From an uncultured Flavobacteriaceae bacterium (lineage in GTDB: Bacteria; Bacteroidota; Bacteroidia; Flavobacteriales; Flavobacteriaceae), in NCBI GenBank assembly GCA_905479625.1, contig CAJQNF010000065.1, forward strand, positions 1 through 64,000: a DNA stretch of 64,000 nucleotides. The letters run 5' to 3'. Position numbers and translations under genes: made by a program. Positions 1-64,000 of the stretch are shown here, one piece after another; within the stretch, counting starts at the first letter, position 1; every line of letters begins with the position of its first letter. The notes below the pieces were generated by a model that had not been told where the DNA came from, searched no databases, and worked only from the letters and a program-made list of their open reading frames with translations.

Positions 1-1
1 G

Positions 2-154
2 GCGCTGCTTGGAGGAATGAGTTTGGCAACGTTTCTAGGGGTTTTCTTATATCCGATGTTATTCATTTTTATAGGAAAGCTTTTTGGTTATGAAAAACAG
101 AGGGAGAAACAATTAGCAATTGAAAGAGAATCAAATAATTCTGAAGAAGCATGA
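2..154 (+). CDS. RND efflux transporter, inner-membrane pump, 3' end only
   Basis: Only the last 50 codons are in the window. They begin with a glycine-rich last transmembrane segment (GGMSLATFLGVFLYPMLFIF) followed by a short charged tail, which is the usual C-terminus of AcrB/HAE1-type RND pumps. The stop codon overlaps the ATG of the next gene (ATGA at 151-154), an outer-membrane efflux channel, so the two are translationally coupled and probably belong to a tripartite efflux operon. Family assignment rests on this short piece plus the neighbour; the substrate cannot be told. Confidence 0.75.
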   Translation, partial: ALLGGMSLATFLGVFLYPMLFIFIGKLFGYEKQREKQLAIERESNNSEEA

Positions 155-1737
155 AAAAGTCAATAAGAATAATCGGATTTATACTCGTCCTTGCAGGAAT
201 TGTATTTTCCTGTAAAGTAGGGCCAAATTATCAGGAACCGGAAGATGAAACGCCTCAAACTTTTAGATATACAAATAATGCAACTGACAGCATTATCAAT
301 TTGAATTGGTGGGAGTTGTTTAATGACCCTACCTTAGATACTTTGATCAAGACTGCTTTGGCTCAAAATAAGAATTTATTGATCGCAGCCAGCAGAATTG
401 AACAGGCGCGGGCCAATGTCAAATTTAATAAAGCAGATATGGGCCCTAAAATTGGGGTGCAGGCGGGTGCAGGAGTTAGCAATCAATTGTTTGGGCTTCC
501 AACAAATTCAAATTTTGAAAATTACAATGCGGCTGGAACATTTAATTGGGAGCTGGATTTTTGGGGTAAATTCAGAAGAAGTACTGAAGCGGCTCAGGCT
601 GAGATGCTGGCTACATTTTATGGTAAAAGAGCGATTGAGGTGGCTTTGATCAGCGAAGTGGCAACCAATTATTTTGAGTTACTGGATTATAAGGCGCGAT
701 TGGCCATTTCAGAAAGCACTTTGGCATTAAGGGATAGTACCTTGCAAATTATTCAAGCTAGATTTGATGAAGGATATACCCACATTATTGATGTAAATCA
801 GGCTCAAATTCAAAAAGGGATTACTCAGGCTTCCGTACCAAGATTTAAACGATTTATTTCTTTTACCGAACACAACATTAATCTTTTACTGGGTAAGAAC
901 ATGGATTCTGTGGCAACGATTGAAAATCTTTTGTCTTATGACATGCCGGATTCAATTCCAACAGGAATACCCTCTGAGATTCTTCAGAGAAGACCTGACA
1001 TCCTCCAAACGGAACAGTTTTATAGGGCCCAAAATGCTAGGATTGGCGTGGCACAAGCCATGCGTTTTCCATCAATTAGTTTAACAGGTTTGTTGGGCGT
1101 GGGAAGTGCGGATCTTTCAAATTTGGTTTCAAATGGTTTAGGATGGAGTGTAGGAGCAAGTTTATTAGGGCCTGTTTTTGAGTGGGGGAAAAATGCAAGA
1201 CGTGTTGATATAGAGAGAGAGTTGGCGAAGCAATATTTATTGGATTATGAAAACACAGTTCTGACAGCTCTTCTTGAAGTGGATAATTCCTTGGTAGAAT
1301 TATCAACATTCAAAGAGGAATTAATTGCGAACGAAATGAAAATGATGGCTGCCCAAAATGCGAGTAGCTTGTCAAGACAAAGATACTATCAGGGCGTTAC
1401 AAGTTATTTGGAAGTGATTGAAAACCAGCGACAAGAGTTTGACGCCAGATTAGCTTATTCAGAAAATTACCAACTTTTATTGAATTCCTATATAGGTTTG
1501 TATAAATCTTTAGGAGGTGGTTGGGTCAGTGAAGCTGAACTTGATAAATATGCTGCTCAGGTGGCCGAACAGGAGAATGTAGATATCAATACGATAGATA
1601 GAGATTCCCTTTATTATTCAGGGCAAGTTGTAGACTATTACTTAACGCCTGAACAGGAACAACAGCGCAAAGAAGAAAGAAAGAGACTTAAGGAAGAAGA
1701 AAGAGAAGCGAGGAAGCAAGCGAGAAGAAATAAGTAG
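151..1737 (+). CDS. Outer-membrane efflux lipoprotein (NodT/CusC/OprM type, TolC superfamily)
   Basis: 528 residues. The N-terminus is a lipoprotein signal peptide with lipobox ending at Cys21 (GIVFSC), followed by KVGPNYQEP, the usual start of mature NodT-type channels. Two OEP halves follow, with the family motif RRPDI near residue 281 and a long helical region. It would form the outer-membrane exit duct for the RND pump encoded just upstream, with which it overlaps by 4 bp. The last 70 or so residues are an extra, strongly charged Glu/Arg/Lys tail that is longer than usual for the family. Last gene of its operon: a strong hairpin terminator follows. Confidence 0.92.
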   Translation: MKKSIRIIGFILVLAGIVFSCKVGPNYQEPEDETPQTFRYTNNATDSIINLNWWELFNDPTLDTLIKTALAQNKNLLIAASRIEQARANVKFNKADMGPKIGVQAGAGVSNQLFGLPTNSNFENYNAAGTFNWELDFWGKFRRSTEAAQAEMLATFYGKRAIEVALISEVATNYFELLDYKARLAISESTLALRDSTLQIIQARFDEGYTHIIDVNQAQIQKGITQASVPRFKRFISFTEHNINLLLGKNMDSVATIENLLSYDMPDSIPTGIPSEILQRRPDILQTEQFYRAQNARIGVAQAMRFPSISLTGLLGVGSADLSNLVSNGLGWSVGASLLGPVFEWGKNARRVDIERELAKQYLLDYENTVLTALLEVDNSLVELSTFKEELIANEMKMMAAQNASSLSRQRYYQGVTSYLEVIENQRQEFDARLAYSENYQLLLNSYIGLYKSLGGGWVSEAELDKYAAQVAEQENVDINTIDRDSLYYSGQVVDYYLTPEQEQQRKEERKRLKEEEREARKQARRNK

Positions 1738-1762
1738 TTTTTAGCTGATCCTATAATACAAA

Positions 1763-1791
1763 AAAACGGAGGTGCTCAGCACCTCCGTTTT
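1763..1791. terminator. Bidirectional intrinsic terminator
   Basis: Thirteen-base-pair perfect stem (AAAACGGAGGTGC / GCACCTCCGTTTT) with a TCA loop; A-run on the left and T-run on the right. It ends the efflux operon on the plus strand and can also act on transcription arriving from the right. Confidence 0.9.
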
Positions 1792-1808
1792 TATCAAAAC
1801 TCAACACT

Positions 1809-1842
1809 AAAAAAACGAGGGACTGACAAAGCCAGCACCTCG
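1809..1842 (-). terminator. Terminator of the sqr operon
   Basis: On the minus strand, CGAGG pairs with CCTCG and an inner CTG pairs with CAG (1816-1842), followed by seven T residues (1815-1809). It lies 9 bp downstream of the stop codon of the DsrE-type gene. Confidence 0.8.
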
Positions 1843-1850
1843 AAGATCTT

Positions 1851-2354
1851 TTAAGTAAATATAATTTGTGTTCTGTCGCCATCACAAAGACCATAGAAAT
1901 CTCCAATCGTAATGATTGAGTCTACTTCTTCATGAAGGTCTTCTTTTTCTAATTTGAACATATCTACTGCTAGTTTACAAGCGTATATCATACCGCCACC
2001 TGCAGTGATCATTTCAAGGAACTCGTCAACCGGAGGCATATCCAGATCCTCCATTTGACTTCTCATCATTTTTGAAACTCCAGCTTCTACGCCCGGCAAT
2101 CCTCCTAACATTGTTGGAAAGGGAATTCCACCTGGCATACGCATAGCCGGGTTACCGGTTGTTGCTGTATGAAGACCGAGCATTCTTTCTTTAGTGATGC
2201 CATCAAGACCAAAGAATGTAAAAAACACATTGGTTTCAATCCCTTCCATAACGGCACCATTGGCCATTACTAAAGTGGCATATACATCCTCCAAAGATCC
2301 TTTGGCGCAGATAATACATACTTTTTCTAGAGGTTTTTTTTCTTCTGAACTCAT
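1851..2354 (-). CDS. DsrE/DsrF-like (DsrE2-type) sulfur-transfer protein
   Basis: 167 residues, no signal peptide, so cytoplasmic. It matches the DsrE/DsrF/DrsH-like family: an N-terminal beta-strand with CIICAKGSLEDVY (Cys13, Cys16), a middle segment rich in Gly/Pro/Met, and GGGMIYACKLAVDMF near residues 119-133 holding Cys126, the position expected for the persulfide-carrying cysteine of DsrE2-type proteins. Family members pass sulfane sulfur between carriers such as TusA, TusE/DsrC and rhodaneses. It is the last gene of an operon with sqr, a DUF1641 gene and a TusE/DsrC gene, which supports a role in taking over the sulfur released by sulfide oxidation. The exact partner is inference. Confidence 0.85.
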   Translation of the reverse strand: MSSEEKKPLEKVCIICAKGSLEDVYATLVMANGAVMEGIETNVFFTFFGLDGITKERMLGLHTATTGNPAMRMPGGIPFPTMLGGLPGVEAGVSKMMRSQMEDLDMPPVDEFLEMITAGGGMIYACKLAVDMFKLEKEDLHEEVDSIITIGDFYGLCDGDRTQIIFT

Positions 2355-2384
2355 ATCGTTAAATTTTTGTTATCATTTAATTGA

Positions 2385-2696
2385 TTATACACAACTGGCT
2401 GGTTTAGGAATACCTGCTATTCTTGCAGAGTACTTCAAAGGTCCTTTTGGGAATAATTTATACAATCCTTTGATATCAGTAATTCCTGATTTACCTACTT
2501 TTCTGATGGTAAGTGATTCACCTGCTTCTGTTGTATCTCTTAAATAATTCAATACTTCAAAGTGTTTTTCTGTCAATTCAATACCTATTTCACTTGCGAT
2601 TTCTTTTGCAATGTTTTCGTTCCATTCATTCATGTTCTCAAGGTATCCTTCTTCTGATACGTTTACTTGCGCTCCTGCGATTGTTTGTAAAGCCAT
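2385..2696 (-). CDS. tusE: TusE/DsrC family sulfur carrier with a single C-terminal cysteine
   Basis: 103 residues, small and cytoplasmic. The C-terminal arm RIAGIPKPASCV is the signature of the TusE/DsrC/DsvC family; Cys102 is the invariant penultimate cysteine (CysA) that carries a persulfide. The second cysteine of true DsrC, eleven residues earlier, is replaced here (KYSARIAG has Ala), so the protein cannot form the DsrC trisulfide with dissimilatory sulfite reductase and resembles TusE in this respect. No dsrAB or mnmA is nearby. The position between sqr/DUF1641 and dsrE points to a sulfur relay in sulfide metabolism instead of tRNA thiolation; that is inference. Confidence 0.88.
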   Translation of the reverse strand: MALQTIAGAQVNVSEEGYLENMNEWNENIAKEIASEIGIELTEKHFEVLNYLRDTTEAGESLTIRKVGKSGITDIKGLYKLFPKGPLKYSARIAGIPKPASCV

Positions 2697-2731
2697 AATA
2701 GTATTATTTTAGTTATTAATTGTTTTTTTAT

Positions 2732-3421
2732 TTATTCTTTGATATTTACATCTTTGGATACATTCTTCATAAAAGTGATTCCATAGCCCAAAGCCTTTTT
2801 CATTTCCGGACTGTTCATTTCCCGCATCAGTTTCCAAATTGAATAAGAAGGAACACTTTCAGTTTCCATACTGTTAAACGCTTTCATCGCATTTTGTACA
2901 GTATCCAGGACTTCTGGTTGGGTCATTTCTTTTATAATAGATAATATGGATACGATATTATTCGCTAATTCCTTCAGATCCTGAGGACTAAAACCTTGTA
3001 CAATATTATCGACAATCGGCCCTATCTCTCTGATAAAATCAAAATAACCTTTTTGTTCCATGAGGTTCATTTGCTTGGTGAAATCGATGATGACTTCATT
3101 AGCAATAGGTCCAACCTCTTTACCCAAGTCAACAGCCATCTCCAAAGTATCCATGACTGTTTTGATATTACCGGTATTACGTAAAAATGAAACTGCTAAT
3201 CCGGTTAATTCTGACGGATCAAGTTCGACCTGTCTTTTATCCAACTCATTTACTGTTGAATCATAAACATCTTTACCAATGATACTGAGATCACCAATAA
3301 GGTCTTCCACCATATTGGACTGCAACTTTTGTTGATGCACATAGCCTAGAATCAGGTCCAGTTTTTTGTCAAGCGCATCAATTTGAACTTGCATATTGGT
3401 ATCTTCCATTACTGCTTTCAT
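2732..3421 (-). CDS. DUF1641 family protein, partner of sulfide:quinone reductase
   Basis: 229 residues, soluble, mostly helical, without cysteine motifs. It fits the DUF1641 family, repeatedly found beside sqr-like flavoprotein genes and of unknown biochemical role. Its start overlaps the stop of sqr by 4 bp (ATGA), so the two are translationally coupled and probably needed in matching amounts. A part in membrane attachment or in handing sulfur from SQR to the TusE/DsrE pair is possible but unproven. Confidence 0.75.
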   Translation of the reverse strand: MKAVMEDTNMQVQIDALDKKLDLILGYVHQQKLQSNMVEDLIGDLSIIGKDVYDSTVNELDKRQVELDPSELTGLAVSFLRNTGNIKTVMDTLEMAVDLGKEVGPIANEVIIDFTKQMNLMEQKGYFDFIREIGPIVDNIVQGFSPQDLKELANNIVSILSIIKEMTQPEVLDTVQNAMKAFNSMETESVPSYSIWKLMREMNSPEMKKALGYGITFMKNVSKDVNIKE

Positions 3422-4656
3422 ACGCTTACTGTTTTTTTACCCGCCATCGTCATATCGGCTTCAATTGGTAGTTCTCTTCCTTTCAATAAAATATGCCAGT
3501 AGATCCATCTAAAAAGAATTTTACCGTAATGGTTCATTTTCGTGTTTTTTAACAAACCAAATGGTCCGATTCCCGGTAGTGGAAAAGTTCCAGGTAATGG
3601 CTCTGTTTCGTAGTTAAAGTCGATCAAGGCGCCTTTACCGTATCCCGTTTCAATATAACAATTGGCATGACCGTCAAACTTTGCAGGTAATTCTCTGCCT
3701 TCCATGGCCGCTAGAAGATTTTCCATTAAAATCTCAGCTGCAAAATGTGCTACTGAACCTGCCTTGGAGGTAGGAATATTAGCTGCATCGCCAATGACAA
3801 ATATGTTTTCGAATTGTTTTGACTGCAAGGTGTGTTTGTCTGTGGGTACGTAATTCATATCATCACCCAAACCACTACGCTCGATCATATCTGATCCCAT
3901 ATTCACAGGAACAATAGTCAGAATATCGAATGGCACTTCCCGATCATCATAAGAAACCAGTTTTTTATTTTCGTTGTCAACATGGCTTAAATAGAAATCA
4001 GCCACTACATCTATATTTTTTTCTTCCAATAGATCACCGAGTACCTTTGAGGCCACTGGTTTTGTAAATGCACCCGACATTAAAGTAACATAGGAGATAT
4101 CAACCTTATCTCTCATTCCGCGTTCAGCAAAGTAAGCTTCAGCGAGACATACAAACTCTATGGGGGCCACAGGACATTTATAAGGTAGCTCAGGAATACA
4201 CATGACCAATTTACCGCCATCCCAGTCTTTAAATCGTTTATGAAGTGCAACTGCTCCTTCAACTGTATAAAAGTCAAAAATATCTTTGTACCACAATTTA
4301 CCTGTAAGTCCTTCAGTTTCTGATGGCCTTGTTTCTGTTCCTGTCGCGATGATCAGAAAATCATAATTCAATACTTTGCCACCTTCGAGAAGTACTTTGT
4401 TTTCTTCACCGACGATTTTGTCAATAGGACTGAAAATCACATTTACTCCTGGAGGAAAGAAATCATATTTTGGTTTGACGACATCTTTTTTATTGTAAAT
4501 TCCAAAAGGAATAAACAGGAATCCAGGTTGGTAATAATGAGTTTTATATTGGTCAATGATGGTGATTTCCCATTCGTCCTTTTCAAGTTCATGGTGCAAT
4601 TTGTTTAACATCATTGTTCCGGCAGTTCCGGCACCTAAAATCACTAACTTCTTCAT
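3418..4656 (-). CDS. sqr: Sulfide:quinone oxidoreductase (FAD-dependent)
   Basis: 412 residues. It starts with the FAD-binding GAGTAG loop (residues 8-13) and has the second nucleotide fold motif IIATGTETR near 102-110 and the FAD-contacting VIGDAANIP near 287-295. Cys161 in PYKCPVAPIE and Cys333 in ANCYIETGYG are at the positions of the redox-active pair that takes up sulfide sulfur; Cys153 and Cys170 lie close by. The C-terminal stretch KILFRWIYWHILLKG is an amphipathic membrane anchor near the quinone site. It oxidises sulfide and passes electrons to menaquinone, forming polysulfide or a persulfide. First gene of a four-gene operon; a Crp/Fnr-type site and a TATATTTG box lie directly upstream. 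Confidence 0.9.
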   Translation of the reverse strand: MKKLVILGAGTAGTMMLNKLHHELEKDEWEITIIDQYKTHYYQPGFLFIPFGIYNKKDVVKPKYDFFPPGVNVIFSPIDKIVGEENKVLLEGGKVLNYDFLIIATGTETRPSETEGLTGKLWYKDIFDFYTVEGAVALHKRFKDWDGGKLVMCIPELPYKCPVAPIEFVCLAEAYFAERGMRDKVDISYVTLMSGAFTKPVASKVLGDLLEEKNIDVVADFYLSHVDNENKKLVSYDDREVPFDILTIVPVNMGSDMIERSGLGDDMNYVPTDKHTLQSKQFENIFVIGDAANIPTSKAGSVAHFAAEILMENLLAAMEGRELPAKFDGHANCYIETGYGKGALIDFNYETEPLPGTFPLPGIGPFGLLKNTKMNHYGKILFRWIYWHILLKGRELPIEADMTMAGKKTVSV

Positions 4657-4681
4657 GTTTTTTGTCTTATTAATTATAGTA

Positions 4682-4725
4682 CAAATATAGAGCGAGGGTT
4701 TTTTTTAAGAAGTGATTTAAATCAT
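4682..4725 (-). promoter_or_regulatory. sqr promoter with Crp/Fnr-type operator
   Basis: On the minus strand, TATATTTG (4689-4682) fits the Bacteroidota -7 box TAnnTTTG, placing the start of transcription near 4678, about 22 nt before the sqr ATG. The operator GTGA-TTTAAA-TCAT (4712-4725) is centred at 4718.5, near -40.5, where a class II activator contacts RNA polymerase; no good -33 TTTG is present, as expected for an activated promoter. A weaker second site AGTAA-CTTATG-TCACA (4753-4768) is centred near -82.5. Confidence 0.75.
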
Positions 4726-4838
4726 ATTTTTGTGTGTAAAGGCACTATTTTCAGTAACTTATGTCACACAAGGTTTTAAAAAAGGCATTATAGCAGGATA
4801 CCAAATTGCGCTAATAATTAAAAAAGAGTTATTTTTAA

Positions 4839-6860
<2,022 letters not shown>

Positions 6861-6866
6861 AACGAG

Positions 6867-7520
6867 TTATAATTCTAAAACTTGTACTTTATTTCGTGTA
6901 GAATAGACTTTCCCGTCATTGTGAAGTTGCTTCAGTAGTCTGGTGACCACAACCCTTGAGGTGTTTAAGTCATCCGCAATTTCCTGATGTGTAATTTCCA
7001 GATTGATATCCTGATTGATCTTGGCTTTGTCTCCGAGATATTTTAGCAATCGTTGGTTCATATTCATAAAAGCCAAACCATCAATTGATTCGACCATTTC
7101 TATCAATCTGAAATGATAGCTATCGATGATAAAATGTCTCCAGGTTTTGAACTGAGAAAGCCAGTCATCGATATATTCAACAGGTAAAAATACAGCCTCG
7201 GTATCGTTTTCAACGACTGCCTTAAAGATACTTTCTTTTCTATTGATACAATTGATAAATGAAATCGCACAGGTGTCTCCTTTTTCAAGAAAATAAAGCA
7301 CAAGTTCATCCCCTTCTTTTTCCCTTCTGATGATTTTAACAGCTCCGTTGAGAATGAGGGGGATATGGGTCATATTTTCACCTATATCAACAAGGACTTC
7401 TCCTTGCTTATATTTTTCTATAAACCCAACCTTTACGATTTCTTCTATTAATTCTTTTTCAAAAATGGAGCCGTAGTATTCTCCAATTTTTTCGCGTAGG
7501 ATAACCTCTTGTGTATTCAT
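6867..7520 (-). CDS. Crp/Fnr family transcriptional regulator, probable regulator of the sulfur locus
   Basis: 217 residues. Residues about 25-120 form a cyclic-nucleotide-binding-like beta-barrel and 150-217 the winged helix; the recognition helix reads TSRVVVTRLLKQL (about 187-199), with Arg189 and Arg194 at the positions of DNA-contacting Arg180 and Arg185 of Crp, while the Glu position is Val. There is no N-terminal Fnr cysteine cluster and the Glu/Arg cAMP cassette is absent. Instead Cys84 and Cys91 lie seven residues apart in GDTCAISFINC, which could sense persulfide or oxidants (inference). The gene has its own upstream site of the same type as the neighbouring operons, suggesting autoregulation. 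Located between the sulfur operons, it is the obvious candidate for their control. Confidence 0.9.
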   Translation of the reverse strand: MNTQEVILREKIGEYYGSIFEKELIEEIVKVGFIEKYKQGEVLVDIGENMTHIPLILNGAVKIIRREKEGDELVLYFLEKGDTCAISFINCINRKESIFKAVVENDTEAVFLPVEYIDDWLSQFKTWRHFIIDSYHFRLIEMVESIDGLAFMNMNQRLLKYLGDKAKINQDINLEITHQEIADDLNTSRVVVTRLLKQLHNDGKVYSTRNKVQVLEL

Positions 7521-7549
7521 TTTTTTGGGGATTAAAAATCAATATGTCA

Positions 7550-7593
7550 CAAAATTAGGTGAAAATATAATAAGTAAACAAGATATTTATCAT
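7550..7593 (-). promoter_or_regulatory. Promoter of the Crp/Fnr gene with near-consensus operator
   Basis: Minus-strand TAATTTTG (7557-7550) is a perfect TAnnTTTG box; transcription would start near 7546. AAGA-TATTTA-TCAT (7580-7593) matches RTGA-N6-TCAY in seven of eight defined positions and is centred at 7586.5, 36.5 bp from the last base of the box, the same geometry as at sqr. Suggests autoregulation. Confidence 0.6.
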
Positions 7594-7616
7594 GTGCTAA
7601 CAATTTGTTGCTAAAA

Positions 7617-7645
7617 AAAACTCCTTGGCATCGCCAAGGAGTTTT
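7617..7645 (-). terminator. Terminator of the double-rhodanese/porin operon
   Basis: Thirteen-base-pair perfect stem (AAAACTCCTTGGC / GCCAAGGAGTTTT) with a three-base loop, followed on the minus strand by a run of T. It lies between the porin gene and the promoter of the Crp/Fnr gene and so separates the two transcription units. Confidence 0.9.
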
Positions 7646-7691
7646 CCACCAAAATCGATTCTGACTGCATTCAAGCAAAACAAATAAATAA

Positions 7692-8738
7692 TTAGAAAAC
7701 CACTTGAATTTGTGCCAAGAATTTATCGTTATCCTCGTTTATAACTGTTTCAATATTAGCTTGATAGTTTAGCTGTAAACGAATAGATTTGTTGAAAAAG
7801 TAGTTAAGACCTATGGTCATTCTTTCACTATATCTATAAGGAACATCTTTTAAATCAAGATCCTGATCGAAAAATTCATATTTAAAGACTGGTTGTAGGT
7901 TCCATTTGGTATCATACCAGATCATACCATAGGCACCATCTCTTTTTTCGCCTAAGGCCAAAGGTTCAGAACCACATCCTGTATCCGCTCCGGGGTCAAA
8001 AGCACCTTCATCATGTATATATTCTCCTTGTATATGAAGATTATTGATGTCAAATAGGATTTCTCCGCCGTAGGTAATTCTGTCATCATCATTATTGTTC
8101 AGTTTTGGAAAACCGTATCTGTAACTACCTCCAATGGTCATAAAGTCAAACACTTTATACGTAACACGCGCAACAATATCTTTTTTGTTGTTGTTATCTA
8201 CTTTGTTTAATCCACTACCATTCATAATGGCAAATGCATAGTTTAGTCTTGTGTTCACATTACCACCCCAGATTGAGATTCCATAATCTCGCTGTGGAAC
8301 AACAAGTTGATCAGAAACTATGGCCCGGTCAATTGTGATCAATGCATTACAGGCCGTTTGAACTTCACGCCCAAAAGGTTGTTTATAGGAACCTACTGAA
8401 AGTCTGGCCCAGTTGTATTTATCCCAGGTCACAAAGGCATCCATAAGATAGGCACTACCAACACCGCCAATAAAGGGGCTAGTTTCCAACATAAAATAGT
8501 AGGTCCAATCTTCAAAGAGTCGACCTCTTACACCGATTCTTGCTCTTCTGAATTTGAAGGTGCTTTCTGCGGGATCAGAAAGAGTGTAATTATACTCAGG
8601 TTGTATAAAACCAAATACTTTAATTTTTACAGGAGCAATGCTGTCATTAGGCTCCTCTGCGTCACAACCTTGTGCTTGCACTTGGCTCATGAGCATACTA
8701 ATCATCAGTACGATGAATATTGAAATAATATTTTTCAT
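7692..8738 (-). CDS. OprO/OprP-type outer-membrane porin
   Basis: 348 residues with a cleavable signal peptide (about 1-22, ending in QVQAQG). The body is made of alternating aromatic beta-strands and ends in a strand closing with Phe (FLAQIQVVF), the signal for outer-membrane insertion. The order FGFIQPEYNYTL, FKFRRARIGVRGRLFEDWTYYFMLE matches the phosphate-selective porin O/P family. In this operon, downstream of two exported double-rhodanese proteins, it may admit anionic sulfur compounds such as thiosulfate, tetrathionate or polysulfide; that substrate is inference. Last gene of the operon, followed by a strong terminator. Confidence 0.85.
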   Translation of the reverse strand: MKNIISIFIVLMISMLMSQVQAQGCDAEEPNDSIAPVKIKVFGFIQPEYNYTLSDPAESTFKFRRARIGVRGRLFEDWTYYFMLETSPFIGGVGSAYLMDAFVTWDKYNWARLSVGSYKQPFGREVQTACNALITIDRAIVSDQLVVPQRDYGISIWGGNVNTRLNYAFAIMNGSGLNKVDNNNKKDIVARVTYKVFDFMTIGGSYRYGFPKLNNNDDDRITYGGEILFDINNLHIQGEYIHDEGAFDPGADTGCGSEPLALGEKRDGAYGMIWYDTKWNLQPVFKYEFFDQDLDLKDVPYRYSERMTIGLNYFFNKSIRLQLNYQANIETVINEDNDKFLAQIQVVF

Positions 8739-8755
8739 GGTATCTTATTTGAAGA

Positions 8756-9778
8756 TTAATTTTTGATCAATGGTAAATTTTTTGGTACTGAAGAACCAAC
8801 ACCCCATTGATTTGCCCCCCAGGCAGCATTGGAATGATATATTCCGTTCATTCCAAAAGTCATACTGTAGGCATCATAACCCAGTACTTGTAACCATGCT
8901 GTAATCACTGCTGAAGTTTGTCCAGTGTAGCAGTACGTGATGACCTTGGCATTTTTGTCAGGGTTCAAACCTTTATAACCATTGCCATCCAGTTTTAATT
9001 CTTCTTTAACTCTTAGAGCGTTTTTGATATGCCCAAAATTGCCATAGTCAGTGTCACTGAAATAGTTATTGATAAAATAGTTGTCTGGATTGTTTAGTAC
9101 GTCTGTTCCTTTGGCTGTTTTAAAACCTCCTGTTATAACTGCTTCTATTCGTTGTCTTAAAATATCACCTCCATCTGTAGAATAAATGTCTATTATTGGA
9201 TCATTAAATGTTTCATTGGCCGGGGCATTATTCGCCGCCCAATTGCCATGATTCTGGGCTTCATCTCCGGTGTTACCATTCCATGGTCCGGCTGTTGCGG
9301 GATTCCATCCAGACATCCCCCATTTGAGTGACTGCGCATTAGCATGACCAGCAAGGCGTAAAAGCGATACGGCATAGCAGGCAGTTTGACCGGTAAAACA
9401 AACAACTAAAACTTGCTTGCTCGCAGCATCGGCTTCTTTAAGAATATCTGCAAAAGCGATGTGTTTTGCTCCTTGAATATGACCTGTATTATAGGCCTCT
9501 AGAGATCTTATATCTAAGATAGTGTACTTGTTTAAGAAGGCATCAAGATCGGCTTCGGCTGGAGCACCAGCAACAAATTTAACCTCGCCGCCTGGGCCAC
9601 TTAAAATATTGGTTAAATCCAGCTCATTTTCCATCATGTGAGTTTTCATGAGGTCAAATGCTGGTTGTAAAATTGGGTTTTCAGGATTGATATCATCACC
9701 TCTGTCACATGAACTGAGCAGTAACACGGGTACACATAATAATGCTAGGACGAATAAATTTAATTTTTTCATAATCAT
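8756..9778 (-). CDS. Exported lipoprotein with two rhodanese domains, both with catalytic cysteine
   Basis: 340 residues. Lipobox LSSC with Cys24, so anchored on the periplasmic side of a membrane. Two rhodanese folds: the first at about 65-165 with active loop CFTGQT (Cys127), the second at about 190-330 with CYTGQT (Cys283). Each has the usual D-I-R or N-Y, GHI and GM(S/N)G landmarks. Rhodaneses move sulfane sulfur, classically from thiosulfate to a thiol or cyanide; here it probably handles sulfur made or used by the PsrABC-type enzyme. Cotranscribed with a second double-rhodanese gene (30 bp upstream) and a porin (17 bp downstream). The start could also be Met3 (9772). Confidence 0.88.
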   Translation of the reverse strand: MIMKKLNLFVLALLCVPVLLLSSCDRGDDINPENPILQPAFDLMKTHMMENELDLTNILSGPGGEVKFVAGAPAEADLDAFLNKYTILDIRSLEAYNTGHIQGAKHIAFADILKEADAASKQVLVVCFTGQTACYAVSLLRLAGHANAQSLKWGMSGWNPATAGPWNGNTGDEAQNHGNWAANNAPANETFNDPIIDIYSTDGGDILRQRIEAVITGGFKTAKGTDVLNNPDNYFINNYFSDTDYGNFGHIKNALRVKEELKLDGNGYKGLNPDKNAKVITYCYTGQTSAVITAWLQVLGYDAYSMTFGMNGIYHSNAAWGANQWGVGSSVPKNLPLIKN

Positions 9779-9808
9779 TTGTTTATTGGATAATATTTTG
9801 AGTTGTCA

Positions 9809-10807
9809 TTATTCTATTACGGGGTACATGTTGACTTCTTTTTTTGTAAAAGCCTCCCAATTATTGTCTTTTAAAGTTTTGTGCATAAAGCTGTTGGCTC
9901 CATAGGCTAGATTGCCTGCATTATAACCAAGGACGTTAAGATAGGCCACAACATAGGCTGTTTCCTGACCAGTTGGTCCATAGACCAAAACTCTTTTGTC
10001 AGTGGGAATTGTGAGCAAATCGGTTGTGGAACTGAGAGAGCCATTTGGTTCGTATTGAACTGCTTGTGGGATATGTCCCTTTGCATATCTGTCAGCACCA
10101 TTATAATCTATGATATAGAAGTCATTAGGCTGTTCGAATACGGCTGATGATTTTACAATAGATTCTTTATAAGGCGTAGCAAATGCTTTCTCTAATCGAG
10201 CTCTCAAAATGGCTTCTCCATCATTTTTACCAGTGCTAATGGCAGGAGCCGTTCCATTGGCGTTTTTTTCGTAATTGGAGGTTTCTAGTTTTGAAAGAAA
10301 ATCGTCAGAAGTATTTTTTAACCATGAATTTTCTGCAAAATCGACTCTCCAAGAGCTCATTCCCCAGTTCATACTAAAAGCGTTGTCATACCCGGCTATT
10401 CTTAGCAAGCTTGTGAAATAGGCTGCAGACTGCCCTGAATAACAGACCAAAACGATCTTGTCATACTCGGAAGGAACAATACTATTTTCGAAATAATGAA
10501 GAAGATCAGCTGGTTGAACATTGGCGGCATTTTTAATGTGGCCGTATTCAAACCAGGTTGCGCTCCTAATATCGATGATATGATATGTAGGATTCTTAAA
10601 ATTTTTCTTCACCTCATCGGAAGGAATTAGGGCAGGTGCAGCATCAGTATTAATGAAATTCCTGTTGGTTTCAAGGAAACTCAGCAGGGTTTCAAATTCA
10701 CTCGGGGGATTCAGATTGTTAGATCGTTCGTTTGGCTCGCTAAAACTACTGATTAATAGAGTAGCTGGAAGGAGCATGATTACGAGAATGATTGATAATT
10801 TTCTCAT
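9809..10807 (-). CDS. Exported protein with two rhodanese domains, the second without catalytic cysteine
   Basis: 332 residues with an N-terminal signal segment (about 1-20) but no clear lipobox cysteine. Domain one (about 55-160) keeps an active loop CYSGQS with Cys122; domain two (about 195-320) has GPTGQE, with Gly277 in place of the cysteine, so only one half can carry sulfur. It is a close paralogue of the next gene (shared WGMSSW/WGMSGW, GHIKNA, tandem layout), from which it differs by the lost second site. First gene of the rhodanese/porin operon, with a Crp/Fnr-type operator upstream. Confidence 0.87.
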   Translation of the reverse strand: MRKLSIILVIMLLPATLLISSFSEPNERSNNLNPPSEFETLLSFLETNRNFINTDAAPALIPSDEVKKNFKNPTYHIIDIRSATWFEYGHIKNAANVQPADLLHYFENSIVPSEYDKIVLVCYSGQSAAYFTSLLRIAGYDNAFSMNWGMSSWRVDFAENSWLKNTSDDFLSKLETSNYEKNANGTAPAISTGKNDGEAILRARLEKAFATPYKESIVKSSAVFEQPNDFYIIDYNGADRYAKGHIPQAVQYEPNGSLSSTTDLLTIPTDKRVLVYGPTGQETAYVVAYLNVLGYNAGNLAYGANSFMHKTLKDNNWEAFTKKEVNMYPVIE

Positions 10808-10853
10808 GATGTAAAAATTTAAAATTCAATTGTTTATCTGTTTATACTTAGGC

Positions 10854-10906
10854 TAAAAGTAATTTTGAGAAGGTCATTTTTTTATGATATTTCTCATGAA
10901 ATATCA
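10854..10906 (-). promoter_or_regulatory. Promoter and operator of the double-rhodanese/porin operon
   Basis: Minus-strand TACTTTTA (10861-10854) resembles TAnnTTTG, giving a start near 10850. ATGA-TATTTC-TCAT (10884-10897) is centred at 10890.5, exactly 36.5 bp from the last base of the box, as at sqr. The same place also holds a longer inverted repeat with perfect 9-bp arms TGATATTTC (10885-10893) and GAAATATCA (10898-10906) around TCAT, which could be a second protein's site or an extended form of the same one. Confidence 0.7.
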
Positions 10907-11180
10907 ATACATAATCAATTTACTTAGTATCAAAAGTCACATAAGAAAGCAACAATTATTACAATTTTAAACAGAAATAAAGTTCGATTAAAATACTGTA
11001 AAACAGACGGTTATATTAAATTTTGATGAAGAGTAATTAGCTTATTGAATTTGTGTTCCACTAACTTGTGAAATGTAATTTTTAATCGGTGATTTTCAAT
11101 TTATTTTCAAAAAATTTAACCGCGAATTACAGTCTTTAGATCAGTTTTTTTTGAATAGTCAACGTCATTTTTAATCAACA
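10907..11180. other. Non-coding spacer between two sulfur operons
   Basis: The gap between 10808 and 11250 is 443 bp. Its ends hold the promoter/operator (10854-10906) and a terminator (11181-11209). The middle is very AT-rich, with stops in all frames; I see no RNA structure, small gene or repeat in it. Confidence 0.6.
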
Positions 11181-11209
11181 AAACACCCCCGATTTTGGCG
11201 AGGGTGTTT
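11181..11209 (-). terminator. Terminator of the seven-gene PsrABC operon
   Basis: AAACACCC (11181-11188) pairs with GGGTGTTT (11202-11209), eight base pairs, with a GC-rich loop containing CCG/TGG; on the minus strand it is followed by TTGTTGATT. It lies 42 bp downstream of the last gene (stop at 11251). The T-tract is short, so efficiency is uncertain. Confidence 0.65.
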
Positions 11210-11250
11210 GTCAAAACAATCAACTAAAAAGAAGGATTGATTTAAAAAAA

Positions 11251-11880
11251 TCAACAACCACCTTCAGGCATTTTCTTTTTCTTTTTAGGTTTGGTGATCA
11301 CTTTTTTCTTTGCCGGTTTAGGCTTTGTTTTAGCGGTGATTTTTTTAATAGGTTGTATGCTCGCATTTTTCATGGTTTGCGCAAAATCAAAGAGAGGTTT
11401 TTCCACAGCGAAACTGCTTATGTGGAATTGCTTATTATCATAAAAAGAATGAATGCTCAATAGTTTTAATTGTTCATAGCCTAGTTGGTACAAAAGCATG
11501 CAGGCGGCATTCGCTGTTTCTGGAGTTTCGCCGTAAACGACAATTGGTTTATTATTTGATACAGCTTCTTTTATAACTCTTGTCGATTCTGGATCAAGTA
11601 ATTGACTTTTTGGAATATTTACAGAATTATCTAGATGCCCTTTTGAATAATCGAAATGACTTCTTACATCGATAAGCAAGTAGTCGGCTGCATCTATTTT
11701 TTGGAAATCGGTTAAAGACAGGATATGACTCTGATTTGCAATAAATGTCAAGGTTTTCTCTGAACTGTTTACAAAATTAAATTCAGGCCTTTTAAAAGTG
11801 AGTAAACTGATTATAATGACCAACAAAAAAAGGACTGCTGATATGGATATTCTTCTGGTTTTTTCTAATTCTTTCATCAC
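11251..11880 (-). CDS. Membrane-anchored rhodanese-like protein without catalytic cysteine, C-terminal Lys-rich cysteine tail
   Basis: 209 residues: a short basic N-terminus, one membrane helix (about 11-29, so the body lies in the periplasm by the positive-inside rule), and a rhodanese fold at about 45-150 (LLIDVRSHFDYSKGHLDNSVNIP). The position of the active cysteine is Gly117 (VVYGETPETA), so classical sulfurtransferase activity is not expected. A flexible Lys/Pro tail from about 170 ends in TKPKKKKKMPEGGC with Cys209 as the last residue. The neighbouring upstream protein has the identical end. The tail looks like a swinging arm offering a thiol, similar in idea to the DsrC arm; that function is inference. 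Last gene of the operon. The start could be Met2. Confidence 0.8.
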   Translation of the reverse strand: MMKELEKTRRISISAVLFLLVIIISLLTFKRPEFNFVNSSEKTLTFIANQSHILSLTDFQKIDAADYLLIDVRSHFDYSKGHLDNSVNIPKSQLLDPESTRVIKEAVSNNKPIVVYGETPETANAACMLLYQLGYEQLKLLSIHSFYDNKQFHISSFAVEKPLFDFAQTMKNASIQPIKKITAKTKPKPAKKKVITKPKKKKKMPEGGC

Positions 11881-11911
11881 TTACAGGTATGATTTGAGTT
11901 TTCTTGTATAA

Positions 11912-12577
11912 TTAACAACCACCTTCAGGCATTTTTTTCTTTTTCTTCGGTTTGGTCACTACTTTTTTTGGTGGCGAAATTTTCTTAATCTCAGGTTCAA
12001 TTTCAAGTGTATCATTGGCAACTCCAAAATATTTTCCGGCAGCTTTTCTAAACGAATAGAGTTCAAAGGCCTCTCTTGACATGGTTTCTTCAGGTAGTTT
12101 AGGTTCAATGATAGTTTGAAACCATGCATTGAGTCCTCCTTCGAGAACATATAGCCTTTCATATCCCATTCTATTGCCAATCAACCAGGCTTCATCAGCT
12201 GTAAAATTATCAGTAGAGAAAAGTATTACGTCATATATGTCCTGATTCAGGTAAGGATTTAGTTCTTTATTTAGAATTTGCGAAAGCGGAATATTTATGG
12301 CATTAGGAAGCGTGTATTTCTCAAATTCTTCTGTTGTTCGAGTATCAATAAGAAGTAATACAGGATCCTGATTAACAATTCTGTCAGCCAGAATGTCTGT
12401 GCTGATATATCTTTCAGTACTGATCATGTTTTTCACAAAAAGTTCAGGAGTTATACCTTCATGTTGTTGATGCTTCGGGATCACCATTAAGCCTCCGGCC
12501 AAAATGATCAGGATAAGCGCTAAAAACTGATAACTTCTTTTTACCAAGATTTTTTTTGTAGAATATGTTGCAGACAT
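11912..12577 (-). CDS. Membrane-anchored rhodanese-like protein whose only cysteine is the C-terminal residue
   Basis: 221 residues: basic N-terminus, membrane helix (about 16-33), then a rhodanese fold (about 55-155; LLLIDTRTTEEFEKYTLPNA, LEGGLNAWF). The active-site cysteine is replaced by Ser121 (ILFSTDNFTADEA). The protein contains one single cysteine, Cys221, its last residue, on a tail TKPKKKKKMPEGGC identical over 14 residues to that of the next gene, although the folded domains differ strongly. This strong constraint on an otherwise disordered end argues for a function of the terminal thiol, for instance accepting sulfane sulfur or docking to a partner. It follows the YeeE/YedE transporter genes by 13 bp. 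Confidence 0.8.
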   Translation of the reverse strand: MSATYSTKKILVKRSYQFLALILIILAGGLMVIPKHQQHEGITPELFVKNMISTERYISTDILADRIVNQDPVLLLIDTRTTEEFEKYTLPNAINIPLSQILNKELNPYLNQDIYDVILFSTDNFTADEAWLIGNRMGYERLYVLEGGLNAWFQTIIEPKLPEETMSREAFELYSFRKAAGKYFGVANDTLEIEPEIKKISPPKKVVTKPKKKKKMPEGGC

Positions 12578-12590
12578 AAGTAGCTATTTT

Positions 12591-13181
12591 TTAGTAAAAA
12601 ACTTTTTTAACTCGATTTCTAATGCTGTCTGACAGGTAAAAAGCCAGGATAGCTATGAGGGTAAAAATAAAGATGATCAAATAAGGTGAAACACCTAATG
12701 TTTCGTCCAAAGTGACATGCCCTAGGTTGTGCTTTTCATAAAGAGGTTGAAGCCAGGTAAATGATTCAGAGAAAATAAGGATTCCAATAAAAAGGCCCAG
12801 CGTAAATACAATTCCATCAATCTTCCCAATTCCTACTGCGCATAAGCTGGTGCCCGGACAGAATCCTCCGGCAAGAAAACCTATTCCCATGATAAAGCCA
12901 CCAACAATAGCCGCCCATAGGTATGTTGGCTGGACAAAGAGCTGCGTAAGGTCTATCCAATTCAAATAATCCATATAATGCAAACCAATAAGGGCAACTA
13001 TAGTGGCAGTAAAGAAAACTTTTAAGACGGCAAAGTCATAGCCATAAAATACACCGACTAGTTTGCGAGATGATGAAAACCCTGAAGCTTCCATGATATA
13101 TCCGAAGGCTATTCCGATAAGAATCGCTAAAACAAAATTCCATTCAGGAGGAATTAATTCATTTGGAATAAGAGGTCCCAT
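12591..13181 (-). CDS. YeeE/YedE family transporter, half-size, with GFCPGTS motif
   Basis: 196 residues, about five membrane helices. The motif AGGFCPGTSLCAVGIG (near residues 107-122) is the cysteine-containing signature of one half of YeeE/YedE proteins. The family includes TsuA, which imports thiosulfate by relay along conserved cysteines, and many members are split in two genes, as here. With the neighbouring half (18 bp upstream) it probably forms one transporter for thiosulfate or another sulfur species across the inner membrane. Cotranscribed with the PsrABC-type genes and the two tail-bearing rhodanese-like proteins. Confidence 0.87.
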   Translation of the reverse strand: MGPLIPNELIPPEWNFVLAILIGIAFGYIMEASGFSSSRKLVGVFYGYDFAVLKVFFTATIVALIGLHYMDYLNWIDLTQLFVQPTYLWAAIVGGFIMGIGFLAGGFCPGTSLCAVGIGKIDGIVFTLGLFIGILIFSESFTWLQPLYEKHNLGHVTLDETLGVSPYLIIFIFTLIAILAFYLSDSIRNRVKKVFY

Positions 13182-13199
13182 GTTTTTATATTTTATTTG

Positions 13200-13730
13200 T
13201 TAAATCCAGTTTTTTCTAAAAAAGTAAGCCACAAGATATCCTGTTCCAAATATGGAGATCATGCTAATAAATCCTGCAGTAGCCATTACTGAAATACCGC
13301 TTAATGCTGCCCCGCTTGTACAGCCTCTTGCAATCTGAGCCCCAAAGCCAAATAGGAGGCCGCCAATGAGTGCAAAAACCAATCTTCTGTTTACTGAAAT
13401 TTTGGGAGAATGCTGTGTTTTTAATTTGATTCGTCCTGTTAAAGCCCCTGAAAGAAAGGCGCCTAAAATGACACCCAGCGCTTCGAAAACGAGCCAGTTA
13501 TTCATTGGAGATGATTCTCCGTTTAAAAACTTTTTATAATAGGCATTATTTTCTGTATGTTCTGGAGATACTTTATTGACTACGGTCACTACACCACTTT
13601 TGACCGCGCCGCTGGCACCAAGGCCTCTTCCAGTGATGTAAAAGGTAAAAATGATCAAAAGCCCAAGAAGGAAACCGCCAAAATAAGGGTTCCAGTATAC
13701 GTGTCGATTTTGTTGTTTTATTTTTTCCAT
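13200..13730 (-). CDS. YeeE/YedE family transporter, half-size, with ARGCTSG motif
   Basis: 176 residues, about four to five membrane helices. The motif FGAQIARGCTSGAALSG (near residues 133-149) carries the conserved cysteine of the other YeeE/YedE half. A loop after the first helices (about 35-75) is polar and probably periplasmic. It ends 18 bp before the second half-gene and starts 4 bp after the NrfD-type gene, so the pair is tightly built into the operon. Probably the partner subunit of the sulfur-compound transporter. Confidence 0.87.
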   Translation of the reverse strand: MEKIKQQNRHVYWNPYFGGFLLGLLIIFTFYITGRGLGASGAVKSGVVTVVNKVSPEHTENNAYYKKFLNGESSPMNNWLVFEALGVILGAFLSGALTGRIKLKTQHSPKISVNRRLVFALIGGLLFGFGAQIARGCTSGAALSGISVMATAGFISMISIFGTGYLVAYFFRKNWI

Positions 13731-13734
13731 TATT

Positions 13735-14676
13735 TTAATATAGGTATCTGGTTAATTGTCCTGCTTCAATCATCACCATTCTAAATATGAGGCCTCCCAA
13801 CAGAATTAAGATGGCGGGAATAGCTACAGGAACTTTGTAGCCAAGAAGTTCAATGCCTTCCAAAATGGCCGGAAAAATTAACCCAAGAATGATCACAAAA
13901 ACAAAGAACATAACTGTGTATTCTCCGCCAATTAATATGTCAAGGGCTTCCAGTTGAACGGCCGAACCTGCATACATTCCCATAATCATGTGAACAATTA
14001 GAGCAAGTTCAATAATGATCAATGCCAAATCAATTTTACTGAACAATTTCCTTTCGAAATGGTCTTTCGAAAAAAGGATGATACAAGCCGCACCGGTGGA
14101 AAGTCCTGAAACAAGAAAAAGAGGCCCTAAAATGGCATTATTCGATAATAGCCTGGCATTGAAAGCTGAAAGTAGAATTCCCGTATAAATTCCCAGAATG
14201 AGTGATAATGGTAATAGGATGATTGCCAAATTTCTTCGATTTTTAATAAGATACAGTTCAAGTTGTTGTAGCCATTTAATTTTTAAATTCCATTTAGGGA
14301 AGAGTTCGGTAAAGTAACTAAATACCCAAAGAAAAGATCCGATGGTGATCAACAGTAGGACCCATGCGCCCCAAGACATTGGTGACTCTAATCTGATAGT
14401 TGTGTATAACCTCCACACATAGAGTTTGTGCGTTAGGTCATAAAATAAGGCTAGCAGTCCAATACTCAGTGCAAAGAGTACAATGATCATGGCAGGTTTA
14501 ATAGCTGTTTGTACATCCTTTTCGCGTTTTAAAATCGTAAAGAGTGAAGCAAAAAATATGATCCCTGCTGCCATCCCCCCTAGAAAAAGATATAGTGAAA
14601 TGGGAAAATGCCATATTTCCAGATACGGATCAATTTTAGGAATATTTCTACCGCTGATAAATATTTCTTCTTGCAT
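13735..14676 (-). CDS. nrfD: NrfD/PsrC-type membrane quinone subunit
   Basis: 313 residues with about eight to nine membrane helices. The start IDPYLEIWHFPISLYLFLGGMAAGIIFFAS is typical of NrfD/PsrC proteins: a membrane-entry helix followed by a Gly-rich quinone-site helix. It anchors the molybdenum and iron-sulfur subunits on the periplasmic face and exchanges electrons with menaquinone. It follows the iron-sulfur subunit gene by 13 bp. Whether electrons run from quinone to a sulfur compound (reduction) or back cannot be told from sequence. Confidence 0.88.
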   Translation of the reverse strand: MQEEIFISGRNIPKIDPYLEIWHFPISLYLFLGGMAAGIIFFASLFTILKREKDVQTAIKPAMIIVLFALSIGLLALFYDLTHKLYVWRLYTTIRLESPMSWGAWVLLLITIGSFLWVFSYFTELFPKWNLKIKWLQQLELYLIKNRRNLAIILLPLSLILGIYTGILLSAFNARLLSNNAILGPLFLVSGLSTGAACIILFSKDHFERKLFSKIDLALIIIELALIVHMIMGMYAGSAVQLEALDILIGGEYTVMFFVFVIILGLIFPAILEGIELLGYKVPVAIPAILILLGGLIFRMVMIEAGQLTRYLY

Positions 14677-14689
14677 GATTTTTTTGGTA

Positions 14690-15223
14690 TCAGATTAAAT
14701 AATAAACATTTGGTTTTGTTCCTGCCTCAGGGGCGAGTACTTTGAATTTTCTTGACTGGAGTAAATATGAAACCTTGCTTGTTGGATCGTCAAGATCTCC
14801 AAAATACATGCATTTAGTAGGGCATACCGAAACACAGGAAGGAAGTTGTCCTTCTTTTAATCTGTGTGCACAGAAGGTGCATTTATCAACATAACCATCA
14901 GGATGTTGGAACCTGGCATCGTAAGGACATGATTCTATACATGCCCCGCATCCAATACATTCGTTCTCTGTGACAAGAACAATTCCTCCTTCTGCCACAT
15001 GGCTAGCACCTGTTGGGCAGCATCTTACGCATGGGGCATTGTCGCAATGATTGCAGCGTTCAGATTTGAGTTCGAGTTCAACATGTGGGTAGGAACCATT
15101 AACAGATTCAGTTACCCAATCCCGACAATATCCTATGGGTACGTTATTTTCAGTCTGGCAAGCGACAACACAATCGCTGCAACCAACGCATTTCAGCGTA
15201 TCTATGACCATGGCATATTTCAT
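14690..15223 (-). CDS. Four-cluster ferredoxin subunit (PsrB/PhsB/TtrB type)
   Basis: 177 residues with four groups of cysteines for [4Fe-4S] clusters: CVGCSDCVVACQTEN (12-26), CNHCDNAPCVRCCPTG (about 57-72), CIGCGACIESCPYDA (about 90-104) and CTFCAH...CVSVCPTKC (about 117-140). This is the normal electron-transfer subunit of complex iron-sulfur molybdoenzymes; it lacks a signal peptide and would be exported together with the Tat substrate encoded upstream. The start overlaps the stop of the catalytic subunit gene by 4 bp (ATGA). Confidence 0.92.
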   Translation of the reverse strand: MKYAMVIDTLKCVGCSDCVVACQTENNVPIGYCRDWVTESVNGSYPHVELELKSERCNHCDNAPCVRCCPTGASHVAEGGIVLVTENECIGCGACIESCPYDARFQHPDGYVDKCTFCAHRLKEGQLPSCVSVCPTKCMYFGDLDDPTSKVSYLLQSRKFKVLAPEAGTKPNVYYLI

Positions 15224-17451
15224 AGTATTGTCTCTTTAGAAGGGTTGTCAAGTAATATTTTCACAAAGTTCCCGCGCAATCCGGTACCTCCCATAAGTGG
15301 ATCTACATTTATTTTTGTAATCAGTTCCGTATCACTGGCTCCTTTGCCATGCGCTCTTGATAATTTTTTATTAGCATGACCAAATCCGTGGTACATGTAT
15401 ACAGAGTCCCATCGAATCCTTTCAGTTACCCTGACCTTGATGGGGAAGGTTGACTTTTTACCATCCTGATTTTGAAGCCAGACTTCTTGATTATTTTTCA
15501 ATCCTTCAATTCTGGCTACTTTTGGGTTTACCCATAACATGTTTTCGTTTGTAAGATCGCTTAGATTTGGATTGTTAATTGTTCTACTGAATGTATGCAT
15601 GGGTGATCTTCCATAATTAAGTCGGTAGAAACCTTGCTGAGGGCTATCATGAGAGGTGTATACCGGAATAGGGTCTAATCCGTGACTAGCCAGTTCTTCA
15701 GAATAGAATTCAATTTTTCCACTGGGAGTAAAGAATTCATGAGTTTTACCTTCTTGCATATACAAGGCTCCTGATTTTCGTTTATAGTTTTTTACACCAA
15801 TTTTTTTCATCTCTTCCAGTGAACTGCCCATCTCTTTTAACTGCCAGTCGATTACCTCTTCAAAGTCATTATAATTAAAGTATTCGGCTAAGCCCAATCG
15901 ATTGCCTATCTCTTTGGCCATCCACCAGGCTGGCTTAGAATCGTATTTTGGAGGAACGGCAGGAGATCTTAAAGCGATTGAAGGCTCCCGGTTGGGTGCA
16001 GATCTGATGCCATCAAAACGTTCCAAATAGGTGCATTCGGGAAGAATAACATCAGCATATCCTGTAATTTCCATTGGCATAGTGTCCATGACGACCATAA
16101 AGTCAAGAGATTCAATGGCTTCTTCTATGACCTCTCGCTTAGGTACGGAGGTGACAAGATTAGTACCCGCAACAAACCAACCTTTGATCGGATATTTTTG
16201 ATCAGCAGCCGGTATTGAGGCTTTAATAACTTCCATAGTACTTCCCATTTCTGCAAATGGATATTTTTCGACAAGTTCTTTCCAACCCCATTTTGGATGC
16301 GGGTATGCCGGGTGTGGAAATTTGGGAATCGCTATTTTTTCTTTAAAGTAGAACCCACCTCTGTTACCCCATGAACCAAGAAGGCCATTGAGTATGGCTA
16401 TGGCACGTTCTCTTTGAGAATCATCACCATACCAGGTAACATGACGACCAGGATGAACTATGGTTGAAGGAGCAGCGGCTGCCATAAGTCTTGCCGTTTT
16501 GCGTATATCTTCTGGTTTAATAGTTGTAATACCATAGGCCCATTCAGGGCTAAACGATTTTACATGTTTTTTTAAGGCCTCAAAGCCAGAGCCGTACTTT
16601 TCTACATAGTCCTTATTATAAATGTCTTCATAGATCAAAACATGCATCCATGATAATAATAGGGCGATGTCTGTAGCAGGTTTAATGGCCAGCCAATGTT
16701 GAGATTTACTGGCCGCCGTAGAGCATCTTGGGTCTACAGTAATGATGCTGGCTCCATTGTCGATCGCATCCGACATTTCCTGTACCTGGCTGTTGTGCAT
16801 GTTTTCGCCTAGGTGCGATCCTATAAGTACAAGACATTTTGTATCTCTAATATCAGTGGGTTCAGGGGATCCCACCCAGGAGCCAAAAGTGAGGCCAAAT
16901 CCCGTTTCTCTAGGTCCGCGACATTGGGCATAAGCTGGTTCGGCAATAGTATCTGAACCATAGGCTTTGAAGAGATGCTCCAAATGACTTCCTGGAGAAC
17001 CGTGTTTGATCAGCGCCATTGATTCAGGGCCATATTCGGCTTTTATTTTCTCCATGTTTTCGGCTACCAGATCGAGTGCTTCTTCCCAACTCGCTTCTCT
17101 AAAGCTGTCTTTTCCGTCAATTTTGGTTCTTATCAATGGTGTTTTTAGACGATCAGTATCAGTGTACATTCCAACTCCTCCTGTGCCTCTTGGGCAAAGT
17201 CGCCCGTAACAATGAGGATCGTTTTTGTTTCCAATGATTTTTTGGATGTGACCCTTCTGATCTGAATAAACCCATGCGGCGCATTTCCAAAAACAAACTT
17301 CACAGTAAGTCGCTGTTCTTTTTAATTTTGAGCCTATATTTTGCTTAAGATTATGATCAGAAGGTAAGGCGTCAAGGGCAGTTGTTGTGAAAGCGATTCC
17401 ACTGGCACCGAGGGCTGATATTTTAATAAATGACCTTCTTGAATTATCCAT
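15220..17451 (-). CDS. Periplasmic molybdopterin oxidoreductase, catalytic subunit (PsrA/PhsA/TtrA-like)
   Basis: 743 residues. Tat signal peptide with SRRSFIK at residues 4-10, so folded with cofactor before export. The FS0 [4Fe-4S] site is formed by Cys50, Cys53, Cys57 (CEVCFWKC) and Cys86 (CPRGTGG). Cys177 in AQCRGPRET is the likely molybdenum ligand, as expected for polysulfide, thiosulfate and tetrathionate reductases. A bis-MGD binding fold and a C-terminal molydopterin dinucleotide domain (GRSPMHTFSRTINNP, about 618-632) follow. The CEVCFWKC form differs from classical PhsA, so the substrate (polysulfide, thiosulfate, tetrathionate or sulfite) is open. First gene of a seven-gene operon with its own Crp/Fnr-type site. 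Confidence 0.88.
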   Translation of the reverse strand: MDNSRRSFIKISALGASGIAFTTTALDALPSDHNLKQNIGSKLKRTATYCEVCFWKCAAWVYSDQKGHIQKIIGNKNDPHCYGRLCPRGTGGVGMYTDTDRLKTPLIRTKIDGKDSFREASWEEALDLVAENMEKIKAEYGPESMALIKHGSPGSHLEHLFKAYGSDTIAEPAYAQCRGPRETGFGLTFGSWVGSPEPTDIRDTKCLVLIGSHLGENMHNSQVQEMSDAIDNGASIITVDPRCSTAASKSQHWLAIKPATDIALLLSWMHVLIYEDIYNKDYVEKYGSGFEALKKHVKSFSPEWAYGITTIKPEDIRKTARLMAAAAPSTIVHPGRHVTWYGDDSQRERAIAILNGLLGSWGNRGGFYFKEKIAIPKFPHPAYPHPKWGWKELVEKYPFAEMGSTMEVIKASIPAADQKYPIKGWFVAGTNLVTSVPKREVIEEAIESLDFMVVMDTMPMEITGYADVILPECTYLERFDGIRSAPNREPSIALRSPAVPPKYDSKPAWWMAKEIGNRLGLAEYFNYNDFEEVIDWQLKEMGSSLEEMKKIGVKNYKRKSGALYMQEGKTHEFFTPSGKIEFYSEELASHGLDPIPVYTSHDSPQQGFYRLNYGRSPMHTFSRTINNPNLSDLTNENMLWVNPKVARIEGLKNNQEVWLQNQDGKKSTFPIKVRVTERIRWDSVYMYHGFGHANKKLSRAHGKGASDTELITKINVDPLMGGTGLRGNFVKILLDNPSKETIL

Positions 17452-17513
17452 CTTCCTTATTTTTTGTTTTCTTATGATTTGTACCGACTGATCAGGTAGA
17501 TCATTTTTTTTTG

Positions 17514-17557
17514 TAAAATTAGAGGGGAGCAGGAGTTGTTTTGATGATAAATGTCAT
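17514..17557 (-). promoter_or_regulatory. Promoter and operator of the PsrABC operon
   Basis: Minus-strand TAATTTTA (17521-17514) resembles TAnnTTTG and would start transcription near 17510, about 59 nt before the ATG. ATGA-TAAATG-TCAT (17544-17557) is centred at 17550.5, again exactly 36.5 bp from the last base of the box, near -40.5. Confidence 0.7.
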
Positions 17558-17564
17558 ATCGAAA

Positions 17565-17580
17565 TGTGACCCGAGTCACA
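17565..17580 (+). promoter_or_regulatory. Perfect TGTGA-N6-TCACA operator upstream of the multihaem cytochrome gene
   Basis: TGTGACCCGAGTCACA has two perfect six-base arms (TGTGAC/GTCACA) and is identical in its defined bases to the enterobacterial Crp consensus. It is centred at 17572.5, near -71.5 relative to the start expected from the box at 17633, a classic class I activator position. It lies only 22 bp from the operator that serves the divergent PsrABC operon, so one regulator could control both directions. Confidence 0.75.
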
Positions 17581-17632
17581 AAGCGACTTATAAAAACTGT
17601 CATTGCTCATGGTTTGGAATTTTGTTGCATCG

Positions 17633-17640
17633 TAGCTTTG
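17633..17640 (+). promoter_or_regulatory. -7 box TAGCTTTG of the multihaem cytochrome gene
   Basis: Perfect match to TAnnTTTG; transcription would begin near 17644, about 11 nt before the ATG at 17655. A TTTG at 17613-17616 is closer than the usual 19-21 bp spacing. This placement argues that the TTG or ATG codons at 17541/17544 are not the real start. Confidence 0.6.
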
Positions 17641-17654
17641 TTGAAAAAGCAGGT

Positions 17655-19544
17655 ATGGATTCTTCTAAGTCCAAATTTATCAATAGGATGTTGCCATTTT
17701 TATTCCTATCGATGCCGTTGATGGTTTGGCTGGGGATGAAGTATGATTATTTTGATCAGGAACAAATCAAAGCTTCATCAGATTATATAACATTGAACGT
17801 ATCCGAGCAATCATGTGTGCAGTGTCATGGTCATATACAAGGGTTTTCAAAATACCACGATCCTGAATTGATAGGATGCGTTGCTTGTCATTCGGGTAAT
17901 GCCGCAGCGGATGATAAATTAATGGCTCATCAAGATATGTTTGTTATTCCAGGAAATTTAAGTAATGCGGCCAACACCTGTGGCACCTGTCACCAGGATG
18001 AATTACACAAAATTGAACATTCTTTGATGACGACCAACAGCGGCCTGGTGGCGGTGGATAAATTTGTGTTCGGTGAAACCGACACTCCCGATCATCATTT
18101 TGACATCCGTGAACTAGGACATAGCCAGGCTGACGATCACCTTAGGGATCTTTGTGCCAACTGTCATCTAGGTGCCCAAAAGACCGACCTTGGTCCGATT
18201 AGCCAATTGAGCAGAGGAGGAGGTTGTAATGCTTGTCATCTGAATTATTCAGATAAGGCAAAAACACAGCTGACCGATTATCTTGCATCGAATAAAGAAA
18301 AACTACCCCAAATGCATCCGTCAACAGATATTATGGTCACTGATAAACACTGTTTTGGTTGCCATAGTCGTTCAAGTAGAATCTCGACCAATTATATGGG
18401 ATGGCATGAAACTTTATTAGACGAATCAGCGGTGACAGATACTGTTTCCTATAAAGTATTTGAGGATAAAAGGGTCTACCAATACAAGGGTGCCGACGTA
18501 CATCATTCAAAAGGCCTTTTATGTATTGATTGTCACAGCTCACACGAGGTGATGGGGGATGGTAAGGACTATTTGCACGAAGAGGACGCCGTGTCACTGA
18601 GCTGTTCTGATTGTCATTACAAAGACAAACCTCTGACAATGACCTATGATTCTCTTGATAAGGAATCCATGTTAGTCTTTATGCATCGGAACTATACCCA
18701 TAGTGATAAAGAGATCCTAAAAGTTAAAAAAGACCAGCATCCTCTGGTAAATACTTATGTAGAACAAGGGCAGGTTTATCTTATTGGTAAAAAAGATGGA
18801 GAAAAGCATTTGATCAAAAAGCAAAGTGAAAAATGCAGCAGGGATGAAGCGCATCAATCACTAAGTTGCGCATCCTGCCATTCCCAATGGGCCCCCAGAT
18901 GTATTGGTTGCCACAATACGTATGATGACATGGCACAGGGTTACGATCTTTTGGAAAAGAAAATGACCAAAGGAACCTGGATAGAACATGTCTTTGAATT
19001 TGATGCCGGATTGCCGGCTATGGGCGTTAGAATGGCTCCTGAAGGAAAAAAAATAGAACCTGCCATCCCGGGAATGATCCTGACAATAGATCACGGCAAT
19101 CACAAAGATTCCTTGCTTCAGGACAATACATTTGAACGTCTGTATGCCCCCAATGCGCCACATACAATTACCAGTGAATCGCGCAGTTGTGCCTCTTGTC
19201 ATACAGATCCTGCAGCACTTGGATATGGAAAAGGAAATCTAAATTATGTTTTAGGCCCAGGCTCGGGAACATGGGTCTTTGAACCTGAATATGCCTTACA
19301 TCCTATAGATGGTTTGCCTGAAGATGCCTGGATTCCTTTTTTAAAGGATTTTGAGACTGAAAAAATTTCAACACGCAGTGACTTCAGACCCTTTAACCTT
19401 CAGGAACAACAGCAAATGCTGAGGGTAGGTGCCTGCTTGCAATGTCATAAAGAGGATTCGAAAATCATGAACGAATCTTTAAAGACTGGTTTAAATCCAT
19501 TACTTTTGAAGCTTTCTGACAAATGTTTATTACCCAAATTCTGA
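17655..19544 (+). CDS. Membrane-anchored dodecahaem cytochrome c
   Basis: Counting from the ATG at 17655 the protein has 629 residues. A basic N-terminus is followed by one membrane helix (about 9-31, MLPFLFLSMPLMVWLGM), then a periplasmic body with twelve CxxCH haem-binding motifs (CVQCH, CVACH, CGTCH, CANCH, CNACH, CFGCH, CIDCH, CSDCH, CASCH, CIGCH, CASCH, CLQCH). It is probably an electron carrier or a reductase for sulfur or nitrogen oxides working with the divergently encoded PsrABC-type complex; I do not recognise an established enzyme family (octahaem tetrathionate reductase has fewer haems). The frame is open back to 17541, but that part holds two operators and the promoter, so the later ATG was chosen. 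Confidence 0.85.
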   Translation: MDSSKSKFINRMLPFLFLSMPLMVWLGMKYDYFDQEQIKASSDYITLNVSEQSCVQCHGHIQGFSKYHDPELIGCVACHSGNAAADDKLMAHQDMFVIPGNLSNAANTCGTCHQDELHKIEHSLMTTNSGLVAVDKFVFGETDTPDHHFDIRELGHSQADDHLRDLCANCHLGAQKTDLGPISQLSRGGGCNACHLNYSDKAKTQLTDYLASNKEKLPQMHPSTDIMVTDKHCFGCHSRSSRISTNYMGWHETLLDESAVTDTVSYKVFEDKRVYQYKGADVHHSKGLLCIDCHSSHEVMGDGKDYLHEEDAVSLSCSDCHYKDKPLTMTYDSLDKESMLVFMHRNYTHSDKEILKVKKDQHPLVNTYVEQGQVYLIGKKDGEKHLIKKQSEKCSRDEAHQSLSCASCHSQWAPRCIGCHNTYDDMAQGYDLLEKKMTKGTWIEHVFEFDAGLPAMGVRMAPEGKKIEPAIPGMILTIDHGNHKDSLLQDNTFERLYAPNAPHTITSESRSCASCHTDPAALGYGKGNLNYVLGPGSGTWVFEPEYALHPIDGLPEDAWIPFLKDFETEKISTRSDFRPFNLQEQQQMLRVGACLQCHKEDSKIMNESLKTGLNPLLLKLSDKCLLPKF

Positions 19545-19547
19545 TCT

Positions 19548-20231
19548 ATGAAGGATAATAATTTCCGATCAAAATATTTTCTTTTGTTTTTTCTATTGGT
19601 TTCGTTAGTTGATATCATAGCGATTCTTAATGATAACACTTTGTGGCAAACAATCAGTAAGCCAATGATTATTCCGGCGCTGATGTTTTACTATATAACT
19701 GCTTCAAAATCGAAAAATAAGTGGTACATAATCGCCTTGGTCTTTTCTTTTCTAGGAGATGTTTTGCTGCTCGATAAAAGTAATTTATTTCTTTTCGGGA
19801 TTGGGGCCTTTTTAATTACGCAATTGCTGTATGTGTATATTTTTTCTAAAGGGCTTAGCAAGAGTTCGTGGCGTAAAAAAATATTGGCATTCCTGCCATT
19901 TTTAATCTTTTTCTTTACTTTGATAGGTGTATTAAAACCAGGGCTGAATGAGTTTTTTATTCCTGTAGTAATCTACGGAGTAGCCATCTCAGTATTTGGT
20001 GCCATAAGTTTATTGAAGTATCTGGTAAAAAAAGATGGGACAAGCCTATGTTTAATAAGCGGTGCACTTTTATTTATCCTTTCTGATAGCCTGATCGCCC
20101 TGCATAAATTTCATGAACCTCGTTCCGTCTATCCGGTAGCTATTATGCTCACTTATATCCTAGCCCAATACCTGATAGCGACTTTTATGTTGAAATCAGA
20201 AAAAGAAATACTCCTAAAAGTAGATGAGTAA
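19548..20231 (+). CDS. YhhN/TMEM86 family membrane protein (lysoplasmalogenase-like)
   Basis: 227 residues with about eight membrane helices; ALVFSFLGDVLLLDKS and LFILSDSLIAL match the conserved acidic motifs of the YhhN (PF07947) family. Eukaryotic and some bacterial members cleave the vinyl ether of lysoplasmalogens; activity in this group is unproven. It starts 3 bp after the cytochrome gene and is probably cotranscribed, but there is no functional link that I can see. Convergent with ybaB. Confidence 0.85.
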   Translation: MKDNNFRSKYFLLFFLLVSLVDIIAILNDNTLWQTISKPMIIPALMFYYITASKSKNKWYIIALVFSFLGDVLLLDKSNLFLFGIGAFLITQLLYVYIFSKGLSKSSWRKKILAFLPFLIFFFTLIGVLKPGLNEFFIPVVIYGVAISVFGAISLLKYLVKKDGTSLCLISGALLFILSDSLIALHKFHEPRSVYPVAIMLTYILAQYLIATFMLKSEKEILLKVDE

Positions 20232-20234
20232 CCC

Positions 20235-20558
20235 TTATTTGAACATGTCCATTCCGGGAATATCGGGAAGTCCTCCTTTTGCAGCTGCTGCCATTTCAGC
20301 TTCATTGATCTGATTCGCTTTTTCAATAGCTTTGTTAAGGGCAAGGATCAGGTAGTCTTCCAAGGCCTCTTTATCGCCCAATAGTTCATTATCAATCGCT
20401 ATATTCTTGACCTCTCTGTTTCCAGTAACGGTCACAACAACCATTCCATTACCGGCATCACCGTCAACCATAACTGTACTCAAACGTATTTTAGTTTCTT
20501 CTATTTTAGCCTGTGCTTCCTTTAATTTAGCCATCATTCCGTCCATATCTCCAAACAT
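20235..20558 (-). CDS. ybaB: YbaB/EbfC nucleoid-associated protein
   Basis: 107 residues, the usual length. Pattern [26 protein letters not shown] followed by the [17 protein letters not shown] strand matches YbaB/EbfC, a small dimeric DNA-binding protein with tweezer shape. Usually next to dnaX/recR, here standing alone; divergent from a prolyl oligopeptidase gene. Confidence 0.92.
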
Positions 20559-20648
20559 AATCTGTTAGTTTTTAATGTTAAATTCTCAATTGTTAATCTT
20601 TAATCTCACTTTGTAAATTTAATAATTAAACTAACATCCTTGTTTTAG

Positions 20649-22805
20649 ATGAGAAAATTAAATGTAATTGTCATAATATTATCTCTTACTTTTGCCATTT
20701 CCTGTGAAAAAGAAAAATCAGAACATTCTAAAGATACAACTATGTCGAAAAAGGAGATGAATCCTCCCATTGCTGAAAGAATTCCAAAGGAAATGGAAAT
20801 TCATGGAGACGTGCGCATTGATGATTATTATTGGTTGAATGAAAGAGAAAATCCGAAAGTGATTGATTATTTGAATGCTGAGAATAGCTATTATGATTCG
20901 ATGACTGCCCATACCAAACAATTTCAGGAAGATCTTTTTGAAGAGATGAAATCGAGGATAAAAGAAGATGATGAATCCGTGCCTTATAAAAAAAACGGGT
21001 ACTATTATATTACCAAATATGAAACAGGCAAGCAGTATCCGGTCTATACAAGAAAAAAGGAGCATCTGGATGCAGAGGAAGAAGTTATTTTTGATGTAAA
21101 TGATTTAGCAAAAGGGCATGATTATTATGCACTTACAGGTCTTAATGTGAATAGGCTCAATACGATAGCCGCATTTGGAGTTGATACCATCAGCAGAAGG
21201 CAATATGATATCCGTTTCAAAAATCTTGAAACTAATGAGTTGTTTCCTGAAATTATTCAAAATACAACAGGAAGTACGGCTTGGGCCAATGACCACAAAA
21301 CCGTTTTTTATACAAGAAAAGATCCTGTCACCTTGAGAAGTGATAAGGTCTATAAGCATGTTCTGGGAACTGATGTTGACGAAGATGTGTTGATTTATGA
21401 AGAAAAGGATGAGACTTTCTGGGCCTTTGTATATAAATCAAAATCGAATAAGTTTATCATCATTGGATCTTATAGTACCTTATCAACTGAATATAGTTAT
21501 TTGGATGCGGACAATCCTGATGGCGAATTTAAGATTATTCAGCCGAGAGAAAGAGAACTGGAATACAGTATTGCCCATTATGGGGATGATTTTTACATCC
21601 TTACCAATTATAATGAGGCGCTTAATTTCAAATTAATGAAAACGCCTATAGGGCAAACTGAAAAGGAACATTGGACAGATGTTATACCCCATAGGGAGGA
21701 TACACTCTTAGAAGATATTTCAATATTCAAGGACTATCTGGTTTTGGAAGAAAGATTTAACGGCTTAAACAGGATCCGAATAAAAAGATGGGATGGAACT
21801 GATGATTATTATTTGCCTTTTGATGAGGAGACTTATTCAGCTGCCGTTTATAATAATCCTGAGTTTGATACTTCTGTGATCAGGTATAGTTATAATTCCC
21901 TTACAACTCCGAACTCTGTCATTGACTTTAATGTAAATGACCATTCCAAGGATGTCAAGAAAGAGCAGGAAGTTTTGGGAGGAACCTTTGATAAGAATAA
22001 TTATAAAAGTGAAAGAATATGGGCCAACACAAGAGATGGAAAACAAGTGGCCATATCTTTAGTTTACAATAAATCAACTAAAATCAATGAGGACACTCCT
22101 TTACTATTATATGCCTATGGGTCATATGGCAGTATTGTAAGTGACAGGTTTAGTTCAGTACGTCTGAGTTTGCTCGACAGAGGTTTTGTATATGCAATTG
22201 CCCATGTTAGGGGAGGAGAATATTTAGGCCGTATCTGGTATGAAGAAGGTAAGATGTTTACAAAAAAGAATACCTTTTATGACTTTATTGATGCAGGGAA
22301 ACATCTTATTGCTCAAAAGTATACTTCAGCTTCGCATTTATATGCTGAAGGAGGTTCTGCAGGAGGGCTTTTGGTAGGTGCCGTCATTAATATGAATCCT
22401 GAAATTTTTAATGGAATTATTGCCGCCGTTCCTTTTGTAGATGTCGTCACTACCATGCTTGATGAAAGTATACCTTTAACAACAGGAGAATTTGATGAAT
22501 GGGGAAATCCTAAGCAAAAAGATTCTTATGACTATATGTTATCCTATTCACCTTATGACAATGTGAAAAAGCATGACTATCCTCACATGTTGGTTACAAC
22601 AGGGCTGCACGATTCTCAGGTTCAGTATTTTGAGCCTGCCAAATGGGTAGCGAAATTGAGGGTAAATAAAACAGATCAAAATCAATTGCTGTTGTATACA
22701 AATATGGAAACCGGACACGGAGGAGCTTCCGGGAGATTCGACGCACTAAAGGAAGTGGCTAAAGATTACTCCTTTCTATTTGATTTAGAGGGAGTTAAAA
22801 AATAA
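20649..22805 (+). CDS. Prolyl oligopeptidase family serine peptidase (S9A), lipoprotein
   Basis: 718 residues. Lipoprotein signal ending at Cys19 (LTFAISCEKE). A seven-bladed propeller (about 100-430) precedes the alpha/beta-hydrolase domain. Catalytic triad: Ser570 in EGGSAGG, Asp655 in GLHDSQV, His690 in TGHGGASGR. It cleaves after proline or basic residues in short peptides; the GRIWYEEGK and SYDYMLSYSPYDNV stretches resemble oligopeptidase B and prolyl endopeptidases of Bacteroidota. It probably degrades peptides in the periplasm. Monocistronic. Confidence 0.93.
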   Translation: MRKLNVIVIILSLTFAISCEKEKSEHSKDTTMSKKEMNPPIAERIPKEMEIHGDVRIDDYYWLNERENPKVIDYLNAENSYYDSMTAHTKQFQEDLFEEMKSRIKEDDESVPYKKNGYYYITKYETGKQYPVYTRKKEHLDAEEEVIFDVNDLAKGHDYYALTGLNVNRLNTIAAFGVDTISRRQYDIRFKNLETNELFPEIIQNTTGSTAWANDHKTVFYTRKDPVTLRSDKVYKHVLGTDVDEDVLIYEEKDETFWAFVYKSKSNKFIIIGSYSTLSTEYSYLDADNPDGEFKIIQPRERELEYSIAHYGDDFYILTNYNEALNFKLMKTPIGQTEKEHWTDVIPHREDTLLEDISIFKDYLVLEERFNGLNRIRIKRWDGTDDYYLPFDEETYSAAVYNNPEFDTSVIRYSYNSLTTPNSVIDFNVNDHSKDVKKEQEVLGGTFDKNNYKSERIWANTRDGKQVAISLVYNKSTKINEDTPLLLYAYGSYGSIVSDRFSSVRLSLLDRGFVYAIAHVRGGEYLGRIWYEEGKMFTKKNTFYDFIDAGKHLIAQKYTSASHLYAEGGSAGGLLVGAVINMNPEIFNGIIAAVPFVDVVTTMLDESIPLTTGEFDEWGNPKQKDSYDYMLSYSPYDNVKKHDYPHMLVTTGLHDSQVQYFEPAKWVAKLRVNKTDQNQLLLYTNMETGHGGASGRFDALKEVAKDYSFLFDLEGVKK

Positions 22806-22827
22806 TATTTTTTATTATCCTTATGAT

Positions 22828-22847
22828 TTGACCGTTGAAACAGTCAA
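22828..22847. repeat. Interrupted inverted repeat upstream of the cysteate synthase-like gene
   Basis: TTGAC-c-GTT-ga-AAC-a-GTCAA, eight paired positions per arm side with one mismatch. It is centred at 22837.5, about 60 bp before the start expected from the perfect -7 box TAAATTTG at 22887-22894. No T-run follows, so an operator is likelier than a terminator; the protein is unknown. Confidence 0.4.
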
Positions 22848-22925
22848 TCTTCTGATGAATAATATAAGTAGTTTAAAAAAAAAACTTAAATTTGCCCGGT
22901 TTTTATAATCAAAGCTTTTTTTTTT

Positions 22926-23963
22926 ATGAAAAAACATAACGGTATAACTAATAGCATATTAGATTTAGTTGGAGATACACCACTTCTGCGATTAAATAAA
23001 ATAACAAAAGAGTTAGACGGTCAGTTTCTGGCAAAATATGAGGCCTTTAATCCAGGTCATTCAATGAAAGACAGAATTGCCACGCACATTGTAGATCAAG
23101 CTGAAAAAAGAGGGATTCTTAAAAAAGGAAGCAAGGTGATAGAAACGACTTCCGGGAACACCGGTTTTAGCATTGCCCTGGTTTGTATTATTAAGGGATA
23201 CGAATGTATTCTGGCTGTAAATTCAAAAGCTTCAAAGGGTAAGATTAATATGCTCAAGGCCATGGGCGCTAAAGTGTATGTATGTCCGGCCAATGTGAGC
23301 GCGGATGATCCCAGATCTTATTATCAGGTTGCAAAAAGGTTACATGAAGAGACCGCTGATTCGGTTTATATCAACCAATACTTTAATGAGTTGAATTCTG
23401 AAGCACATTATCTTACTACAGGACCTGAAATATGGGAACAAACTGACGGAAAGGTAACACATGTTGTTGCGGCCAGTGGAACAGGTGGAACAATTTCAGG
23501 AGTAGGCAAATATTTAAAAGAACAAAACCCAAACGTAAAAGTTTTGGGCGTAGATGCCTTTGGTTCGATCTTAAAGAAGTTTCATGAAACTTCCGATTTT
23601 GATACTAAAGAGATTTATCCATACAGAATAGAAGGCCTTGGAAAGAACCTTATTCCTTCAGCCACGAATTTCGATGTGATCGATGTATTTGAAAAGGTTA
23701 CGGATGAAGCAGCGGCCCATAAGGCAAGAGAGCTCTCGTTGGTAGAAGGTCTTTTTACCGGATACACCAGTGGTGCTGTGTTACAAGCCACTACTCAATA
23801 TGCTGAGAAAGGTTATTTTGATGCAAACAGCGTTGTTGTAATGATTTTACCTGATCATGGTTCAAGATATATGGAAAAAATTTATAGTGATGATTGGATG
23901 AGAGAACAAGGTTTCTTTGATTCTAAGCATCAGGAGAAAAGCCCATTGGAGATTATCAGATAG
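22926..23963 (+). CDS. PLP-dependent cysteine synthase/CBS family enzyme, probable cysteate synthase
   Basis: 345 residues, fold type II. PLP-binding Lys48 in [11 protein letters not shown], the substrate loop TTSGNTGFS (about 74-82) and the phosphate-binding GTGGTISG (about 178-185) are clear. No C-terminal CBS domains. The family ranges from cysteine synthase to cystathionine beta-synthase. The next gene encodes a serine-palmitoyltransferase-like enzyme, and in Bacteroidota such a pair makes sulfonolipids: cysteate is formed from a phosphoserine or cysteine-type substrate plus sulfite and then acylated. I therefore favour cysteate synthase, while an ordinary cysteine synthase role remains possible. 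A perfect TAAATTTG box lies at 22887-22894. Confidence 0.8.
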
Positions 23964-23985
23964 AACAATGCTATGATATTTACTA

Positions 23986-24018
23986 AAAAAGGCTATTTGA
24001 ATTTCAAACGGCCTTTTT
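23986..24018 (+). terminator. Intrinsic terminator after the cysteate synthase-like gene
   Basis: AAAAAGGC (23986-23993) pairs with GCCTTTTT (24011-24018), extended inside by TTTGA/TCAAA, with a further T-run after it. Confidence 0.85.
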
Positions 24019-24069
24019 CTTTTTTATTAAAAACTATAAACATAGAAATCATTGCATTATTATTTTTTC

Positions 24070-24077
24070 TATTTTTG
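24070..24077 (+). promoter_or_regulatory. -7 box TATTTTTG of the acyltransferase gene
   Basis: Perfect TAnnTTTG match 54 bp before the ATG at 24132. It shows that this gene has its own promoter although it follows the cysteate synthase-like gene. No clear -33 partner. Confidence 0.5.
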
Positions 24078-24131
24078 CAAATAATTTAAACATGAGGATT
24101 TAACCATCGTCAGTTCAAACGGAATAGATAC

Positions 24132-25379
24132 ATGAAAGATTTATTTGAAAGAATCATAAAGGATAAAGGGCCACTAGGAAAATGGGCAGAACAAGCTGAA
24201 GGCTATTATGTTTTCCCAAAGTTGGAAGGGAATATATCAAACCGGATGAGGTTTAATGGAAAGGAAGTAATTACCTGGAGTATAAATGATTATTTGGGTC
24301 TTGCGAATCATCCTGAGGTCGTTAAGGCCGATGCGGCGGCTGCAGCCGAGCACGGAATGGCATATCCTATGGGAGCCAGAATGATGAGTGGACATACTGA
24401 TTTTCATGAGCAATTAGAGCGTGAATGTGCTGAATTCGTTAGTAAGGAAGCTGCATATCTTGTTAATTTTGGTTATCAAGGTATGGTTTCATCTATAGAC
24501 GCACTGGTAACAAAGAATGATGTCGTTGTTTATGATATGGATTCACATGCCTGCATTATTGATGGGGCCAGATTACATCAAGGTAAGCGTTTTACCTATC
24601 GCCATAATGATATGGAAAGTTTTGAAAAGAACCTGATCAGGGCCGCGAAGAAAGCTGAAGAATCGAATGGAGGTATTCTTGTGATTAGTGAAGGAGTTTT
24701 TGGAATGAGAGGAGAGCAAGGTAAATTGAAAGAGATTGTCGCCCTAAAGCAAAAATATAATTTTAGATTACTCGTAGATGACGCTCATGGATTTGGAACA
24801 TTAGGCAAAACTGGTGCCGGTGCAGGAGAAGAGCAAGGAGTTCAAGACGAGATCGATGTCTATTTCGCTACTTTTGCGAAATCAATGGCAGGATTTGGTG
24901 CATTTTTCGCCGGGAATAAAGATGTTATAAAGTATCTACAATATAATATGCGATCTCAAATGTTCGCCAAGTCTTTACCAATGGCTATGGTAAAAGGAGC
25001 ATTAAAGAGGTTGGATATGATCAGAACCATGCCTGAATTGAGAACGAAATTATGGGAAAATGTAGATGCCCTTCAAAGCGGTTTGGTGGAGAAAGGATTT
25101 AATATTGGAAAAACCAATACTTGTGTGACACCGGTTTTTCTTGAAGGTGATATCCCTGAAGCGATGGCCATGGTAAATGACCTTAGAGAGAACTACCGCA
25201 TATTCTGTTCTATAGTGGTTTATCCGGTGATCCCCAAAGGAATGATCCTTTTAAGATTGATTCCAACATCGGCTCATAATCTTGAAGATGTAGCAGAGAC
25301 GATCGAAGCTTTTTCATCGATGAGAGAAAAACTTAATAAAGGTTTTTATAAGCGTATAGCTGCTGCGTTAATGTCATAA
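24132..25379 (+). CDS. Alpha-oxoamine synthase: serine palmitoyltransferase-like, probable cysteate fatty acyltransferase
   Basis: 415 residues, fold type I PLP enzyme of the KBL/BioF/SPT family. PLP Lys250 in TFAKSMAGFG, Asp217 in VDDAHGFG and His139 in DMDSHAC are the expected cofactor contacts. SPT homologues of Bacteroidota condense serine, or cysteate in sulfonolipid producers, with a fatty acyl thioester, giving the long-chain base of sphingolipids or capnine-type lipids. Adjacency to a cysteine-synthase-like gene suggests cysteate as the substrate (inference). It has its own promoter and terminator. Confidence 0.85.
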   Translation: MKDLFERIIKDKGPLGKWAEQAEGYYVFPKLEGNISNRMRFNGKEVITWSINDYLGLANHPEVVKADAAAAAEHGMAYPMGARMMSGHTDFHEQLERECAEFVSKEAAYLVNFGYQGMVSSIDALVTKNDVVVYDMDSHACIIDGARLHQGKRFTYRHNDMESFEKNLIRAAKKAEESNGGILVISEGVFGMRGEQGKLKEIVALKQKYNFRLLVDDAHGFGTLGKTGAGAGEEQGVQDEIDVYFATFAKSMAGFGAFFAGNKDVIKYLQYNMRSQMFAKSLPMAMVKGALKRLDMIRTMPELRTKLWENVDALQSGLVEKGFNIGKTNTCVTPVFLEGDIPEAMAMVNDLRENYRIFCSIVVYPVIPKGMILLRLIPTSAHNLEDVAETIEAFSSMREKLNKGFYKRIAAALMS

Positions 25380-25401
25380 TAAAACCAATCAAATAAAAGT
25401 T

Positions 25402-25436
25402 AAAAAGGTCCGAAGATTTTATCTCCGGACCTTTTT
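25402..25436 (+). terminator. Intrinsic terminator after the acyltransferase gene
   Basis: AAAAAGGTCCG (25402-25412) pairs with CGGACCTTTTT (25426-25436), with inner AGAT/ATCT pairing and a following T-run. Confidence 0.9.
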
Positions 25437-25460
25437 TATTCCATACTATATTTTTCACCT

Positions 25461-25508
25461 TAGCATTGTAGCATTGTAGCATTGTAGCATTGAAGCATTG
25501 TAGCATTA
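25461..25508. repeat. Octanucleotide tandem repeat (TAGCATTG) x 6
   Basis: Six back-to-back 8-bp units from 25461; the fifth has A for the first T and the sixth ends in A instead of G. The last three bases (TTA, 25506-25508) are the stop codon of tsaD on the minus strand. Slippage would change the 3' untranslated region but not the protein. Confidence 0.95.
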
Positions 25509-26537
25509 ACCATTAATATCCAGCCTAGAAGTTGCCGTAGTATCTTCTTTCCCAAAGTCTTCTTTCAGGTATTTGAAATAGCCAACAATTCCTATCATAG
25601 CCGCATTATCTGTGGTATATTCAAACTTAGGGATATAAGTAGTCCATCCTAATTCGTTTTCCATACTTTTTAAGGTCGATCTGATTTCTGAATTTGCTGA
25701 TACGCCTCCTGCGATAGCTACATGGTTGATGCCAGAAATTTCCACCGCTTTTTTCATCTTATTCATCAAGATGTTCACAATGCTGTGTTGTACCGAGGCA
25801 CATATATCATTTAGATTTTTCTTGATAAAGTCTGGGTCTTTTTTTTGTTCTTTCTGTAAAAAATAAAGGATAGCAGTTTTAAATCCACTAAAACTAAAAT
25901 CCAAGGGTTTGGGAGTTTTAGGTTTCGAAAAAGTATAAGCCTTAGGATTACCTTGTTTGGCATATTTATCGATCAATGGACCACCAGGATAGGGTAGGCC
26001 TAGAAGTTTAGCCGTTTTATCAAAGGCTTCTCCTACTGCATCATCTATGGTTTCTCCTAGTATTTCAAATTCATTATAGGCCGTAATTTTGAGAATTTGT
26101 GTATGTCCTCCGCTTATGGTCATGCAGAGAAAAGGAAACGGAGGTGAATTTTGTACCTCTTCATCAATAAAATGCGCCAGTACATGTGCTTGCATATGAT
26201 TTACAGGTATCAATGGGATTTCCAGTGCGATGGACATCGACTTGGCAAAGGAAGTACCTACCAATAATGAACCCATTAAGCCCGGTCCCTGGGTAAAGGC
26301 GATGGCCTGTAATTGGGTTTTATCGATTCCGGCTTTTTTTAAGGCCTGGTCAACTACCGGTACGATATTCTGTTGATGGGCTCTGGAGGCTAGCTCTGGA
26401 ACCACACCACCATAGGCAGCATGAATTTTTTGGCCAGCAATAATGTTGGAAAGAACCCGGTTGTTTTCGAGTACTGCAGCACCCGTATCATCGCAGGATG
26501 ATTCTATTGAAAGTATGTGAATAGTTTTTTTTTTCAT
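25506..26537 (-). CDS. tsaD: tRNA N6-threonylcarbamoyladenosine transferase TsaD
   Basis: 343 residues, the usual length. Starts with ILSIESSCDDTGAAV, the ASKHA ATP-binding opening, and has the metal-binding HMQAH motif near residues 114-118 and the ISGGHT and AGGVSANS motifs. With TsaB, TsaE and TsaC it builds t6A37 in ANN-decoding tRNAs; essential in most bacteria. Divergent from tamB. Its stop codon lies in the 8-bp tandem repeat. Confidence 0.97.
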   Translation of the reverse strand: MKKKTIHILSIESSCDDTGAAVLENNRVLSNIIAGQKIHAAYGGVVPELASRAHQQNIVPVVDQALKKAGIDKTQLQAIAFTQGPGLMGSLLVGTSFAKSMSIALEIPLIPVNHMQAHVLAHFIDEEVQNSPPFPFLCMTISGGHTQILKITAYNEFEILGETIDDAVGEAFDKTAKLLGLPYPGGPLIDKYAKQGNPKAYTFSKPKTPKPLDFSFSGFKTAILYFLQKEQKKDPDFIKKNLNDICASVQHSIVNILMNKMKKAVEISGINHVAIAGGVSANSEIRSTLKSMENELGWTTYIPKFEYTTDNAAMIGIVGYFKYLKEDFGKEDTTATSRLDING

Positions 26538-26633
26538 TAGAAATATTTAGGCACAAATATTGTACTTTTAAAAATGCAAATTTAGAAATAAATAATTATC
26601 AAGCAGTTTAAAAGAATAGCAATTCGTGTTTTT

Positions 26634-29600
26634 TTGCTAGGCAGTTTTCTGCTGGTCATGTTGAGCGTTATACTCTCCTTTACCAGTGTTCAAACTGGCC
26701 TTGCAAAATGGGTTACCAATAAGGTGAACACCAATTACGGGACTGCAATAGAGATACAGAAGCTTGATCTTTCTTCCATTAGAAATGTTGCCTTAAAAAA
26801 TGTATTGATCAGGGATCATCATGGAGATACATTAATTTCCGCTGGAAGTTTAGAGACTTCGGTTTTAAATTACCGGAATTTATTCAGTAGTGAATTAAAT
26901 TTTGGAGAGGTTTATCTTGAAGATGGTGCCTTTATCATGACAACCTATAAAGGTGAAGACCTAAATAGTCTGTCAGTATTTGTTAATAAATTCAAACGTG
27001 AAAAAGCGAATGAGACGGTCACTTTTAAATTGTTTTCTTCCTCTATTGTTCTAGAAGGGGTCAATTTTACCTTGTTTGATAAGAACAAAAAGGAAGAACC
27101 CATTGTGTATTACAAAGATATTTATGGAGAATTTGACGATTTCAAGGTCGTTGGATCAAATGTCAGTGCCAACATTCATGACCTGAGAGTGATTGAAAAT
27201 CACGATGTTCTTGTTACCAGCTTCAAGACGAATTTCAGCTACACTAATACTAAAATGGAGTTTTTGAATACCAAACTGACTACAAAGGGTTCGGAACTGA
27301 TCGCTGACATTGTTTTCAATTATGAACCCGGGGATTTATCAGACTTCACAAATAAGGTTCAAATAGAAGCCGATTTTAAAAAAAGCGATATTGTTCTTTC
27401 TGATTTGAAGAAATTATATGGACAATTTGGTCGGCATGATATTATTCATTTTACGGGTCAGGTGAAAGGAACCATCAACGATTTTGTATTAGAGAATATA
27501 GACCTCGAATCGGATAGAAATTCATCCTTGAGAGGAGATGTGCATTTGAAAAATGTATTATATCCGGAAAAATTCAGATTAACGGGAGATATAAAGGAAA
27601 TAAGTTCTAATTATGATCATCTGGTAAATTTGTTGCCTGACCTTTTAGGTGCTAAAATCCCCAAAGAACTCGAAAATATAGGATTCTTTACTAGTCGTGG
27701 AAAAGTGGCAATTACCAAGTCTTCAGTTGATGTTCAATTGAGAACAATAGCTCAAATAGGGATGTCTGATGTCGATTTGAAATTATTGAATATTGATAAA
27801 GGAGATCTTGTTTCGTATAAGGGTAAAATTGAACTGGTTGATTTCAGGCTGGGAGAGTTTGTCAAAGATTCAATGATCGGTGATTTTTCCATGGTGGGAG
27901 AAGTTGAAGGAGAAGGGCTTTCTATTGATAAGATTAATATAAGGATCAAAGGGCATATTTCCAAGCATCAGTATAAAGGCTATACCTATTCCAATATCGA
28001 TATCAATGGCGTACTCAGGGACAAACAATTTGATGGTTATTTAAGTGTTGATGACCCTAATATAAAGTTAGAATTCAGCGGGCTTGCAGAATTATCAGAA
28101 ATCAAAAAATTCAATTTTAATGCGGATGTAGCCTATGCGGATTTTTTAAAGTTAAACCTTTTTACAAGGGATGAGAAATCAATTTTGAAAGGGAAGATTG
28201 AGATGAATCTTACGGGAAGTAGTCTCGATAATATAGAAGGTTTAATTAGCTTTAAAGAAGCATCTTATTCAAATCAGAATGATGATTATTATTTTAAGGA
28301 TTTTACGGTGACCTCTGAAAATAAAGACTCGATAAGAGAGCTTAAGGTGAATTCTACAGATATTATTAATGGATTTGTAAGAGGGAATTTTAAATACCGT
28401 GAATTGAAAAAACTGGCAATGAATTCTTTGGGTAGTCTTTTTGTTAATTATGAAAAAGAACAGGTGATGCCGGGCCAGTTTCTCGATTTTCGCTTTAATA
28501 TGTATAATAAGATAGTGGATGTGTTTTTTCCGGATATTCAATTAGGACCGAATTCCATTGTCAAAGGAACGGTTGATTCTGATCAGGACATATTTAAGCT
28601 TTCCGTTAAGTCACCCGAAATTGAGGCGTTTGATTATACGATCGACCAGATTAATTTGCAGGTAGACAATAAGAACCCCTTGTTTAATACCCTTTTAAGC
28701 GTAGATGAAATAGATTCAAAATACTATAACCTTTCTCAAATTAATTTAGTCAATGTGATGCTGAATGACACTTTATTTATGAGAGCGGATATGATCGGGG
28801 GAAGAGAAAAACAAGAACAATATACATTTAGTTTTTACCATACCTTCAACGAAAATAATCAATCTGTTGTAGGAATTAAACATTCTGAGTTGACCTTTAA
28901 GCAGAATACCTGGCACATTAATCCTGAAAACAATAATCAAAATAAAGTTGTTTACGATAAAGACATTAAAACTTATGCCATTGATGATTTCAATATCATC
29001 AGTGGGGATCAGGAGGTCCATTTAGCCGGGTTGATCACGTCAGATCAACAAAAAAATATTGACCTAAGACTGAGTAATGTGAACCTTGATGATATTACGC
29101 CATCTGTTGACAGCGTTGCACTGGATGGGAAAGTAAATGGTTCCATCAATTTAAGGACAATCAATAACAAAACTTTACCTATTGCTAATCTGACCATCAA
29201 TTATTTTAGCATCAATGAGGATTATTACGGAGATTTAAGTTTTAAGGCTGCTTCCGATGATAACATCAGAAATTACACCTTCGATATGTTACTCGAGAAT
29301 AGCGATCTAAAAACTTTTTCGGCCCAGGGAGCCATAGATTTATCCTCTGAAGAGCCAAGTATTTTGGCCTCTGCCAAACTTGACAGATTTAGGATTAATG
29401 CATTTAGCCCGTTAGGAAAGAATGTATTGTCAAAGATTAGGGGTTTTGCAAGTGGAGAGGCCACGATTACGGGAAACTTATCGAATCCGGATATTGGTGG
29501 GCAAATTACGTTGGTTGAATCAGGGCTGGAATTACCCTATTTGAATGTGAATTATGATTTTGAAGGTGAGTCTGTGGTGAAACTCTATGATCATACCTTT

Positions 29601-31076
29601 GATTTCCAGTCGTTTAGGGTGCGTGACCGGGCGATGAGAACTACTGGTGTCATTCAAGGAACTATCACGCATGAGGGTTTTAAAAAGTGGATTCTTGACC
29701 TTGCACTTACCACTGATAATCTTCTGGTGCTCAATACTGAAGATAAAGAAGGAGCATTGTATTATGGTACAGGGCTTCTTGGTGGAAAAACTACTTTAAA
29801 AGGATTTACTGATGATTTAGTGATCAATGTAAATGGCAAGACCAATCCCGGTACTGAATTCATTGTGCCTTTAGGGAATGTGAGTACAGTCAATAGCTCG
29901 AAATTGATACATTTTGAGAGCCTTAATGAAGATGAAGAAGAGGAAGGGAAGAAGGAAAAAAGAGATATCATATTTGAAAAATTAAAGGGATTAAGGCTTA
30001 ATTTTAGATTAAATGTGACCAAGGATGCCGTAGCAGAGATCGTTCTAGATAAGGCTACTGGGAGTGTTTTAAGAGGTTCAGGAGATGGGAATTTGAATTT
30101 GAATATAGACACCAATGGGAAATTCGAAATGTATGGTAATCTTGTTGTCGATAATGGAGAGTATCAGTTTAAAAATATTATCAATAAGGATTTTATAGTT
30201 CAAAAGGGAGGAACTATAGTTTGGAATGGCAGTCCTTATGATGCTCGAGTAGATATCACTGCCATCAATTATACAAGAGCTAACCCTTCTGTATTGCTCG
30301 ATGATGTTTCAGGTTCACGAAAGATTGATGTTGAATTATATACTATGATCTCTGGAAATTTGTCAGCGCCTAGCTTTGATTTTGATGTTAAAATTCCGAA
30401 TGCGAGTTCCACTGTAGCGGGTGAGCTTGATTTTAAACTGAGAAACGAGGATGATAAATTAACACAGTTCTTTTCACTTTTGGCTACAGGTGCGTTTGCC
30501 CGAACAAGTAACAGTAGAACCAATTTTGATGGAAATGCGGCTATTGCCGGTACAATAGCCCAGAAAGCTTCTCAATTGCTATCTAATATCCTTGAAAGTC
30601 AGAATGAAAATTTCGAAGTGGGAGTTAGCTATGATATTGGTACACAAAGTAATGTACAGGACGTCATTACTGATGATCAGCTTGGTGTTGAAGTCTCAGG
30701 AAAAATTGCCAATAAAGTTACAGTTAGCGGAAAGGTAGGCGTTCCTGTAGGGTCAAATACCAATTCAAATGTAATTGGTGAGGTTGAAGTGATGATGCCT
30801 TTAAACAGGTCAGAAACTTTCCAAGCTAAAGTGTATAACAGGCAAAATGAAATACAGTTTACAGCAGAGGATGGAGAAGGTTATACGCAAGGAGTAGGTA
30901 TTTCCTACAGATTTGATTTCTCTAATGGAAAAGAGTTTCTGGAGAAGTTAGGTCTGAAAAAGACGGCAGCGGAAAAAGAGATGACAAAAGTGCAACTAGA
31001 TAGTGCTCGAGCAGAAAAAAAACTGATCAAACAGGAATTTAAGGAAGAAAAATCATCACCTGAAGAAATCAACTAG
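26634..31076 (+). CDS. tamB: Translocation and assembly module protein TamB (DUF490)
   Basis: About 1480 residues: an N-terminal membrane anchor, a very long series of short beta-strands forming a hydrophobic groove, and the C-terminal DUF490/TamB domain (about 1130-1440; NLNIDTNGKFEMYGNLVVDNGEYQF region). In Proteobacteria TamB spans the periplasm and serves lipid transport and outer-membrane assembly. The first usable start codon is TTG at 26634, inside the anchor helix; upstream in frame come KQFKRIAIRVF, a proper basic anchor start, but only ATA, ATT and ATC codons as possible initiators (26592-26600) before a TAA at 26589. So the true start is probably a non-standard codon near 26595. 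Confidence 0.9.
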   Translation: MLGSFLLVMLSVILSFTSVQTGLAKWVTNKVNTNYGTAIEIQKLDLSSIRNVALKNVLIRDHHGDTLISAGSLETSVLNYRNLFSSELNFGEVYLEDGAFIMTTYKGEDLNSLSVFVNKFKREKANETVTFKLFSSSIVLEGVNFTLFDKNKKEEPIVYYKDIYGEFDDFKVVGSNVSANIHDLRVIENHDVLVTSFKTNFSYTNTKMEFLNTKLTTKGSELIADIVFNYEPGDLSDFTNKVQIEADFKKSDIVLSDLKKLYGQFGRHDIIHFTGQVKGTINDFVLENIDLESDRNSSLRGDVHLKNVLYPEKFRLTGDIKEISSNYDHLVNLLPDLLGAKIPKELENIGFFTSRGKVAITKSSVDVQLRTIAQIGMSDVDLKLLNIDKGDLVSYKGKIELVDFRLGEFVKDSMIGDFSMVGEVEGEGLSIDKINIRIKGHISKHQYKGYTYSNIDINGVLRDKQFDGYLSVDDPNIKLEFSGLAELSEIKKFNFNADVAYADFLKLNLFTRDEKSILKGKIEMNLTGSSLDNIEGLISFKEASYSNQNDDYYFKDFTVTSENKDSIRELKVNSTDIINGFVRGNFKYRELKKLAMNSLGSLFVNYEKEQVMPGQFLDFRFNMYNKIVDVFFPDIQLGPNSIVKGTVDSDQDIFKLSVKSPEIEAFDYTIDQINLQVDNKNPLFNTLLSVDEIDSKYYNLSQINLVNVMLNDTLFMRADMIGGREKQEQYTFSFYHTFNENNQSVVGIKHSELTFKQNTWHINPENNNQNKVVYDKDIKTYAIDDFNIISGDQEVHLAGLITSDQQKNIDLRLSNVNLDDITPSVDSVALDGKVNGSINLRTINNKTLPIANLTINYFSINEDYYGDLSFKAASDDNIRNYTFDMLLENSDLKTFSAQGAIDLSSEEPSILASAKLDRFRINAFSPLGKNVLSKIRGFASGEATITGNLSNPDIGGQITLVESGLELPYLNVNYDFEGESVVKLYDHTFDFQSFRVRDRAMRTTGVIQGTITHEGFKKWILDLALTTDNLLVLNTEDKEGALYYGTGLLGGKTTLKGFTDDLVINVNGKTNPGTEFIVPLGNVSTVNSSKLIHFESLNEDEEEEGKKEKRDIIFEKLKGLRLNFRLNVTKDAVAEIVLDKATGSVLRGSGDGNLNLNIDTNGKFEMYGNLVVDNGEYQFKNIINKDFIVQKGGTIVWNGSPYDARVDITAINYTRANPSVLLDDVSGSRKIDVELYTMISGNLSAPSFDFDVKIPNASSTVAGELDFKLRNEDDKLTQFFSLLATGAFARTSNSRTNFDGNAAIAGTIAQKASQLLSNILESQNENFEVGVSYDIGTQSNVQDVITDDQLGVEVSGKIANKVTVSGKVGVPVGSNTNSNVIGEVEVMMPLNRSETFQAKVYNRQNEIQFTAEDGEGYTQGVGISYRFDFSNGKEFLEKLGLKKTAAEKEMTKVQLDSARAEKKLIKQEFKEEKSSPEEIN

Positions 31077-31251
31077 ACTTCTGATGATCAAATAATTTTC
31101 ACTTTCAGTACTAAATGTTGTTATCTATCCGAAGAAATTCGTTTTTTGTAGAAAAATCAATCTTGACAATTTAATAAGTACTATTTTTATTTCCGAAGTT
31201 TACCCCCCGGACTGATCAAATTATTAAATTAAACTCGATAAAACTCAGGAT

Positions 31252-32553
31252 ATGAATAAACAATCCTCTTTTGTGCCTTTAATGATCATTGCAGCCTTAT
31301 TTTTTATTTTTGGTTTTGTAACCTGGATCAATGGTGCACTGATCCCCTTTATGAAAACGATTAATGAACTTACGGCAGCTCAGTCCTATCTGGTCGCATC
31401 GGCGTCTTATATTTCCTTTGTGGTAATGGCATTGCCATCCTCTGCAATTTTATCTAAAATAGGATATAGAAAGGGAATGTCTATAGGTCTGTTTGTGATG
31501 GCGATAGGAGCTTTGGTATTTATTCCGGCAGCAAATGCCAGAACGTATTGGATGTTTTTACTTGGAATTTTTATTCAAGGAGCGGGGATGACCTTGTTGC
31601 AAACAGCCTCTAATCCTTATGTGACGATACTTGGACCAATCGAGAGTGCAGCCAAAAGAATCTCAGTAATGGGAATTGCCAATAAGGTAGCCGGCGCATT
31701 GGGCTCCTTGATCTTTGGAGCTTTGTTACTTTCAGGAATTGATGAAGTAAATGAAAAGCTAAAAACCGTAAGTGGAGAGGAAAAAAATCAATTATTGGAT
31801 ACCATGGCTGATAGTGTATTTATGCCCTATTTGGTTATGGCTATCGTTTTAGCTGTTCTTGGGGTATTGATTAGAAAAGCACCCTTACCTCATGTTGAGG
31901 CGGAACCGATCAAGGAAGATCAGGAAGGGAAAACAGCAAAAACCAGTATTTTTCAATTTCCACAATTGATTTTGGGAGTAATCGCTTTGTTTATGTATGT
32001 AGGTGTTGAAGTGATTGCAGGAGATTCAATTATCGCTTATGGTCTTTCATTAGGTTTACCTGTTTCTCAAGCGAAATGGTTTACCACCTTCACCTTGTTT
32101 GCAATGGTTGGAACTTACGCTCTTGGAGTGATTTTAATTCCTAAATACCTGAGTCAGACTTTGGCTTTAAGAATTAGTGGTGTGCTCGGTGTTATATTAA
32201 GTTTGGTTATTGTGAATACTAGCGGTTTTACTTCTGTACTATTGGTGGCTTCTTTAGGTATTGCCAATGCTTTGGTATGGCCTGCAATTTGGCCTTTGGC
32301 AATTGACGGACTCGGAAAATTCACAAAAACAGGCGCTGCTTTTTTGATCATGGCTATATCAGGGGGAGCCATTTTGGTTTATTTATATGGCCAACTTGTT
32401 GACTATTTAAAAGAGGTCTATCTGGCCGAAGGAATGGAAGAGGTCTTGGCTACTTCACAATCGGCAAATCAGGGATACTGGATTCTATTACCATGCTATC
32501 TTATGATTTTGTTCTACGCAATAAAGGGGCATAAAATTAAATCATGGAGTTAA
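31252..32553 (+). CDS. Sugar MFS transporter, FucP/glucose-galactose porter type
   Basis: 433 residues, about twelve membrane helices with a central loop at 215-230. FFIFGFVTWINGALIPFMK (near 17-35) and GMTLLQTASNPYVTILGP are hallmarks of the FucP-type fucose, glucose or galactose proton symporters; the cytoplasmic SKIGYRKGM loop is the family's RxGxRxG-like element. It takes up hexoses. It precedes an SSS transporter and murQ, so uptake of amino sugars from peptidoglycan is possible; the 185-bp gap with a hairpin makes cotranscription uncertain. Confidence 0.87.
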   Translation: MNKQSSFVPLMIIAALFFIFGFVTWINGALIPFMKTINELTAAQSYLVASASYISFVVMALPSSAILSKIGYRKGMSIGLFVMAIGALVFIPAANARTYWMFLLGIFIQGAGMTLLQTASNPYVTILGPIESAAKRISVMGIANKVAGALGSLIFGALLLSGIDEVNEKLKTVSGEEKNQLLDTMADSVFMPYLVMAIVLAVLGVLIRKAPLPHVEAEPIKEDQEGKTAKTSIFQFPQLILGVIALFMYVGVEVIAGDSIIAYGLSLGLPVSQAKWFTTFTLFAMVGTYALGVILIPKYLSQTLALRISGVLGVILSLVIVNTSGFTSVLLVASLGIANALVWPAIWPLAIDGLGKFTKTGAAFLIMAISGGAILVYLYGQLVDYLKEVYLAEGMEEVLATSQSANQGYWILLPCYLMILFYAIKGHKIKSWS

Positions 32554-32620
32554 AAAAAGGAATGACTTTACATTCCCTGTGATAATATACACAAATTTCA
32601 ATTTTTTATTTGAGTAATTA

Positions 32621-32656
32621 GGCAAAATGGAACAGTCTGAGAAACTGTTCCATGCC
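32621..32656. repeat. Hairpin in the FucP-SSS intergenic region
   Basis: ATGGAACAGT (32627-32636) pairs perfectly with ACTGTTCCAT (32644-32653), flanked by GGC/GCC. The following sequence is AT-rich with TTTTT 30 bp later, so it is either a weak terminator or an operator. Confidence 0.6.
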
Positions 32657-32737
32657 TTACAAATTGAAATAGTTACCTTTTTAATTTGTATTTAGCCAAA
32701 GGGAAGCTATTTTTGAGGCTAAACAACAAAATCTGAT

Positions 32738-34192
32738 TTGAGTACTTTTCTAATTTTCGCTATAATTGTTATATACTTTGGCCTGATCATGGCCATTTCT
32801 TATTTTACTTCGAGAAATAGAAGTGATGAATCTTTTTTTACGGGTGACCGAGAATCACCGTGGTTCCTGGTTGCTTTTGGCATGGTTGGAGCCGCTCTTT
32901 CAGGGGTAACCTTTGTTTCTGTTCCCGGAATGGTAGGGAACAACAGTTTTTATTTTTTTCAGTTTATATTGGGAAATGTTGTTGGTTATCTCTTTATTAC
33001 CTTTGTACTGATCCCTTTGTATTATCGATTAAAATTAGTCTCTATTTACGGCTATTTAAATGATAGGTTCGGTAAGCGAACCTATAAAACAGGCTCCTTG
33101 TTTTTTCTTATTTCACAATCCTTTGGTGCGTCTCTAAGGTTATTGCTCGCTGCTAAAATTTTGCAATTTGCTTTTTTTGATAAATTACAAATTCCTTTTT
33201 TTCTTACAGTCATTATAATTTTGCTGTTGGTATGGCTCTATACGAACAAGTCCGGAATCAAGACGATTGTATGGACTGATACGATGCAAACCTTCTTTTT
33301 AATTCTTGCAGCTTTGGTGACTATTTATTCAATAACTACCGCAATGGATCTTTCTTTGGGAGAATCCGTAAATAAGGTAGTTGAACATGAGTATTTCAAG
33401 GTGTTTAACTGGGATAGTAAATCGGGTAGCAATTTCTATAAACAATTCATTGCTGGGATTTTTATTGCCATAGCTATGATGGGGCTTGATCAAAATATGA
33501 TGCAAAAAACACTGACTTGTAAAAATCAGTGGGATGCTCAAAAGAATACTTTGACCTTTAGCTTAATTCTTGCTATGACACAATTTTTGTTTTTAGGATT
33601 AGGTATTTTACTTTACGTATATGCAGATAGTATTCAGGTTTCGCTGCCAATCGGCGAACAAGGTCAGTTTCTGGATACAGATACTTTATTTCCTAATCTG
33701 GCTATAAATCATTTAGGCCTTATTGCAGGTGTAAGTTTTTTGTTGGGAATCATTGCGGCCTCTTTTTCAAGTGTTGATTCAGCATTAACGGCACTAACGA
33801 CATCTTTCACGTATGATTTTATGGATATATCGGAAAGATCCGGAAAGGAAAAGAAGAAGTTAAAGAACCGTGTTCTATTTGGATTTTCTGTGATCGTCTT
33901 TATTATTATTATGATTTTTTCGGGTAGCAGAGGCGATGTGATCTCCTTGATATTTAATGTGGCGGGTTATACTTATGGACCACTTTTGGGTCTGTTTTTA
34001 TTCGGGATGTTCTCTTCTTTTTCAGTAAGGGATAAGTGGGTTCCCTTAATCTGTATAGTAGCGCCAATTTCCACTTATGTTCTGAGCATCTATCTGAAAA
34101 ATAGTTTTAATTTCGATTTTGGATTTATCAGTATTGCAGTAAACGGCCTATTCACAATTATAGGGCTATTCATCATCAAACAAAAGAAATAA
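32738..34192 (+). CDS. Sodium:solute symporter (SSS family), possibly for an amino sugar
   Basis: 484 residues, thirteen or so membrane helices. N-terminal FLIFAIIVIYFGLIMAISYF, SDESFFTGDRESPW, and the Na2-site region ASFSSVDSALTALTTSFTYDF (two serines on helix 9) place it in the SSS family near sugar and sialic-acid transporters. The next gene, murQ, starts 2 bp after its stop, so the two are almost certainly one operon, which suggests N-acetylmuramic acid or an anhydro-sugar as cargo (inference). The ATG used could be replaced by the TTG at 32738, the first codon shown; the next Met is far downstream. Confidence 0.87.
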   Translation: MSTFLIFAIIVIYFGLIMAISYFTSRNRSDESFFTGDRESPWFLVAFGMVGAALSGVTFVSVPGMVGNNSFYFFQFILGNVVGYLFITFVLIPLYYRLKLVSIYGYLNDRFGKRTYKTGSLFFLISQSFGASLRLLLAAKILQFAFFDKLQIPFFLTVIIILLLVWLYTNKSGIKTIVWTDTMQTFFLILAALVTIYSITTAMDLSLGESVNKVVEHEYFKVFNWDSKSGSNFYKQFIAGIFIAIAMMGLDQNMMQKTLTCKNQWDAQKNTLTFSLILAMTQFLFLGLGILLYVYADSIQVSLPIGEQGQFLDTDTLFPNLAINHLGLIAGVSFLLGIIAASFSSVDSALTALTTSFTYDFMDISERSGKEKKKLKNRVLFGFSVIVFIIIMIFSGSRGDVISLIFNVAGYTYGPLLGLFLFGMFSSFSVRDKWVPLICIVAPISTYVLSIYLKNSFNFDFGFISIAVNGLFTIIGLFIIKQKK

Positions 34193-34194
34193 TT

Positions 34195-35016
34195 ATGATA
34201 CCCGGATCAACAACAGAGCAGTCTTCAAATTATGATAATCTGGAAGAGATGAGTGTTAAGGATTTGCTTATCAACATGAATAATGAAGATAAGAAAGTGG
34301 CCGTAGCAGTCGAAAAATCGATTCCTCAAATAGAGCCTTTAGTCGAAGAAATTGTTAAGCGCTTTGCGTTAGGAGGCCGTCTTTTTTATATTGGAGCAGG
34401 AACTAGTGGTAGATTAGGAGTGCTTGATGCGTCTGAATGTCCACCAACTTACGGTGTTCCTGATCATTGGGTTATTGGCCTTATCGCAGGTGGCGACGGG
34501 GCGCTGCGTAAGGCGGTGGAAAATGCGGAAGATGATTTTCAACAGGCCTGGATTGATCTAAAAGCCTATGATATTAATTCAAAAGATACACTTATTGGAA
34601 TTGCTGCTTCCGGAAGAACTCCCTATGTGATAGGTGGACTTAAAGAGGCCAACCTTAATGGAGTGTTAACAGGCTGTATTACGTGTAATGAAGGTTCTGG
34701 AGTTGCCAAAGAAGCTAGATTTCCTGTAGAAGTAGTCGTAGGATCAGAGTTTGTTACAGGAAGTACAAGAATGAAGTCAGGAACTGCTCAGAAATTAGTA
34801 TTGAATATGATTTCTACTTCAGTAATGGTCAAACTCGGACGCATAAGAGGGAATAAAATGGTTGATATGCAGTTAACCAATGAAAAATTGGTGAAAAGAG
34901 GAACTCAAATGGTGGCAAATGAACTTGGGATTGAAAATGACTTGGCGGAGCGTTTGCTTTTAAAGTATCAAAGTGTTCGGTCAGCTATAGATCATTATCG
35001 AAAGGATAAGAAATAG
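34195..35016 (+). CDS. murQ: N-acetylmuramic acid 6-phosphate etherase MurQ
   Basis: 273 residues. SIS-domain protein with the MurQ signatures GRLFYIGAGTSGRLGVLDASECPPTY (from about residue 62) and VTGSTRMKSGTAQKLVLNM (about 195-213). It splits the lactyl ether of MurNAc-6-phosphate, giving GlcNAc-6-phosphate and D-lactate. Slightly shorter than E. coli MurQ. The kinase that would make the substrate is not in the window. Cotranscribed with the preceding symporter. Confidence 0.95.
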   Translation: MIPGSTTEQSSNYDNLEEMSVKDLLINMNNEDKKVAVAVEKSIPQIEPLVEEIVKRFALGGRLFYIGAGTSGRLGVLDASECPPTYGVPDHWVIGLIAGGDGALRKAVENAEDDFQQAWIDLKAYDINSKDTLIGIAASGRTPYVIGGLKEANLNGVLTGCITCNEGSGVAKEARFPVEVVVGSEFVTGSTRMKSGTAQKLVLNMISTSVMVKLGRIRGNKMVDMQLTNEKLVKRGTQMVANELGIENDLAERLLLKYQSVRSAIDHYRKDKK

Positions 35017-35084
35017 GAAATTTAAATGGAAAACTCCAATGATCGATTAAGTATTGATTTTATGGAGAAATCACAATAGTTATC

Positions 35085-35837
35085 ATGTCAGAAATAGAGA
35101 AACGATTCGGGTTGTTGGGTAAAAATATAGCTTACTCATTCTCAAAAAAACACTTTACTCAGAAGTTCCATTCTTTAGGGCTCAGTCAATACGAATATGT
35201 GAATTATGACCTGGATAAAATTGAGGATTTCAATAAAATGGTTTTAAAAGACCTGACTTTTTTAGGTGGACTTAATGTGACCATTCCCTATAAGCAAAGT
35301 GTTATGGGGTATCTTGATGAAATTGATGAGGAAGCAAAGCGTATTGGAGCGGTAAATACCATAAAAATACTGCCTGACAATAGGCTAAAAGGGTTTAATA
35401 CCGATGCGTATGGTTTTGAGACTTCCCTCAGGTCCTGTTGGACAGGGAAGGAGCAGGGGGCGCTTATTTTGGGAACCGGAGGAGCTTCAAAAGCTGTAGC
35501 TCATGTGCTTAAAAAAATGGGTGTTTCTTTTCTTTTTGTTTCCAGGAGTAAAACTTCGGAGCACATGATTAGCTACAAAGAGGTTAGCAAGGAAATAATC
35601 AGGGAGCATGAAATGATTATCAATTGCAGTCCATTGGGTACTTTCCCTGATGTGAATGCAAAGCCGGATCTACCCTATGAATTCTTAACAGATCGGCATT
35701 TGCTCTATGACTTGATTTACAACCCTGAGCGTACGGCATTTCTTAAAATGGGAGAAAATGCGGGAGCAATTATTTCGAATGGTCAGTCAATGCTGAGGCA
35801 TCAAGCTGACAAATCCTGGGATATTTGGAACTCTTAG
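35085..35837 (+). CDS. aroE: Shikimate dehydrogenase AroE
   Basis: 250 residues. Shikimate site at the N-terminus (YSFSKKHFTQKF), catalytic Lys in LNVTIPYKQSV (near residue 69), Asp in FNTDAYGF (near 105), NADPH loop LGTGGASKAV (about 126-135), and the C-terminal NGQSMLRHQA. Fourth enzyme-type reduction of the aromatic pathway, dehydroshikimate to shikimate. Starts 68 bp after murQ. Confidence 0.95.
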   Translation: MSEIEKRFGLLGKNIAYSFSKKHFTQKFHSLGLSQYEYVNYDLDKIEDFNKMVLKDLTFLGGLNVTIPYKQSVMGYLDEIDEEAKRIGAVNTIKILPDNRLKGFNTDAYGFETSLRSCWTGKEQGALILGTGGASKAVAHVLKKMGVSFLFVSRSKTSEHMISYKEVSKEIIREHEMIINCSPLGTFPDVNAKPDLPYEFLTDRHLLYDLIYNPERTAFLKMGENAGAIISNGQSMLRHQADKSWDIWNS

Positions 35838-35889
35838 GATAGCAGTCGGATAAGCAATTAAAATTTAGACATCTTATTTTTAACATAGT

Positions 35890-35920
35890 TTTGCACTTTG
35901 CTAGGCTATTAGTATCTTTC
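35890..35920 (+). promoter_or_regulatory. Bacteroidota-type promoter of the DUF349 gene
   Basis: TTTG (35890-35893), 19-bp spacer, TATCTTTC (35913-35920), matching TTTG-N19-TAnnTTTG in all but the last base. Start expected near 35924, about 41 nt before the ATG at 35965. Confidence 0.6.
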
Positions 35921-35964
35921 AACACTTTTTTAAAGTAAATTTTAGGAACCTTAAACATGAAATA

Positions 35965-38061
35965 ATGTTAGACGAAAATAATGATCAGTTATCATCAGAA
36001 TTAACAGGAGACGATGCAAGTAAGAAAAATGAAGAAACTCCCGCAAAACCAACGAAAAAGGAAAGTGTTTTAGACGATAATCAGAAAGAAGATGCTGTAG
36101 CCGAGAGCGCAGTAGTGAATGAGGATAAAAAAGATCAGCCGGAAACTGTTGAGGAGACCCCTGTTGTAGAAGCAGCAAAAGAAGATGAAATAACAGAGAT
36201 CAAAGAAGTCGAGTCGGAAGTGGCTGTCAAGGGGGAGTCTGAAGATAAAGAGAAAAGCATAAAAACAGACCCGGTATTAGATGAAAAAGAACCTGGTAAA
36301 ACTGAGCAGGAAGCCGCTGAGAAAGAAGTCAAAGGAGCGAAGAAGTTACCTGAGTTTGACTTAGCTACTTTATCGTTGGAGGGAATTGTTGAGCTGGGCA
36401 AAAAGCTTTTGGATGAATTTGAGATCCAGGAGGTCAAGAATCATATTGAAAATTTAAAAACGGAATTTCAGAAGAAGTTCAAGGCTTTTTTGGCAGAACA
36501 AAAGGAAGCCTTTGTAAAAGCTGGTGGGGAAGAGGCAGATTTCTTTTATTCTGAGCCCTTGAAAAACAAATTTGATGAACTTATAAGTGTTTATAAAAGA
36601 AAACGACAGCAATTTTACAGAGACATTGAAAGAGTTCAGAAGGAAAACCTGGAGTTAAAATTAAACCTTATCGACGAACTGAAGAGCTTAATCGATAATG
36701 CGGAAGCTTCTACCATGTATAAGAATTTTAGAAACCTGGAAGATAAATGGAAGGCTATTGGGCAGATTCCGCATGCTAAATACAATGATGTTTGGCGAAC
36801 ATACCATCACCATGTAGAAAGATTCTATGACCTGCTTCATTTGAATAATGATTTTAGAGACCTGGATTTCAAGCATAATTTGGAGGAAAAATCAAAACTA
36901 ATTGAAAAGGCTGAAACGCTCGCCTCTGAAGAAGATGTAAATCACGCATTCAAAGAATTGCAGATTTTGCATAAAATGTGGAAGGAAGATATTGGTCCTG
37001 TGGCCCGTGAATTAAGAGAAGAGGTTTGGCATAGATTTAGTGAAGCCACCAAAAAGATTCATAAAAAAAGACATGAGTTTCAGGAAAAACTTGATGAAAA
37101 ATTCAAAGCAAATGTGGGTCTTAAAATTGCAGTTATTGACAAGATCAAAGAGATTGATGCCACAAAGAATCAGAGTCATAAAGACTGGCAGGCTAGTATT
37201 AAAAATCTCGAAGCGCTGAGAGATGAATTTTTTGCTATAGGCAAGGTGCCAAAATCCAAGAACGAGGAAATATGGCAACTTTTTAGAGAAGCGACCCGAA
37301 GTTTTAATGTTGAAAAAAATAATTTTTATAAAAGCATAAAAAAGGATCAGTCGGAAAACTTAAAGAAGAAGCTAATTTTGGTTGAGCAAGCAGAGACCTT
37401 AAAAGATAGCGAAGACGGGGATGCGGTGACGGAGGTATTTAAAAAGATACAATCAGAATGGAAGAAAATCGGTCATGTACCAAGGAGAGATTCTGACAAA
37501 ATATGGAAACGATTTAAAGATGCCTGTAATCACTATTTTGATAAATTACACAATAAGCAAAATGACCTGGATAAGGATCAATCTGCTGTGATCGAAAAGA
37601 AAAAGGAATTTATGGATTCCCTTAAAGCGGAGATTGAAAAAGGGAAGGAACTAACGCTTGAATTTGTTCAAAAAGGTCAAGAAGAATGGCGTGCTCTTGG
37701 GATTTTACCTCATAAAGTGAAGCATTTAGATATAAAATTCAATAAATTGCTTGACAGTGCTTATAAGAAGCTAAATATTGACAAAGATGAAGCTTCATTC
37801 TTAAGGTTTAAAAGTTCAGTTGATGGTTTACTGGATCAAAATAACGTAAGAAAACTGGATAGCGAACAATTGTTTATAAGAAGAAAGATTGATGAGATCA
37901 CAAAGGAAATCAAACAGCTAGAGAATAATATTAGCTTTATTTCTAATGCAAGTGCAGATAATCCTTTGGTAAAGAATGTCTATAAGAATATCGAGGAATA
38001 TAAAAAGTCCTTAGAGATTTGGAAAAGGAAGATTAATTATATGAAGAAATTGGAATATTAA
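35965..38061 (+). CDS. DUF349 domain protein with five helical repeats and an acidic N-terminal extension
   Basis: 698 residues. Residues 1-120 are low-complexity, rich in Glu, Lys, Asp and Val. From about 150 on come five repeats of the DUF349 type, each with W.xIGxxP followed by (I/V)WxxF: KWKAIGQIP, MWKEDIGPV, EFFAIGKVP, EWKKIGHVP and EWRALGILP. The C-terminus is a coiled coil. DUF349 proteins are common in Bacteroidota and of unknown function; helical repeats suggest protein-protein binding. Monocistronic with own promoter and terminator. Confidence 0.88.
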   Translation: MLDENNDQLSSELTGDDASKKNEETPAKPTKKESVLDDNQKEDAVAESAVVNEDKKDQPETVEETPVVEAAKEDEITEIKEVESEVAVKGESEDKEKSIKTDPVLDEKEPGKTEQEAAEKEVKGAKKLPEFDLATLSLEGIVELGKKLLDEFEIQEVKNHIENLKTEFQKKFKAFLAEQKEAFVKAGGEEADFFYSEPLKNKFDELISVYKRKRQQFYRDIERVQKENLELKLNLIDELKSLIDNAEASTMYKNFRNLEDKWKAIGQIPHAKYNDVWRTYHHHVERFYDLLHLNNDFRDLDFKHNLEEKSKLIEKAETLASEEDVNHAFKELQILHKMWKEDIGPVARELREEVWHRFSEATKKIHKKRHEFQEKLDEKFKANVGLKIAVIDKIKEIDATKNQSHKDWQASIKNLEALRDEFFAIGKVPKSKNEEIWQLFREATRSFNVEKNNFYKSIKKDQSENLKKKLILVEQAETLKDSEDGDAVTEVFKKIQSEWKKIGHVPRRDSDKIWKRFKDACNHYFDKLHNKQNDLDKDQSAVIEKKKEFMDSLKAEIEKGKELTLEFVQKGQEEWRALGILPHKVKHLDIKFNKLLDSAYKKLNIDKDEASFLRFKSSVDGLLDQNNVRKLDSEQLFIRRKIDEITKEIKQLENNISFISNASADNPLVKNVYKNIEEYKKSLEIWKRKINYMKKLEY

Positions 38062-38065
38062 AAAC

Positions 38066-38093
38066 AAAAATCCCGCAATATTGCGGGATTTTT
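38066..38093 (+). terminator. Intrinsic terminator after the DUF349 gene
   Basis: A 28-bp perfect palindrome with arms AAAAATCCCGCAAT / ATTGCGGGATTTTT followed by more T. Begins 4 bp after the stop codon. Confidence 0.93.
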
Positions 38094-38157
38094 TTTGCCA
38101 GTGAAGCATTTAATGATCAAAGTCCTCTGCTTTGTATCCGTCAAGTATAATTACAGG

Positions 38158-38188
38158 TTAGAATAAACCAAAGCTATTGCTATATTTG
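38158..38188 (+). promoter_or_regulatory. Bacteroidota-type promoter of ettA
   Basis: TTAG (38158-38161), 19-bp spacer, TATATTTG (38181-38188), perfect at -7 and one mismatch at -33. Start expected near 38192, with a leader of about 59 nt. Confidence 0.6.
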
Positions 38189-38250
38189 TAATCCAAAAAA
38201 ATGAGTTTAAAGAGTTCTTCCATAAAAAATAAAATTAAAAGAAGCGAAAT

Positions 38251-39942
38251 ATGTCAGATGATAAAAAAGTGATATTCTCCATGTCTGGAGTAAGTAAATC
38301 TTATCAAGGAGCCAATAAACAGGTCCTTAAGAATATTTATTTAAGTTTTTTCTATGGTGCAAAGATTGGAATACTTGGTCTTAACGGGTCTGGAAAATCC
38401 ACATTGCTAAAGATCATCGCCGGTTTAGAGAAAAATTACCAAGGGGATGTTGTGTTTGCCCCAAATTATTCTGTTGGTTACCTGGCTCAAGAGCCAATTC
38501 TGGACGATAGTAAAACTGTTATGGACATTGTAAAAGAAGGAGTGGCAGAAACAGTTGCTATCTTGGATGAATACAATAAGATCAATGATATGTTTGGTTT
38601 AGAAGAAGTCTATTCTGATGCCGATAAAATGGAGAAATTAATGGCTCAACAAGCTGAGCTCCAAGACAAGATTGATGCTCAAAATGCTTGGGAGCTTGAT
38701 ACTAAACTGGAGATTGCCATGGATGCTTTGAGAACACCTAATGGTGATGCGCTTGTTAAGAACCTTTCTGGAGGAGAAAGAAGAAGGGTGGCACTGTGTA
38801 GATTGTTATTGCAGCAGCCAGATGTTTTATTACTGGATGAGCCCACTAACCACCTTGATGCTGAATCAGTTCACTGGTTGGAGCATCATCTTGCTCAATA
38901 CCAAGGAACTGTTATTGCTGTAACCCATGACCGTTACTTTCTTGACAATGTGGCCGGTTGGATCCTTGAGTTGGATAGAGGAGAAGGAATTCCATGGAAA
39001 GGGAACTATTCCTCCTGGTTGGAACAAAAGTCAGAGCGCTTGGCGAAAGAGGAGAAAACCGCTTCTAAAAGACAAAAGACGTTGCAACGTGAGTTGGAAT
39101 GGGTAAAAATGGCACCAAAGGGAAGGCATGCTAAATCCAAAGCAAGGTTATCCAATTATGACAAATTGATGAGCCAAGACCAGAACCAGAAAGAAGAGAA
39201 GCTTGAAATTTATATTCCTAACGGACCTCGATTGGGGAATAATGTCATTGATGCTGTTGGGGTTTCCAAGGCTTTTGGTGATAAATTATTATATGATAAC
39301 CTCAATTTTAAGCTGCCTCCGAATGGTATTGTAGGTATTATTGGCCCTAACGGAGCCGGTAAGACAACTATTTTTAAAATGATCATGGGAGAGGAAAAAC
39401 CTGATAAAGGTGAATTCAAAGTTGGGGACACCGCTAAAGTAGCTTATGTAGATCAGAGCCATTCGAATATAGATCCTGAAAAATCGATTTGGCAAAATTT
39501 TTCAGATGAGCAGGAGCTCATGATGATGGGGGGTAAAATGGTAAATTCAAGGGCGTATCTTGGCCGTTTTAATTATAGTGGATCGGAACAAAACAAAAAG
39601 GTTTCAACCTTGTCAGGAGGAGAAAGAAATAGATTGCATCTGGCAATGACGCTAAGGGAAGAAGGCAATGTGTTACTTTTAGATGAGCCTACTAATGATT
39701 TGGATGTAAACACCTTAAGGGCATTAGAAGAAGGGCTTGAGAACTTTGCAGGATGTGCGGTTATCATCTCACATGACAGGTGGTTCCTTGACAGAGTCTG
39801 TACACATATTCTTGCATTTGAAGGTGATTCTGAGGTCTACTATTTTGAAGGAAGTTTTTCTGAATATGAAGAGAACAAGAAGAAACGACTGGGAGGAGAT
39901 ATGATCCCAAAAAGAATCAAGTATAAAAAACTGATTCGTTGA
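38251..39942 (+). CDS. ettA: Energy-dependent translational throttle protein EttA (ABC-F)
   Basis: 563 residues with two ABC domains and no membrane part. Walker A: GLNGSGKST (about 47-55) and GPNGAGKTT (about 364-372); signatures LSGGE twice; Walker B followed by DEPTNHLD and DEPTNDLD. Between them lies the basic P-site tRNA-interaction linker (EWVKMAPKGRHAKSKARL) typical of EttA. It binds the ribosomal E site and links the first peptide bond to the ATP/ADP state. Cotranscribed with nudK, 6 bp downstream. Confidence 0.95.
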   Translation: MSDDKKVIFSMSGVSKSYQGANKQVLKNIYLSFFYGAKIGILGLNGSGKSTLLKIIAGLEKNYQGDVVFAPNYSVGYLAQEPILDDSKTVMDIVKEGVAETVAILDEYNKINDMFGLEEVYSDADKMEKLMAQQAELQDKIDAQNAWELDTKLEIAMDALRTPNGDALVKNLSGGERRRVALCRLLLQQPDVLLLDEPTNHLDAESVHWLEHHLAQYQGTVIAVTHDRYFLDNVAGWILELDRGEGIPWKGNYSSWLEQKSERLAKEEKTASKRQKTLQRELEWVKMAPKGRHAKSKARLSNYDKLMSQDQNQKEEKLEIYIPNGPRLGNNVIDAVGVSKAFGDKLLYDNLNFKLPPNGIVGIIGPNGAGKTTIFKMIMGEEKPDKGEFKVGDTAKVAYVDQSHSNIDPEKSIWQNFSDEQELMMMGGKMVNSRAYLGRFNYSGSEQNKKVSTLSGGERNRLHLAMTLREEGNVLLLDEPTNDLDVNTLRALEEGLENFAGCAVIISHDRWFLDRVCTHILAFEGDSEVYYFEGSFSEYEENKKKRLGGDMIPKRIKYKKLIR

Positions 39943-39948
39943 TCTAAA

Positions 39949-40530
39949 ATGAATTCAAAAGTAAAAAACATAAAAAAGATATTACTGTCTGATAACTGGT
40001 ACACACTCAATAAGGTTGTGTTTGATTATAAAACGCCAAGTGGACAATGGGAGGAGCAGGCAAGAGAATCGTATGATCGTGGAAACGGAGCAGTCGTTTT
40101 GTTGTATAACAAACAGAAACAAACTGTAATTCTTATTTCGCAATTCAGGATGCCGACCTATTTGAATGGCAATGAAACAGGAATAATGATCGAGGCCACT
40201 GCCGGACTTTTGGATGGGGATGACCCCGAAACATGCGTCATTAAGGAAGCAGAGGAAGAATCAGGATTTAGGGTAAAAAAGGTTGAAAAGGTTTTTGAGG
40301 CCTATATGTCACCAGGTGCCGTTACTGAAATTCTTCATTTTTATATAGCCGAGTATCAAGATACGGACAAGGTCAGTGAAGGAGGAGGACTGGCTGCTGA
40401 ACAAGAGGATATTACCGTCATGGAAGTAGATTTTGAAAAGGCCTTGGATATGGTCTATAAAGGAGAAATCAAGGATGCTAAAACCATAATGCTTCTTCAA
40501 CATTTAAAGATCAATAAAGCATTGAAATAA
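39949..40530 (+). CDS. nudK: NUDIX hydrolase of the NudK type (GDP-mannose pyrophosphatase)
   Basis: 193 residues. Nudix box EATAGLLDGDDPETCVIKEA followed by EEESGF (about residues 81-106), with the GLLDxDxPExCxxKEAxEE form specific to NudK. SQFRMPTYLNGN and YMSPGAVTEILHFYIAEY match NudK as well. It hydrolyses GDP-mannose and related nucleotide sugars. Runs with ettA. Confidence 0.88.
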   Translation: MNSKVKNIKKILLSDNWYTLNKVVFDYKTPSGQWEEQARESYDRGNGAVVLLYNKQKQTVILISQFRMPTYLNGNETGIMIEATAGLLDGDDPETCVIKEAEEESGFRVKKVEKVFEAYMSPGAVTEILHFYIAEYQDTDKVSEGGGLAAEQEDITVMEVDFEKALDMVYKGEIKDAKTIMLLQHLKINKALK

Positions 40531-40586
40531 AAATTGTTAAACTATTTTATTTCAGTGCTTTACGTCTTTTAATATCTAATTTAGAA

Positions 40587-42392
40587 TTACGCTTTAGTAA
40601 AATTTTTGATTTTAGCTTCAAGATGATCAAGATACATCATGTGACTTTGCAAATCATTCAGGATATGCGACTTTGATGTTTCAAATTTGTCCTTCATTTT
40701 TGAGAAAAGTTCCTGATAATAGTCTACACCTTCTTTCATGTTATGCGTAAAGGACAAAAGATATTTTTCTTGCCTTTTATTGAGTTCCCCTTGAGTTTCC
40801 TCAATTTTACCTTTTAGGTGATCTGCATATAATTTCAACTCTTTTAAAAACATATGAGGTCTGGTTTTATGGGATATCAAATCGATCCTTCCATAAATAT
40901 GATCTGTAATTTCCTTGAGACTCATTGTTCTAGAAAAATAGGCCATATTGGGTCCAGGACATACAGCAACGCCTTTTGCCGGCCTTTCGGTCTTCATTCC
41001 GTGAATTTGTTCGGTGGCCGCTCCAAGACCCATGCAAAGGCAGGATTTTTCTACAATGCTTTGAAACTTGCTTTTGTAAGTGCTTGGTGATACATCTTCC
41101 TTATTGAGTTCTTTGATTTTATTTCTTTGGTATTGACGAGAAGCTGTACACATTGTCTTTTCTGAATATTCATTGTTCAACGCAAGAAATTCTTTTGGAC
41201 ATGGGCTACCTGGCCTTCCCGATTCGATCTTTTTATCTTTTTCCATGTCCTTGGAGTTTCCTCTAAGGTTATTAAAAGGAACTCCTAAAGGTGAAATATT
41301 GCTAAGGTAAAGATCTTTTTCAGTGGCCTGAGATAATTTATTTAACGTGGCATCGTCAACCGTTGTAGCCTCTGGAACTAAAAGAAAAGGGCTTCCCCAT
41401 CCTACAGAATCTATACCGTAGTTTTGAATCAGAAATTGATGTTCTTCCTTGGTTCCGACACCTCCCTGCGCCGTAATTTTCAATTCGAGTTTCGCGGCAG
41501 GTTGAGTTTTGTTTCTATCAGCCAAAGCAGTATGCAATATGCTGTGAACCGTCTCGATTAAGTCTTGCTTATTGTCTTTGAATTCCTGAAGGATAGGACC
41601 CATTAAAAAACCCTCAGTTGCAAAGGCATGACCCCCGCAATTCAAGCCTGACTCAATTCTGTATTCAGATACCCAAAGGCCTTTTTTTGCAAGAAATTTA
41701 CCCTGGATCAAGGCAGATCTGTAGTCACTCACTTTGATCACAATCTTCTTTTTTATATATCCTTTCTTATCTGGATAGAAATCATCAAAATTTTCCATGT
41801 AGCTATACAGTCTCGGGTTCATCCCAGCTGATAAGATTAATGAAGATTCCAGATTACTTTGTGCAAAGCCTCTCAAAGCTGCATGGGCATCATTATATTC
41901 ATTAGATAGTTTTTCACCTTCTTTATAATTGACTTTATCTAATTTCGTCATGATATTCACATCGATACTTCCCATAGTAAGATGCTGGTCTGCCCAATTT
42001 CGGATCTCGGTCCAGGTAGTGTTTCCGGAAGTGAGTTCTGTAAATTTTTGTTTTATAGCAGAAGTATCAGGTAACATGTTGAAGTAAGTTTTGATCTCCT
42101 GACCGGTTTCCATGGTGGAATCTTTGATCTGTTTAAACTTCTTTTCAGCAAGTTCTTGCATTAAATTCAAGTATGACGTGATCCGTTTTGCTCTGAAATC
42201 TTCTATTTTGTTAGTGATAGCCTGATAGGGTATTTCAAATTTTTCACAATAGGTCTTCCTGAGGTTTTCGATAAGTACATCATCTACAATCGAAACGACA
42301 GAATCCATTCCGTAAGGTGAAACTTTCAAAGGTGTATCCAGCGTGAATCCAGTGCCCATTACCGGGATATGAAAAGTGTGCTTTGTATGCAT
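40587..42392 (-). CDS. Unrecognised 601-residue protein, possible TIM-barrel part and cysteine-rich part; in the predicted Crp/Fnr regulon
   Basis: 601 residues, no signal peptide or membrane helix. Not recognised. Around residues 240-375 it has ESGLNCGGHAFATEG, KITAQGGVGTKEEHQFL and GIDSVGWGSPFLLVPEA; a Gly-rich QGGVGT loop after a beta-strand is seen in FMN- or phosphate-binding TIM barrels, so an oxidoreductase fold is a fair guess. Near 405-505 come scattered cysteines (PGSPCPKEF, KTMCTASRQ, KSCLCMGLG, VAVCPGPN), which could bind an iron-sulfur cluster. Residues about 525-600 form a coiled coil. The promoter carries a Crp/Fnr-type site like those of the sulfur operons. Monocistronic. Confidence 0.75.
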   Translation of the reverse strand: MHTKHTFHIPVMGTGFTLDTPLKVSPYGMDSVVSIVDDVLIENLRKTYCEKFEIPYQAITNKIEDFRAKRITSYLNLMQELAEKKFKQIKDSTMETGQEIKTYFNMLPDTSAIKQKFTELTSGNTTWTEIRNWADQHLTMGSIDVNIMTKLDKVNYKEGEKLSNEYNDAHAALRGFAQSNLESSLILSAGMNPRLYSYMENFDDFYPDKKGYIKKKIVIKVSDYRSALIQGKFLAKKGLWVSEYRIESGLNCGGHAFATEGFLMGPILQEFKDNKQDLIETVHSILHTALADRNKTQPAAKLELKITAQGGVGTKEEHQFLIQNYGIDSVGWGSPFLLVPEATTVDDATLNKLSQATEKDLYLSNISPLGVPFNNLRGNSKDMEKDKKIESGRPGSPCPKEFLALNNEYSEKTMCTASRQYQRNKIKELNKEDVSPSTYKSKFQSIVEKSCLCMGLGAATEQIHGMKTERPAKGVAVCPGPNMAYFSRTMSLKEITDHIYGRIDLISHKTRPHMFLKELKLYADHLKGKIEETQGELNKRQEKYLLSFTHNMKEGVDYYQELFSKMKDKFETSKSHILNDLQSHMMYLDHLEAKIKNFTKA

Positions 42393-42472
42393 ATCTGATT
42401 TTTAGTAGTTTGTTTTTGGTATTAATGATGATTTCTGATTTAAATGTAATACATCAGTATCTCAGCAATCTA

Positions 42473-42515
42473 CAAAAGTAAAAATCGAACATTCATATTA
42501 GTTGATATAAGTCAT
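42473..42515 (-). promoter_or_regulatory. Promoter with Crp/Fnr-type operator of the 601-residue protein gene
   Basis: Minus-strand TACTTTTG (42480-42473) is a perfect TAnnTTTG box. TTGA-TATAAG-TCAT (42502-42515) matches RTGA-N6-TCAY in seven of eight positions and is centred 35.5 bp from the last base of the box, one base less than at the sulfur-locus promoters. Expected start near 42469, leader about 77 nt. Confidence 0.55.
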
Positions 42516-42558
42516 GTTTGCCATATTAATATCAACAATTTAAGAAAGGGTAAAAAAA

Positions 42559-42580
42559 AACCTATCCTGTGGGATAGGTT
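42559..42580 (-). terminator. Terminator of the cold shock gene
   Basis: AACCTATCC (42559-42567) pairs with GGATAGGTT (42572-42580); on the minus strand followed by a run of T (42558-42552). Lies 31 bp downstream of the csp stop codon. Confidence 0.88.
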
Positions 42581-42610
42581 TAGAAACATTAAAAAAATTA
42601 AAGACAACTA

Positions 42611-42802
42611 TTAAATGGTCTTGACATTTACTGCATTTAATCCTTTTTTACCTTCTTTTAGATCGAATTCAACGGCATCTCCTTCTTTCACTTTGTCAAT
42701 TAAACCAGAAATGTGAACGAAATGCTCGGTGTTTGATCCGTCTTCAGTAACGAATCCATAACCTTTGGATTCATTGAAAAATTTTACAGTTCCTTGTGGC
42801 AT
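42611..42802 (-). CDS. Cold shock domain protein (Csp)
   Basis: 63 residues, a single OB-fold cold shock domain. RNP1 KGYGFV (13-18) and RNP2 HFVHIS (27-32) carry the aromatic residues that bind single-stranded nucleic acid. It acts as an RNA chaperone. Standard length, own promoter and terminator. Confidence 0.97.
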   Translation of the reverse strand: MPQGTVKFFNESKGYGFVTEDGSNTEHFVHISGLIDKVKEGDAVEFDLKEGKKGLNAVNVKTI

Positions 42803-42826
42803 TGTATTAGATTATAATTTATAAAT

Positions 42827-42858
42827 CAAAGATAATATTATTTTCTAAATTTTCTAAA
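42827..42858 (-). promoter_or_regulatory. Bacteroidota-type promoter of the cold shock gene
   Basis: Minus-strand TTTA (42858-42855), 20-bp spacer, TATCTTTG (42834-42827); perfect -7 box. Start expected near 42823, giving a short leader of about 20 nt, unlike the long cold-box leaders of enterobacterial csp genes. Confidence 0.6.
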
Positions 42859-42878
42859 TGTGCATTTAATTACATGAT

Positions 42879-44108
42879 TTAGAAGCTGCTAAGAAACCAA
42901 AGGCTAAATAAAACAAGAAAAATAATTCCCAAATAACTGAGAAAACTCAAATATTTTGAAGGTCTGGCATGAACAGGCATATGCTTCCCTTTGACCAAAA
43001 CAAAATTAGCTATGGCATAGAAGGGACCCGTTAAAAAAGAGAGAATTGTAGCGATCTTTACAAAAGTGATCATACTTGTTTTAAAATAACTTAGAATGAT
43101 CATAGTGCCGAGGCTAAGAAGAAAGATCCAAATAAGGTAAAAGCGCTTATGCTTTTTGCCCATGAGTAATTCGCTGGTTTTTGCCATTGCTCTTGGGGAG
43201 GCGTCCAGGGTCGTCAGGGTTGTGCTAAACATGGTTGTAAAAGCTGCAATCCCAATAAAAACGGCAGCTCCCTTTCCAAGATTGCTAGTGTACAGGCCAA
43301 TGAGTTGCTGGGCAAAAGCACTGGCGCCCGTGCTTATTTCTTCAGCAGAGTGGTACATCACAAGTGCTCCAAGTGTCATAAAACAAATTCCCAGAAACAC
43401 GGTCGTGATATAGCCAACATTGAAATCAGTTAACGCTTTTTTTGTACTAAATCCATCTTTGGACGCTTTGTTTTTTTCCAGGGTCCAAAGAGAGTGCCAT
43501 GTTGAAACATCCAGAGGAGCAGGCATCCAGCCCAGAAACGCGATAAGAAATGCGATTTCAACCGTTCCTTTAGGAATTTGAGGCAGTAATGAATAAGAGT
43601 GATCTGCCTTGAAAATAGCGATGAGTACTGCAATGACAGTGCTAAGGGCCAGGACAGAAATAATTATTTTCATTCCATGGTCAAGGATCTTGTATTTGCC
43701 CAAAAGCAAAATTAATAAGCAAATCACTGTGATGACCAGACTCCAGATACTCAGGTTGGGAGTGATTCCAAAAAGATTATGGGCCAATCCTGCTGTTACA
43801 ATAGTGACAGCGGCCTGTATGGTAAACATCGTTAAAAAAGTAAGTAAAAAGTAGAGGATCAACACCCATTGCCCAAGTTTTTTATAGCCATCAATAAGGC
43901 TCTCACCAGTTGCTGTTGCATATCTCGGTCCGTATTGGAAAAAAGGATATTTAAAAATATTGACTAGAAGCAGGGCCCAAAGCAATCCAAAACCAAAGTC
44001 AGCTCCGGCTCTTGTTGATTGGACCAAATGAGAAACACCTATAGCGGCACCGGCAAAAAGCAAACCGGGTCCCAGGTTTTTGAAAGCTATAAACACCTTT
44101 CGGTTCAT
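42879..44108 (-). CDS. Nramp-family metal transporter-like protein without the DPGN motif
   Basis: 409 residues, about eleven membrane helices, Nramp (PF01566) layout. In helix 1, where metal-carrying Nramp proteins have DPGN, this protein reads GAAIGVSHLVQ (about 20-30); the helix-6 MPH motif is likewise replaced (GWMPAPLDVSTWHSL). So it belongs to a divergent branch whose cargo may not be Mn or Fe. GPGLLFAGAAIG and DASPRAMAKTSE are recognisable family stretches. It starts 12 bp after the sigma factor gene and is probably cotranscribed with it. Confidence 0.8.
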   Translation of the reverse strand: MNRKVFIAFKNLGPGLLFAGAAIGVSHLVQSTRAGADFGFGLLWALLLVNIFKYPFFQYGPRYATATGESLIDGYKKLGQWVLILYFLLTFLTMFTIQAAVTIVTAGLAHNLFGITPNLSIWSLVITVICLLILLLGKYKILDHGMKIIISVLALSTVIAVLIAIFKADHSYSLLPQIPKGTVEIAFLIAFLGWMPAPLDVSTWHSLWTLEKNKASKDGFSTKKALTDFNVGYITTVFLGICFMTLGALVMYHSAEEISTGASAFAQQLIGLYTSNLGKGAAVFIGIAAFTTMFSTTLTTLDASPRAMAKTSELLMGKKHKRFYLIWIFLLSLGTMIILSYFKTSMITFVKIATILSFLTGPFYAIANFVLVKGKHMPVHARPSKYLSFLSYLGIIFLVLFSLWFLSSF

Positions 44109-44120
44109 GAATCAATAAAT

Positions 44121-44675
44121 TTATTTAGTTGTAATGATCTCTGCGAGTAATTTTTTCGCTCTCAATAGCTTAACCTTTATGTTGGTCATCGGTTCATTGA
44201 GTTGAGCAGCCATTTCCTTATAACTCAATTCCTGAAAATACCTGAGATTGATCACTTCCTGGTAATGAGGTTTAAGCTGAAGAATATAGGCTTTCAATTG
44301 GGCAAGATTTTGTTCCTGAATAAGTTTATCTGAAGGAGATGGATCTTCGTCAACGATACGATGCAGTTCTGCATGGTTCTTATTGATTGAAATGGTCTCT
44401 GTTTTTGACTTTCTTAAATGATCAATATAGAGGTTGCTGGCAATGGTAAAAAGCCAGGTGTTAAATTGAAAATTTTCATCAAAGCTGTCAATTTTGTCAA
44501 AGGCTTTTGCAAAGGCTTTAATTGTGATATCCTCCGATTCATCTTCATTTTGACATTTGTTGAATTGAAAATGATATACATCCTTCCAATATAAATTTAA
44601 GAGATCATTGAAAGCTTTTTGGTCTCCTTTTTTTGCTTGACCAATTAATAAACTGATATCTTTTGTGTCGCTCAT
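44121..44675 (-). CDS. RNA polymerase sigma factor, ECF type
   Basis: 184 residues. Region 2 at about 20-90 (DESEDITIKAFAKAFDKIDSF; FNTWLFTIASNLYIDHLRK) and region 4 at about 125-178 with a helix-turn-helix (LSYKEMAAQLNEPMTNIKVKL). No anti-sigma gene is adjacent. Its position between a glycosyltransferase and an Nramp-like gene does not reveal the regulon. Gap of 7 bp after the glycosyltransferase gene indicates one operon. Confidence 0.92.
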   Translation of the reverse strand: MSDTKDISLLIGQAKKGDQKAFNDLLNLYWKDVYHFQFNKCQNEDESEDITIKAFAKAFDKIDSFDENFQFNTWLFTIASNLYIDHLRKSKTETISINKNHAELHRIVDEDPSPSDKLIQEQNLAQLKAYILQLKPHYQEVINLRYFQELSYKEMAAQLNEPMTNIKVKLLRAKKLLAEIITTK

Positions 44676-44682
44676 GTACTGA

Positions 44683-45786
44683 TTACCAATGTTTAGGCGG
44701 GGATATAATATTTTTTAAAAATATATATAACTGTATAAATATAATTGAAATTTCATACAAAGGTCCAAAAGCGATTAAATCTTTTTCATTTAACCTGTTA
44801 GCTGTTTTATTAATCGTGCCATACCAAAAAATCAGCCTGATTAAAAACAGCGGTATAATTATAAAAGTAAATGTTTCTGTTAGCAGGGAAGTCAACAGCA
44901 AAGCATACAGAGAGAATTGAGAGAAAAAGAACAAACTCAGTAGGAATTTTGTTTCAAACCTATAATGGGTTGCAGTTGTGATATGCCTTCTTTTCTGCCT
45001 GATCCATTGCTTTAAATGAGTATGTGGTTTGGATAGTGTGAAGGATTCCTTATGGTCGCAAATTGAAGTATTAGTGTGACTTGCTATTTGCGAAACAAAT
45101 AGATCATCATCTCCTGATTTTATATGGGCATGTTCATTAAAGCCTCCTGCTTTAATAAAGGCTTCCTTTTTATAGGCTAAATTCCTGCCCACCCCCATAT
45201 AGGGTTTTCCATTAAGGGCATAGGAAAAATATTGAAGGGCAGTCAATAAGGTTTCAAACCTGATCAGTTTATTTAAAAATGAGTTATTTGTTTTTTCATA
45301 AGCCCCATAGCCCAATACGATAGCTGTTTTTTCCGAAAAATAAGCTGACATATGAGAAATCCATCGTTTGCTGGCAGGTTGGCAATCTGCGTCAGTAAGC
45401 AGTAAATATGGGTATTGAGCTGCTAGAATACCTTCTGCCAAAGCCGTTTTTTTTCCGTTGGAATCACGCTTTTTAATGGGGATAATCGTGACCTTGAAAG
45501 CTGAATTGAGATGCGCTTTCTCAAATGCAAGCATTTCATTCAAGGTCTTGTCGGTTGAGGCATCATCAATTAAAATAATTTCAAATGATGTATGGTCCTG
45601 TAGCGCTAAACTAGGAAGTATTTTTTTTAAATTTTCCGCTTCATTTTTTGCACATACAACTACACTTACAGAAAAGGTAGGTGTTAAGTTGATGGCTTGT
45701 TGATATGAAGTGTATTTCCTGAAAAGGAAAAGATAGAAATAAGATTGTACTATAAAAACGAGACTAAATGCGATCAGCAGTAACAT
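44683..45786 (-). CDS. Membrane glycosyltransferase, family 2
   Basis: 367 residues. One N-terminal membrane helix (about 1-20), a GT-A domain (about 38-265) with VVCAKNEAENLKKILPSL, DDASTDKT, TDADCQPAS and SGDDDLFVSQ, and QKRRHITTATHY as the acceptor-side motif, then three membrane helices at the end. Processive or single-sugar transfer to a lipid or polysaccharide on the inner membrane is likely; the sugar is unknown. First or second gene of an operon with the sigma factor and the Nramp-like transporter. Confidence 0.87.
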   Translation of the reverse strand: MLLLIAFSLVFIVQSYFYLFLFRKYTSYQQAINLTPTFSVSVVVCAKNEAENLKKILPSLALQDHTSFEIILIDDASTDKTLNEMLAFEKAHLNSAFKVTIIPIKKRDSNGKKTALAEGILAAQYPYLLLTDADCQPASKRWISHMSAYFSEKTAIVLGYGAYEKTNNSFLNKLIRFETLLTALQYFSYALNGKPYMGVGRNLAYKKEAFIKAGGFNEHAHIKSGDDDLFVSQIASHTNTSICDHKESFTLSKPHTHLKQWIRQKRRHITTATHYRFETKFLLSLFFFSQFSLYALLLTSLLTETFTFIIIPLFLIRLIFWYGTINKTANRLNEKDLIAFGPLYEISIIFIQLYIFLKNIISPPKHW

Positions 45787-45792
45787 TGAGTC

Positions 45793-46014
45793 TTAAGAAA
45801 TGCTCTTTGCTGTTAAGTTCTCTTCTTTATTCTCAAGATTTGTCTCACAGCTTCCTTCTTTACCGCATCCACATGTAATTCCTTCAGCTTTTAGCCTGAC
45901 ATTACTTCCTGCACAGGTTCCGTCAAACTCTCCGTCTTTCTTAGCCCAGATTTTTATTGCGATACCTGCAAACCCAAGACCTAATAAAATAATACTTAAC
46001 AATAGAAGTTTCAT
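45793..46014 (-). CDS. Small membrane protein with cysteine-rich tail
   Basis: 73 residues from the ATG at 46014. One membrane helix (about 3-21, LLLLSIILLGLGFAGIAIKI) is followed by FDGTCAGSNVRLKAEGITCGCGKEGSC with four cysteines that could bind a metal. Short proteins of this kind with a TCAS...CGxCG tail are common in flavobacteria and have no known function. A perfect minus-strand TAATTTTG box at 46040-46033 would put the RNA start near 46029, which excludes the ATG at 46035 and supports the later one. Confidence 0.7.
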   Translation of the reverse strand: MKLLLLSIILLGLGFAGIAIKIWAKKDGEFDGTCAGSNVRLKAEGITCGCGKEGSCETNLENKEENLTAKSIS

Positions 46015-46107
46015 ATCCAACAAATTATGCTGCAAAATTAATCATTTATTACAGGAATGAAAAACAAAACCCAACTTTTGTGTGATTTGAATAACAGGTC
46101 AGGAGGT

Positions 46108-46884
46108 CTATTTTTGTAATCTTTGTAGAAAAAGATCAGTATCTTGTTTAAACTCATCTGTAGTAAACGTCAGATCAGATTTACACTTACTTTTCAAGGT
46201 TTTGACATCATTATCCCATTGATTTCCATCAAAATAGGAGAGGCCTTTAAAATCTCTAACCTTGTATAATGATTTTTCGCCATAGCAGGTTCCCAGATAC
46301 ACATAGGCCATTTTTTGCTCGAACGCCCATTTGATCACACTGAACATCATCCATTTGCCAAGCGCATAGGTTTGGTATTCCAAATCAAAAAAAGCAAACC
46401 AGTAATGAAGTGTTCCATTTTCTATGATACTGATCACATAGCCCGCAGTTTTTTCTGCTATTTTAAAATGAAAAACATGGCTGATGCTTTTTGCACTCAA
46501 GATATAGTCAAGACGTTTCATACTGATGGGCTCACTGAATCTTTTGTTGGCAAAGTCAATACAATAAGACTTGAAATGGGAGTCATTCAGATTGAAATCC
46601 TTCACTGGAATGACCTCAAAAGAAGGGTGTAAAGTCTCCATTTTTCTGACAACTCTTCTGTTTTCTGAAGATTCCTTAAAAAGCGACAGATCAATTCTTA
46701 AGCTTCTGGCTAAATAATAAGTTTCCTCCTGGAGTTGAACATTATTTGAGTAAGGTAAAAATCCTTGCGCATAAATTTCAGGAAGTTCACTTTGATCTTC
46801 CTTAATGCAATAGGTCGCGTAATTAAAAGTATACGTCTTATAATCCACAAAACTTTCTGATCTGAATATCTTCATAGGTAGCAT
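46108..46884 (-). CDS. GNAT-fold protein resembling arginyl/leucyl-tRNA-protein transferase
   Basis: 258 residues (255 if Met4 at 46875 is the start). The C-terminal half, with YALGKWMMFSVIKWA, YVYLGTCYGEKSLYKVRDFKG and FDGNQW (about 175-225), has the order of the ATE/Bpt aminoacyl-tRNA-protein transferase C-terminal domain, which adds Arg or Leu to protein N-termini as a degradation signal. The N-terminal cysteine motif of ATE1 is not seen, so the activity is not certain and another GNAT reaction is possible. It lies just downstream of the EF-G-like gene but beyond its terminator. Confidence 0.65.
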   Translation of the reverse strand: MLPMKIFRSESFVDYKTYTFNYATYCIKEDQSELPEIYAQGFLPYSNNVQLQEETYYLARSLRIDLSLFKESSENRRVVRKMETLHPSFEVIPVKDFNLNDSHFKSYCIDFANKRFSEPISMKRLDYILSAKSISHVFHFKIAEKTAGYVISIIENGTLHYWFAFFDLEYQTYALGKWMMFSVIKWAFEQKMAYVYLGTCYGEKSLYKVRDFKGLSYFDGNQWDNDVKTLKSKCKSDLTFTTDEFKQDTDLFLQRLQK

Positions 46885-46897
46885 TGGTCAATAAAAA

Positions 46898-46925
46898 ACC
46901 CATCAAAAATAGCTTTTTGATGGGT
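46898..46925 (-). terminator. Terminator of the EF-G-like gene
   Basis: ACCCATCAAAAA (46898-46909) pairs with TTTTTGATGGGT (46914-46925), 12 bp, with A/T runs on both sides. Lies 18 bp after the stop codon. Confidence 0.92.
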
Positions 46926-46943
46926 AAAAATAACATTTATTCT

Positions 46944-49049
46944 CTAAGATTCCTTGACCAGTTCACTTTGTACGTTAGATGGTACGGGTTCAAAGGAGGC
47001 AAACTTAGTGCTAAAAGTTGCGCGCCCTTGAGTCTGCGATCGAAGACTAGTAGAGTATTTATACATTTCCGCTTCCGGAACTTTGGATTTTATGATCTGA
47101 TGTTTACCATCACTGTCCATTCCCATAATAATAGATCTTCTTGATTGTAAATCTGTCATCACGTTACCCAACAATTCTTCTGGAACTTTGACTTCAAGAT
47201 CAAGTATGGGTTCGAGGAGTTTAGGTTTGGCATCCAGGAAGGCAGCTTTAAAAGCATGAGCTCCTGCTATCTTAAAGGAAATATCATTAGAATCTACAGA
47301 GTGCATTTTCCCATCGAAAACCATCACTCTGATATCTCTGGCATAAGAGCCCGTCAAAGGACCTTCCTCCATGACTTCAAGAATTCCTTTCATAATAGCA
47401 GGCAGATAACGCGTGTCAATGACGCCACCGGTAATGCAATTATAAAAAACCAATTTTCCGCCCCACTTCAGATCAATTTCTTCTTTTCCTCTTATATTGA
47501 ATCCTTCAGGTTCTTCCATACCTTCATACCAGGGCTCAATTTTTAAATGAACTTCTCCAAATTGCCCAGAACCACCGGATTGCTTTTTGTGTTTGTAACT
47601 TTGAGTTGCGGCCCGTTGTATGGTTTCCCTGTAGGCAATGCGCGGTTGGTTAAAAACAGCTTTTATTCCATAAATATGTTGAAGGGTCCAGTTAAGTGTT
47701 GCCAAATGTAATTCCCCTTGACAGGATAAGATCTGTTGCTTTAATTCATTACTGAATTTGATCTCTATTGTCGGATCCTGGCTATGGATTTTCTTAAGTA
47801 CTTCATTTAATTTTTCCTCATCCTTTTTGTCTTCCGCTTCAATAGCTTTTCTAATTCTGGGTTGTGGAAAAATAATTGGTTTTATGGTAATTTCATGTTT
47901 AACTGAACTCAATGTGTCATTGGTTTCAGTGTTTTTAAGTTTTAAGGTTGCTCCAATATCACCGGCAGTAAGTTTGTCAACAGAATGTCTTTTTTTGCCA
48001 TCCATGATATACAATTGATTTAGACTTTCGATTTCTTCATTTCTGGAATTCTTAAGCCTGTCGTTTTGATTTACTTCACCAGATTTAACCTTGAAAAAAG
48101 TGATCTGTCCTAAATTGGGTTCGTGGAAAGTTTTAAAAATAAAAAGAGCCGTTGGTTCATCTGCTTTGCAAAATACTTCATTACCCTGAAGACTTTGCTC
48201 CGGCTTAAGATCCGCTGCGGCTGGGGCCACGTTGTCAATAAAGCCCATTAAGCGCCCTGTGCCCATATCGTTTAAAGCGGAAACACAAAATACTGGAAAA
48301 ATTTCATGATGCAGCATACCCTTTTGTATCCCTTTTCTCATTTCGTCTTCATTCAATGTCCCTTTGTCGAAATAGAGTTCCATCAATTCTTCATCATTCT
48401 CAGCCGCTTTTTCCACTAATTCATTATGAAGGAAATCAGCTGTTTCTTTTTCAGTTTCAGGAATGTCCAGTTTTTCTGGTTTACCACCTTCGGGTTTAAA
48501 CTTATACATTTTCATTTTTAAGACATCAATAATACATTGTGCCCCATCCATGACAACAGGATATTGAATCTTAATGGCATTGTTTCCTACAAGGTTGACA
48601 ATACTTTGATAGCTTGCGTCAAAATTAGCCTGTGGATGATCGATCTGATTGATGACAAATAATGTAGGTCGGCTGAATTTGTTGATGTACTGCCAAATGA
48701 TCTCTGTTCCCACTTCAACCCCTTGCTGAGCATTGATAACAGTCACTAAGGAATCAGCAACTCTCATTGTTGATGCAATTTCTCCTATAAAATCATCTAA
48801 GCCCGGCGTGTCAATAATATTGATTTTGTAATTTCTCCATTCTGTATGAAGTGGCGTAGCGAATATGGAGGTTTCCCTTTCTTGTTCAATCTCGTGATAA
48901 TCGGCAATAGTATTTTTGTCCTCCACGGTTCCACGTCGATTGATCAGTCCGGCTTCAAATAACATAGTTTCGGCAAGTGTGGTCTTGCCGCTGTTATGGG
49001 CGCCAACAAATGCAACATTTTTGATGTGTTTTTCGTCATATATTTTCAT
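46944..49049 (-). CDS. EF-G paralogue (EF-G-like GTPase)
   Basis: 701 residues with the five-domain EF-G layout. G1 GAHNSGKT (16-23), switch I RETSI (58-62) instead of RGITI, G3 DTPGL (80-84), and G4 NQID (134-137), where the usual motif is NKxD. Domain IV and V are present (AYRETIQ, EPILDLEVKVPEELLGNVMTDL). The altered G4 and switch and its isolated position (no rpsL, rpsG or tuf nearby) mark it as the second EF-G type found in many Bacteroidota, not the main FusA. Its role, such as ribosome recycling or stress, is unknown. Monocistronic. Confidence 0.88.
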   Translation of the reverse strand: MKIYDEKHIKNVAFVGAHNSGKTTLAETMLFEAGLINRRGTVEDKNTIADYHEIEQERETSIFATPLHTEWRNYKINIIDTPGLDDFIGEIASTMRVADSLVTVINAQQGVEVGTEIIWQYINKFSRPTLFVINQIDHPQANFDASYQSIVNLVGNNAIKIQYPVVMDGAQCIIDVLKMKMYKFKPEGGKPEKLDIPETEKETADFLHNELVEKAAENDEELMELYFDKGTLNEDEMRKGIQKGMLHHEIFPVFCVSALNDMGTGRLMGFIDNVAPAAADLKPEQSLQGNEVFCKADEPTALFIFKTFHEPNLGQITFFKVKSGEVNQNDRLKNSRNEEIESLNQLYIMDGKKRHSVDKLTAGDIGATLKLKNTETNDTLSSVKHEITIKPIIFPQPRIRKAIEAEDKKDEEKLNEVLKKIHSQDPTIEIKFSNELKQQILSCQGELHLATLNWTLQHIYGIKAVFNQPRIAYRETIQRAATQSYKHKKQSGGSGQFGEVHLKIEPWYEGMEEPEGFNIRGKEEIDLKWGGKLVFYNCITGGVIDTRYLPAIMKGILEVMEEGPLTGSYARDIRVMVFDGKMHSVDSNDISFKIAGAHAFKAAFLDAKPKLLEPILDLEVKVPEELLGNVMTDLQSRRSIIMGMDSDGKHQIIKSKVPEAEMYKYSTSLRSQTQGRATFSTKFASFEPVPSNVQSELVKES

Positions 49050-49205
49050 GGAATTTGTCTTTAGAAGTTCTTTTGTATAAAGTTAAGAAAATATACGACA
49101 AGTATTTTATGACTTATGTTAGGTCTTATAAGTTAATTTTACGTTCGTATTAAAATTTTCGAAGAGGACCCAATTCTGAGTCGTTAAAGCAGAGAAGACA
49201 AGGGT

Positions 49206-50210
49206 CTAAATGATATTAACTTCCATTTCAAGATCAATTTCAAATTCCTGTGAAACCGTTTTTTGAATGGTTCTTGCTAATGCCAATATATCCTTACCCT
49301 GCGCATTTTTATAGTTTACAAGAACAAGCGCCTGATTTTTATGCACCCCAGCATCGCCAAATCGCTTCCCTTTAAATCCGCATTTTTCTACCAACCATCC
49401 GGCGGGAACTTTGATCTGCTCTTCAGACAATGCATAATGAGGTATATTGGGATGCATGGTCTGTAATTTTAGGAAATGAATTGTTGAGATCACAGGATTT
49501 TTAAAAAAACTACCACTGTTGCCAATTTCTTTAGGATCCGGTAATTTGGATTGTCGAATGGCAATAACAGCTCTGGAAATATCATTTATCCCTGGATCAA
49601 CTATATTGGCTATTTTTAGTTGCTCCTTAATAGCCCCATAGTCATCATTAATTTTATGATTTTTGGCGGTAAGTTTAAAGGTGACGTTAAGAATGATAAA
49701 TTGGCCCTTTAAGGTATTTTTAAATACAGATTCGCGGTAACCAAAGGCACAGTCGTCTGTAGTAAAATTACGAATTTCACCACTGCTGATCTCCATGGCC
49801 TCCAGAGATTCAAAACAATCTTTTATTTCCACCCCGTAGGCACCAATATTTTGCATAGGAGAAGTACCGACATTTCCCGGAATAAGGGAGAGGTTCTCCA
49901 GACCTCCAAAGTTTTTTTCAAGACACCAGCAAACAAACTCATGCCAATTTTCTCCGGCCTGAGCCTTTATCCAAACTGAATCTCGATTTTTGTCGATGAT
50001 CTCGATACCTTTTGTATTCAGATAGATCACTGGTTTGTCGATATCCTGAGTAAGTAGAATATTACTTCCTCCACTCAGAATAAACAAGTCTTTATGACTC
50101 GATACGATCTCTTCTAAGGTCTCTAATGAGGTGACTTCCAAAAACTGTTTCGCAGTAGCGGCAATGCCGAAGGTGTTTAAGGTTCGAAGAGATATATTTT
50201 TCTGAAACAT
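49206..50210 (-). CDS. murB: UDP-N-acetylenolpyruvoylglucosamine reductase MurB
   Basis: 334 residues, type I MurB. N-terminal NTFGIAATAKQFLEV, FAD loop LSGGSNILL (about 44-52), GNVGTSPMQNIGAYGVE (about 112-128), catalytic GNSGSFFKNP (about 231-240) and a C-terminal Glu. Reduces the enolpyruvyl group to make UDP-MurNAc. Start and preceding stop overlap by one base (TAATG), so it is translationally coupled to the aminotransferase gene upstream. Confidence 0.96.
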   Translation of the reverse strand: MFQKNISLRTLNTFGIAATAKQFLEVTSLETLEEIVSSHKDLFILSGGSNILLTQDIDKPVIYLNTKGIEIIDKNRDSVWIKAQAGENWHEFVCWCLEKNFGGLENLSLIPGNVGTSPMQNIGAYGVEIKDCFESLEAMEISSGEIRNFTTDDCAFGYRESVFKNTLKGQFIILNVTFKLTAKNHKINDDYGAIKEQLKIANIVDPGINDISRAVIAIRQSKLPDPKEIGNSGSFFKNPVISTIHFLKLQTMHPNIPHYALSEEQIKVPAGWLVEKCGFKGKRFGDAGVHKNQALVLVNYKNAQGKDILALARTIQKTVSQEFEIDLEMEVNII

Positions 50211-51400
50211 TAATTCGGGTATTGTTCTAAAGCTAGTTTAAGTATTTCAACTGAACGCAGCAAACTTTCCTTTTTCAGTACATAAGCGATTCTGATCTGA
50301 TTCTTACCGGAACCAGGAGTAGAATAGAATCCGCTGGCAGGTGCTACCATAATCGTTTCGCCCTTATCGTTGAATTCTTCAAGCATCCATTGGGCAAAAT
50401 CATCGGCATCTTTGACAGGTAATTCTGCAATACAATAAAAGGCTCCTTTTGGTCTTGATACTTTTAAACCTTTGATTTCACTTAAGGCGCCGATCAATAC
50501 CATTCTTCTTTCATCGTACTCTTCTATCACTTTTTGAAAATATTCAGGAGGAGTTTCCAATGCTGCTTCACTTGCGAGAAGGGCATAGGTTGGCGAACTA
50601 AGTCTGGCCTGTGCGTATTTCAAAGCTGTCTGAATAAGTGCCTTATTTTTTGAAACGATGCATCCAATGCGTGCGCCGCACATACTGTATCGTTTAGAGA
50701 CAGAATCAATAATAATAGCATGCTCTTCTAAACCATCAAGGCTCATAATTGAATGATGCTTAATACCATCGTAAACAAATTCGCGATATACTTCGTCAGC
50801 AATTAAAAAAAGATCATGTTTTAATGCAAGATTCTTAAGTTTTTCCAACTCCTCTTTGGAATAAAGATAGCCTGTTGGATTTCCTGGGTTACAAATTAGG
50901 ATGGCTTTGGTTTTTTTGCTGATCAGCTTTTCAAACTCTTCTATGGCAGGTAAGGCAAAATCATCATCTATACCGGAAACAATAGGCACAACGTTGATTC
51001 CATTGGCAACAGAAAACCCATTGTAATTCGCGTAAAAAGGTTCGGGAATGATAATCTCGTCCCCAAAATCAGTGATACTGCCTAAAGCAAACAGGAGCGC
51101 CTCTGAACCGCCTGTGGTGACTATGATGTCTTTTTCAGTGACATCAATATTATTTTGTCTGTAATATGTACTTAGCTTTTTTCGATATGCTTCAGATCCC
51201 TCGCTTCGGGCGTATGATAAAACTTTTATATCGTTCTCTTTTACAGCATTAAGTGCTGCCTGGGGAGTCTCAATGTCAGGTTGACCTATATTTAAATGAT
51301 ATACATTGATACCTCTTTTTTTAGCATCTTCGGCAAAAGGCACAAGCTTTCTTATAGGTGATTCAGGCATTTGTTGCCCTTTTAATGATATTCCTGGCAT
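50210..51400 (-). CDS. Pyridoxal phosphate-dependent aminotransferase, class I (aspartate aminotransferase-like)
   Basis: 396 residues. YHLNIGQPDIETP, NPGNPTGYLYS, ADEVYREFVYDG and the PLP lysine in SVSKRYSMCGARIG (near residue 236) are standard for AspB/AspC-type enzymes; RIAYVLKKE holds the arginine that binds the substrate carboxylate. Probably transfers amino groups between aspartate or aromatic amino acids and 2-oxoglutarate. Operon with murB; divergent from the ytxH gene. Confidence 0.9.
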   Translation of the reverse strand: MPGISLKGQQMPESPIRKLVPFAEDAKKRGINVYHLNIGQPDIETPQAALNAVKENDIKVLSYARSEGSEAYRKKLSTYYRQNNIDVTEKDIIVTTGGSEALLFALGSITDFGDEIIIPEPFYANYNGFSVANGINVVPIVSGIDDDFALPAIEEFEKLISKKTKAILICNPGNPTGYLYSKEELEKLKNLALKHDLFLIADEVYREFVYDGIKHHSIMSLDGLEEHAIIIDSVSKRYSMCGARIGCIVSKNKALIQTALKYAQARLSSPTYALLASEAALETPPEYFQKVIEEYDERRMVLIGALSEIKGLKVSRPKGAFYCIAELPVKDADDFAQWMLEEFNDKGETIMVAPASGFYSTPGSGKNQIRIAYVLKKESLLRSVEILKLALEQYPN

Positions 51401-51523
51401 ATTTACGGTGTTGAATGTAACTGCAAAATTGCGAAATATTATTTACTTTTTCCTGTTTAAGAGCTATTTTTTAAAGGATATTTAGTATCTTTATAAGTAT
51501 AATTAATCTTAAAATACACTATT

Positions 51524-51880
51524 ATGTCAAGTGATTCTAAATTGTTGTTAGGGCTCATCTTAGGTGCAGCGACAGGTGCGGTAGCAGGATTACTTCTTGC
51601 CCCGGCTTCCGGAAAAGAAACTCGAGAAAATCTTTCAGATAAAGCTGGAGAATTAAAGAGTGATCTGGATAAAAAATTTAATGAACTATCAAAAAAAATT
51701 AAGGATTTGGACAAGGAATCATTAAACGATTTTAAAGAAAAGTTTGGTGATGTTAAAGTTTCAGTCAAAGAAAAATTTGATCAGGTTTCTGCCAAGGTAA
51801 AAGACCTTGAAAAGGAATTATCTGAAAAGATTGAATCTATGAGAAAGGAATCCAAAACTGTGGAAGCCAATTCAATATAA
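51524..51880 (+). CDS. YtxH domain protein
   Basis: 118 residues. An N-terminal Gly/Ala-rich membrane helix (LLLGLILGAATGAVAGLLLA, about 7-26) is followed by APASGKETRENLSDKAGELK and a long amphipathic coiled coil. Matches YtxH (PF12732), a general-stress-type membrane protein. First of a three-gene unit with a holin-like protein and a small helical protein. Confidence 0.88.
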   Translation: MSSDSKLLLGLILGAATGAVAGLLLAPASGKETRENLSDKAGELKSDLDKKFNELSKKIKDLDKESLNDFKEKFGDVKVSVKEKFDQVSAKVKDLEKELSEKIESMRKESKTVEANSI

Positions 51881-51900
51881 ATTAATATTGAAATAGGCTA

Positions 51901-52251
51901 ATGATAGATTTGGTTAAAAAGTATGTTGAAAACAGAATTCAACTTGTTAAATTTAATTTTATTGGTGCCATTGCCAATGTAGCGGCTACATTGGTTAGCT
52001 CGTTTTTGTTGTTGGTCATGGGTATGTTGATTCTACTTATGTTCAGTATTTCATTGGCTTTTTGGCTCTCTACTTTTTTTGAAAGTGAGGTTATCGGATT
52101 TGCTTTAGTTGGTCTTTTTTACTTAATTGTGCTAGTGGTTTATGCCATGTTAGCTAAGGATCATGTTGAGTTGAAGATCAAAGATGAGATTGTACAGGCT
52201 GCGCTTGCAGATGACGATGAATTTAATGAATCCGTTGAATATGAAGAGTAG
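51901..52251 (+). CDS. Holin-like superfamily III membrane protein (PF07332 type)
   Basis: 116 residues with two long membrane helices (about 20-50 and 60-88), a basic N-terminus and an acidic C-terminus (ADDDEFNESVEYEE). The layout matches the phage holin superfamily III found widely in bacterial chromosomes next to ytxH genes; these are not phage remnants. Function unknown, probably membrane stress. Overlaps the next gene by 11 bp. Confidence 0.8.
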   Translation: MIDLVKKYVENRIQLVKFNFIGAIANVAATLVSSFLLLVMGMLILLMFSISLAFWLSTFFESEVIGFALVGLFYLIVLVVYAMLAKDHVELKIKDEIVQAALADDDEFNESVEYEE

Positions 52252-52579
52252 GTCAGGAGACAAGATTACCACGTTCAATGAATTGAACCTGGCAAAACAA
52301 AAATTGGCGAACACGATAAAGAAGCAAGAACAGGAATTTTTGGATAGTCCTTTGTTATCTATTGCGTCAACAATTTTTCAGGGTGGATCAGTAAGAAGTT
52401 CCCTCAAACATTCCATGGAATCGATTTCTCTTGAAAATTATAAAAGTGCGGCTATGAATCTGATCAGTACGGTACTTATGGCCAATAAAAAAACGCGTAA
52501 GTTTTTCGTAGGATTTATCATTGCCAAAGAGATGATTCCATTTATCCTTGATAAGGTAAATGAATATGTGAAAAAATAG
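52241..52579 (+). CDS. Small helical protein of unknown function in the ytxH operon
   Basis: 112 residues from the ATG at 52241, which overlaps the stop of the preceding gene (ATGAAGAGTAG). The frame is open to 52184, but that start would lie deep in the holin-like gene. Mostly amphipathic helix with a more hydrophobic part near the end (VGFIIAKEMIPFIL). I do not recognise a family; gene order ytxH, holin-like, small protein is common in flavobacteria. Confidence 0.7.
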   Translation: MKSRSGDKITTFNELNLAKQKLANTIKKQEQEFLDSPLLSIASTIFQGGSVRSSLKHSMESISLENYKSAAMNLISTVLMANKKTRKFFVGFIIAKEMIPFILDKVNEYVKK

Positions 52580-52677
52580 CGACGGTTAGAGGTGATTGTC
52601 AAAAGCTAAATATTTCTTAAAATTATTGCCATCTCTCAATTTTATAGTACTTTGAATGGGCTATTGTATGTCCCAAG

Positions 52678-54003
52678 ATGTTTAAAAAAGTAATTCTGTA
52701 TCTTTTGTTTTTTAGTTATATGCTGTCCTCGCAAGCCCAGGGCAGGTTCAGAATATTAGATACAGCTAAGAAGAGTGAAAATGTGACTTTTTCTTTGGTC
52801 AACAATTTGATTGTGATCCCTGCAGAAATCAATGGTAAGAAGCTCAACTTTTTGCTAGATACGGGGATAAAAAAAACTATTCTTTTCAATCTTAAGTTTG
52901 AAGATTCTCTTCAGCTTCGAAATGTGAAAAAAATTCAGCTCAGGGGTTTAGGTGAAGGTGAGTCTATTGCTGCTTTGACATCCAACGGGAATTATTTCAA
53001 ATTCAAAGGTATTGTCAATCCTGAACTCTCCCTATTTGCTATTACCGACGAACTGTTTGATCTTTCAGCCAAAATGGGTATGGATATCCATGGTATTATT
53101 GGAGGAGACTTGTTTCGAGATTTTGTAGTCAAGATCAATTATGGATCGGAAAAACTTACTTTTTACAATCCTGATTTCTATGAGGAGACCAATTGCCGTG
53201 GTTGCGAAACATTCCCTCTTGATTTTTATAATGCCAAGCCATTTATTGATGTGATCGTAGAGAATCATTTGGGAAAGGAAGTTTCGGTGAAATTACTAAT
53301 TGATTCAGGTGGGGGTGATTCCCTATGGTTGTTTCCTCATTCAGATCCTGATATTTTGATCGGGGACAAATATTTTGATGATTTTCTTGGAAAAGGCCTT
53401 AATGGTAATATTCAAGGAAAAAGAAGTAGAATTAAAAAGTTAAAAATAGGAAGTTTTGAGTTTGAAGATGCCTCTGTTTCGTATCCTGATTCAACATCAA
53501 TTTTGAGAGTACATGCCAATAAGGACAGAAATGGAACCTTAGGGGCGGGAATTCTAAAAAGGTTTCAGGTCATTATGGATTATCCAAACAGTCGCGTAAC
53601 ATTTAAGAAGAACCGCCGATTCTATAGTGAACCATTTCGTTATAATAAAAGTGGTATGGAGTTAATTTACGGAGGTGAAATGCTTGTGAAGGAAAATCGG
53701 TATCAAGGTCCTCTTCAAAATGAGAATAAGGGAGTATCCATAACAAATATTTTTTACACTTTTGGGCTAACGTATAAGCCTAGCTATAAAATATCATTGA
53801 TAAGACCGGGCTCGCCTGCTCATTATGCAGGGTTGAGAGAAGATGATATTGTTTTAGAGATCAACGGAAAGGAAGCCTATAACATGAAAATGGAAGAAAT
53901 TGTGTATATGCTGTCGCAAAAGGAGGATAAAAAAATTAAGTTACTGGTCGATAGGAAAGGACAGCACTTGAGGTATGAGTTTTATTTAAAAAGTATGTTG
54001 TAA
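52678..54003 (+). CDS. Retropepsin-like aspartyl protease with C-terminal PDZ domain
   Basis: 441 residues. Signal peptide (about 1-20). Two pepsin-like halves: LLDTGIKKTILF (Asp near 59) and LIDSGGGDSLWLF (Asp near 206), each with the catalytic D-T/S-G triad, so one chain forms a complete active site. A PDZ domain at about 355-440 (IRPGSPAHYAGLREDDIVLEINGK). Exported peptidases of this kind are common in Bacteroidota; substrates are unknown. Convergent with DUF1573 with a shared terminator. Confidence 0.9.
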   Translation: MFKKVILYLLFFSYMLSSQAQGRFRILDTAKKSENVTFSLVNNLIVIPAEINGKKLNFLLDTGIKKTILFNLKFEDSLQLRNVKKIQLRGLGEGESIAALTSNGNYFKFKGIVNPELSLFAITDELFDLSAKMGMDIHGIIGGDLFRDFVVKINYGSEKLTFYNPDFYEETNCRGCETFPLDFYNAKPFIDVIVENHLGKEVSVKLLIDSGGGDSLWLFPHSDPDILIGDKYFDDFLGKGLNGNIQGKRSRIKKLKIGSFEFEDASVSYPDSTSILRVHANKDRNGTLGAGILKRFQVIMDYPNSRVTFKKNRRFYSEPFRYNKSGMELIYGGEMLVKENRYQGPLQNENKGVSITNIFYTFGLTYKPSYKISLIRPGSPAHYAGLREDDIVLEINGKEAYNMKMEEIVYMLSQKEDKKIKLLVDRKGQHLRYEFYLKSML

Positions 54004-54030
54004 AAAAAAAGCCCTTGAAGGGCTTTTTTT
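54004..54030. terminator. Bidirectional terminator between protease and DUF1573 genes
   Basis: AAAAAAAGCCCT / AGGGCTTTTTTT around a TGA loop (54004-54030). It starts at the stop codon of one gene and reaches the stop of the other. Confidence 0.9.
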
Positions 54031-54479
54031 TAGTTTGATTCAGAAACGATGCTTTTCTTTTTTTTAAGTTCTCCTGCTTGTTGTTCGAGAACCCTACCTT
54101 TTACCTTTAAAACCAAAGTTGGTTCATAAGCATTGGAGGTTATCGTAACAGTTTTTGAGAAAGGTCCAATTCTGTTAGTTGCATATTTAACTTTAATTTC
54201 ACCGCTCTCACCTGGCATGATGGGCTCCTCAGGTTTTGTAGGAACAGTACAGCCACAACTACCTTTAACGTTTGTTATGATCAACGGGGATTTACCCACA
54301 TTTTTGAATTTAAAAACTCTGTTACCATCCGAATTTGCAGCAATTTCTCCATAATCAATTACATCGCTTTCAAATTCAAAAACAGGTCCTGTATAATCTT
54401 TTCTAATTTCTTCTTTGGTTTGTCCATTCACTGAGAATGACATTACGCCGATAAATAATAAAACCAATATTTTTTTCAT
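54030..54479 (-). CDS. DUF1573 exported protein
   Basis: 149 residues with a signal peptide (about 1-19, SFSVNGQ). DUF1573 domain: DYGEIAANSDGNRVFKFKNVGKSPLIITNVKGSCGCTVP (about 41-80) with the characteristic CGC, then an Ig-like fold. Common in Bacteroidota, unknown function; a related fold occurs in ASPM/SPD2/Hydin-like domains. Ends in a Lys-rich tail. Divergent from valS. Confidence 0.9.
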   Translation of the reverse strand: MKKILVLLFIGVMSFSVNGQTKEEIRKDYTGPVFEFESDVIDYGEIAANSDGNRVFKFKNVGKSPLIITNVKGSCGCTVPTKPEEPIMPGESGEIKVKYATNRIGPFSKTVTITSNAYEPTLVLKVKGRVLEQQAGELKKKKSIVSESN

Positions 54480-54557
54480 GATAAATAATTTGATCCAAAA
54501 TTAATACATTTTCGAATAAATCTAACTTTAATTGGACGAATTTATTGCTTAAAATTG

Positions 54558-54565
54558 TAATTTTG
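54558..54565 (+). promoter_or_regulatory. -7 box TAATTTTG of valS
   Basis: Perfect TAnnTTTG match 27 bp before the ATG at 54592. A TTG at 54532-54534 is the nearest -33 candidate but with a 23-bp spacer. Confidence 0.5.
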
Positions 54566-54591
54566 CACACTATTTGACAAAAATTTAACAT

Positions 54592-57222
54592 ATGAATATC
54601 CCAGCAAAATACAATTCGCAATCGGTAGAGGAAAAATGGTATGCGTACTGGATGGAAAATAATTATTTTCACTCAGAACCAGATGAACGCGAGGCCTATA
54701 CCATAGTGATTCCTCCGCCAAATGTGACAGGGGTATTGCATATGGGCCATATGCTAAATAATACCATTCAGGATGTGTTGATACGCCGTAAGCGGATGCA
54801 GGGGTATAATGCATGCTGGGTTCCCGGAACCGATCATGCTTCCATAGCAACTGAAGCCAAAGTAGTTGCCAAGTTAAAGGAAGAAGGAATTGAAAAATCA
54901 GACCTAAGTAGAGAAGAGTTTATAGCCCATGCCTGGGAATGGACCGAAAAACACGGTGGGCTTATTTTAGAGCAATTGAAAAAACTGGGAGCTTCTTGTG
55001 ATTGGGAAAGGACAAAGTTTACAATGGATGAAGACCTTAACCGATCGGTCAATAAGATTTTTAAAGATTTACATGAAAAGGGATTGATCTATAAAGGCTA
55101 CCGAATGGTAAACTGGGATCCTGAAGCCAAAACAACCCTTAGTGACGAGGAGGTAATCCATATAGAAAAACCAGGTAAGTTGTACTATGTCAATTATGCT
55201 ATTGAAGGAAGTGACGAAGTAATTCAAATTGCAACGACCAGGCCTGAGACGATCTTGGGAGATACAGCCATATGCGTTCATCCTGATGATGAAAGATTTA
55301 CTCATTTGAAAGGTAAGAGGGCGATTGTGCCAATTGTTGGACGAGCCATTCCCATCATTGAAGATGCTTATGTTGATGTTGAATTCGGAACCGGAAGTTT
55401 GAAGATCACTCCGGCACATGACCCTAATGATAAGCTTATTGGGGAAAAACATCAATTAGAGGTGATCGATATCTTTAACGATGATGCAAGTTTAAATGCC
55501 AATGGATTGCATTATGAAGGTAAAGATCGTTTCGTAGTGAGGAAGGAGATTGTTAAAGAATTGGAGGAGAAGGGTTTTCTTGTGAAAACCGAGGATTATA
55601 TGCATAAGGTTGGTACCTCCGAGAGAACTAAAGCAGTGATCGAACCAAAAATCTCGGAGCAATGGTTTTTGAAAATGGAAGATTTGGCAAAACCTGCCAT
55701 TGATGCGGTATTAAACAGTGGAGATGTTCAATTGGTTCCTCATAAATTTGTCAATACGTATAGGCATTGGATGGAGAACATACGTGATTGGAATATTTCA
55801 AGACAGTTATATTGGGGGCACAGAATCCCAGCGTTTTATTACGGACAGGGAACAAATGATTATGTGGTTGCAGACTCCATAGAGGAGGCATTAAATTTAG
55901 CCAGAGAAAAAACCGGAAACGAATATTTAGGTCTTAATGACATAAGACAAGATGAAGATTCTCTGGATACATGGTTTTCTTCTTGGTTATGGCCAATCAG
56001 CGTTTTTGATGGTATTAATGAGCCAGAAAATGAAGATTTTAAATATTATTATCCTACGAATGATCTGGTAACAGGTCCTGATATTCTTTTTTTCTGGGTT
56101 GCCAGAATGATTATTGCAGGTTATGAGTTTGCTGGTGAAAAACCTTTTCAACATGTATATTTAACCGGACTTGTAAGAGATCAGCAAAGAAGAAAGATGT
56201 CTAAGTCATTGGGAAATTCACCTGACCCAATCGATTTGATGGATAACTACGGTGCAGATGGGGTAAGAGCCGGTATTTTAATGAGTTCCGCAGCAGGAAA
56301 TGATTTGTTGTTTGATGAAAGCCTGATGTTACAGGGAAGAAATTTTGCCAATAAAATATGGAATGGTTTCAGGCTTGTAAAAGGATGGGAAGTATCTGAA
56401 ACAGTTGCTCAGCCGGAATCGTCAAAAATTGCCATAGCCTGGTATAAAGCCAAGTTTCAAAAAACACTGGCCTTTATTGACGAGCAATTTGATCAATACA
56501 GATTATCTGATGCACTGACAGCAATTTATAAGTTGGTCTGGGATGATTTTTCTTCCTGGTATCTGGAAATGGTAAAACCAGAGTTTGGACAACCAATTGA
56601 TGCGGTTACTTTAAAGGCAACCGTTGATTTATTTGAAGATAATATTAAGATCCTTCACCCTTTTATGCCTTTTATCACAGAAGAGATCTGGCAATATTTT
56701 AAGGAAAGAAATGAGAAAGAAGCGCTCATTATTTCTTCATACCCTGTGCAAGAAGAATTGGACGGACGCATTTTGGAGGAGTTTGAAACAATCCAGGAAA
56801 TTATCTCGGCAGTAAGAAATATTCGCAAACAGAAGAATATCTCTTTTAAAGAATCTTTGGAACTTTTTCTACTCAAGAAGGATGAGGTCAATACTGATTT
56901 CTATTCACTTATAAATAAGATGTGTAATATTTCTAAGGTGGAAGAGACTCAGGAGAAAATTGAAAAGGCTTTGACTTTCAGAGTTGGTTCGAATGAGTTC
57001 TTTATTCCTTTTGCGCTGCAGATTGATGTTGAAGCTGAAACGAAAAAACTAAACGAGGAACTTGCATATCATAAAGGATTCCTGGCATCTGTACAAAAAA
57101 AGTTGAGTAATGAAAGGTTTGTAAACAATGCTCCTGAGCAGGTCATAACCAATGAAAGAAAAAAAGAAGCTGATGCTATAGCGAAAATTGCGATGGTTGA
57201 AAAAAGTCTTGCTTCTTTGTAA
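54592..57222 (+). CDS. valS: Valyl-tRNA synthetase
   Basis: 876 residues, class I. HIGH motif as [14 protein letters not shown] (about 43-56), KMSKS near residue 533, the editing domain around 190-330 ([12 protein letters not shown]), anticodon-binding domain, and the C-terminal coiled coil (about 810-875) typical of ValRS. Charges tRNA-Val. Convergent with the next gene with 11 bp between them. Confidence 0.97.
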
Positions 57223-57233
57223 GAGTAACTGCT

Positions 57234-57650
57234 TTATTTGGTTGTTTTACCCTTGAGGCTGTCTGTAAAAACTTGATCAACGGGTTCCCAAAGTTCTATT
57301 TTATTGCCATCAGGATCCATGATGTGGACGAACTTGCCATAATCATAGGTCTCAATCTTATCACAGATCGTTACACCTTCTTTTCGAAGTTCGTCTACCA
57401 AGGCTTCCAGATCGGCAACCCTATAATTGATCATGAACTCTTTTTTTGAAGGCTCAAAATATTTGGTATCATCTTTAAATGGGCTCCACTGCAAATAATT
57501 GACCTGATCAGGATCGTTAGCATTTCTGAACTCAAAAGGAGAACCATAGGCGTCAACAACTAATCCCAGATTTTTATGATACCAATCCTTTATTTTGGCT
57601 GGATCTGAGGTTTTGAAAAAGATGCCACCAATTCCCGTTACTTTTTTCAT
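57234..57650 (-). CDS. VOC family (glyoxalase/dioxygenase-like) protein
   Basis: 138 residues, one VOC module: KVTGIGGIFFKTSDPAKIKDWYHKNLGL at the start and KFVHIMDPDGNKIELWEPVD at the end, with Glu in the metal site. Many flavobacterial homologues are annotated as glyoxalase/bleomycin-resistance type; the substrate cannot be told. Cotranscribed with the YceI gene (3 bp between them). Confidence 0.88.
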   Translation of the reverse strand: MKKVTGIGGIFFKTSDPAKIKDWYHKNLGLVVDAYGSPFEFRNANDPDQVNYLQWSPFKDDTKYFEPSKKEFMINYRVADLEALVDELRKEGVTICDKIETYDYGKFVHIMDPDGNKIELWEPVDQVFTDSLKGKTTK

Positions 57651-57653
57651 TCG

Positions 57654-58271
57654 TTACTTTTTGACTGTCAGTATTTTTGCACTGAGACCAACTTCATCCC
57701 AGGTTTTACTCACTCCATCCGGGCCGGTATGCAATGCTAAGCAGGCCTGGTGAATTGAAGCAAGCGCATTTTGAGTTTCCCAGATATTGAGATCCATTGT
57801 GGCATTAATCAAGATGGTATCTTTGCTCATTTCATAAGTAAATGGAAGCTCTTTTGTGACACCGTTCATAGAAAGAGCAATGTTTCCATTGCTTGCGTCT
57901 TTAACGGAGAATTTTCCTTTTAGGTTTAGGGTATTTTCCATAACCCCAAAAAAGAGTCTCTTTAACTTTCCATCTCTTATAGTGTCTTTTGAATAAATGC
58001 TAGAAACCGGGATTTCAAATTCAAGTCCTTCCAGTGAAGCAGCAGCAGTGCTTCCACTATTCATTTCAGTAATACTAATTTCTTTAAATGTACCCTTTAC
58101 AGCAACCTTGTCTGTGGTTTTATACCCAATCCATTGAACTGTAGAGTTTTCACCATCAACGCTATACGATGCTGCGTTTTTTAAAGTTTCATCAGTTTTC
58201 TTTTCCTTGGCACAGGAAAATAAAAACAAAGCAAAAATGCTAACAAGGCAAATATTTAAAATCTTCTTCAT
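57654..58271 (-). CDS. YceI family lipoprotein
   Basis: 205 residues. Lipobox LFLFSC with Cys20. The YceI lipocalin-like beta-barrel (about 35-203: YSVDGENSTVQWIGYKTTDKVAVKGTF at the start) usually holds an isoprenoid or fatty amide in its tunnel. Probably in the periplasm, lipid-bound. Upstream of the VOC gene. Confidence 0.9.
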   Translation of the reverse strand: MKKILNICLVSIFALFLFSCAKEKKTDETLKNAASYSVDGENSTVQWIGYKTTDKVAVKGTFKEISITEMNSGSTAAASLEGLEFEIPVSSIYSKDTIRDGKLKRLFFGVMENTLNLKGKFSVKDASNGNIALSMNGVTKELPFTYEMSKDTILINATMDLNIWETQNALASIHQACLALHTGPDGVSKTWDEVGLSAKILTVKK

Positions 58272-58304
58272 GTTATTTTTATTAGTAGTTAGTAGTCGTT
58301 TTTG

Positions 58305-58574
58305 TTAAAGAACCTTTTTGCCGGTATATTTTTCGACAAGTCGGATATATTCTATTTTGGCCTCATCTTGAGAAATATTGGCCATCTGAAAATAAGCATT
58401 TAATTTGAAGGCATTTCTGACCATATCATCGCCAGATGGAATGACTATAGAATCTTTGGTTGTTGCGTGCTTGTAATAGGAGTAAAATTGAAGCATGATA
58501 TCAGGGGGCAGCTTTTTAGTCATGGCGGAGGCCATTTCAAAAGCTTTGTGAAATCTTCTTTCTAAATCATCCAT
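58305..58574 (-). CDS. Acyl-CoA-binding protein
   Basis: 89 residues, the normal ACBP size. LERRFHKAFEMASAMTKKLPPDIMLQFYSYYKHAT and IEYIRLVEKYTG hold the conserved Lys/Tyr that contact the CoA 3'-phosphate (YYKHAT). ACBPs carry long-chain acyl-CoA; they are rare in bacteria but usual in Bacteroidota. Its start overlaps the stop of psd (58574), so it forms part of the phospholipid operon. Confidence 0.9.
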   Translation of the reverse strand: MDDLERRFHKAFEMASAMTKKLPPDIMLQFYSYYKHATTKDSIVIPSGDDMVRNAFKLNAYFQMANISQDEAKIEYIRLVEKYTGKKVL

Positions 58575-59224
58575 TATTTAGAAGCCAGGATGGTTTCTCC
58601 ACCTTTAGTTTTTTGATTCAGGTTAACTTCAATCTTCATATCCAAAGGTACAAAAATATCTATTCGTGAACCAAATTTGATAAAACCGGCATCTTCTCCC
58701 TGAATTACATTTTGTTCCGTTTTGGCATAATTTACGATTCTTCTTGCCACAGCACCGGCAATTTGACGGTAAAGTATTTCTCCCGAGCTGTTATTTTCAA
58801 CAACAATTGTTGTTCGTTCATTTTCTTCAGAAGACTTAGGATGCCAGGCTACGAGATATTTGCCAGGATGGTATTTACTGTATTTAACCCTTCCTGAAAC
58901 AGGATATCTGGTAACATGAACGTTTAAAGGAGACATAAAGATGGAGATCTGCCTTCTTTTGTCCTTAAAATACTCCTTTTCCAACACTTCTTCGATCACA
59001 ACCACTTTCCCATCTGCAGGAGCTATGATCTGCCCATCATTAATAATGGTATTTCTCTTAGGGTCTCTAAAGAATTGAAGGACTAAAATGAAGCCAATCA
59101 AGAGCAGAATCATTAAAGATTTCTGTAACCAGTAGTTCGCTATAAAATTGTCGATCAATAATAAGCCACTGACCATAATAAGGGCAGTCACTAAAATAAT
59201 CTTAAAACCTTCTTTGTGAAACAT
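58574..59224 (-). CDS. psd: Phosphatidylserine decarboxylase, short type
   Basis: 216 residues. Two membrane helices (about 8-50), then the PSD core with DGKVV (71-75), the histidine site FMSPLNVHVTRYPVSG (96-111) and the self-cleavage site KFGSRID with Ser186, which becomes the pyruvoyl group. Converts phosphatidylserine to phosphatidylethanolamine. It overlaps cdsA by one base (59224) and ACBP by one base. Confidence 0.95.
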   Translation of the reverse strand: MFHKEGFKIILVTALIMVSGLLLIDNFIANYWLQKSLMILLLIGFILVLQFFRDPKRNTIINDGQIIAPADGKVVVIEEVLEKEYFKDKRRQISIFMSPLNVHVTRYPVSGRVKYSKYHPGKYLVAWHPKSSEENERTTIVVENNSSGEILYRQIAGAVARRIVNYAKTEQNVIQGEDAGFIKFGSRIDIFVPLDMKIEVNLNQKTKGGETILASK

Positions 59225-60045
59225 TATGTGGTAAGGAATAAATAAATAAATATAAATGGTGTAGCAAAGATAATACTATCTAATCTATCTAAAAAACCTC
59301 CATGGCCGGGAAGAAGGTTACTACTGTCTTTAACTTTAGCCTGACGCTTAAACATAGACTCAATCAAATCACCCAAAACACCGAAAATACTTACAATAAT
59401 AGCAATTGTAAACCATTGAATCGGTTGAATACTCGTGCAATACGATGCGACAAAGTATCCAGCTATAAAAGTAAAAATGAACCCACCTAAAAAGCCTTCT
59501 ATAGTCTTATTAGGGGAAACCCTTTCTATCAATTTATGCTTTCCGAAGTTCTTGCCTATTAAAAAAGCAAAAACATCATTACTCCATATTAAAATGAATA
59601 TCCCAATAATGATGGAAGTGTCAAAGCCACCATCAAAATTTAAATAAGGAATTTTAATCAATAAAGAAAATGGGATAATGATATACATCAAAGTCAAAAA
59701 GTTCTTTCCGAGGTATTGCCTTGCGACCTTCCTGGAGGATACCAGGGCAAGGATAAAAGAAAAATAAATGGCTGTAAGAAATATTGACAAAATGATCTTT
59801 TCAGAAAAATCATCTTCAAAGACCACGATATTATTATTAGAGATCACAGCGGTGAAAAAACAAGTTGCGCCTAATAGATAAGGAAAAATACTTTTCAGTT
59901 CAATAATTTTTATGAATTCGTAAATACAAATCATCATAAAAACCAGAAATAAACTATAAAAGAACAAGGAGCCCAGAAGACATGAAGAAATAACAAGGCC
60001 CACGTATAATAGGCCAAAAACAATTCGTTTGGTAAAGTTGTTCAT
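59224..60045 (-). CDS. cdsA: Phosphatidate cytidylyltransferase CdsA
   Basis: 273 residues, seven to eight membrane helices. The CDS signature SPNKTIEGFLGG (about 176-187) and GVLGDLIESMFKRQAKVKDS...LPGHGGFLDRLDS (about 219-255) are complete. Makes CDP-diacylglycerol from phosphatidate and CTP, the precursor for phosphatidylserine that the next gene's product decarboxylates. 4 bp after the LUD gene. Confidence 0.96.
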   Translation of the reverse strand: MNNFTKRIVFGLLYVGLVISSCLLGSLFFYSLFLVFMMICIYEFIKIIELKSIFPYLLGATCFFTAVISNNNIVVFEDDFSEKIILSIFLTAIYFSFILALVSSRKVARQYLGKNFLTLMYIIIPFSLLIKIPYLNFDGGFDTSIIIGIFILIWSNDVFAFLIGKNFGKHKLIERVSPNKTIEGFLGGFIFTFIAGYFVASYCTSIQPIQWFTIAIIVSIFGVLGDLIESMFKRQAKVKDSSNLLPGHGGFLDRLDSIIFATPFIFIYLFLTT

Positions 60046-60049
60046 GAAT

Positions 60050-60655
60050 TTATAAATCTTCTAACAGTAGCAAATATAGCGTTTTGGAATTAGTATTTCC
60101 ATAACTCATGAAATCAGTTTCTGTCTTGTTTATAATAAAATCTTTAATTGAACTGATAATCGTTGGGGAATTTTTTTCAGATCGGTTCCTTATTCCTGAA
60201 ATCCCGTCTCTTGAATCATTTACAATCTGACTTGTTTTGGCATAAACAATGAAGTTACTAGGCAGTTCTTTTAATTTTTTATCTTTTAATTGCTTTGATG
60301 AAAACATGATACTGCCATCATGAGCAATCAGACATTCACAATGGGTCATAAAGGGCAGCGATGAAATAATTTTACTGGTTTTGGCACTTTTAATACGCGT
60401 CAGTAACTCTCTCAACTCATCATTAAACGTCACCACGTTATTCCATTGATTTTCCTGAAGAACTTGTACCAAATTCTTTTCTACTTCTTCGATATCCGAA
60501 CAATACAGGAATTTACCTCCTTTATGTATAAACTTCTTCACAAAAAGCTCATCAATAGAGAGATCGTCGTCTTGTTCTATCTCTTTTTCACTTTCTTCTT
60601 GCTGAGAAGTTTTAATGATATTTTTAAAAAATTTATTAAAAAAACTCATAACCAA
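60050..60655 (-). CDS. LUD domain protein (LutC/YkgG-like)
   Basis: 201 residues. LUD fold (PF02589) with NNVVTFNDELRELL, FMTHCECLIAHDGSIMFSS and IISSLPF. In lactate-utilisation operons such proteins pair with LutA/LutB; here it stands alone between ftsH and cdsA, a position conserved in flavobacteria, so its role is not lactate oxidation in an obvious way. Unknown function. Confidence 0.8.
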   Translation of the reverse strand: MVMSFFNKFFKNIIKTSQQEESEKEIEQDDDLSIDELFVKKFIHKGGKFLYCSDIEEVEKNLVQVLQENQWNNVVTFNDELRELLTRIKSAKTSKIISSLPFMTHCECLIAHDGSIMFSSKQLKDKKLKELPSNFIVYAKTSQIVNDSRDGISGIRNRSEKNSPTIISSIKDFIINKTETDFMSYGNTNSKTLYLLLLEDL

Positions 60656-60688
60656 ATTGTATAGTTCAAATGTACAAAAACACTTTGA

Positions 60689-62809
60689 TTATTTTGAATT
60701 TTCCTCTTTAATTTCCTTCTGAGGGCTTTCCGTTTCTTTAGATTTAGATTCTGGTTTAGCCTCAGCAATTTCCTCCTTAGAATTATTTGTTTCTTTAGAT
60801 TCAGATTCTGTTTTAGCTTCTTTAACTTCCTGCTTAGAACTTTCTTTTTCTTTAGGCTTAGATTGTGTTTTAGCCTCAGCAATTTCTTTTGCAAATGGTC
60901 TCTCTCCAAAAATCTTTTTAAGATCACCTTCAAAAATCACCTCTTTTTCGGTAAGTATTTCGGCAAGTTGAATTAGCTTATCCTTGTGGAGCTTAAGAAT
61001 TTCGATAGCTCTATCATATTGTTTTTCAATTATTTTTGAAATTTCTTCATCAATGGTTTGAGCAGTCAATTCACTATAAGGTTTTGTAAACCCATATTCA
61101 TTCTGTCCGCTAGAATCGTAATAGGTAATGTTCCCAATCTTGTCGTTAAGACCGTAGATACTTACTATTGCTCTGGCTTGTCTTGTAACTTTTTCAAGAT
61201 CATTCAAAGCCCCAGTAGAAATTTTATCAAACATTACTTTTTCAGCAGCTCTTCCTCCTAAGGTAGCACACATTTCATCCAGCATCTGATCAGTTTCAAC
61301 AATTTGTCTTTCTTCAGGCAGGTACCAGGCAGCTCCCAGAGATTTCCCTCTTGGAACAATAGTCACCTTGACTAATGGAGCAGCATGTTCTAACATCCAG
61401 CTAACAGTGGCATGTCCTGCTTCGTGGTAGGCAATTGTTTTTTTCTCTTTAATTGTAATGATCTTGTTCTTTTTTTCAAGCCCACCAACAATTCTATCCA
61501 CGGCATCAAGAAAATCTTGATGGTGTACACTTTTTTTACTTTTTCTGGCAGCAACTAAGGCAGATTCATTACATACATTAGCAATGTCAGCTCCTGAAAA
61601 TCCTGGTGTTTGTTTTGATAAAAACTCTAAATCAACATCTTTTGCTAATTTTAGTGGTTTTACATGAACATCGAAAATCTGTTTTCTTTCGTTTTTATCA
61701 GGAAGGTCAACATAGATCTGACGATCAAATCTACCAGCTCTCATCAAGGCTTTGTCCAAAACATCAGCCCTGTTTGTTGCCGCGACAACAATGACATTCA
61801 CATCGGTACCAAAACCGTCCATTTCTGTTAGTAACTGGTTGAGTGTATTTTCTCTTTCATCATTTCCACCTGTAATACTATTCTTCCCACGTGCTCTTCC
61901 TATTGCATCAATCTCATCAATAAATATAATGGAAGGTGATTTAGCAGCAGCCTGTTTGAAAAGGTCTCTCACTCTAGAAGCACCAACTCCAACAAACATT
62001 TCAACGAAATCTGATCCGGATAAAGAGAAGAAAGGAACCCCTGCTTCACCTGCAACAGCTTTGGCCAATAAGGTCTTTCCTGTTCCGGGAGGACCTACTA
62101 ATAATGCTCCTTTAGGAATCTTTCCACCAAGATTTGTGTATTTACCAGGGTTCTTAAGAAAATCAACGATCTCCTGAACTTCTTCCTTTGCACCTTCCAA
62201 ACCGGCAACATCTTTAAAAGAGGTTCGAACCTTTGTGTTTTCATCAAAAACCTTGGCCTTTGATTTTCCAATATTGAAGATCTGGCCTCCTGCGCCACCT
62301 CCGCCACCTCCAGACATTCTTTTCATAAAGAAAATCCAAAGTCCTATAATAAATATAAAAGGCAACCAAACAAGGAAAGAATCAAAGAAACTCGTTCTTG
62401 TCGTATTGTCTTTGTCAAAGTCTAAATCAAATTCAGCTTTTGAACTGTCAAGGTTCTTTTCAAAATTTTGTAGATCTCCAAAGTCATAAATATAGACAGG
62501 AGTTGTTTGTCCAAAAACTGATGGGGCTTTATTCTTTTTATATCTATCCTTGGTGTTTAATGCTTCACTTTTGATGGTAAGTTGTGCAATATCTCCGTTG
62601 ACAATCAGAATTTTATCAATATCATTCTCATTGAGAATATCATTAAATTCATTTTGGGTTAACTTATTGCTTGCCAGGTCAGAACTATTAAGCAGCTGAT
62701 ACCCTATAAGTAGCGCAAAAATAATTCCGTAAATCCAATAAAAATTGAATTTGAAATTAAATTGCTTAAAAGGTGAGTTATTGTCTTTATTTGGTTTTTC
62801 TTTTTTCAT
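60689..62809 (-). CDS. ftsH: ATP-dependent zinc metalloprotease FtsH
   Basis: 706 residues. N-terminal membrane helix at about 25-42 and second at about 136-153, AAA domain with GPPGTGKT (near 233) and FIDEIDAIG, SRH arginine finger, and the zinc protease domain with HEAGH at 462-466. Degrades membrane and short-lived soluble proteins. The C-terminal tail after about 640 is built of three 19-residue charged repeats. Follows rsfS by 25 bp in the same operon. Confidence 0.97.
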   Translation of the reverse strand: MKKEKPNKDNNSPFKQFNFKFNFYWIYGIIFALLIGYQLLNSSDLASNKLTQNEFNDILNENDIDKILIVNGDIAQLTIKSEALNTKDRYKKNKAPSVFGQTTPVYIYDFGDLQNFEKNLDSSKAEFDLDFDKDNTTRTSFFDSFLVWLPFIFIIGLWIFFMKRMSGGGGGGAGGQIFNIGKSKAKVFDENTKVRTSFKDVAGLEGAKEEVQEIVDFLKNPGKYTNLGGKIPKGALLVGPPGTGKTLLAKAVAGEAGVPFFSLSGSDFVEMFVGVGASRVRDLFKQAAAKSPSIIFIDEIDAIGRARGKNSITGGNDERENTLNQLLTEMDGFGTDVNVIVVAATNRADVLDKALMRAGRFDRQIYVDLPDKNERKQIFDVHVKPLKLAKDVDLEFLSKQTPGFSGADIANVCNESALVAARKSKKSVHHQDFLDAVDRIVGGLEKKNKIITIKEKKTIAYHEAGHATVSWMLEHAAPLVKVTIVPRGKSLGAAWYLPEERQIVETDQMLDEMCATLGGRAAEKVMFDKISTGALNDLEKVTRQARAIVSIYGLNDKIGNITYYDSSGQNEYGFTKPYSELTAQTIDEEISKIIEKQYDRAIEILKLHKDKLIQLAEILTEKEVIFEGDLKKIFGERPFAKEIAEAKTQSKPKEKESSKQEVKEAKTESESKETNNSKEEIAEAKPESKSKETESPQKEIKEENSK
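60716..60886 (-). repeat. Three 57-bp tandem repeats encoding the FtsH tail
   Basis: Residues 642-698 fall into three 19-residue units beginning EIAEAKTQ, EVKEAKTE and EIAEAKPE, each Lys/Glu/Ser-rich, followed by a partial fourth (EIKEENSK). The underlying DNA repeats with about the same period. Repeat number probably varies between strains. Confidence 0.85.
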
Positions 62810-62834
62810 AAAATAAGTTTAACGATTGCTGCTT

Positions 62835-63206
62835 TTAAAAAGCACTTTCAATGTTTGTGATTTTTCCGTCTCCCCAAAGCTCTTCCAAGTTGTAAAATTG
62901 TCTTACCTGTTTTTGGAAAACGTGAACCACAATATTTACATAATCAATTAAAATCCACTCTGCATTGCTTTCGCCTTCTACATGCCATGGTTTGTCCTTA
63001 AGACTTTTACTTACATTTTTTTGTATAGAGGCAGCAATGGCACTTACTTGGGTGTTGGAAGCTCCATCACACAGAATAAAATAATCACAAACAGTATTTT
63101 CAATTTCTCTTAAATCAATGATTGAAATATTTTCACCTTTAACATCCTCAATTCCCTTTATAACTTCAGCGATCAACTGATCCAAATCAACTATTCTTTT
63201 TGCCAT
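62835..63206 (-). CDS. rsfS: Ribosomal silencing factor RsfS
   Basis: 123 residues. VIKGIEDVKGENISIIDLREI, DYFILCDGASNTQVSAIAASI, WHVEGESNAEWILIDYVNIVVHVF match RsfS (Iojap/YbeB). Binds ribosomal protein L14 and keeps the subunits apart during starvation. First gene of the ftsH-LUD-cdsA-psd-ACBP operon; a perfect minus-strand TACATTTG box lies at 63236-63229. Confidence 0.95.
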   Translation of the reverse strand: MAKRIVDLDQLIAEVIKGIEDVKGENISIIDLREIENTVCDYFILCDGASNTQVSAIAASIQKNVSKSLKDKPWHVEGESNAEWILIDYVNIVVHVFQKQVRQFYNLEELWGDGKITNIESAF

Positions 63207-63281
63207 TAAATTGTTTCAAAATTTCTTGCAAATGTATCACATTTTTATCACTTTAGATGTTCTATAATTGCAATATTACAC

Positions 63282-64000
63282 ATGTATATATTCAAACTTG
63301 ATGCCACAGATTCCACAAATTCTTATTTGAGGCAAATGTCAAAAAATAAGGATTTGGAAAAATGGACGGTAGTCACTGCTGATTACCAAAGCCAGGGAAG
63401 AGGGCAGAAGGGAGCTATTTGGCAGTCCGAAAGAGGTAAAAATTTGATATGCAGCATATTGATTAAGTTGAACGACTTCCATGCAGAGGATCAGTTTATG
63501 TTGAATTGTGCGGTTTCTTTAGGTATTCATCATTACCTTAAACGCTATAATCTGCCAAAATTAAAGATCAAATGGCCTAACGACATTATGTCAGTGTCAA
63601 AGAAATTAGGGGGAATTTTGATCGAAAACACACTTGTTTCTAACAAGATTAATCAGAGTATTATTGGGATTGGAATCAATATTAATCAAGAAATATTTTC
63701 AACAGATCTTCCGATGGCAGTTTCCATCAAGCAACTTACAAAAAATGAAATACCTCGAGATGTTTTTTTAACGGACCTTTTGAACGCTATTCAGAACAAA
63801 TTTGAATTGCTCTTTGAAAAACGATTTGACGAGTTATGGTCGCAATATGAGGCATCACTTTATAGAAAAGATAAGGCACATATGTTTGAAAACAGCAATG
63901 GAGAACAATATATGGGGATTATTCGAGGGGTAAGCAAACAAGGATCACTTCTCATTGAGAGAGAAGATGAATCTATAGATGCCTACAACTTTAAAGAAGT
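63282..64000 (+). CDS. birA: Biotin-[acetyl-CoA-carboxylase] ligase BirA, without DNA-binding domain; cut by the window end
   Basis: 239 codons are present and no stop. It starts directly with the catalytic domain, DATDSTNSYL (7-16), so it lacks the helix-turn-helix of E. coli BirA and cannot repress biotin genes. GRGQKGAIWQS (39-49) is the biotinyl-AMP loop; KWPNDIM, KKLGGILIE and GIGININ follow. It attaches biotin to carboxylase carrier domains. Divergent from rsfS. Confidence 0.95.
   Translation, partial: MYIFKLDATDSTNSYLRQMSKNKDLEKWTVVTADYQSQGRGQKGAIWQSERGKNLICSILIKLNDFHAEDQFMLNCAVSLGIHHYLKRYNLPKLKIKWPNDIMSVSKKLGGILIENTLVSNKINQSIIGIGININQEIFSTDLPMAVSIKQLTKNEIPRDVFLTDLLNAIQNKFELLFEKRFDELWSQYEASLYRKDKAHMFENSNGEQYMGIIRGVSKQGSLLIEREDESIDAYNFKE

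Follow-up and report, generated by a model that had tools for sequence, protein, structure and literature searches.

In DsrC and TusE, sulfur is carried by a cysteine near the end of a flexible C-terminal arm; these proteins are cytoplasmic, have a fold unrelated to the one described below, and their partner is DsrAB. SoxY is not known to be membrane-anchored or built on a rhodanese, and Sud of Wolinella succinogenes is a periplasmic rhodanese-fold protein that binds sulfur on the rhodanese active-site cysteine and hands polysulfide sulfur to Psr. The terminal cysteine of SoxY has an established sulfur-binding role according to PMC6067878, where the lipoate-binding LbpA proteins, with a conserved cysteine near the C-terminus that often stands beside glycine, are likened to SoxY. 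SoxY variants adjoin otr or YeeE/D in symbiont genomes (PMC11237559), Sud may enhance Psr (PMC4288042), the cysteine-bearing partner YeeD works with the transporter YeeE (PMC13047784), and TsoB is listed with two Sec (PMC13188914).

The window analyzed here, i.e., the whole stretch of 64,000 nucleotides from an uncultured Flavobacteriaceae bacterium, carries on its minus strand, in this order, genes for a PsrA/PhsA-type enzyme, PsrB, PsrC, two half YeeE proteins, RhdA and RhdB, so that the operon shared with PsrABC and YeeE in the preliminary description of this DNA was found again. The PsrA/PhsA-type molybdopterin enzyme (positions 15220-17451; PF00384) has a twin-arginine-like N-terminus, SRRSFIK, and scores 477.8 bits against the NCBIfam PhsA equivalog model, under the cut-off of 694. 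It is followed by a PsrB-type 4Fe-4S subunit (14690-15223; PF13247, E 5.6e-24), a PsrC/NrfD-type membrane subunit (13735-14676; PF03916, E 5.1e-39), and the two halves of a YeeE/YedE-type sulfur transporter, YeeE_b (13200-13730; PF04143, E 3.9e-25) and YeeE_a (12591-13181; PF04143, E 2.7e-18). The last two genes encode the rhodanese-like proteins RhdA (11912-12577; PF00581, E 1.7e-12) and RhdB (11251-11880; PF00581, E 4.5e-14), located where they had been placed before, although the strand had not been given. Directly 3′ of rhdB, on the same strand, there is a terminator-like stem of 11 pairs (11181-11209), which is consistent with a transcription unit ending there, in a scan that returned 13 such sites in 8.1 kb versus 5.8 expected. 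Two double rhodanese genes of the cluster are also on the minus strand: RhdC (9809-10807) has a cysteine in the first active-site loop only and carries no tail in the window, and RhdD (8756-9778) has a cysteine in both loops. A divergent multihaem cytochrome c, distant from ExtM, is encoded on the plus strand (17541-19544; NF040943, 244.9 bits, cut-off 800). A type III sulfide:quinone reductase at 3418-4656 scored 643.1 bits against a cut-off of 525; the matched model is named for a selenoprotein subtype, and the window gene reads through without Sec. When named genomes were scanned, 104 RhdA relatives were found, and the best 80 were kept as named loci. Among these best 80 of 104, the closest relative of RhdA is that of the flavobacterium Lutimonas halocynthiae (71% identity), and 50 of the 80 loci have a relative of the multihaem cytochrome c within the fetched stretch.

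RhdA and RhdB both end in TKPKKKKKMPEGGC, and a 14-residue end, with cysteine as its last residue, is common to both. In RhdA, the larger protein, this residue (Cys221) is the only cysteine, whereas RhdB has two. The aligned catalytic position is occupied by Ser121 in RhdA and Gly117 in RhdB, and by cysteine in RhdC and RhdD of the same cluster. The shared end, the lone terminal cysteine of RhdA and both replacements had been reported from the first inspection and were reproduced by our alignment. The RhdB reading frame was called from a GTG located just upstream of an ATG, and most relatives begin with MKELE, so that the true start is probably the ATG at 11877, giving a protein of 208 aa with Gly116 at the catalytic position. 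In a Pfam scan (E up to 0.01) only PF00581 was detected in RhdA and RhdB, above the cut-off for both. At the nucleotide level, five synonymous codons and the stop codon differ between the rhdA and rhdB tails; hence, the tails are not a fresh DNA copy, and a recent gene conversion is unsupported.

The AlphaFold models (mean pLDDT 85.2 for RhdA and 88.4 for RhdB) predict an N-terminal helix (residues 14-31 in RhdA and 2-28 in RhdB), which would serve as a membrane anchor, and then a rhodanese fold, with an extra helix at 168-183 in RhdA; the nearest solved structures to both models are rhodaneses. Both models finish in a low-confidence arm, predicted to be flexible. In RhdA the arm comprises residues 186-221 (11912-12022 of the minus strand, stop codon included), and with block pLDDT values of 48-71 it is read as disordered. 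The N-terminal 70 residues include a hydrophobic segment in 100 of 103 RhdA and 77 of 78 RhdB proteins. In the five fusions of a YeeE half with a rhodanese that were examined, the rhodanese-side membrane helix is kept, after a loop with 2-6 Lys/Arg. In addition, lipobox-like N-termini were observed on tail proteins of L021, L022, L084, L095, L098, L104 and L108, where the lipobox and hydrophobicity scans followed simple custom rules and one match, L098_7759, was judged false; in some RhdB relatives the anchor is probably a lipid. Because the fusion helices and the lipobox-like N-termini both point outward, we infer from them and from the anchors that the arm of the tail proteins lies in the periplasm, and the periplasmic facing proposed earlier for RhdA and RhdB is the most likely one. 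The layout that had been described, a membrane anchor and a rhodanese scaffold with a long basic arm, persists as a prediction in its first two parts. The arm need not be basic, since the tails can be near neutral (EEEGGC, VEVEEGGC), as in L106 and G352.

RhdA ends in cysteine, or in cysteine plus one residue, in 80/80 of the kept named loci (the best 80 of 104 relatives). Because the tail itself served as one of the two scan patterns, the RhdA matches were split by pattern: the terminal cysteine was present in all 43 proteins that fit only the non-tail pattern, with the other kept proteins fitting both patterns (15), the tail only (18) or neither (4). By comparison, only 4 of 979 non-family ORFs of the fetched loci (at least 200 aa) have a cysteine in the last two residues, and the conservation of the tail beyond chance, as suggested at the outset, is borne out. 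Searching 395 genomes of the phylum with a profile (E up to 1e-10) yielded 72 matches in 65 genomes; in many of them the aligned part stops before the tail, and when all 72 C-termini were read, 64 had a cysteine as the last or last but one residue. Seven of the eight matches lacking it were taken as other rhodaneses, as the 3.3-3.5 kb fetched for each contain no YeeE, and the eighth, from G350, has a frameshift that puts an EGC end into a different frame. Two further tailed fusions beside octaheme tetrathionate reductase (OTR) genes, L218 and L219, were absent from the profile match list. Glycine precedes the terminal cysteine in 63 of the 64 tailed matches; the sole exception is a YeeE-linked member ending RFQC (L191). 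The ends vary (GGC, EGC, MGC, GGCD, GGCE, GGCG and more), although GGC is invariant in the RhdA alignment (14/14 rows). The invariant part is a cysteine at or beside the C-terminus, not a basic arm.

When homologues lacking the terminal cysteine were looked for in the same operons, no such RhdA was found in the 80 kept loci (best 80 of 104), whereas RhdB has lost it in L069 and L076, where RhdA alone keeps the tail; the RhdB of L081 is a short frame. The tail is found on only one protein in L171 and in the YeeE fusions of L169 and L170. Gene labels denote the best BLAST match to the window proteins, and the second tailed gene of L095, L106 and L110 is labeled RhdA. The unrelated rhodanese L097_19378 is included in the counts of the catalytic position and left out of the tail-identity, anchor, background and end-class counts.

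As far as the sequences go, the catalytic cysteine is lost in most members. The 104 RhdA rows have Ser (90), Cys (6), Gly (5), Ala (2) or Tyr (1) at this position, the 78 RhdB rows Gly (64), Ser (5), Ala (3), Asn (2), His (2) or Cys (2), and the 10 fusions Ala (7), Gly (2) or Ser (1). The cysteine is kept in five RhdA relatives (L085, L089, L090, L138 and L139), the sixth being that of L097_19378, and in two RhdB proteins (L103 and L109).

We then compared the RhdA and RhdB tails in 75 of the 80 operons; L069, L076 and L081, without a tailed RhdB, were excluded, as were L057 and L112, which have no complete RhdB on the contig. Tails of the same operon were 89% identical over 12 residues, versus 63% between operons, and over the nine residues before GGC the values were 85% and 51%. 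In 2000 shuffles the identity reached at most 69% (12 residues) and 57% (nine residues), which is not a strict probability because related genomes are not independent. The RhdA and RhdB cores are 19% identical on average across these operons, which agrees with the strong divergence of the folded parts first noticed in the window, and orthologous RhdA tails average 85% only when the cores are 80-90% identical. The distances of RhdA and RhdB tails correlate at 0.82, and at 0.70 (partial correlation) after core distances were removed. Judged by the sequences, the tails of one operon co-evolve. RhdC with intact catalytic-type Cys motifs carries a matching tail in four loci (L021, L022, L106 and L110). 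In L095, L104 and L108, RhdC ends EVCD and both RhdA and RhdB end GGGCD; the agreement is confined to the final two residues, which may mean that the terminus as such is what matters.

The gene company of the tailed proteins was analyzed in 62 family loci, i.e., the 64 tailed matches minus the RhdB matches of G000 and G191. With PsrA accepted within 8 kb (E up to 1e-90) and OTR over the TIGR04315 cut-off (for example, 567.7 bits versus 375), PsrA was found at 25 loci, OTR at 31, both at none and neither at six. Of the loci with neither, G070 carries its PsrA on a separate contig, four (L175, L176, L178 and L182) have an RMGC end beside a YeeE pair with no PsrA or OTR within 8 kb, and the sixth is L191. 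In L176 the rhodanese ending RMGC adjoins a double rhodanese. Outside the window, 61 loci were examined for YeeE, and 60 of them have both halves, the exception being G352; at 31 of the 61 a YeeE half and the rhodanese form one reading frame ending in cysteine. Whether tailed proteins always lie beside psrABC and YeeE genes had been posed as a check; this held for the YeeE halves with the one exception, whereas PsrABC is not obligatory and OTR is found at half of the loci. YeeE is not the sole partner either, because G352 (99% complete), with both tail proteins and PsrABC, keeps the tails without a YeeE_a match in the whole genome at E up to 1e-3, and likewise G020 (84% complete) has tail proteins and PsrABC with no YeeE_a match. 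Conversely, PsrA (E up to 1e-90) was detected in 43 genomes, 18 of which have no tailed member within 8 kb: 14 belong to family f32, whose PsrA is only 43-45% identical, G070 and G417 have contig breaks, G350 is frameshifted, and G192 represents a real absence, with PsrABC and a YeeE pair in an operon that lacks RhdA, and without an RhdA match in its genome at E up to 1e-10. L214 has PsrABC and a YeeE pair, then a multihaem cytochrome, and no tail protein. The gene directly before psrA in L166, L167, L168 and L174 encodes a small protein rich in cysteine (nine or ten residues); that of L166 is a MerR-type regulator.

How do these proteins compare with the described systems? The arm had been likened to that of DsrC. 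The likeness of an arm with a terminal thiol stands, but DsrC is cytoplasmic and RhdA and RhdB have no DsrC fold, only PF00581; SoxY, a periplasmic carrier, offers the closer arm and is the best analogue. Its cysteine stands among glycines at the very C-terminus, like the GGC end of RhdA and RhdB, and three fetched SoxY sequences end VTIGGCGG. The SoxY fold (PF13501) is nevertheless different, and no SoxY match was obtained in the own genome and 30 relatives in a search that had no positive control match; 14 named SoxY control genomes gave no match in either SoxY search. In the phylum, SoxY was over the cut-off in 45 of 395 genomes and without any match in 348, and G064 alone combines a SoxY above the cut-off with a tailed family member. 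RhdA and RhdB resemble Sud in their rhodanese fold and lie in a psr operon; their anchors suggest export, and they may work with Psr. PDB entry 1qxn (listed as sulfide dehydrogenase), which we take to be Sud, matches the RhdA profile with an E of 9.1e-5. The difference is that RhdA and RhdB of the window have no active-site cysteine and bear the thiol on an arm, and the same loss in the active-site loop separates them from active rhodaneses (thiosulfate sulfurtransferases), whose fold they have. The N-terminal part of TsoB, a rhodanese/DsbD fusion-like selenoprotein (NF045694), matches RhdA residues 20-171 (E 3.1e-5), but the 22.3 bits are far below the cut-off of 805. The YeeE halves of the window belong to the same transporter family (PF04143) as YeeE/TsuA, which goes with YeeD, and SoxT; YeeD, however, is TusA-like and acts on cytoplasmic thiosulfate, whereas in the window the transporter is split and the carrier seems to face the periplasm. 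LbpA has the lipoate-binding fold of an Hdr-like pathway, not a rhodanese. By their sequences, then, RhdA and RhdB are neither SoxY, nor DsrC, nor an active rhodanese, and in a literature search, with subscription papers mostly outside its scope, no title or start of an abstract described such an arm.

We consider it rather probable that RhdA and RhdB are periplasm-facing swinging-arm sulfur carriers on a demoted rhodanese scaffold. A membrane helix (or a lipid in some RhdB relatives) would anchor a rhodanese fold that has no sulfur-binding cysteine of its own, and the working thiol would have been relocated to the tip of a flexible arm, some 35 residues long. The terminal cysteine, which we infer carries sulfur, would be loaded with sulfane sulfur in the form of a persulfide or thiosulfonate. 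The arm would swing among its partners: the split YeeE on its periplasmic face, intact rhodaneses in systems that have them, and a sulfur enzyme of the periplasm (PsrABC in the window and OTR in other lineages). The direction in which sulfur would flow, the surface at which the arm would dock and the partner that it would serve all belong to this proposal, in which the two or three carriers of one operon share one tail because they would dock at the same sites.

The same co-evolution within operons would also fit a shared docking site at which no sulfur is carried, the common end holding the complex together by binding PsrABC or OTR, or by a disulfide between RhdA and RhdB, since two identical terminal thiols could pair; G352, which retains its tails without a YeeE_a match, fits this as well. 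We find it unlikely, however, because a docking peptide needs no cysteine at its end, yet the cysteine varies less than its neighbours (EGC, MGC, GGCD), and the single-tail systems (L171 and the fusions L169 and L170) imply that pairing of RhdA with RhdB is not general, in line with L069 and L076, where the RhdA tail stands alone. A tail that is a C-terminal address without chemistry, or a product of chance, is extremely improbable. It is true that Lys-rich C-termini, when two or three proteins within an operon have them, might look like a sorting or processing signal, but the tails follow the operon, the figure of 4 in 979 for non-family ORFs argues against chance, and in a search of 40 genomes with a tail-only profile all 27 matches at E below 1e-3 were RhdA or RhdB, so that a general sorting signal, a possibility raised with the first description, was rejected. 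The 14 matches elsewhere were weaker (E 0.024 to 2.7), and the sensitivity of this profile is limited, because at the 1e-3 threshold it misses the GGCG-type tails of G037.

Two further readings give the thiol another task. In the first, which concerns metals, haem or oxyanions, the terminal cysteine could bind or reduce a metal(loid), for example selenite or tellurite, as happens in Ext-type operons; the multihaem cytochrome of the window resembles ExtM, and the double rhodanese of L176 resembles ExtH (71.2 bits, cut-off 200). Both matches are far under their cut-offs, the partners are of the sulfur type (a PF04143 transporter, a PhsA-like enzyme and OTR), and there is no second cysteine or histidine among the invariant columns near the tail; with sub-threshold matches only, the selenite/tellurite Ext system was discarded, and the reading as a whole is very unlikely. 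Very unlikely indeed is a sensor, in which the tail thiol would report periplasmic sulfane sulfur and not serve its flux. YeeE-like SoxT proteins are tied to both import and signal transduction in PMC11582611, and Crp-like genes occur in the fetched stretch of 35 of the 80 named loci, but the carriers lie within the unit of the catalytic genes, usually in two copies, which would suit flux better.

Returning to the sulfur carriers, we see an even chance that they form a further class of swinging-arm carriers across Bacteroidota, next to SoxYZ and DsrC, in which the rhodanese thiol would have been moved to a C-terminal arm. Such carriers would occur as one to three co-evolving proteins or as a fusion with half a YeeE transporter, and would serve either a PsrABC-type molybdoenzyme or OTR. 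If this is true, a catalytic domain has become the scaffold of a thiol that sits elsewhere, and a carrier that the terminal residue makes recognizable would provide the bacteria without a SoxY match with a sulfur pathway open to testing. Such a carrier could explain why the genes for YeeE, PsrABC and octaheme tetrathionate reductase travel together.
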